From NCBI GenBank assembly GCA_022722495.1, contig JAIJLI010000029.1:1-12018 (forward strand): a DNA stretch of 12,018 nucleotides, in the 5' to 3' direction. The stretch comes from Dialister sp. GTDB taxonomy: Bacteria; Bacillota; Negativicutes; Veillonellales; Dialisteraceae. A program made the position numbers and the translations under genes. The notes below the pieces were generated by a model. That model had not been told where the DNA came from, did not search any database, and was given only the letters and a program-made list of their open reading frames with translations. This document shows, one piece after another, positions 1 to 12,018 of the stretch; position 1 is the stretch's first letter, and each line of letters starts with the position of its first letter.

Positions 1-1
1 G

Positions 2-106
2 TATGAGAATGGAAATTCGGGAAAACCTTCAAATAGAGATTGCTATAGGGCACATATTTTAAAACGAATGGTGGAGGGACCATGGAAGCCAAATTCCGAA
101 ATATAA
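2..106 (+). CDS. C-terminal end of an upstream protein, probably a SPASM-type radical SAM RiPP maturase (partial)
   Basis: An open frame enters from the left edge and stops at TAA 104-106, overlapping the start of the ABC transporter by 25 bases. The 34 visible residues include ENGNSGKPSNRDCYRAHILK. This resembles the tail that follows the auxiliary iron-sulfur cluster domain in radical SAM peptide maturases: asparagine-glycine, a few residues, Lys-Pro, a spaced Cys that ligates a cluster, then a basic helix. The neighbours, an exporter and a PqqD-like protein, are the usual companions of such an enzyme. Another short frame (3-62, stop TAA 60-62) is also open here and could be the true end instead. 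The assignment rests on a short tail and on context, so it is tentative. Confidence 0.4.
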   Translation, partial: YENGNSGKPSNRDCYRAHILKRMVEGPWKPNSEI

Positions 107-1827
107 GGAAAATAGTTCAGCATTTGAGGCATCCCTATCGACTCTTTTTCTATTTGGCTCTATTAGGCATTATATACATGGGTTTAGATATAGTGGAGCC
201 CGTGCTGGCTGGACATATAATGGATGCGTTCTTGTCAAATGAAGTCAAAACAGAAATTTGGCAGCTTGGACTTTTATGGCTCGCTATTTTTATTCTGAAA
301 TATGCAGTAAGTTACGAGAAGATGCGGATCGGCTTATTCTCTATGCTCTCTGGAATGGAAAATATACAACTTTCAATTTTTCAGACTATTTTATCAGCGC
401 CTTTGGCATTTTTTAACCAGTTTTCTGTTGGCTACCTTATGGCAAGGCAAACTGATGATGTTTTCAACTTAGAAGGAATGATGCCTCATCATTTAGTGGA
501 AGGCCTTTTAGCCATTGCAGAATCATTTGTTATTTTATCCTGTATGTTTTATTTAAATGTATGGCTTGGAATTGGTGCGGTTCTGCTGAAATGTCTGGAT
601 TTGTTCAGTAATTTTTATTTTCCCTTGAAACAATTATATAAGGAGCATAATGAAGCAAGAGCTATTGCTTCGAGTGAGCTACAGGATGTTTTGAAAAATA
701 TTTTGATTATTAAAGCAGCTGGAAAGGAAAAAGAAGAAAGTCAGCGCTTTCAGGAATGCTTGAAACAGTATTATGGTACCTGGAATAAACGGGACGAAAT
801 CAATTATATTCGTTCATTGCTCACGCGTATGTCAGAAGATGCCAGCTATATGATTATCATTGTTCTAGGCGGAGTATCGATGTATTACGGAAAGATGACG
901 ATAGGGGAAATCACCGCATTCCTGCTGTTTTATAAAAAATTGAGCAGTGCTTTTGTAGGTGCAGTTCCCTTAATACCTTTGTTCAAAATTGGGGAAGGTG
1001 CCATGGAGCGAGTCGATGAGTTGAAGCGACATATTCCCGAGAGAAAGACATCTGATGATGAAAAAGGGCAGATGGAGAGTAGAGGGAAAATTGAGCTGCA
1101 AAATGTAAAATTCAGCTATAACAATCAGCGTATATTCCAAGGAGTTTCCATGTCATTTAAACCAGGGGAAATCACCGCTATTGTAGGGAAAAGTGGAGCA
1201 GGAAAGTCAACTATTATCAAGCTTTTGCTTGGACTTTATCAAGTGGAGGAAGGGAAAATTCTATGGAATGGAAATGATGTTAACCAGATAAACGGACAGT
1301 CGATGAGATCTCTAATTTCGTATATCCCACAAGACGCGCCGCTATTTCATAGAACTTTACGTGAAAATATTTTATATGAAGCGCCTGAAAGTGTGAGTGA
1401 TGAAGATGTTTCTAAAGTGATTGCTCGAACGGGCATTCAGGAAATGCAAAAAAGATTTGAACAAAAAGAGAAGTCTTGGAACTTAGAAACAACAGTGTCT
1501 GGTGGTGAACGGCAGCGTATCAATTTAGCCAGGGCCTTGTTGAAGAATGGGAGCATTTATATTTTTGATGAGGCTACATCAGCGTTGGATACAGAAACGG
1601 AGAAAATAGTACAACAGACGTTACGAGAATTATCAAGGACCAAAGTAGTTATTATTATTTCGCACCGGCTGTCTTCTGTTAGAAAAGCGGACAAGATTTA
1701 TGTGCTTGACGAAGGAAGCGTGCAAGAAAATGGCTCTCATGAAGAACTTATGAAAAAGAAAGGGAGATATTACCGTTTATTTGAAGAGCAGGTGAAAAAG
1801 AATGACGAAAAGCAGATTACTGGTTGA
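82..1827 (+). CDS. ABC transporter, fused permease and ATPase, probable peptide (RiPP) exporter
   Basis: This is a 581-residue half-transporter with an N-terminal membrane domain (about residues 20-320, several hydrophobic segments) and a C-terminal ATPase. The ATPase has a Walker A at about 369-377 (GKSGAGKST), a Q-loop in YIPQDAPLF, a signature VSGGERQR at about 472 (Glu in place of the usual Gln), Walker B IFDEATSAL at about 494, and the switch His in SHRLSS at about 528. It would work as a homodimer in the cytoplasmic membrane. No N-terminal C39 peptidase domain is present, so it would export an already processed peptide or rely on a separate protease. The start is supported by GGTGGAGGG just upstream. 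The end overlaps the PqqD-like gene by 26 bases, which implies coupled translation. The substrate is inferred from the neighbours; drug or lipid export cannot be excluded. Confidence 0.9.
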   Translation: MEAKFRNIRKIVQHLRHPYRLFFYLALLGIIYMGLDIVEPVLAGHIMDAFLSNEVKTEIWQLGLLWLAIFILKYAVSYEKMRIGLFSMLSGMENIQLSIFQTILSAPLAFFNQFSVGYLMARQTDDVFNLEGMMPHHLVEGLLAIAESFVILSCMFYLNVWLGIGAVLLKCLDLFSNFYFPLKQLYKEHNEARAIASSELQDVLKNILIIKAAGKEKEESQRFQECLKQYYGTWNKRDEINYIRSLLTRMSEDASYMIIIVLGGVSMYYGKMTIGEITAFLLFYKKLSSAFVGAVPLIPLFKIGEGAMERVDELKRHIPERKTSDDEKGQMESRGKIELQNVKFSYNNQRIFQGVSMSFKPGEITAIVGKSGAGKSTIIKLLLGLYQVEEGKILWNGNDVNQINGQSMRSLISYIPQDAPLFHRTLRENILYEAPESVSDEDVSKVIARTGIQEMQKRFEQKEKSWNLETTVSGGERQRINLARALLKNGSIYIFDEATSALDTETEKIVQQTLRELSRTKVVIIISHRLSSVRKADKIYVLDEGSVQENGSHEELMKKKGRYYRLFEEQVKKNDEKQITG

Positions 1828-2065
1828 TTATGAAATTGTAGAAATGAGTGGTACGAAATTGGCGATTTTTAAAAATGGTGGAGAAGATGTCTATGTTGTA
1901 AATAAAGAAACGGCTTATATCCTGAACTTGCTAAAGAAAGGATTTGGAAATGTTGAGATTGTGAGTGAAATGAATTCTCACTATGGTTTACATCCTGACT
2001 TAGCGGGAAATTTGTTGGGAGATTTGCTTATTCGATTGAAGGACAATGAATTGTTTTCAGAATAA
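1802..2065 (+). CDS. PqqD-like peptide-recognition protein (RRE fold)
   Basis: This 87-residue protein has the PqqD-family layout. A short beta-rich N-terminus (about residues 6-33, including AIFKNGGEDVYVVN) is followed by a helical part. There, NKETAYILNLLKKGF matches the family pattern of Asn-x-x-Thr/Ala-x-x-Ile/Leu-x-x-Leu-Leu, and a last helix LLGDLLIRLKDNELF follows. PqqD-type proteins are RiPP recognition elements: they bind the leader of a precursor peptide and present it to a radical SAM enzyme. Start ATG 1802 lies inside the end of the ABC gene, and the next features are the stop and a strong terminator, so this is the last gene of its operon. No precursor peptide gene was recognised in the window; it should lie upstream of base 1. 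Confidence 0.75.
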   Translation: MTKSRLLVDYEIVEMSGTKLAIFKNGGEDVYVVNKETAYILNLLKKGFGNVEIVSEMNSHYGLHPDLAGNLLGDLLIRLKDNELFSE

Positions 2066-2086
2066 GAAGTAAAGCAGAAATATGAT

Positions 2087-2130
2087 CAAGCAAAAAGAGA
2101 TTCCGAAAAATCGGAATCTCTTTTTGCTTG
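2087..2130. terminator. Perfect bidirectional intrinsic terminator between convergent operons
   Basis: A 20-bp perfect inverted repeat (2087-2106 and 2111-2130) with a 4-base AAAA loop. Each strand ends its 3' arm with CTCTTTTTG, so both the plus-strand RiPP operon and the minus-strand pan operon can terminate here. It lies 21 bases past the PqqD-like stop and 7 bases past the stop of the minus-strand transporter. Confidence 0.92.
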
Positions 2131-2137
2131 CGGGAAA

Positions 2138-3103
2138 CTATTTCAATTCAACAGCAGAAGACAGTTTGCTTTCCTTCTCCGCTTCTTCATCCTTGCCTAC
2201 ACAGTAGGAGGCGAAGAGGGAGCCGGACACATTGTGCCAGACGGAGAAGATCGCACCGGCGATGCCGCCGGCCGCTGTGAAGTACATGAGAGCCAGCGTG
2301 GAAGCCAGACCGGAATTCTGCATGCCGACTTCGATGGTCATCGCGCGAGTCTGCGCGGTATTCAGGCCGAAATGGCGCGCGCAGAAATGGCCGAGCAGCA
2401 TGCCGCAAAGATTGTGCAGGATGACGACACCGAGGATGAGTAGTCCATTATCTAGGATCGTACGTCCGGAGAGGGAGACCACGCAGGCGACAGTGATGAT
2501 GACGACCAATGCGGAGAACATCGGCATGATCGTATTTACCTTCTTCACCTGACGCGGGAAGAAATAGTTGATGCCGACACCGATGAGCAGCGGTAGGAGC
2601 ACCATCTTCACGATGGACATCATCATAGACATGAAGTCGATATCGACCCAGGTGCCAGCGATGAGCCATACGAGGAAAGGCGTGACAAATGGCGCCAGGA
2701 TGGTATTCACCATTGTCATGGATACAGAAAGAGCGACGTCGGCTTTGGCGATGTAGGAAATGACATTCGAAGCCGTGCCGCCGGGGCAGCAGCCGACAAG
2801 GACAACGCCGATCGCGATTTCCGGCGGAAGGGCGAAGAGATGGATCAGTGCGAAGGCAGTCGCCGGCATGATGACGAACTGCAGCACCGTGCCGATCGCT
2901 ACATTTTTCGGCTGTTTGAATACATTCTTGAAATCACCGGGGGTGAGGCTCATACCCATGCCGAACATGATGATACCGAGCAGCGTCGGGATCTTCGGAG
3001 CGAAGGGCTTCATCACCTCCGGCCAGAAAATGCTGAAGATGCCTGCCAGCACGACGCCGATAGACATGTACTTGGTACAAATACGAATGATTTGATTGAG
3101 CAT
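2138..3103 (-). CDS. panS: Bile acid:sodium symporter (BASS) family transporter, probable ketopantoate/pantoate transporter PanS
   Basis: This is a polytopic membrane protein of about ten hydrophobic segments, 321 residues from the chosen start. It has the BASS-family signatures GCCPGGTASN (about 104-113) and EVGMQNSGLA (about 258-267), which form the two broken-helix substrate and ion sites. In Salmonella, PanS of this family imports pantothenate precursors. Here the gene lies directly downstream of panC and panD on the same strand, which supports the same role. The start at 3103 (MLNQ...) is preferred because AAAGGAG lies six bases upstream. Starts at 3124 (MSTK..., with GGAAGG upstream) and 3142 are also in frame, but 3142 falls inside an inter-gene hairpin. 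The family call is firm; the substrate is inferred from context. Confidence 0.85.
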   Translation of the reverse strand: MLNQIIRICTKYMSIGVVLAGIFSIFWPEVMKPFAPKIPTLLGIIMFGMGMSLTPGDFKNVFKQPKNVAIGTVLQFVIMPATAFALIHLFALPPEIAIGVVLVGCCPGGTASNVISYIAKADVALSVSMTMVNTILAPFVTPFLVWLIAGTWVDIDFMSMMMSIVKMVLLPLLIGVGINYFFPRQVKKVNTIMPMFSALVVIITVACVVSLSGRTILDNGLLILGVVILHNLCGMLLGHFCARHFGLNTAQTRAMTIEVGMQNSGLASTLALMYFTAAGGIAGAIFSVWHNVSGSLFASYCVGKDEEAEKESKLSSAVELK

Positions 3104-3126
3104 AGGAAACTCCTTTGTGGACATAT

Positions 3127-3166
3127 TTCCTTCCGGGAGCATCCTTCACGGAAGGGCCGGAAGGAA
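3127..3166 (-). promoter_or_regulatory. Nested hairpin between panD and the transporter gene
   Basis: TTCCTTCCGG (3127-3136) and CCGGAAGGAA (3157-3166) form a perfect 10-bp inverted repeat. Inside it, CCTTC (3143-3147) and GAAGG (3151-3155) pair again. There is no T-run, so it is unlikely to be a full terminator. It could lower read-through, stabilise the upstream panCD message or mask the GGAAGG ribosome site upstream of the in-frame ATG at 3124. The possible start at 3142 sits in its internal loop. Confidence 0.55.
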
Positions 3167-3181
3167 TGTAGAGAACAGCTA

Positions 3182-3565
3182 TCAGCCGATTTCTCTTTCT
3201 TTTTCAGGGCCTCTGGTTTTCAGGGGGTGGTTCTTTTCATCCACCATCACCACTTTGGGGACCAGAGCGCGGGCTTCTTTTTCATCCATCTGGGCGTAGG
3301 CAATGATGATGACCACGTCCCCGATGGCGGTGCAGCGGGCGGCAGCACCGTTCAAACAGACGACGCCGCTCCCCCGTTTGCCGGGAATGGTATATGTTTC
3401 CAGGCGGGCACCGTTGTTGTTATTACAGATCTGCACCCTTTCGCCGGGAAGGATGCCGGCGGCATCCATGAGGTCTTCGTCGATGGTAATGCTTCCCATA
3501 TATTCCAGATTTGCTTCGGTTACAGTGGCGCGGTGGATTTTGCCGTGCATCATGGTATAGGTCAT
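3182..3565 (-). CDS. panD: Aspartate 1-decarboxylase proenzyme PanD
   Basis: PanD decarboxylates L-aspartate to beta-alanine in the cytoplasm, the amine half of pantothenate. The 127-residue product aligns throughout with the E. coli enzyme. It starts [13 protein letters not shown]; Gly24-Ser25 in YMGSITID is the self-cleavage site that creates the pyruvoyl group. Lys9, Arg54, Tyr58 and Asn72 (LNGAAA) fall at the same numbers as the conserved active-site residues. The matching numbering supports the start at 3565 rather than the internal Met at residue 5. The ATG shares one base with the panC stop (TAATG), so the two genes are translationally coupled. The C-terminal 15 residues (EKEREIG end) are charged and look non-conserved. 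It ends before a nested hairpin that separates it from the transporter. Confidence 0.97.
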
Positions 3566-4419
3566 TATTCTGCCTCCAGTACTACATTATCAATGAGTCT
3601 TGTTTTTCCGAATTTTACAGCCACTGCCAAGAGCGCTTTTCCAGTGATGGTTTCTTCCACTTCCGGAAGACCCGGCATGCCATACATTTCAACATAGTCG
3701 ATATCGCTCATCGGTTCGGCTTCGATCTCCTTCGTCACCTGATCGATCAGCTTCTGCTTATTCCTTTCACCGGCTTCGAAGGCTTCCTTCGCATGGGAAA
3801 GGCTTCTGGAGAGGACGAGTGCTGCGGTGCGCTCTTCCTTGGAAAGATAGACATTTCTGGAAGACTTCGCAAGGCCGTCCGCTTCACGGACGATCGGCAT
3901 CAGGCGGAGCTCCACATTCATGAAGAGGTCTTCCACCATGCGCTGAAGCACCTGCGTCTGCTGGGCATCCTTCAGGCCATAATAAGCGCGGTCGCATTCC
4001 GTCAGATTGAAGAATTTCGTGCAGACAGTCGCTACGCCGCGGAAATGGATCGGGCGTGTGCGGCCGCAGAGGACCTTCGTGATCGGGCCGGTGACTTCTA
4101 CCCATGTCATATCCTTATGCGGATACATTTCGGCGGGAGACGGAGCGAAGAGGAGATCCGCGCCGGCGGCTTCTGCGACCTTCGCATCAGCCTCGAGCGT
4201 TCTCGGGTATGCTTCGTAGTCTTCGTTCGGTCCGAACTGGGTCGGATTGACAAAGACAGAAGTGATGACAAAATCATTTTCCTTGCGAGCGGCCTGAATC
4301 AGGGATGCATGGCCTTCATGAAGCGCTCCCATGGTGGTCACAAGACCGATGGATTTCCCATCCTTCTTGCACTGGTGGACGTACTCTTTCAGCTCTTTGA
4401 TGGTGTGAATGACTTTCAT
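3565..4419 (-). CDS. panC: Pantothenate synthetase PanC (pantoate--beta-alanine ligase)
   Basis: PanC joins pantoate and beta-alanine with ATP, via pantoyl-adenylate, to make pantothenate (vitamin B5, precursor of coenzyme A). The 284-residue product has the nucleotidyltransferase signature [14 protein letters not shown] with HEGH at 34-37, then FVNPTQF, the pantoate-site region YYGLKDAQQ, and [16 protein letters not shown], which holds the KMSKS-like loop. The length is normal for the family. The start at 4419 ([10 protein letters not shown]) is chosen over an in-frame ATG at 4455 because GGAAGGA lies about seven bases upstream and PanC proteins begin just before this strand. It is the first gene of the operon, behind a long structured leader, and its stop overlaps panD by one base. 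Confidence 0.97.
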
Positions 4420-4484
4420 AGTAGATTCCTTCCCGGAAGCAGGGCTTCCCGTCAAATGCTTGGGTGAGTGCGGATCTTTCCATC

Positions 4485-4514
4485 AAAAAACCGCACCCAA
4501 AATGAATGCGGTTT
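4485..4514 (-). terminator. Intrinsic terminator in the pan leader, promoter-distal (terminator 2)
   Basis: On the minus strand AAACCGCA (4514-4507) pairs with TGCGGTTT (4495-4488) across an 11-base loop and runs into a six-T tract. It lies about 65 bases upstream of the panC start, so it must be bypassed or disrupted for panC expression. The upstream GGTTCCTGAAACC segment shares the AAACC arm and could act as an anti-terminator. Confidence 0.65.
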
Positions 4515-4560
4515 CAGGAACCAGCCCTTGCCAGCAATACCCGCCTGGCAGGAAGGCAAA

Positions 4561-4586
4561 TTAAAAATACATCCCAGAGGGATGCA
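4561..4586 (-). terminator. Intrinsic terminator in the pan leader, promoter-proximal (terminator 1)
   Basis: On the minus strand TGCATCCC and GGGATGTA form an eight-pair stem (one G-T) with a TCT loop, followed directly by TTTTTAATTT. It lies about 215-240 nt after the predicted transcription start. Stopping here would give a short RNA ending before the second terminator. Confidence 0.6.
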
Positions 4587-4807
4587 TTCTGATTTGAAAT
4601 CTCTGCATTCGTCTCGGTTATAAAAATCCAAGCGATATTAAAGTTTGACAGATAGAAAATCAATGCAGCGCCCGATGGCCTTTCCTCGATACAGCTCAGC
4701 TGATACTGCTCGAATGGCCGGGATTTCATGCTGCCGTCCTGATTTCTTTCAGACTCCCTTCGGGATATCCATAGAGCATGGGCGGATCTCACGTTTCTGT
4801 CAGAGAA

Positions 4808-4836
4808 AGGATACTCTATCAGGGGGGGCTTGTCAA
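4808..4836 (-). promoter_or_regulatory. Sigma-70-type promoter of the panC-panD-panS operon, with a C7 tract in the spacer
   Basis: On the minus strand a perfect -35 TTGACA (4836-4831) is followed by a 17-base spacer and the -10 TATCCT (4813-4808, 4 of 6 matches). Transcription would begin near 4801. The spacer contains seven consecutive C, read as G at 4822-4828 on the plus strand, so slippage would change the -35/-10 distance. A second TTGACA at 4875-4870 lacks a recognisable -10 at 17 bases. Confidence 0.72.
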
Positions 4837-4974
4837 GGGGAAGCGCCTGTGAAACCAGTTGAGATAATTTGTCAACTTATAGACTTAGTGAGAAGTGAGA
4901 AGTGTTAGAAGGTGCGCACAATTCATATGGCGCCCCAATACCCTGATGCTATGAAGTTAAGAAGATGGTTGAGA

Positions 4975-5190
4975 GGTCCATCGGACCAGTTCCCCCCTCC
5001 GGGGGAAAGGTGGTGCCGAAGGCACCAAAGGGGGTGCATTTCCACGAGCGAAGCGAGGTTTTATGGTTTTCTAAATGATAGCGGTATACCGTAAGCATTT
5101 GGAAAACCATAAAACCGGCCTACGGCCGAGGAAATGCACCCCCTCTGCCTTCGGCATCTCCCCCAGAGGGGGAGATAGCCCGATGGGCCA
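4975..5190. repeat. Palindromic REP/MITE-like element, copy A
   Basis: This 216-bp element is almost wholly self-complementary about a centre at 5086/5087. Arms pair exactly: GGGGGTGCATTTCC (5030-5043) with its complement at 5130-5143, and TTTTATGGTTTTC (5059-5071) with its complement at 5102-5114. The middle is the palindrome CGGTATACCG (5082-5091). Between the arms sit tiny hairpins with three-base loops: GGTCC-ATC-GGACC at the left end, CCCCC-TCC-GGGGG, GGTGCC-GAA-GGCACC, GC-GAA-GC, GCC-TTC-GGC, CTCCCCC-AGA-GGGGGAG and GCCC-GAT-GGGC at the right end. No transposase is encoded in it. The same element occurs at 9298-9512 and 9609-9893. The short open frames across it are by-products of its composition. 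Confidence 0.88.
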
Positions 5191-5207
5191 AACAATGGCA
5201 TGTAAAA

Positions 5208-5272
5208 CCCATCGAGATAATGGTCAGATGGGACGAAGACCATTACCATTTCGAGGGCGATGGCTCGATGGG
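5208..5272. repeat. Extra inverted repeat abutting copy A, possible degenerate element end
   Basis: CCCATCGAG (5208-5216) pairs with CTCGATGGG (5264-5272), and within it AATGGTC pairs with GACCATT. The right part, GGGCGATGGCTCGATGGGCC, resembles the right end of the palindromic repeat (GATGGCCCGATGGGCC), so this may be a decayed or partial copy. Confidence 0.45.
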
Positions 5273-5391
5273 CCTATCACAAGCATACAAGATCCCCTGC
5301 TTATGATGATAAAATGCTGAAACCATCTGCATAAAAAATTAGAGATGATAAAAGAAATATTTCCACAGACAAAATAAATATTAAAAACCAC

Positions 5392-5420
5392 TTGAAAAGT
5401 AGAAAGCATTCGTGTAGTAT
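5392..5420 (+). promoter_or_regulatory. Candidate promoter for the exported protein / TonB receptor operon
   Basis: TTGAAA (5392-5397), a 17-base spacer and TAGTAT (5415-5420) give a plausible sigma-70 promoter in an AT-rich stretch. The leader to the ATG at 5577 would be about 150 nt. No clear Fur box or cobalamin-riboswitch core was recognised between 5280 and 5576. Confidence 0.5.
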
Positions 5421-5490
5421 TAAAACAACCGTAAAGAAAAATTTAAAACCATGAACTTTCATTGAGTAAAAAGCGCGATGAGTGTTCTAT

Positions 5491-5529
5491 CTCTCCTGCC
5501 GTCGAAACACGGACAGACGGGCGGGGGAG
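5491..5529 (+). promoter_or_regulatory. GC-rich hairpin in the leader of the receptor operon
   Basis: CTCTCCTGCCGTC (5491-5503) can pair with GACGGGCGGGGGAG (5516-5529), allowing G-U pairs and one bulge, around a 12-base loop. TTTTCTGTTTCT follows a few bases later, which gives it a weak resemblance to an attenuator. It lies 48 bases before the ATG at 5577. Confidence 0.4.
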
Positions 5530-5576
5530 TGGAATAGATTTTCTGTTTCTATGAAGTGGGAAGAAAGGAGGGAGAG

Positions 5577-5984
5577 ATGAGGAAGATCGTTTTAGCTTGC
5601 CTGTTTCTGCTCGGGCTTTGTTTCCTGCCGTTGGCTCATGCATCGGCGGCGACACAGTCATCGGATACGATGATATTGGAATGGCGAGCAGAGAAGGCGT
5701 GGATCGACAAGGGCGACCTCTGTCTGCGTGGGACATTCACGAATAAGAGAAAGGATCTCAGCATCACGAAGATCGATCAGTTCGTGACAGAGATCACCTT
5801 CACGCGCGCGGATGGCAGCAAGTATCAGTACGTCGCTATGCCGACCAAAATGCCGCTGGTCAAGATTTCAGCCGGTGGCGCACGGACTGTGACTTTCAAT
5901 CTGGGGCATTTTGAAGATACTTGGAAGGATTGGGTCGCAACTGAGGATTATACATTCACCTACATTACAGGAAAACGCTGGTAA
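5577..5984 (+). CDS. Small exported protein of unknown function, first gene of the receptor operon
   Basis: A 135-residue protein with a clear signal peptide: MRK, a hydrophobic stretch IVLACLFLLGLCFLPL, and a cleavage site near AHA-S or ASA-A (residues 22-25). The mature part, about 110 residues, alternates hydrophobic and polar positions (for example GDLCLRGTFTNKRKDLSITK and VTEITFTRADGSKYQYVAM). This suggests a single beta-sandwich domain of the kind seen in periplasmic or surface accessory proteins. I do not recognise a named family. Start ATG 5577 has an excellent ribosome site (AAAGGAGGGAG); an in-frame GTG at 5556 is less likely. Only 18 bases separate its stop from the receptor's signal-peptide ATG, so it is probably co-transcribed with the receptor and may assist it. 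Confidence 0.8.
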   Translation: MRKIVLACLFLLGLCFLPLAHASAATQSSDTMILEWRAEKAWIDKGDLCLRGTFTNKRKDLSITKIDQFVTEITFTRADGSKYQYVAMPTKMPLVKISAGGARTVTFNLGHFEDTWKDWVATEDYTFTYITGKRW

Positions 5985-6002
5985 GCAGCGAGAGGGAAAT
6001 TG

Positions 6003-6092
6003 ATGATGAAAAGAAAAGCATTACTTACCTTAATGGCAGCATCGATGTTGACAATCGGGGGGGGGTACTCTGATTCATGCTGCATTCGATGA
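6003..6092 (+). pseudogene. Signal-peptide segment of the TonB-dependent receptor, out of frame with the body (phase-off or frameshift)
   Basis: From ATG 6003 (or 6006), behind GAGGGA, the reading frame encodes MMKRKALLTLMAASMLTIGG, a textbook signal peptide. It then crosses nine G (6057-6065) and meets a TGA at 6090-6092, giving a 29-residue product. Removing one G joins it to the frame of the receptor body as TIGGGTLIHAAFDENLNMYT, with a clean cleavage site after IHA. The full-length protein would then be 846 residues. The body is intact over more than 800 codons, so the gene is not decaying generally; the single-base difference in a homopolymer is either reversible slippage or a sequencing error. 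Confidence 0.85.
6057..6065 (+). repeat. Homopolymeric G9 tract in the receptor coding region
   Basis: Nine consecutive G at the end of the signal-peptide core. Eight G (or 11, or 5) would be in frame; nine is out of frame. Poly-G tracts of this length are known slippage sites that switch outer-membrane receptors on and off, as in the Neisseria haemoglobin receptor genes hmbR and hpuA. Confidence 0.8.
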
Positions 6093-6102
6093 AAATTTAA
6101 AT

Positions 6103-8544
6103 ATGTATACGCTCGATACCGTTGTCGTCGAAGCAGATAAGACAAAGAACAAATTCGGCGATACCATTACCGAGCAGTCGTACTATCGTACCGGCGGTGA
6201 TGTGAAGGTCATCACGAGAGAAGAGATCGAGAAGCGTCACTATACGGATCTGACGGAAGCCATTAAGCGTATCCCAGGGGTTACGTTCCAGAACCCAGGG
6301 TATCGCGGCGGGGAATATGGATACGAATTCTATAATAATGGCGTTTCCATTAACGGGGATACTCGCGTTATTGTTTGTGTCGATGGTCGTCGTGTTGATA
6401 ATGCGGCAAGTACTCGTGTTGGCTCCAAGAGTACAAGTGGTACGAAATCCACAGGGGTGAACCTGAATCAGGTCACCAATATGGAAAATGTCGATAAAAT
6501 TGAAGTCATAAAAGGACCTGGTGCATCCGTATATGGTGCAGATGCTACTGGGGGTGTCATTAACATTATCACTAGAAAAGGTGGTAATGATTCTACCGCT
6601 ACAGTTGATGTGTCTACCGGCTCTTGGCATCAGCACAATTATGCGGTGAGCGTTTCGGGAACAAAGGGCGATGATAAGTCTCTGCACTATTTCATTTCTG
6701 CCAACCGAAACATGTCCGGCGATACCAAGTATACAGACGGAGTAACTGGAGAAACAGGGACCTTGGGTGGCTCTCGCTGGAAAGAGGATGGTGTCAACAT
6801 CCGAATCGATAAAGACTTCGATGCTAATCATTCCTTGAAAATTGCATATAATCACAAAGATGGGAAAGATGGTTATCCGATTGCTACACCAAGCATGAGA
6901 TATTGGAATCAGAATGACTGGAATCGGATCATTTTTAATGCTACGGTAGGTAAGCTTGATCAGAATAATAAACTGATTTGGGAAGGTAATTATAAGCAAA
7001 AAAGTAAATGGGATGAGCCTGGAACAAAATATGAAGACAGTGGTAAGAAAGATGATGATGGGAATACCATTTGGTACACTTTGGATAAAAATGGTAATAA
7101 AATCAAAACCTTTAAAAAATTAAGCGGTGATAAAAAGAATCCAGGTTATCACAACTTATATGCGTTAGATGGAGCTTTGTATAATTCCTTCAGTAAGTTT
7201 AATAACAATGATGTCGATGTAACCTATACCTTCAATAAAGATAATGGGATGGATAGCTTCATTCGTCTATATTCTCAGAAGCATCGTTATATGCAGCGTG
7301 ATAAATATTCTTGGTCTTTCCTCTCGGATCCAAGCAATGCATATAATGACATGTTCCCGACAGGGGCAACTAGCGAGCAGCTGAACAAGTGGATTGCAGA
7401 CAATTTGGCTCCGTTCCCAGGAAGTGGTGATCAGAAAGCTTTTGACCGCTGGCTGGAATTGACAGGTGGTAAAGCTGGTGAGCCAACGAGTTGGCATGAT
7501 GAACAGAATAAGGGTATTCAGTTGCAGCTGGCTAAATCACTTGGTATTCACGACGTGATTGCTAGTGTAACCTATGATAAAGCCCGTAATTATTCCAGAA
7601 GCATTTCGAATGGTGTTGAAAATAGTTCTTATGTCCAGAGAAAGACGTTACAGGCATATGTACAGGACAAAATCCATCTGACAGATAAATGGGATTTTAC
7701 ACCGGCTATTCGTTACGCCAAGTATAGTTCTTTTGAACACTCTACAGGCACGACACAGGGTAAAGGCGATACCCATGATCTGAACTACACCATCAATACG
7801 GAATATATGTTTAATGACTCCACCAGCATGTATGCTGGATGGACGAAGGTATTCCGTCCACTTCGTGAAGGGGATTATTCCACAGTTGACGGCGTATTTA
7901 AAACACCATTGAAAGATGAAGAAGGCAATGCATGGACATTTGGCGTACGTAAAGAGCTCTCTGATAAGACGACGCTGGCTGTTCATTACGATATCACCAA
8001 GATGACGAATGCCATTGCTACCCTTCCGATTTGGGATGAAGCGCAGCAGAAACCGGTAAGTACAGCTGTTAATGCCAAGGAAGATAAGCAGTCGTTCAAT
8101 TTCACGGTAGACCATCAGTTTAACGATCATTTGACATTGTCTGCTTCTTATTCTCATATGAAGGATAAATGGAAAGCCAAATCCGGCTGGATTCTTGATG
8201 ATAGCTGGGGATATGCTAATGAAAGTGATATCAATACTGCCATCAACAGCCTTCGCCCACAGAACCATTATTCACTGAATCTCTCTTATGAAAATGGAAA
8301 ACTGTATACTGGCTTGCTGACAAATTGGTACACTGGCTGCAGTGAACATGCTTTTTCCAATAAACGATTCCTTGTACTGGATTGGAATGTAAACTATCAG
8401 CTGACCAAAAACATGAATGTATACCTCCTGATCAATAACTTGACCAATGAAGGATACGAAACATCATACAACTCTTGGAACGGCATCGGCTCCTCGGCAA
8501 TGCCGGGACGCAGCGTACTGGTCGGCGCAAAGTACACCTTCTAA
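6103..8544 (+). CDS. TonB-dependent outer-membrane receptor (haem, siderophore or cobalamin type), body of a frameshifted gene
   Basis: The 813-residue open frame starts at an internal ATG because the signal peptide is out of frame (see 6003-6092). At its start, TLDTVVVEAD is a likely TonB box. The plug domain covers about residues 20-160, with VKVITREEIEKRHYTDLTEA, RIPGV, VDGRRV, and VDKIEVIKGPGASVYGADAT followed by GGVINIITRKGG, all standard plug signatures. The rest is a long run of amphipathic beta strands forming the 22-strand barrel, ending SVLVGAKYTF with the terminal Phe used for outer-membrane insertion. FRPLREGDY lies where haem receptors often carry a FRAP motif, but the substrate cannot be fixed. 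Energy would come from TonB-ExbBD, not seen here. The binding protein and permease at 10296-12018 are plausible partners. Expressed only from 6103 it would lack an export signal and be non-functional. Confidence 0.9.
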   Translation: MYTLDTVVVEADKTKNKFGDTITEQSYYRTGGDVKVITREEIEKRHYTDLTEAIKRIPGVTFQNPGYRGGEYGYEFYNNGVSINGDTRVIVCVDGRRVDNAASTRVGSKSTSGTKSTGVNLNQVTNMENVDKIEVIKGPGASVYGADATGGVINIITRKGGNDSTATVDVSTGSWHQHNYAVSVSGTKGDDKSLHYFISANRNMSGDTKYTDGVTGETGTLGGSRWKEDGVNIRIDKDFDANHSLKIAYNHKDGKDGYPIATPSMRYWNQNDWNRIIFNATVGKLDQNNKLIWEGNYKQKSKWDEPGTKYEDSGKKDDDGNTIWYTLDKNGNKIKTFKKLSGDKKNPGYHNLYALDGALYNSFSKFNNNDVDVTYTFNKDNGMDSFIRLYSQKHRYMQRDKYSWSFLSDPSNAYNDMFPTGATSEQLNKWIADNLAPFPGSGDQKAFDRWLELTGGKAGEPTSWHDEQNKGIQLQLAKSLGIHDVIASVTYDKARNYSRSISNGVENSSYVQRKTLQAYVQDKIHLTDKWDFTPAIRYAKYSSFEHSTGTTQGKGDTHDLNYTINTEYMFNDSTSMYAGWTKVFRPLREGDYSTVDGVFKTPLKDEEGNAWTFGVRKELSDKTTLAVHYDITKMTNAIATLPIWDEAQQKPVSTAVNAKEDKQSFNFTVDHQFNDHLTLSASYSHMKDKWKAKSGWILDDSWGYANESDINTAINSLRPQNHYSLNLSYENGKLYTGLLTNWYTGCSEHAFSNKRFLVLDWNVNYQLTKNMNVYLLINNLTNEGYETSYNSWNGIGSSAMPGRSVLVGAKYTF

Positions 8545-8573
8545 TACCAAACCACATCACTCTGTATGCACGA

Positions 8574-8603
8574 AAAGTGCGCCTGCTTTCGCAGGCGCAC
8601 TTT
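8574..8603 (+). terminator. Strong hairpin after the receptor gene (terminator or attenuator)
   Basis: AAAGTGCGCCTGC (8574-8586) and GCAGGCGCACTTT (8591-8603) form a perfect 13-bp stem with a TTTC loop, 30 bases after the receptor stop. The trailing T-run is only TTT, inside the stem, so termination may be partial and the following gene could receive read-through. Confidence 0.7.
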
Positions 8604-8628
8604 CACCATATCTACAGGAGACAAACAA

Positions 8629-9273
8629 ATGAAAAAGATCCAAATTCTCGCGCTATCCGCTCTCCTTCTGACTGTGCCGCTTGGCATTGTCCATCCTGTC
8701 TATGCAGCTGCAGAAGGGACGCAGGTGGAGCAGCAGAAACGGCCGCCGCGCCGCCCCCGGCTGACCATGGAAGAGATGCAGACTGTCCTCTCCCAGAAAT
8801 ATTTCGTCACTCCGGAAGAGACGAAGAGCCTGATCGATAGCGGGACGAGCTTCCGCGATCTGGAACGCGCGGCGAAGCTCTCTTATGTTTCCGGAAAACC
8901 GGTGAAAGATATCCTCGCACTGAAGAAAGATGAACCGTGGCAGCGCGTGGAAGTACTGATCGGTGCGGTGGGAGAAAAGGCCTACCAGAAAGACCTCGAG
9001 CTCAAAGCCGTGAATCTCGAACGTTGGTGGGGCATCCCGAAGAAGGTCGGGATGCGCTACATGAGACAGGGCTACCCCATGCATTATGTGAAAGTGACGT
9101 GGATCCTTGCCCAGCACTCCGACTGGACGATGGACGCCATCTTGAAAGATAAAAAGTATGGTGATAATTGGAAAGCCTGGTGCAAGAGAAATCTCGGTAT
9201 CGATGGGGAAACGTATGATGCATGGATCGGGGAGTATAAGAACCCGACCTATTTTCCTGGGAAGTATTTTTGA
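8629..9273 (+). CDS. Exported protein with two tandem helical repeats, function unknown
   Basis: A 214-residue protein with a signal peptide (MKKIQILALSALLLTVPLGI, cleavage near VYA-A at 26), then a basic, proline-rich linker (QQKRPPRRPR). The mature region appears duplicated. Residues about 61-112 and 136-191 share a spaced pattern at a constant offset of 76: Gly72/Gly148, Leu84/Leu160, Ile95-Leu96/Ile171-Leu172. The pattern then reaches Trp104/Trp181 and a final hydrophobic-Gly (LIG / NLG). The pattern is like helical repeats found in many Firmicute exported proteins of unknown role. ATG 8629 is preceded by ACAGGAG at nine bases. It follows the receptor across a hairpin on the same strand and may be a periplasmic accessory, but no function can be assigned. 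Confidence 0.78.
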   Translation: MKKIQILALSALLLTVPLGIVHPVYAAAEGTQVEQQKRPPRRPRLTMEEMQTVLSQKYFVTPEETKSLIDSGTSFRDLERAAKLSYVSGKPVKDILALKKDEPWQRVEVLIGAVGEKAYQKDLELKAVNLERWWGIPKKVGMRYMRQGYPMHYVKVTWILAQHSDWTMDAILKDKKYGDNWKAWCKRNLGIDGETYDAWIGEYKNPTYFPGKYF

Positions 9274-9297
9274 ATATAGCTTTATCAGACAATGATA

Positions 9298-9512
9298 GGT
9301 CCATCGGACCAGTGCCCCCTCCGGGGGAAAGGTGGTGCCGAAGGCACCAAAGGGGGTGCATTTCCACGAGCGAAGCGAGGTTGTATGGTTTTTTAAATGC
9401 CAGCGGTATACCGTAATCATTTAGAAAACCGTAAAACCGGCCTAACGGCCGAGGAAATACACCCCCTCTGCCTTCGGCATCTCCCCCAAAGGGGGCGATG
9501 GTCCGATGGACC
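9298..9512. repeat. Palindromic REP/MITE-like element, copy B
   Basis: Same design as copy A: left end GGTCC-ATC-GGACC (9298-9310), GGTGCC-GAA-GGCACC, the palindrome CGGTATACCG at the centre, and right end GGTCC-GAT-GGACC (9500-9512). Here both ends carry the same GGTCC/GGACC hairpin, whereas copies A and C end with GCCC..GGGC type hairpins. The inner stem is kept by wobble pairs (TTTTTTAAATG with CATTTAGAAAA), which suggests the fold is preserved. The gene-free stretch 9274-9924 is filled by copies B and C and the fragment between them. Confidence 0.87.
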
Positions 9513-9543
9513 GATCAAACGTTTTCTTAAATTCATAGCATTA

Positions 9544-9592
9544 CCCAGAGGGGGAGATGGCCCGATGGGCCAAACAATGTCATGCAATGGCA
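9544..9592. repeat. Isolated right-end fragment of the palindromic element
   Basis: CCCAGAGGGGGAGATGGCCC and the following GATGGGCC, then AACAATGTCATGCAATGG, repeat the right end and right flank of copies A and C without the rest of the element. It looks like the original right end of copy B displaced by about 30 bases of unrelated sequence, or a remnant of another copy. Confidence 0.65.
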
Positions 9593-9608
9593 TTGAATAC
9601 TAATGATA

Positions 9609-9893
9609 GGTCCATCGGACCAGTGCCCCCTCCGGGGGAAAGGCGGTGCCGAAGGCACCAAAGGGGGTGCATTTCCACGGCCGAAGGCCGGTTGTAAGGT
9701 TTTTCGAGCGAAGCGAGGTTTTATGGTTTTCTAAATGATAACGTGATACCGCAGTCATTTAGAAAAGCGTAAAACCGGCCTGACGGCCGAGGGAAAACAA
9801 GCCAACATCGCTGCGCTCGGGAAATACACCCCCTCTTTGGTTCTCCCCCGGAGGGGGAGATGGCCCGAAGGGCCGAACAATGTCATGCAATGG
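9609..9893. repeat. Palindromic REP/MITE-like element, copy C (enlarged), next to the DUF559 gene
   Basis: The left 70 bases match copy B with one difference. This copy carries extra modules on both sides of the centre: GGCC-GAA-GGCC plus a GTTGTAAGG segment on the left (about 9679-9704) and an AAACAAGCC..CGCTGCGCTCG segment on the right. The inner stem TTTTCTAAATGA / TCATTTAGAAAA is perfect although the central palindrome has decayed. The right end is GGCCC-GAA-GGGCC (9862-9874), followed by the shared flank AACAATGTCATGCAATGG. It stops about 30 bases before the DUF559 start. Confidence 0.85.
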
Positions 9894-9924
9894 CGAAGGT
9901 TCTATGATCTGAAAGGAGCACATG

Positions 9925-10299
9925 ATGCAGAAACCACCTTTGAACCGGACGATGAAGGGACGAGCGTCTTCCATGCGTCGTCACATGACGAAGGAGGAGT
10001 TTCATCTTTGGTATCATTTCCTACGCATGTATCCGGTGAAGTTCCGGCGGCAACGGGTGATGGGGGCTTTTATCTGTGATTTCTACTGCCATAGGGCGCG
10101 GCTGATCGTCGAGCTGGATGGGGCACAGCATTACTCTGACTATGGGAAGAGCTATGATGCATGGCGCAGCGAGAAGTTGGAAAAGGATGGATGCAAGGTG
10201 CTTCGGTTTTCGAATGGTGATATACATGAAAGGTTTTATGGCGTATGTGTCCTGATCGACCGCGCTGTGAAGGAACGGATCAAGGAAATGGAAGAATGA
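9925..10299 (+). CDS. DUF559 family endonuclease-like protein (Vsr/restriction-endonuclease fold)
   Basis: This 124-residue protein matches the DUF559 pattern throughout: MTKEEFHLWYHFLR near residue 21, KFRRQRVMGAFICDFYC (39-55), the core LIVELDGAQHY (60-70) with Glu63, Asp65, Gln68 and His69 as likely catalytic or metal residues, and GCKVLRFSNGDI. The family is related to the very-short-patch-repair nuclease fold; its biological role is not established. Start 9925 is six bases from AAAGGAG; ATG 9922 is three bases from it and also possible. It begins about 30 bases after copy C of the palindromic repeat. Its stop overlaps the next ATG (ATGA), so it heads the binding-protein/permease operon. 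The N-terminal half is rich in Arg and Lys, fitting nucleic-acid binding. Confidence 0.88.
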   Translation: MQKPPLNRTMKGRASSMRRHMTKEEFHLWYHFLRMYPVKFRRQRVMGAFICDFYCHRARLIVELDGAQHYSDYGKSYDAWRSEKLEKDGCKVLRFSNGDIHERFYGVCVLIDRAVKERIKEMEE

Positions 10300-11297
10300 A
10301 AAAGATATGGATAGCGGCGGCGCTTCTTTCCTGCTGCCTTCTCTCGGGCTGCAGTCCGATGGTGAAGGAGGGGGCGCCGCGGACGGAATCGGTGGTGGAG
10401 GATTCGGCTCATTACCCTGTCACCGTTGAAACGTTAAACAGTCACGGAGAGATGCGGGAGGAGACGTTCAGGGCGCCGCCGAAACGGGTGGTGTGCATCT
10501 GGCAAAACTCTATCGAAAATCTTCTGGCTCTTGGCGTGGGGGATCGGATCGTGGCAGCGATGGGGCTGCCGGATGGGAGCTATCTGCGCCCGGAGTATCG
10601 CGATACGTATGCGAAGATCCCGTATACGAGTATGGAAAATCTAGATATGGAGACGGTGATGCTGCAGGATCCGGATCTCATCGTGGGCTGGGCATCGTCT
10701 TTCGATAAGAAGACGCTCCGCGGGACGGATTTCTGGGAAGGCCGCGGTGTCGGGACATACATAGCTCCCGGGTCTTCGTCGAAAATCCAAGTACATACGA
10801 TCGACTATGAGTATCAGGATATCTTGAATCTCGGGAAGATTTTTGACCGGGAGGAGAAGGCTCAAGAGCTGGTCTCTAAGATGCAGGATGAGATCGAGCG
10901 TGCGGAAGGAAAGGCGCAAAAAATGGGGCATCATCCGCGGGGGCTTATCATCGAGTATTTGGGGAAGGATATCACGGTCTACGGAGAACGCTCGCTTGCA
11001 GGAAATATCCTTACGTCTATGGGCGGGGAGCTTCTTGGCACGGGTATGCGTACGATCAGCAAGGAGCAGCTGATCGAGATGGATCCCGAGGCGCTTTTCA
11101 TGGTGGTCTGCGAAAATGCGTATGATCAGATGGATCAGATCGTAGAACGGCTGTATCAGGATCAGGCGCTGCAAGGGCTCACCTGTGTGAAGGAGAAGCG
11201 CATTTATCCGCTTCCTCTTTACGCCATCTACAGCGCAGGCGTGCGGACTTATGATGGGATACAGATTATTGGAAAAGGGCTCTACCCGGAGGAATAA
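10296..11297 (+). CDS. ABC transporter substrate-binding lipoprotein (FecB/FhuD/BtuF type; iron complex, haem or cobalamin)
   Basis: A 333-residue lipoprotein: the signal MKKIWIAAALLSCCLLSGC has the lipobox LLSGC with Cys19 as the lipid-modified residue. The body (about residues 60-320) is a type III periplasmic-binding fold, with KRVVCIWQNSIENLLALGVG and DRIVAAMG at the first lobe, MLQDPDLIVGW, a long linker helix near EEKAQELVSKMQDEIERAEG, and MDPEALFMVV in the second lobe. It would capture the ligand in the periplasm and deliver it to the permease that follows. The start is the ATG overlapping the DUF559 stop (ATGA). A longer frame upstream to 10245 is rejected because it lacks a signal peptide and overlaps DUF559. 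The substrate cannot be told from sequence alone. Confidence 0.93.
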   Translation: MKKIWIAAALLSCCLLSGCSPMVKEGAPRTESVVEDSAHYPVTVETLNSHGEMREETFRAPPKRVVCIWQNSIENLLALGVGDRIVAAMGLPDGSYLRPEYRDTYAKIPYTSMENLDMETVMLQDPDLIVGWASSFDKKTLRGTDFWEGRGVGTYIAPGSSSKIQVHTIDYEYQDILNLGKIFDREEKAQELVSKMQDEIERAEGKAQKMGHHPRGLIIEYLGKDITVYGERSLAGNILTSMGGELLGTGMRTISKEQLIEMDPEALFMVVCENAYDQMDQIVERLYQDQALQGLTCVKEKRIYPLPLYAIYSAGVRTYDGIQIIGKGLYPEE

Positions 11298-11300
11298 GAT

Positions 11301-12018
11301 ATGAAGAATGGTTTGAAAGAAATCGGCTTTGCCGCATTCCTGCTGCTCTTGGCCGTGCTTCTGGTGCTCTCGCTTTTCTGGGCGCTCAGCATCGGGACGG
11401 TGAAGCTGCCGGCCGGAGATATTTATGATGCCGTGCTTCACCAGTTCACGAGTGGACTGCCGATCGAGGCGACGGGGCAGGGGCCGGTCCATGACATCGT
11501 ATGGCTTCTTCGCCTGCCGCGGCTCATCCTGGCAGCACTCGTCGGAGCAGGGCTTGCGTCCTGCGGGGTCATCATGCAGGCGATCGTGAAGAATCCTTTG
11601 GCGGATCCGTACATTCTGGGGATCTCTTCGGGTGCGTCACTTGGCGCGACCTCTGCGATCCTTCTGGGAGTCGGGGCAGCGCTGGGACCGAATTTTGTCG
11701 GTATCGCTGCTTTTATCGGAGCTTTTGTGATTTCGCTGGCGGTACTCTTTATTTCTAATCTAGGCGGCCGGTCGAACTCGATGAAGCTGCTTCTGGCAGG
11801 TATGGCACTATCGGCGGTGTGCGGGGCGTTTTCCAGCTTTATCGTGTACTTTGCCAATAATAAGGAGGGGATGCAGACGATCGCGTACTGGATGATGGGA
11901 AGTCTTGCTGGGGCGCAGTGGGGAGAGCTCGCGGTGATCGCGCCGATCATCATGGCTTCGATCCTTTTTTTCTGGACGCAGAGCCGTGTGCTGAATCTGA
12001 TGCTTCTTGGCGATGAGT
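11301..12018 (+). CDS. FecCD/BtuC-type ABC permease, partial (continues beyond the window)
   Basis: From ATG 11301, three bases after the stop of the binding-protein gene and behind CCGGAGG, the frame stays open to the end (239 codons). It has the family's conserved features: a first membrane helix, the LRLPRLILAALVGAGLA segment, NPLADPYILGISSGAS, which marks FecCD permeases, and YWMMGSLAGAQW. About two thirds of a usual 330-350-residue protein is visible. It forms the inner-membrane channel (as a homodimer) for the ligand carried by the upstream lipoprotein. The ATPase gene is expected next. Confidence 0.94.
   Translation, partial: MKNGLKEIGFAAFLLLLAVLLVLSLFWALSIGTVKLPAGDIYDAVLHQFTSGLPIEATGQGPVHDIVWLLRLPRLILAALVGAGLASCGVIMQAIVKNPLADPYILGISSGASLGATSAILLGVGAALGPNFVGIAAFIGAFVISLAVLFISNLGGRSNSMKLLLAGMALSAVCGAFSSFIVYFANNKEGMQTIAYWMMGSLAGAQWGELAVIAPIIMASILFFWTQSRVLNLMLLGDE

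Follow-up and report, generated by a model that had tools for sequence, protein, structure and literature searches.

The window, i.e. the whole 12,018-nucleotide stretch of the Dialister sp. contig that was analysed, carries a gene for a TonB-dependent receptor whose signal peptide and body are in different frames, with a run of nine G at the break (Table 1). The receptor body matched the Pfam families Plug (E-value 1.6e-19) and TonB_dep_Rec_b-barrel (7.9e-21), and the scores of 70.8 bits for PF07715 (cut-off 23.9) and 75.9 bits for PF00593 (cut-off 27) place it among the TonB-dependent receptors. Its likeness to PDB entries, at the level of the plug, was to the ferric enterobactin, colicin I and BtuB receptors. 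In NCBIfam, 25 families matched the body, none of them above its own cut-off, and the best was TIGR01783 with 127.6 of 223.5 bits. An AlphaFold2 model of the receptor, made from 11 sequences, had many long strands with a pLDDT of 51 and a pTM of 0.47, too poor for a fold search.

Table 1. Coordinates of the receptor locus (window positions) and of the giant surface-type proteins found in the survey (locus positions).
Feature	Position	Strand	Remark
Small secreted-type protein	5577..5984	+	Upstream of receptor
Signal-peptide frame	6003..6092	+	ATG 6003 or 6006; 29 codons, then TGA 6090-6092
G9 run, presumed slippage site	6057..6065	+	End of signal-peptide hydrophobic core
TonB-dependent receptor body (plug and barrel)	6103..8544	+	813 aa, other frame than signal peptide
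Periplasmic substrate-binding protein (Peripla_BP_2) of uptake system	10290..11297	+	Pfam
FecCD/BtuC-type permease	11301..12017	+	Cut by window end
Giant surface-type protein with signal-peptide run	L274:183-4325		Frame scan
Giant surface-type protein with signal-peptide run	L275:233-12448		Frame scan
Giant surface-type protein with signal-peptide run	L276:4670-14956	-	Frame scan
Giant surface-type protein with signal-peptide run	L277:205-7923		Frame scan

The small protein encoded upstream had a 43-46% identical counterpart just 5' of the receptor in three related loci (L001, L020 and L027). On the 3' side the receptor gene is followed by a 215-residue ORF without a family, by intergenic repeats, and by the genes of the Peripla_BP_2 binding protein and the FecCD permease. 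Among the 29 related loci, a binding-protein match was found in 28 and a FecCD match in 24, mostly directly after the receptor; in most relatives it is the binding-protein gene that lies directly 3' of the receptor. The predicted gene products make the locus a TonB-ABC uptake system of the iron-chelate/haem/B12 class, and the ligand would probably be an iron chelate, haem or a cobalamin-type compound imported with the downstream SBP-FecCD system.

Dispersed repeats of up to 130 nt, both direct and inverted, flank the receptor gene (4946-5294 and 9288-9894). Elsewhere in the window, an 87-residue protein beside an ABC exporter (82-2065), which we take to resemble PqqD-like RiPP recognition proteins, had no match in Pfam or NCBIfam, and the ORF at 9922-10299 presumably codes for a DUF559-type endonuclease-like protein. 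Scans of the window with Rfam (gathering threshold) and for tRNA were empty.

The start region translated from ATG 6003, MMKRKALLTLMAASMLTI, is a typical signal-peptide start with the nine G directly 3' of it, and a weak Shine-Dalgarno-like stretch is visible by eye 5' of this ATG. In the receptor frame, 825 codons are open downstream of the run; the earliest ATG, GTG or TTG start of this frame is ATG 6103, and the 813-codon body has no internal stop. Apart from the run both frames are intact, and a change in its length would decide whether the body shares the frame of the signal peptide. The initial annotation had described two intact frames broken only at the nine G, as well as a 29-residue product in the current phase; the ORF reading and the frame scan confirmed the first statement, and the length of the frame from ATG 6003 the second.

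The run has a length of exactly nine and is the sole G9 in the window on both strands. By itself it is only mildly unusual, as the shuffle expectation is not negligible: of 200 sequences made by dinucleotide shuffling of the window, 14 had at least one G9 (mean 0.11). A G9 within an ORF is long enough for the threshold of a Neisseria survey, of which it is the lower edge, G/C runs being called phase-variable there at nine or more (PMC5953494).

The closest relative, P0001, which has 94-95% identity over 100% of the body and stands for a cluster of 3173 members, begins MMKRKALLTLMAASMLTIGGGTLIHAAFDENL, with the signal peptide and the body in a single frame. The first 21 residues of the window signal-peptide frame are those of the P0001 N-terminus, and the in-frame junction that had been predicted for the window gene, ...TIGGGTLIHAAFDENL..., turned out to be the real N-terminus of this natural protein. 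P0005 (84%) is in frame as well. The proteins P0002-P0004 (88% to the window receptor and mutually 99.5-99.6% identical) begin MYTLD; MYTL is the start that a gene caller would choose for the body in the window, and the same start is used in these three proteins, where it could have another cause than an out-of-frame run. Given the in-frame P0001 and P0005 and the MYTLD starts of P0002-P0004, all of them predicted proteins, we conclude that the in-frame form exists in nature and that the window contig is probably not alone in carrying the out-of-frame one.

When the body alone was used to scan genome contigs, there were no matches at first, and an alignment scan produced the 29 loci, the best of them at 62%; in viral contigs a scan with the receptor had no matches. 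The best receptor in 380 genomes of the class was 63% identical and the best PanC 88%. Logan proteins reached 99% identity to the window PanC, and among the 120 matches listed the organism names were those of Acidaminococcus sp. (73%) and Megamonas hypermegale (73-74%). Orthologues at E <= 1e-150 amounted to 22 matches in 21 of the 380 genomes, with G8-G10 at the site of the run in six of the 22 loci. The Phascolarctobacterium-like proteins among the relatives were without a Gly stretch, and of the Veillonella loci within the 29 only VA139 (L013) had a run at this receptor.

For comparison of alleles, the window's own lineage offered only the 94% and 88% relatives, as proteins. The post-run part of the S. 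infelix gene L005, used as a query, yielded a near-identical group of proteins, a Selenomonas-type orthologue with a body 78% identical to L005 and 87% to L037. In this group, three Gly and an in-frame body were found in P0244, P0245, P0248, P0250, P0252, P0253 and P0254. The bodies of P0246 and P0247 are identical to that of the in-frame P0248 in 788 of 788 residues, while the two proteins begin MQSSQGSCPRGGG and ...ACSPRRALVHGGG. In its two other frames, the flank upstream of the run, common to L004, L005, L039, L040 and L041, translates to precisely ...QSSQGSCP and ...ACSPRRALVH. P0246, P0247 and P0248 share one body, and each of their N-termini represents a different one of the three frames that cross the run. 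Judging from the proteins and the flank of the other loci, the run would be G11 in P0246 and G9 in P0247 compared to G10 in P0248, and P0251 (99.9% identical, with one extra Gly) would have G13. The protein clusters cover 24 contigs for P0248, four for P0246 (up to 187,919 bases), three for P0251 and two for P0247; P0249, with the same body and a garbled N-terminus fitting no frame, was excluded. At the level of predicted proteins, this orthologue has natural length alleles in near-identical genes, and identical bodies in different phases are the pattern expected of phase variation.

Plug searches in G129, G133, G135, G242, G003 (MAG SUG113) and G355 (Veillonella sp. VA139) gave 99 receptors, and all their 5' ends were scanned. 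We found G7+ runs in 20 of the 99, with 1 to 5 such receptors per genome in all six genomes. By eye, the runs of L179, L192, L218 and L237 lie after the cleavage site. A signal-peptide start was present upstream in 19 cases, with the run in the signal peptide or just after it (L200 has its G7 run without such a start); the body is in frame in 15 of these and out of frame in four, L204, L225, L246 and L267. L246, with G10, is the orthologue of the window gene in G135, while L267 (SUG113; identical with L026, 53%) has G7 and is cut by the contig end. The bodies of all four are open as far as covered, in L267 up to the contig end. Of two G242 paralogues that have one shared signal peptide, L226 is in frame with G8 and L225 out of frame with G10.

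Shuffles of the same 99 5' ends were expected to have 2.7 G7+, 0.8 G8+ and 0.24 G9+ cases, compared to 20, 14 and 8 observed. The counts for C7+, C8+ and C9+ were one each, and A8+ and T8+ had none. The sole C7+ case, L231 of G242, has a C9 just after the signal peptide and is in frame. L201 was kept in the set despite a stop within its plug frame, and L187, L215 and L268 had neither a run nor a clear signal peptide. A Fisher contrast of the four out-of-frame cases among 19 with 0 of 80 was discarded, since the search for out-of-frame signal peptides was confined to sequence 5' of a G or C run. None of 18 Plug receptors had a G7+ run in the five genomes whose PanC is closest to that of the window (81-88%), and the window receptor was not found there at E <= 1e-30; therefore, the run-bearing trait is patchy rather than uniform.

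A second survey started from the runs themselves. The G8 search in six genomes gave 68 distinct runs (18 in G129, 18 in G133, 19 in G135, 11 in G242, none in G369 and 2 in G373), and 63 of them were taken in 60 loci; the five left out were G8 runs of G242, two of which were covered later (L224 and L226). A run was counted if an ATG with the character of a signal-peptide start lay 24-110 nt 5' of it and an ORF of 400 or more codons followed. Such placement in the signal-peptide stretch of a long ORF was observed for 14 of the 63 G8+ runs and for 9 of the 23 that are G9+, compared to 1 of 63 when the same runs were taken as C8+ from the opposite strand (Fisher p 2.4e-4 and 1.5e-5, respectively). 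Random positions gave 301 of 40000, a rate that serves as a local control only, because the loci had been selected for runs. It is this signal-peptide placement of runs in relatives that lifts the window G9 above chance.

In the fetched loci of four genomes, 15 G8+ runs were associated with signal peptides, 11 of them in TonB receptors and four in giant surface-type proteins (Table 1). The latter, from G129 and G135, have signal-peptide runs of G8-G10, by which two of the proteins are in frame and the other two are not; 1381 to 4072 residues follow the run, and the C-termini are similar and end in Phe. No Pfam family was found for any of the four in the first about 830 and last 450 residues. 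Two longer runs, a G13 (G133:C1:1375472-1375484) and a G12 (G242:C1:521454-521465), had no long ORF 3' in the scan and are possibly promoter-type repeats. A class-wide count of the pattern (134 of 380 genomes) was discarded for its many matches outside signal peptides, overlapping counts and many control matches.

We consider it highly likely that the window gene is a poly-G phase-variable receptor caught in the OFF state of a translational switch. Both frames are intact, the frame break is at the run, identical bodies are predicted in different phases, and runs of G are enriched over runs of C. The proposal of a candidate phase-variable TonB receptor, made initially from the window alone, gains from the identical-body orthologues in both phases and from the 5' runs being of G, not C. 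Very probably it would turn the receptor on and off reversibly, in the manner of a known type of switch. When the DNA is replicated, slipped-strand mispairing at the poly-G would alter the length of the run, and the body would thereby gain or lose its common frame with the signal peptide. An in-frame receptor would be exported and take its place in the outer membrane. In the out-of-frame state of the window, translation would stop at the end of the 29-codon frame, or initiation at ATG 6103 might produce a body without an export signal. Since the Gly codons belong to the signal peptide, which is removed by cleavage, length changes that keep the frame (three or four Gly, as in P0248 and P0251) should leave the mature receptor unaltered. 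Slippage as the cause, as well as reversibility, rate, benefit and ligand, are what we infer from these patterns.

Were the gene truly in frame, the break would be a homopolymer artefact of sequencing or assembly. Homopolymers are error-prone, and P0001 is in frame; such an error is nonetheless unlikely, as out-of-frame versions are present in separate public genomes (the four receptors named above) and out-of-frame P0246 comes from a multi-contig cluster. The same type of error could affect these versions too, yet the run and its enrichment would remain. The out-of-frame state of the window copy would also agree with an ordinary pseudogene, i.e. a one-off fixed frameshift with decay to come. 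This we regard as extremely improbable given a stop-free body so close to P0001, a break exactly at a homopolymer that recurs in relatives, and 4 of 19 run-bearing receptors that are likewise out of frame with open bodies.

Slippery runs are in principle capable of transcriptional or ribosomal slippage, by which some in-frame protein would be made and the gene would never be fully off. We find this distinctly unlikely: in-frame alleles predominate among the run-bearing receptors, and data from E. coli and Buchnera speak against slippage in transcription, the homopolymer insertions in transcripts having all been in A or T runs, with none in G/C runs (PMC5574713). The run could, on the other hand, be a by-product of a Gly-Gly-Gly motif of the signal peptide, with no role in switching, and at that place several relatives do encode GG or GGG by a mixture of Gly codons. 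We regard this reading as very improbable, as GGG makes up only 12 of 70 Gly codons in the window body and 58 of 252 in ten window ORFs, the runs of other receptors also occur after the cleavage site, and proteins with identical bodies differ in phase.

Beyond the phase-variable receptor of the window, the surveys tip us slightly towards a genome-wide repertoire of poly-G switches in Selenomonas-type Negativicutes, with the runs coding for part of the signal peptide, or for the first residues of the mature protein, in TonB receptors and giant surface proteins; with the same leaning, the window gene would be one such switch in a lineage whose nearest genomes examined are without the habit. If so, each population would hold many outer-membrane states, a bet against phages, bacteriocins, antibodies and changing nutrients, and nutrient uptake and surface exposure would be stochastic within a clone in diderm Firmicutes common in mouth, gut and rumen. 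Existing read data could tell, niche by niche, which receptors are switched on.

The best-known cases of simple-repeat phase variation are in Proteobacteria and Campylobacterota. Among the papers listed in a literature search, which covered published articles and a minority of those in subscription journals, none was found to describe it for Selenomonas, Veillonella or other Negativicutes, or to describe poly-G switching across many TonB receptors at once. The matching passages of PMC8286834, PMC12940168 and PMC11646960 concern other bacteria or unrelated contexts, and the words Selenomonas, Veillonella, Negativicutes, Firmicutes and TonB are all absent from the review PMC11868660. The device itself is already known, from the poly-G of hmbR and hpuA and the signal-peptide repeats of opa and oipA. 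Two points go beyond the initial annotation, namely that some Negativicutes have many genes of the kind found in the window, and that in opa and oipA a switch by repeats within signal-peptide codons had been described before.

The comparison with Neisseria hmbR and hpuA, drawn already in the initial annotation, is apt: according to the passages of PMC3786947 on these genes, a poly-G within the ORF of an outer-membrane haem/iron receptor system sets the on/off state by its length. The window gene shares with them the poly-G in the ORF of an outer-membrane receptor gene; it differs in that it is from another phylum, has the run in the signal peptide and is a putative switch. In the gut commensal Bifidobacterium breve, intragenic G-tract slippage in a surface gene, that of a sortase-dependent pilus, was measured by deep sequencing (PMC9187656). 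That case is a pilus cluster in a bacterium with no outer membrane and with slippage measured, whereas for the window gene slippage is deduced from the sequence. In Neisseria opa, CTCTT repeats in leader-peptide codons gate the whole protein (PMC3960869, in its account of opa), and in Helicobacter oipA CT repeats in signal-peptide codons do the same (PMC10564699, in its account of oipA). As in the window gene, the repeat is within the part coding for the leader or signal peptide, but in opa and oipA it is a pentamer or dinucleotide repeat in genes of adhesin-type proteins, and in the window gene a poly-G in that of a TonB receptor.
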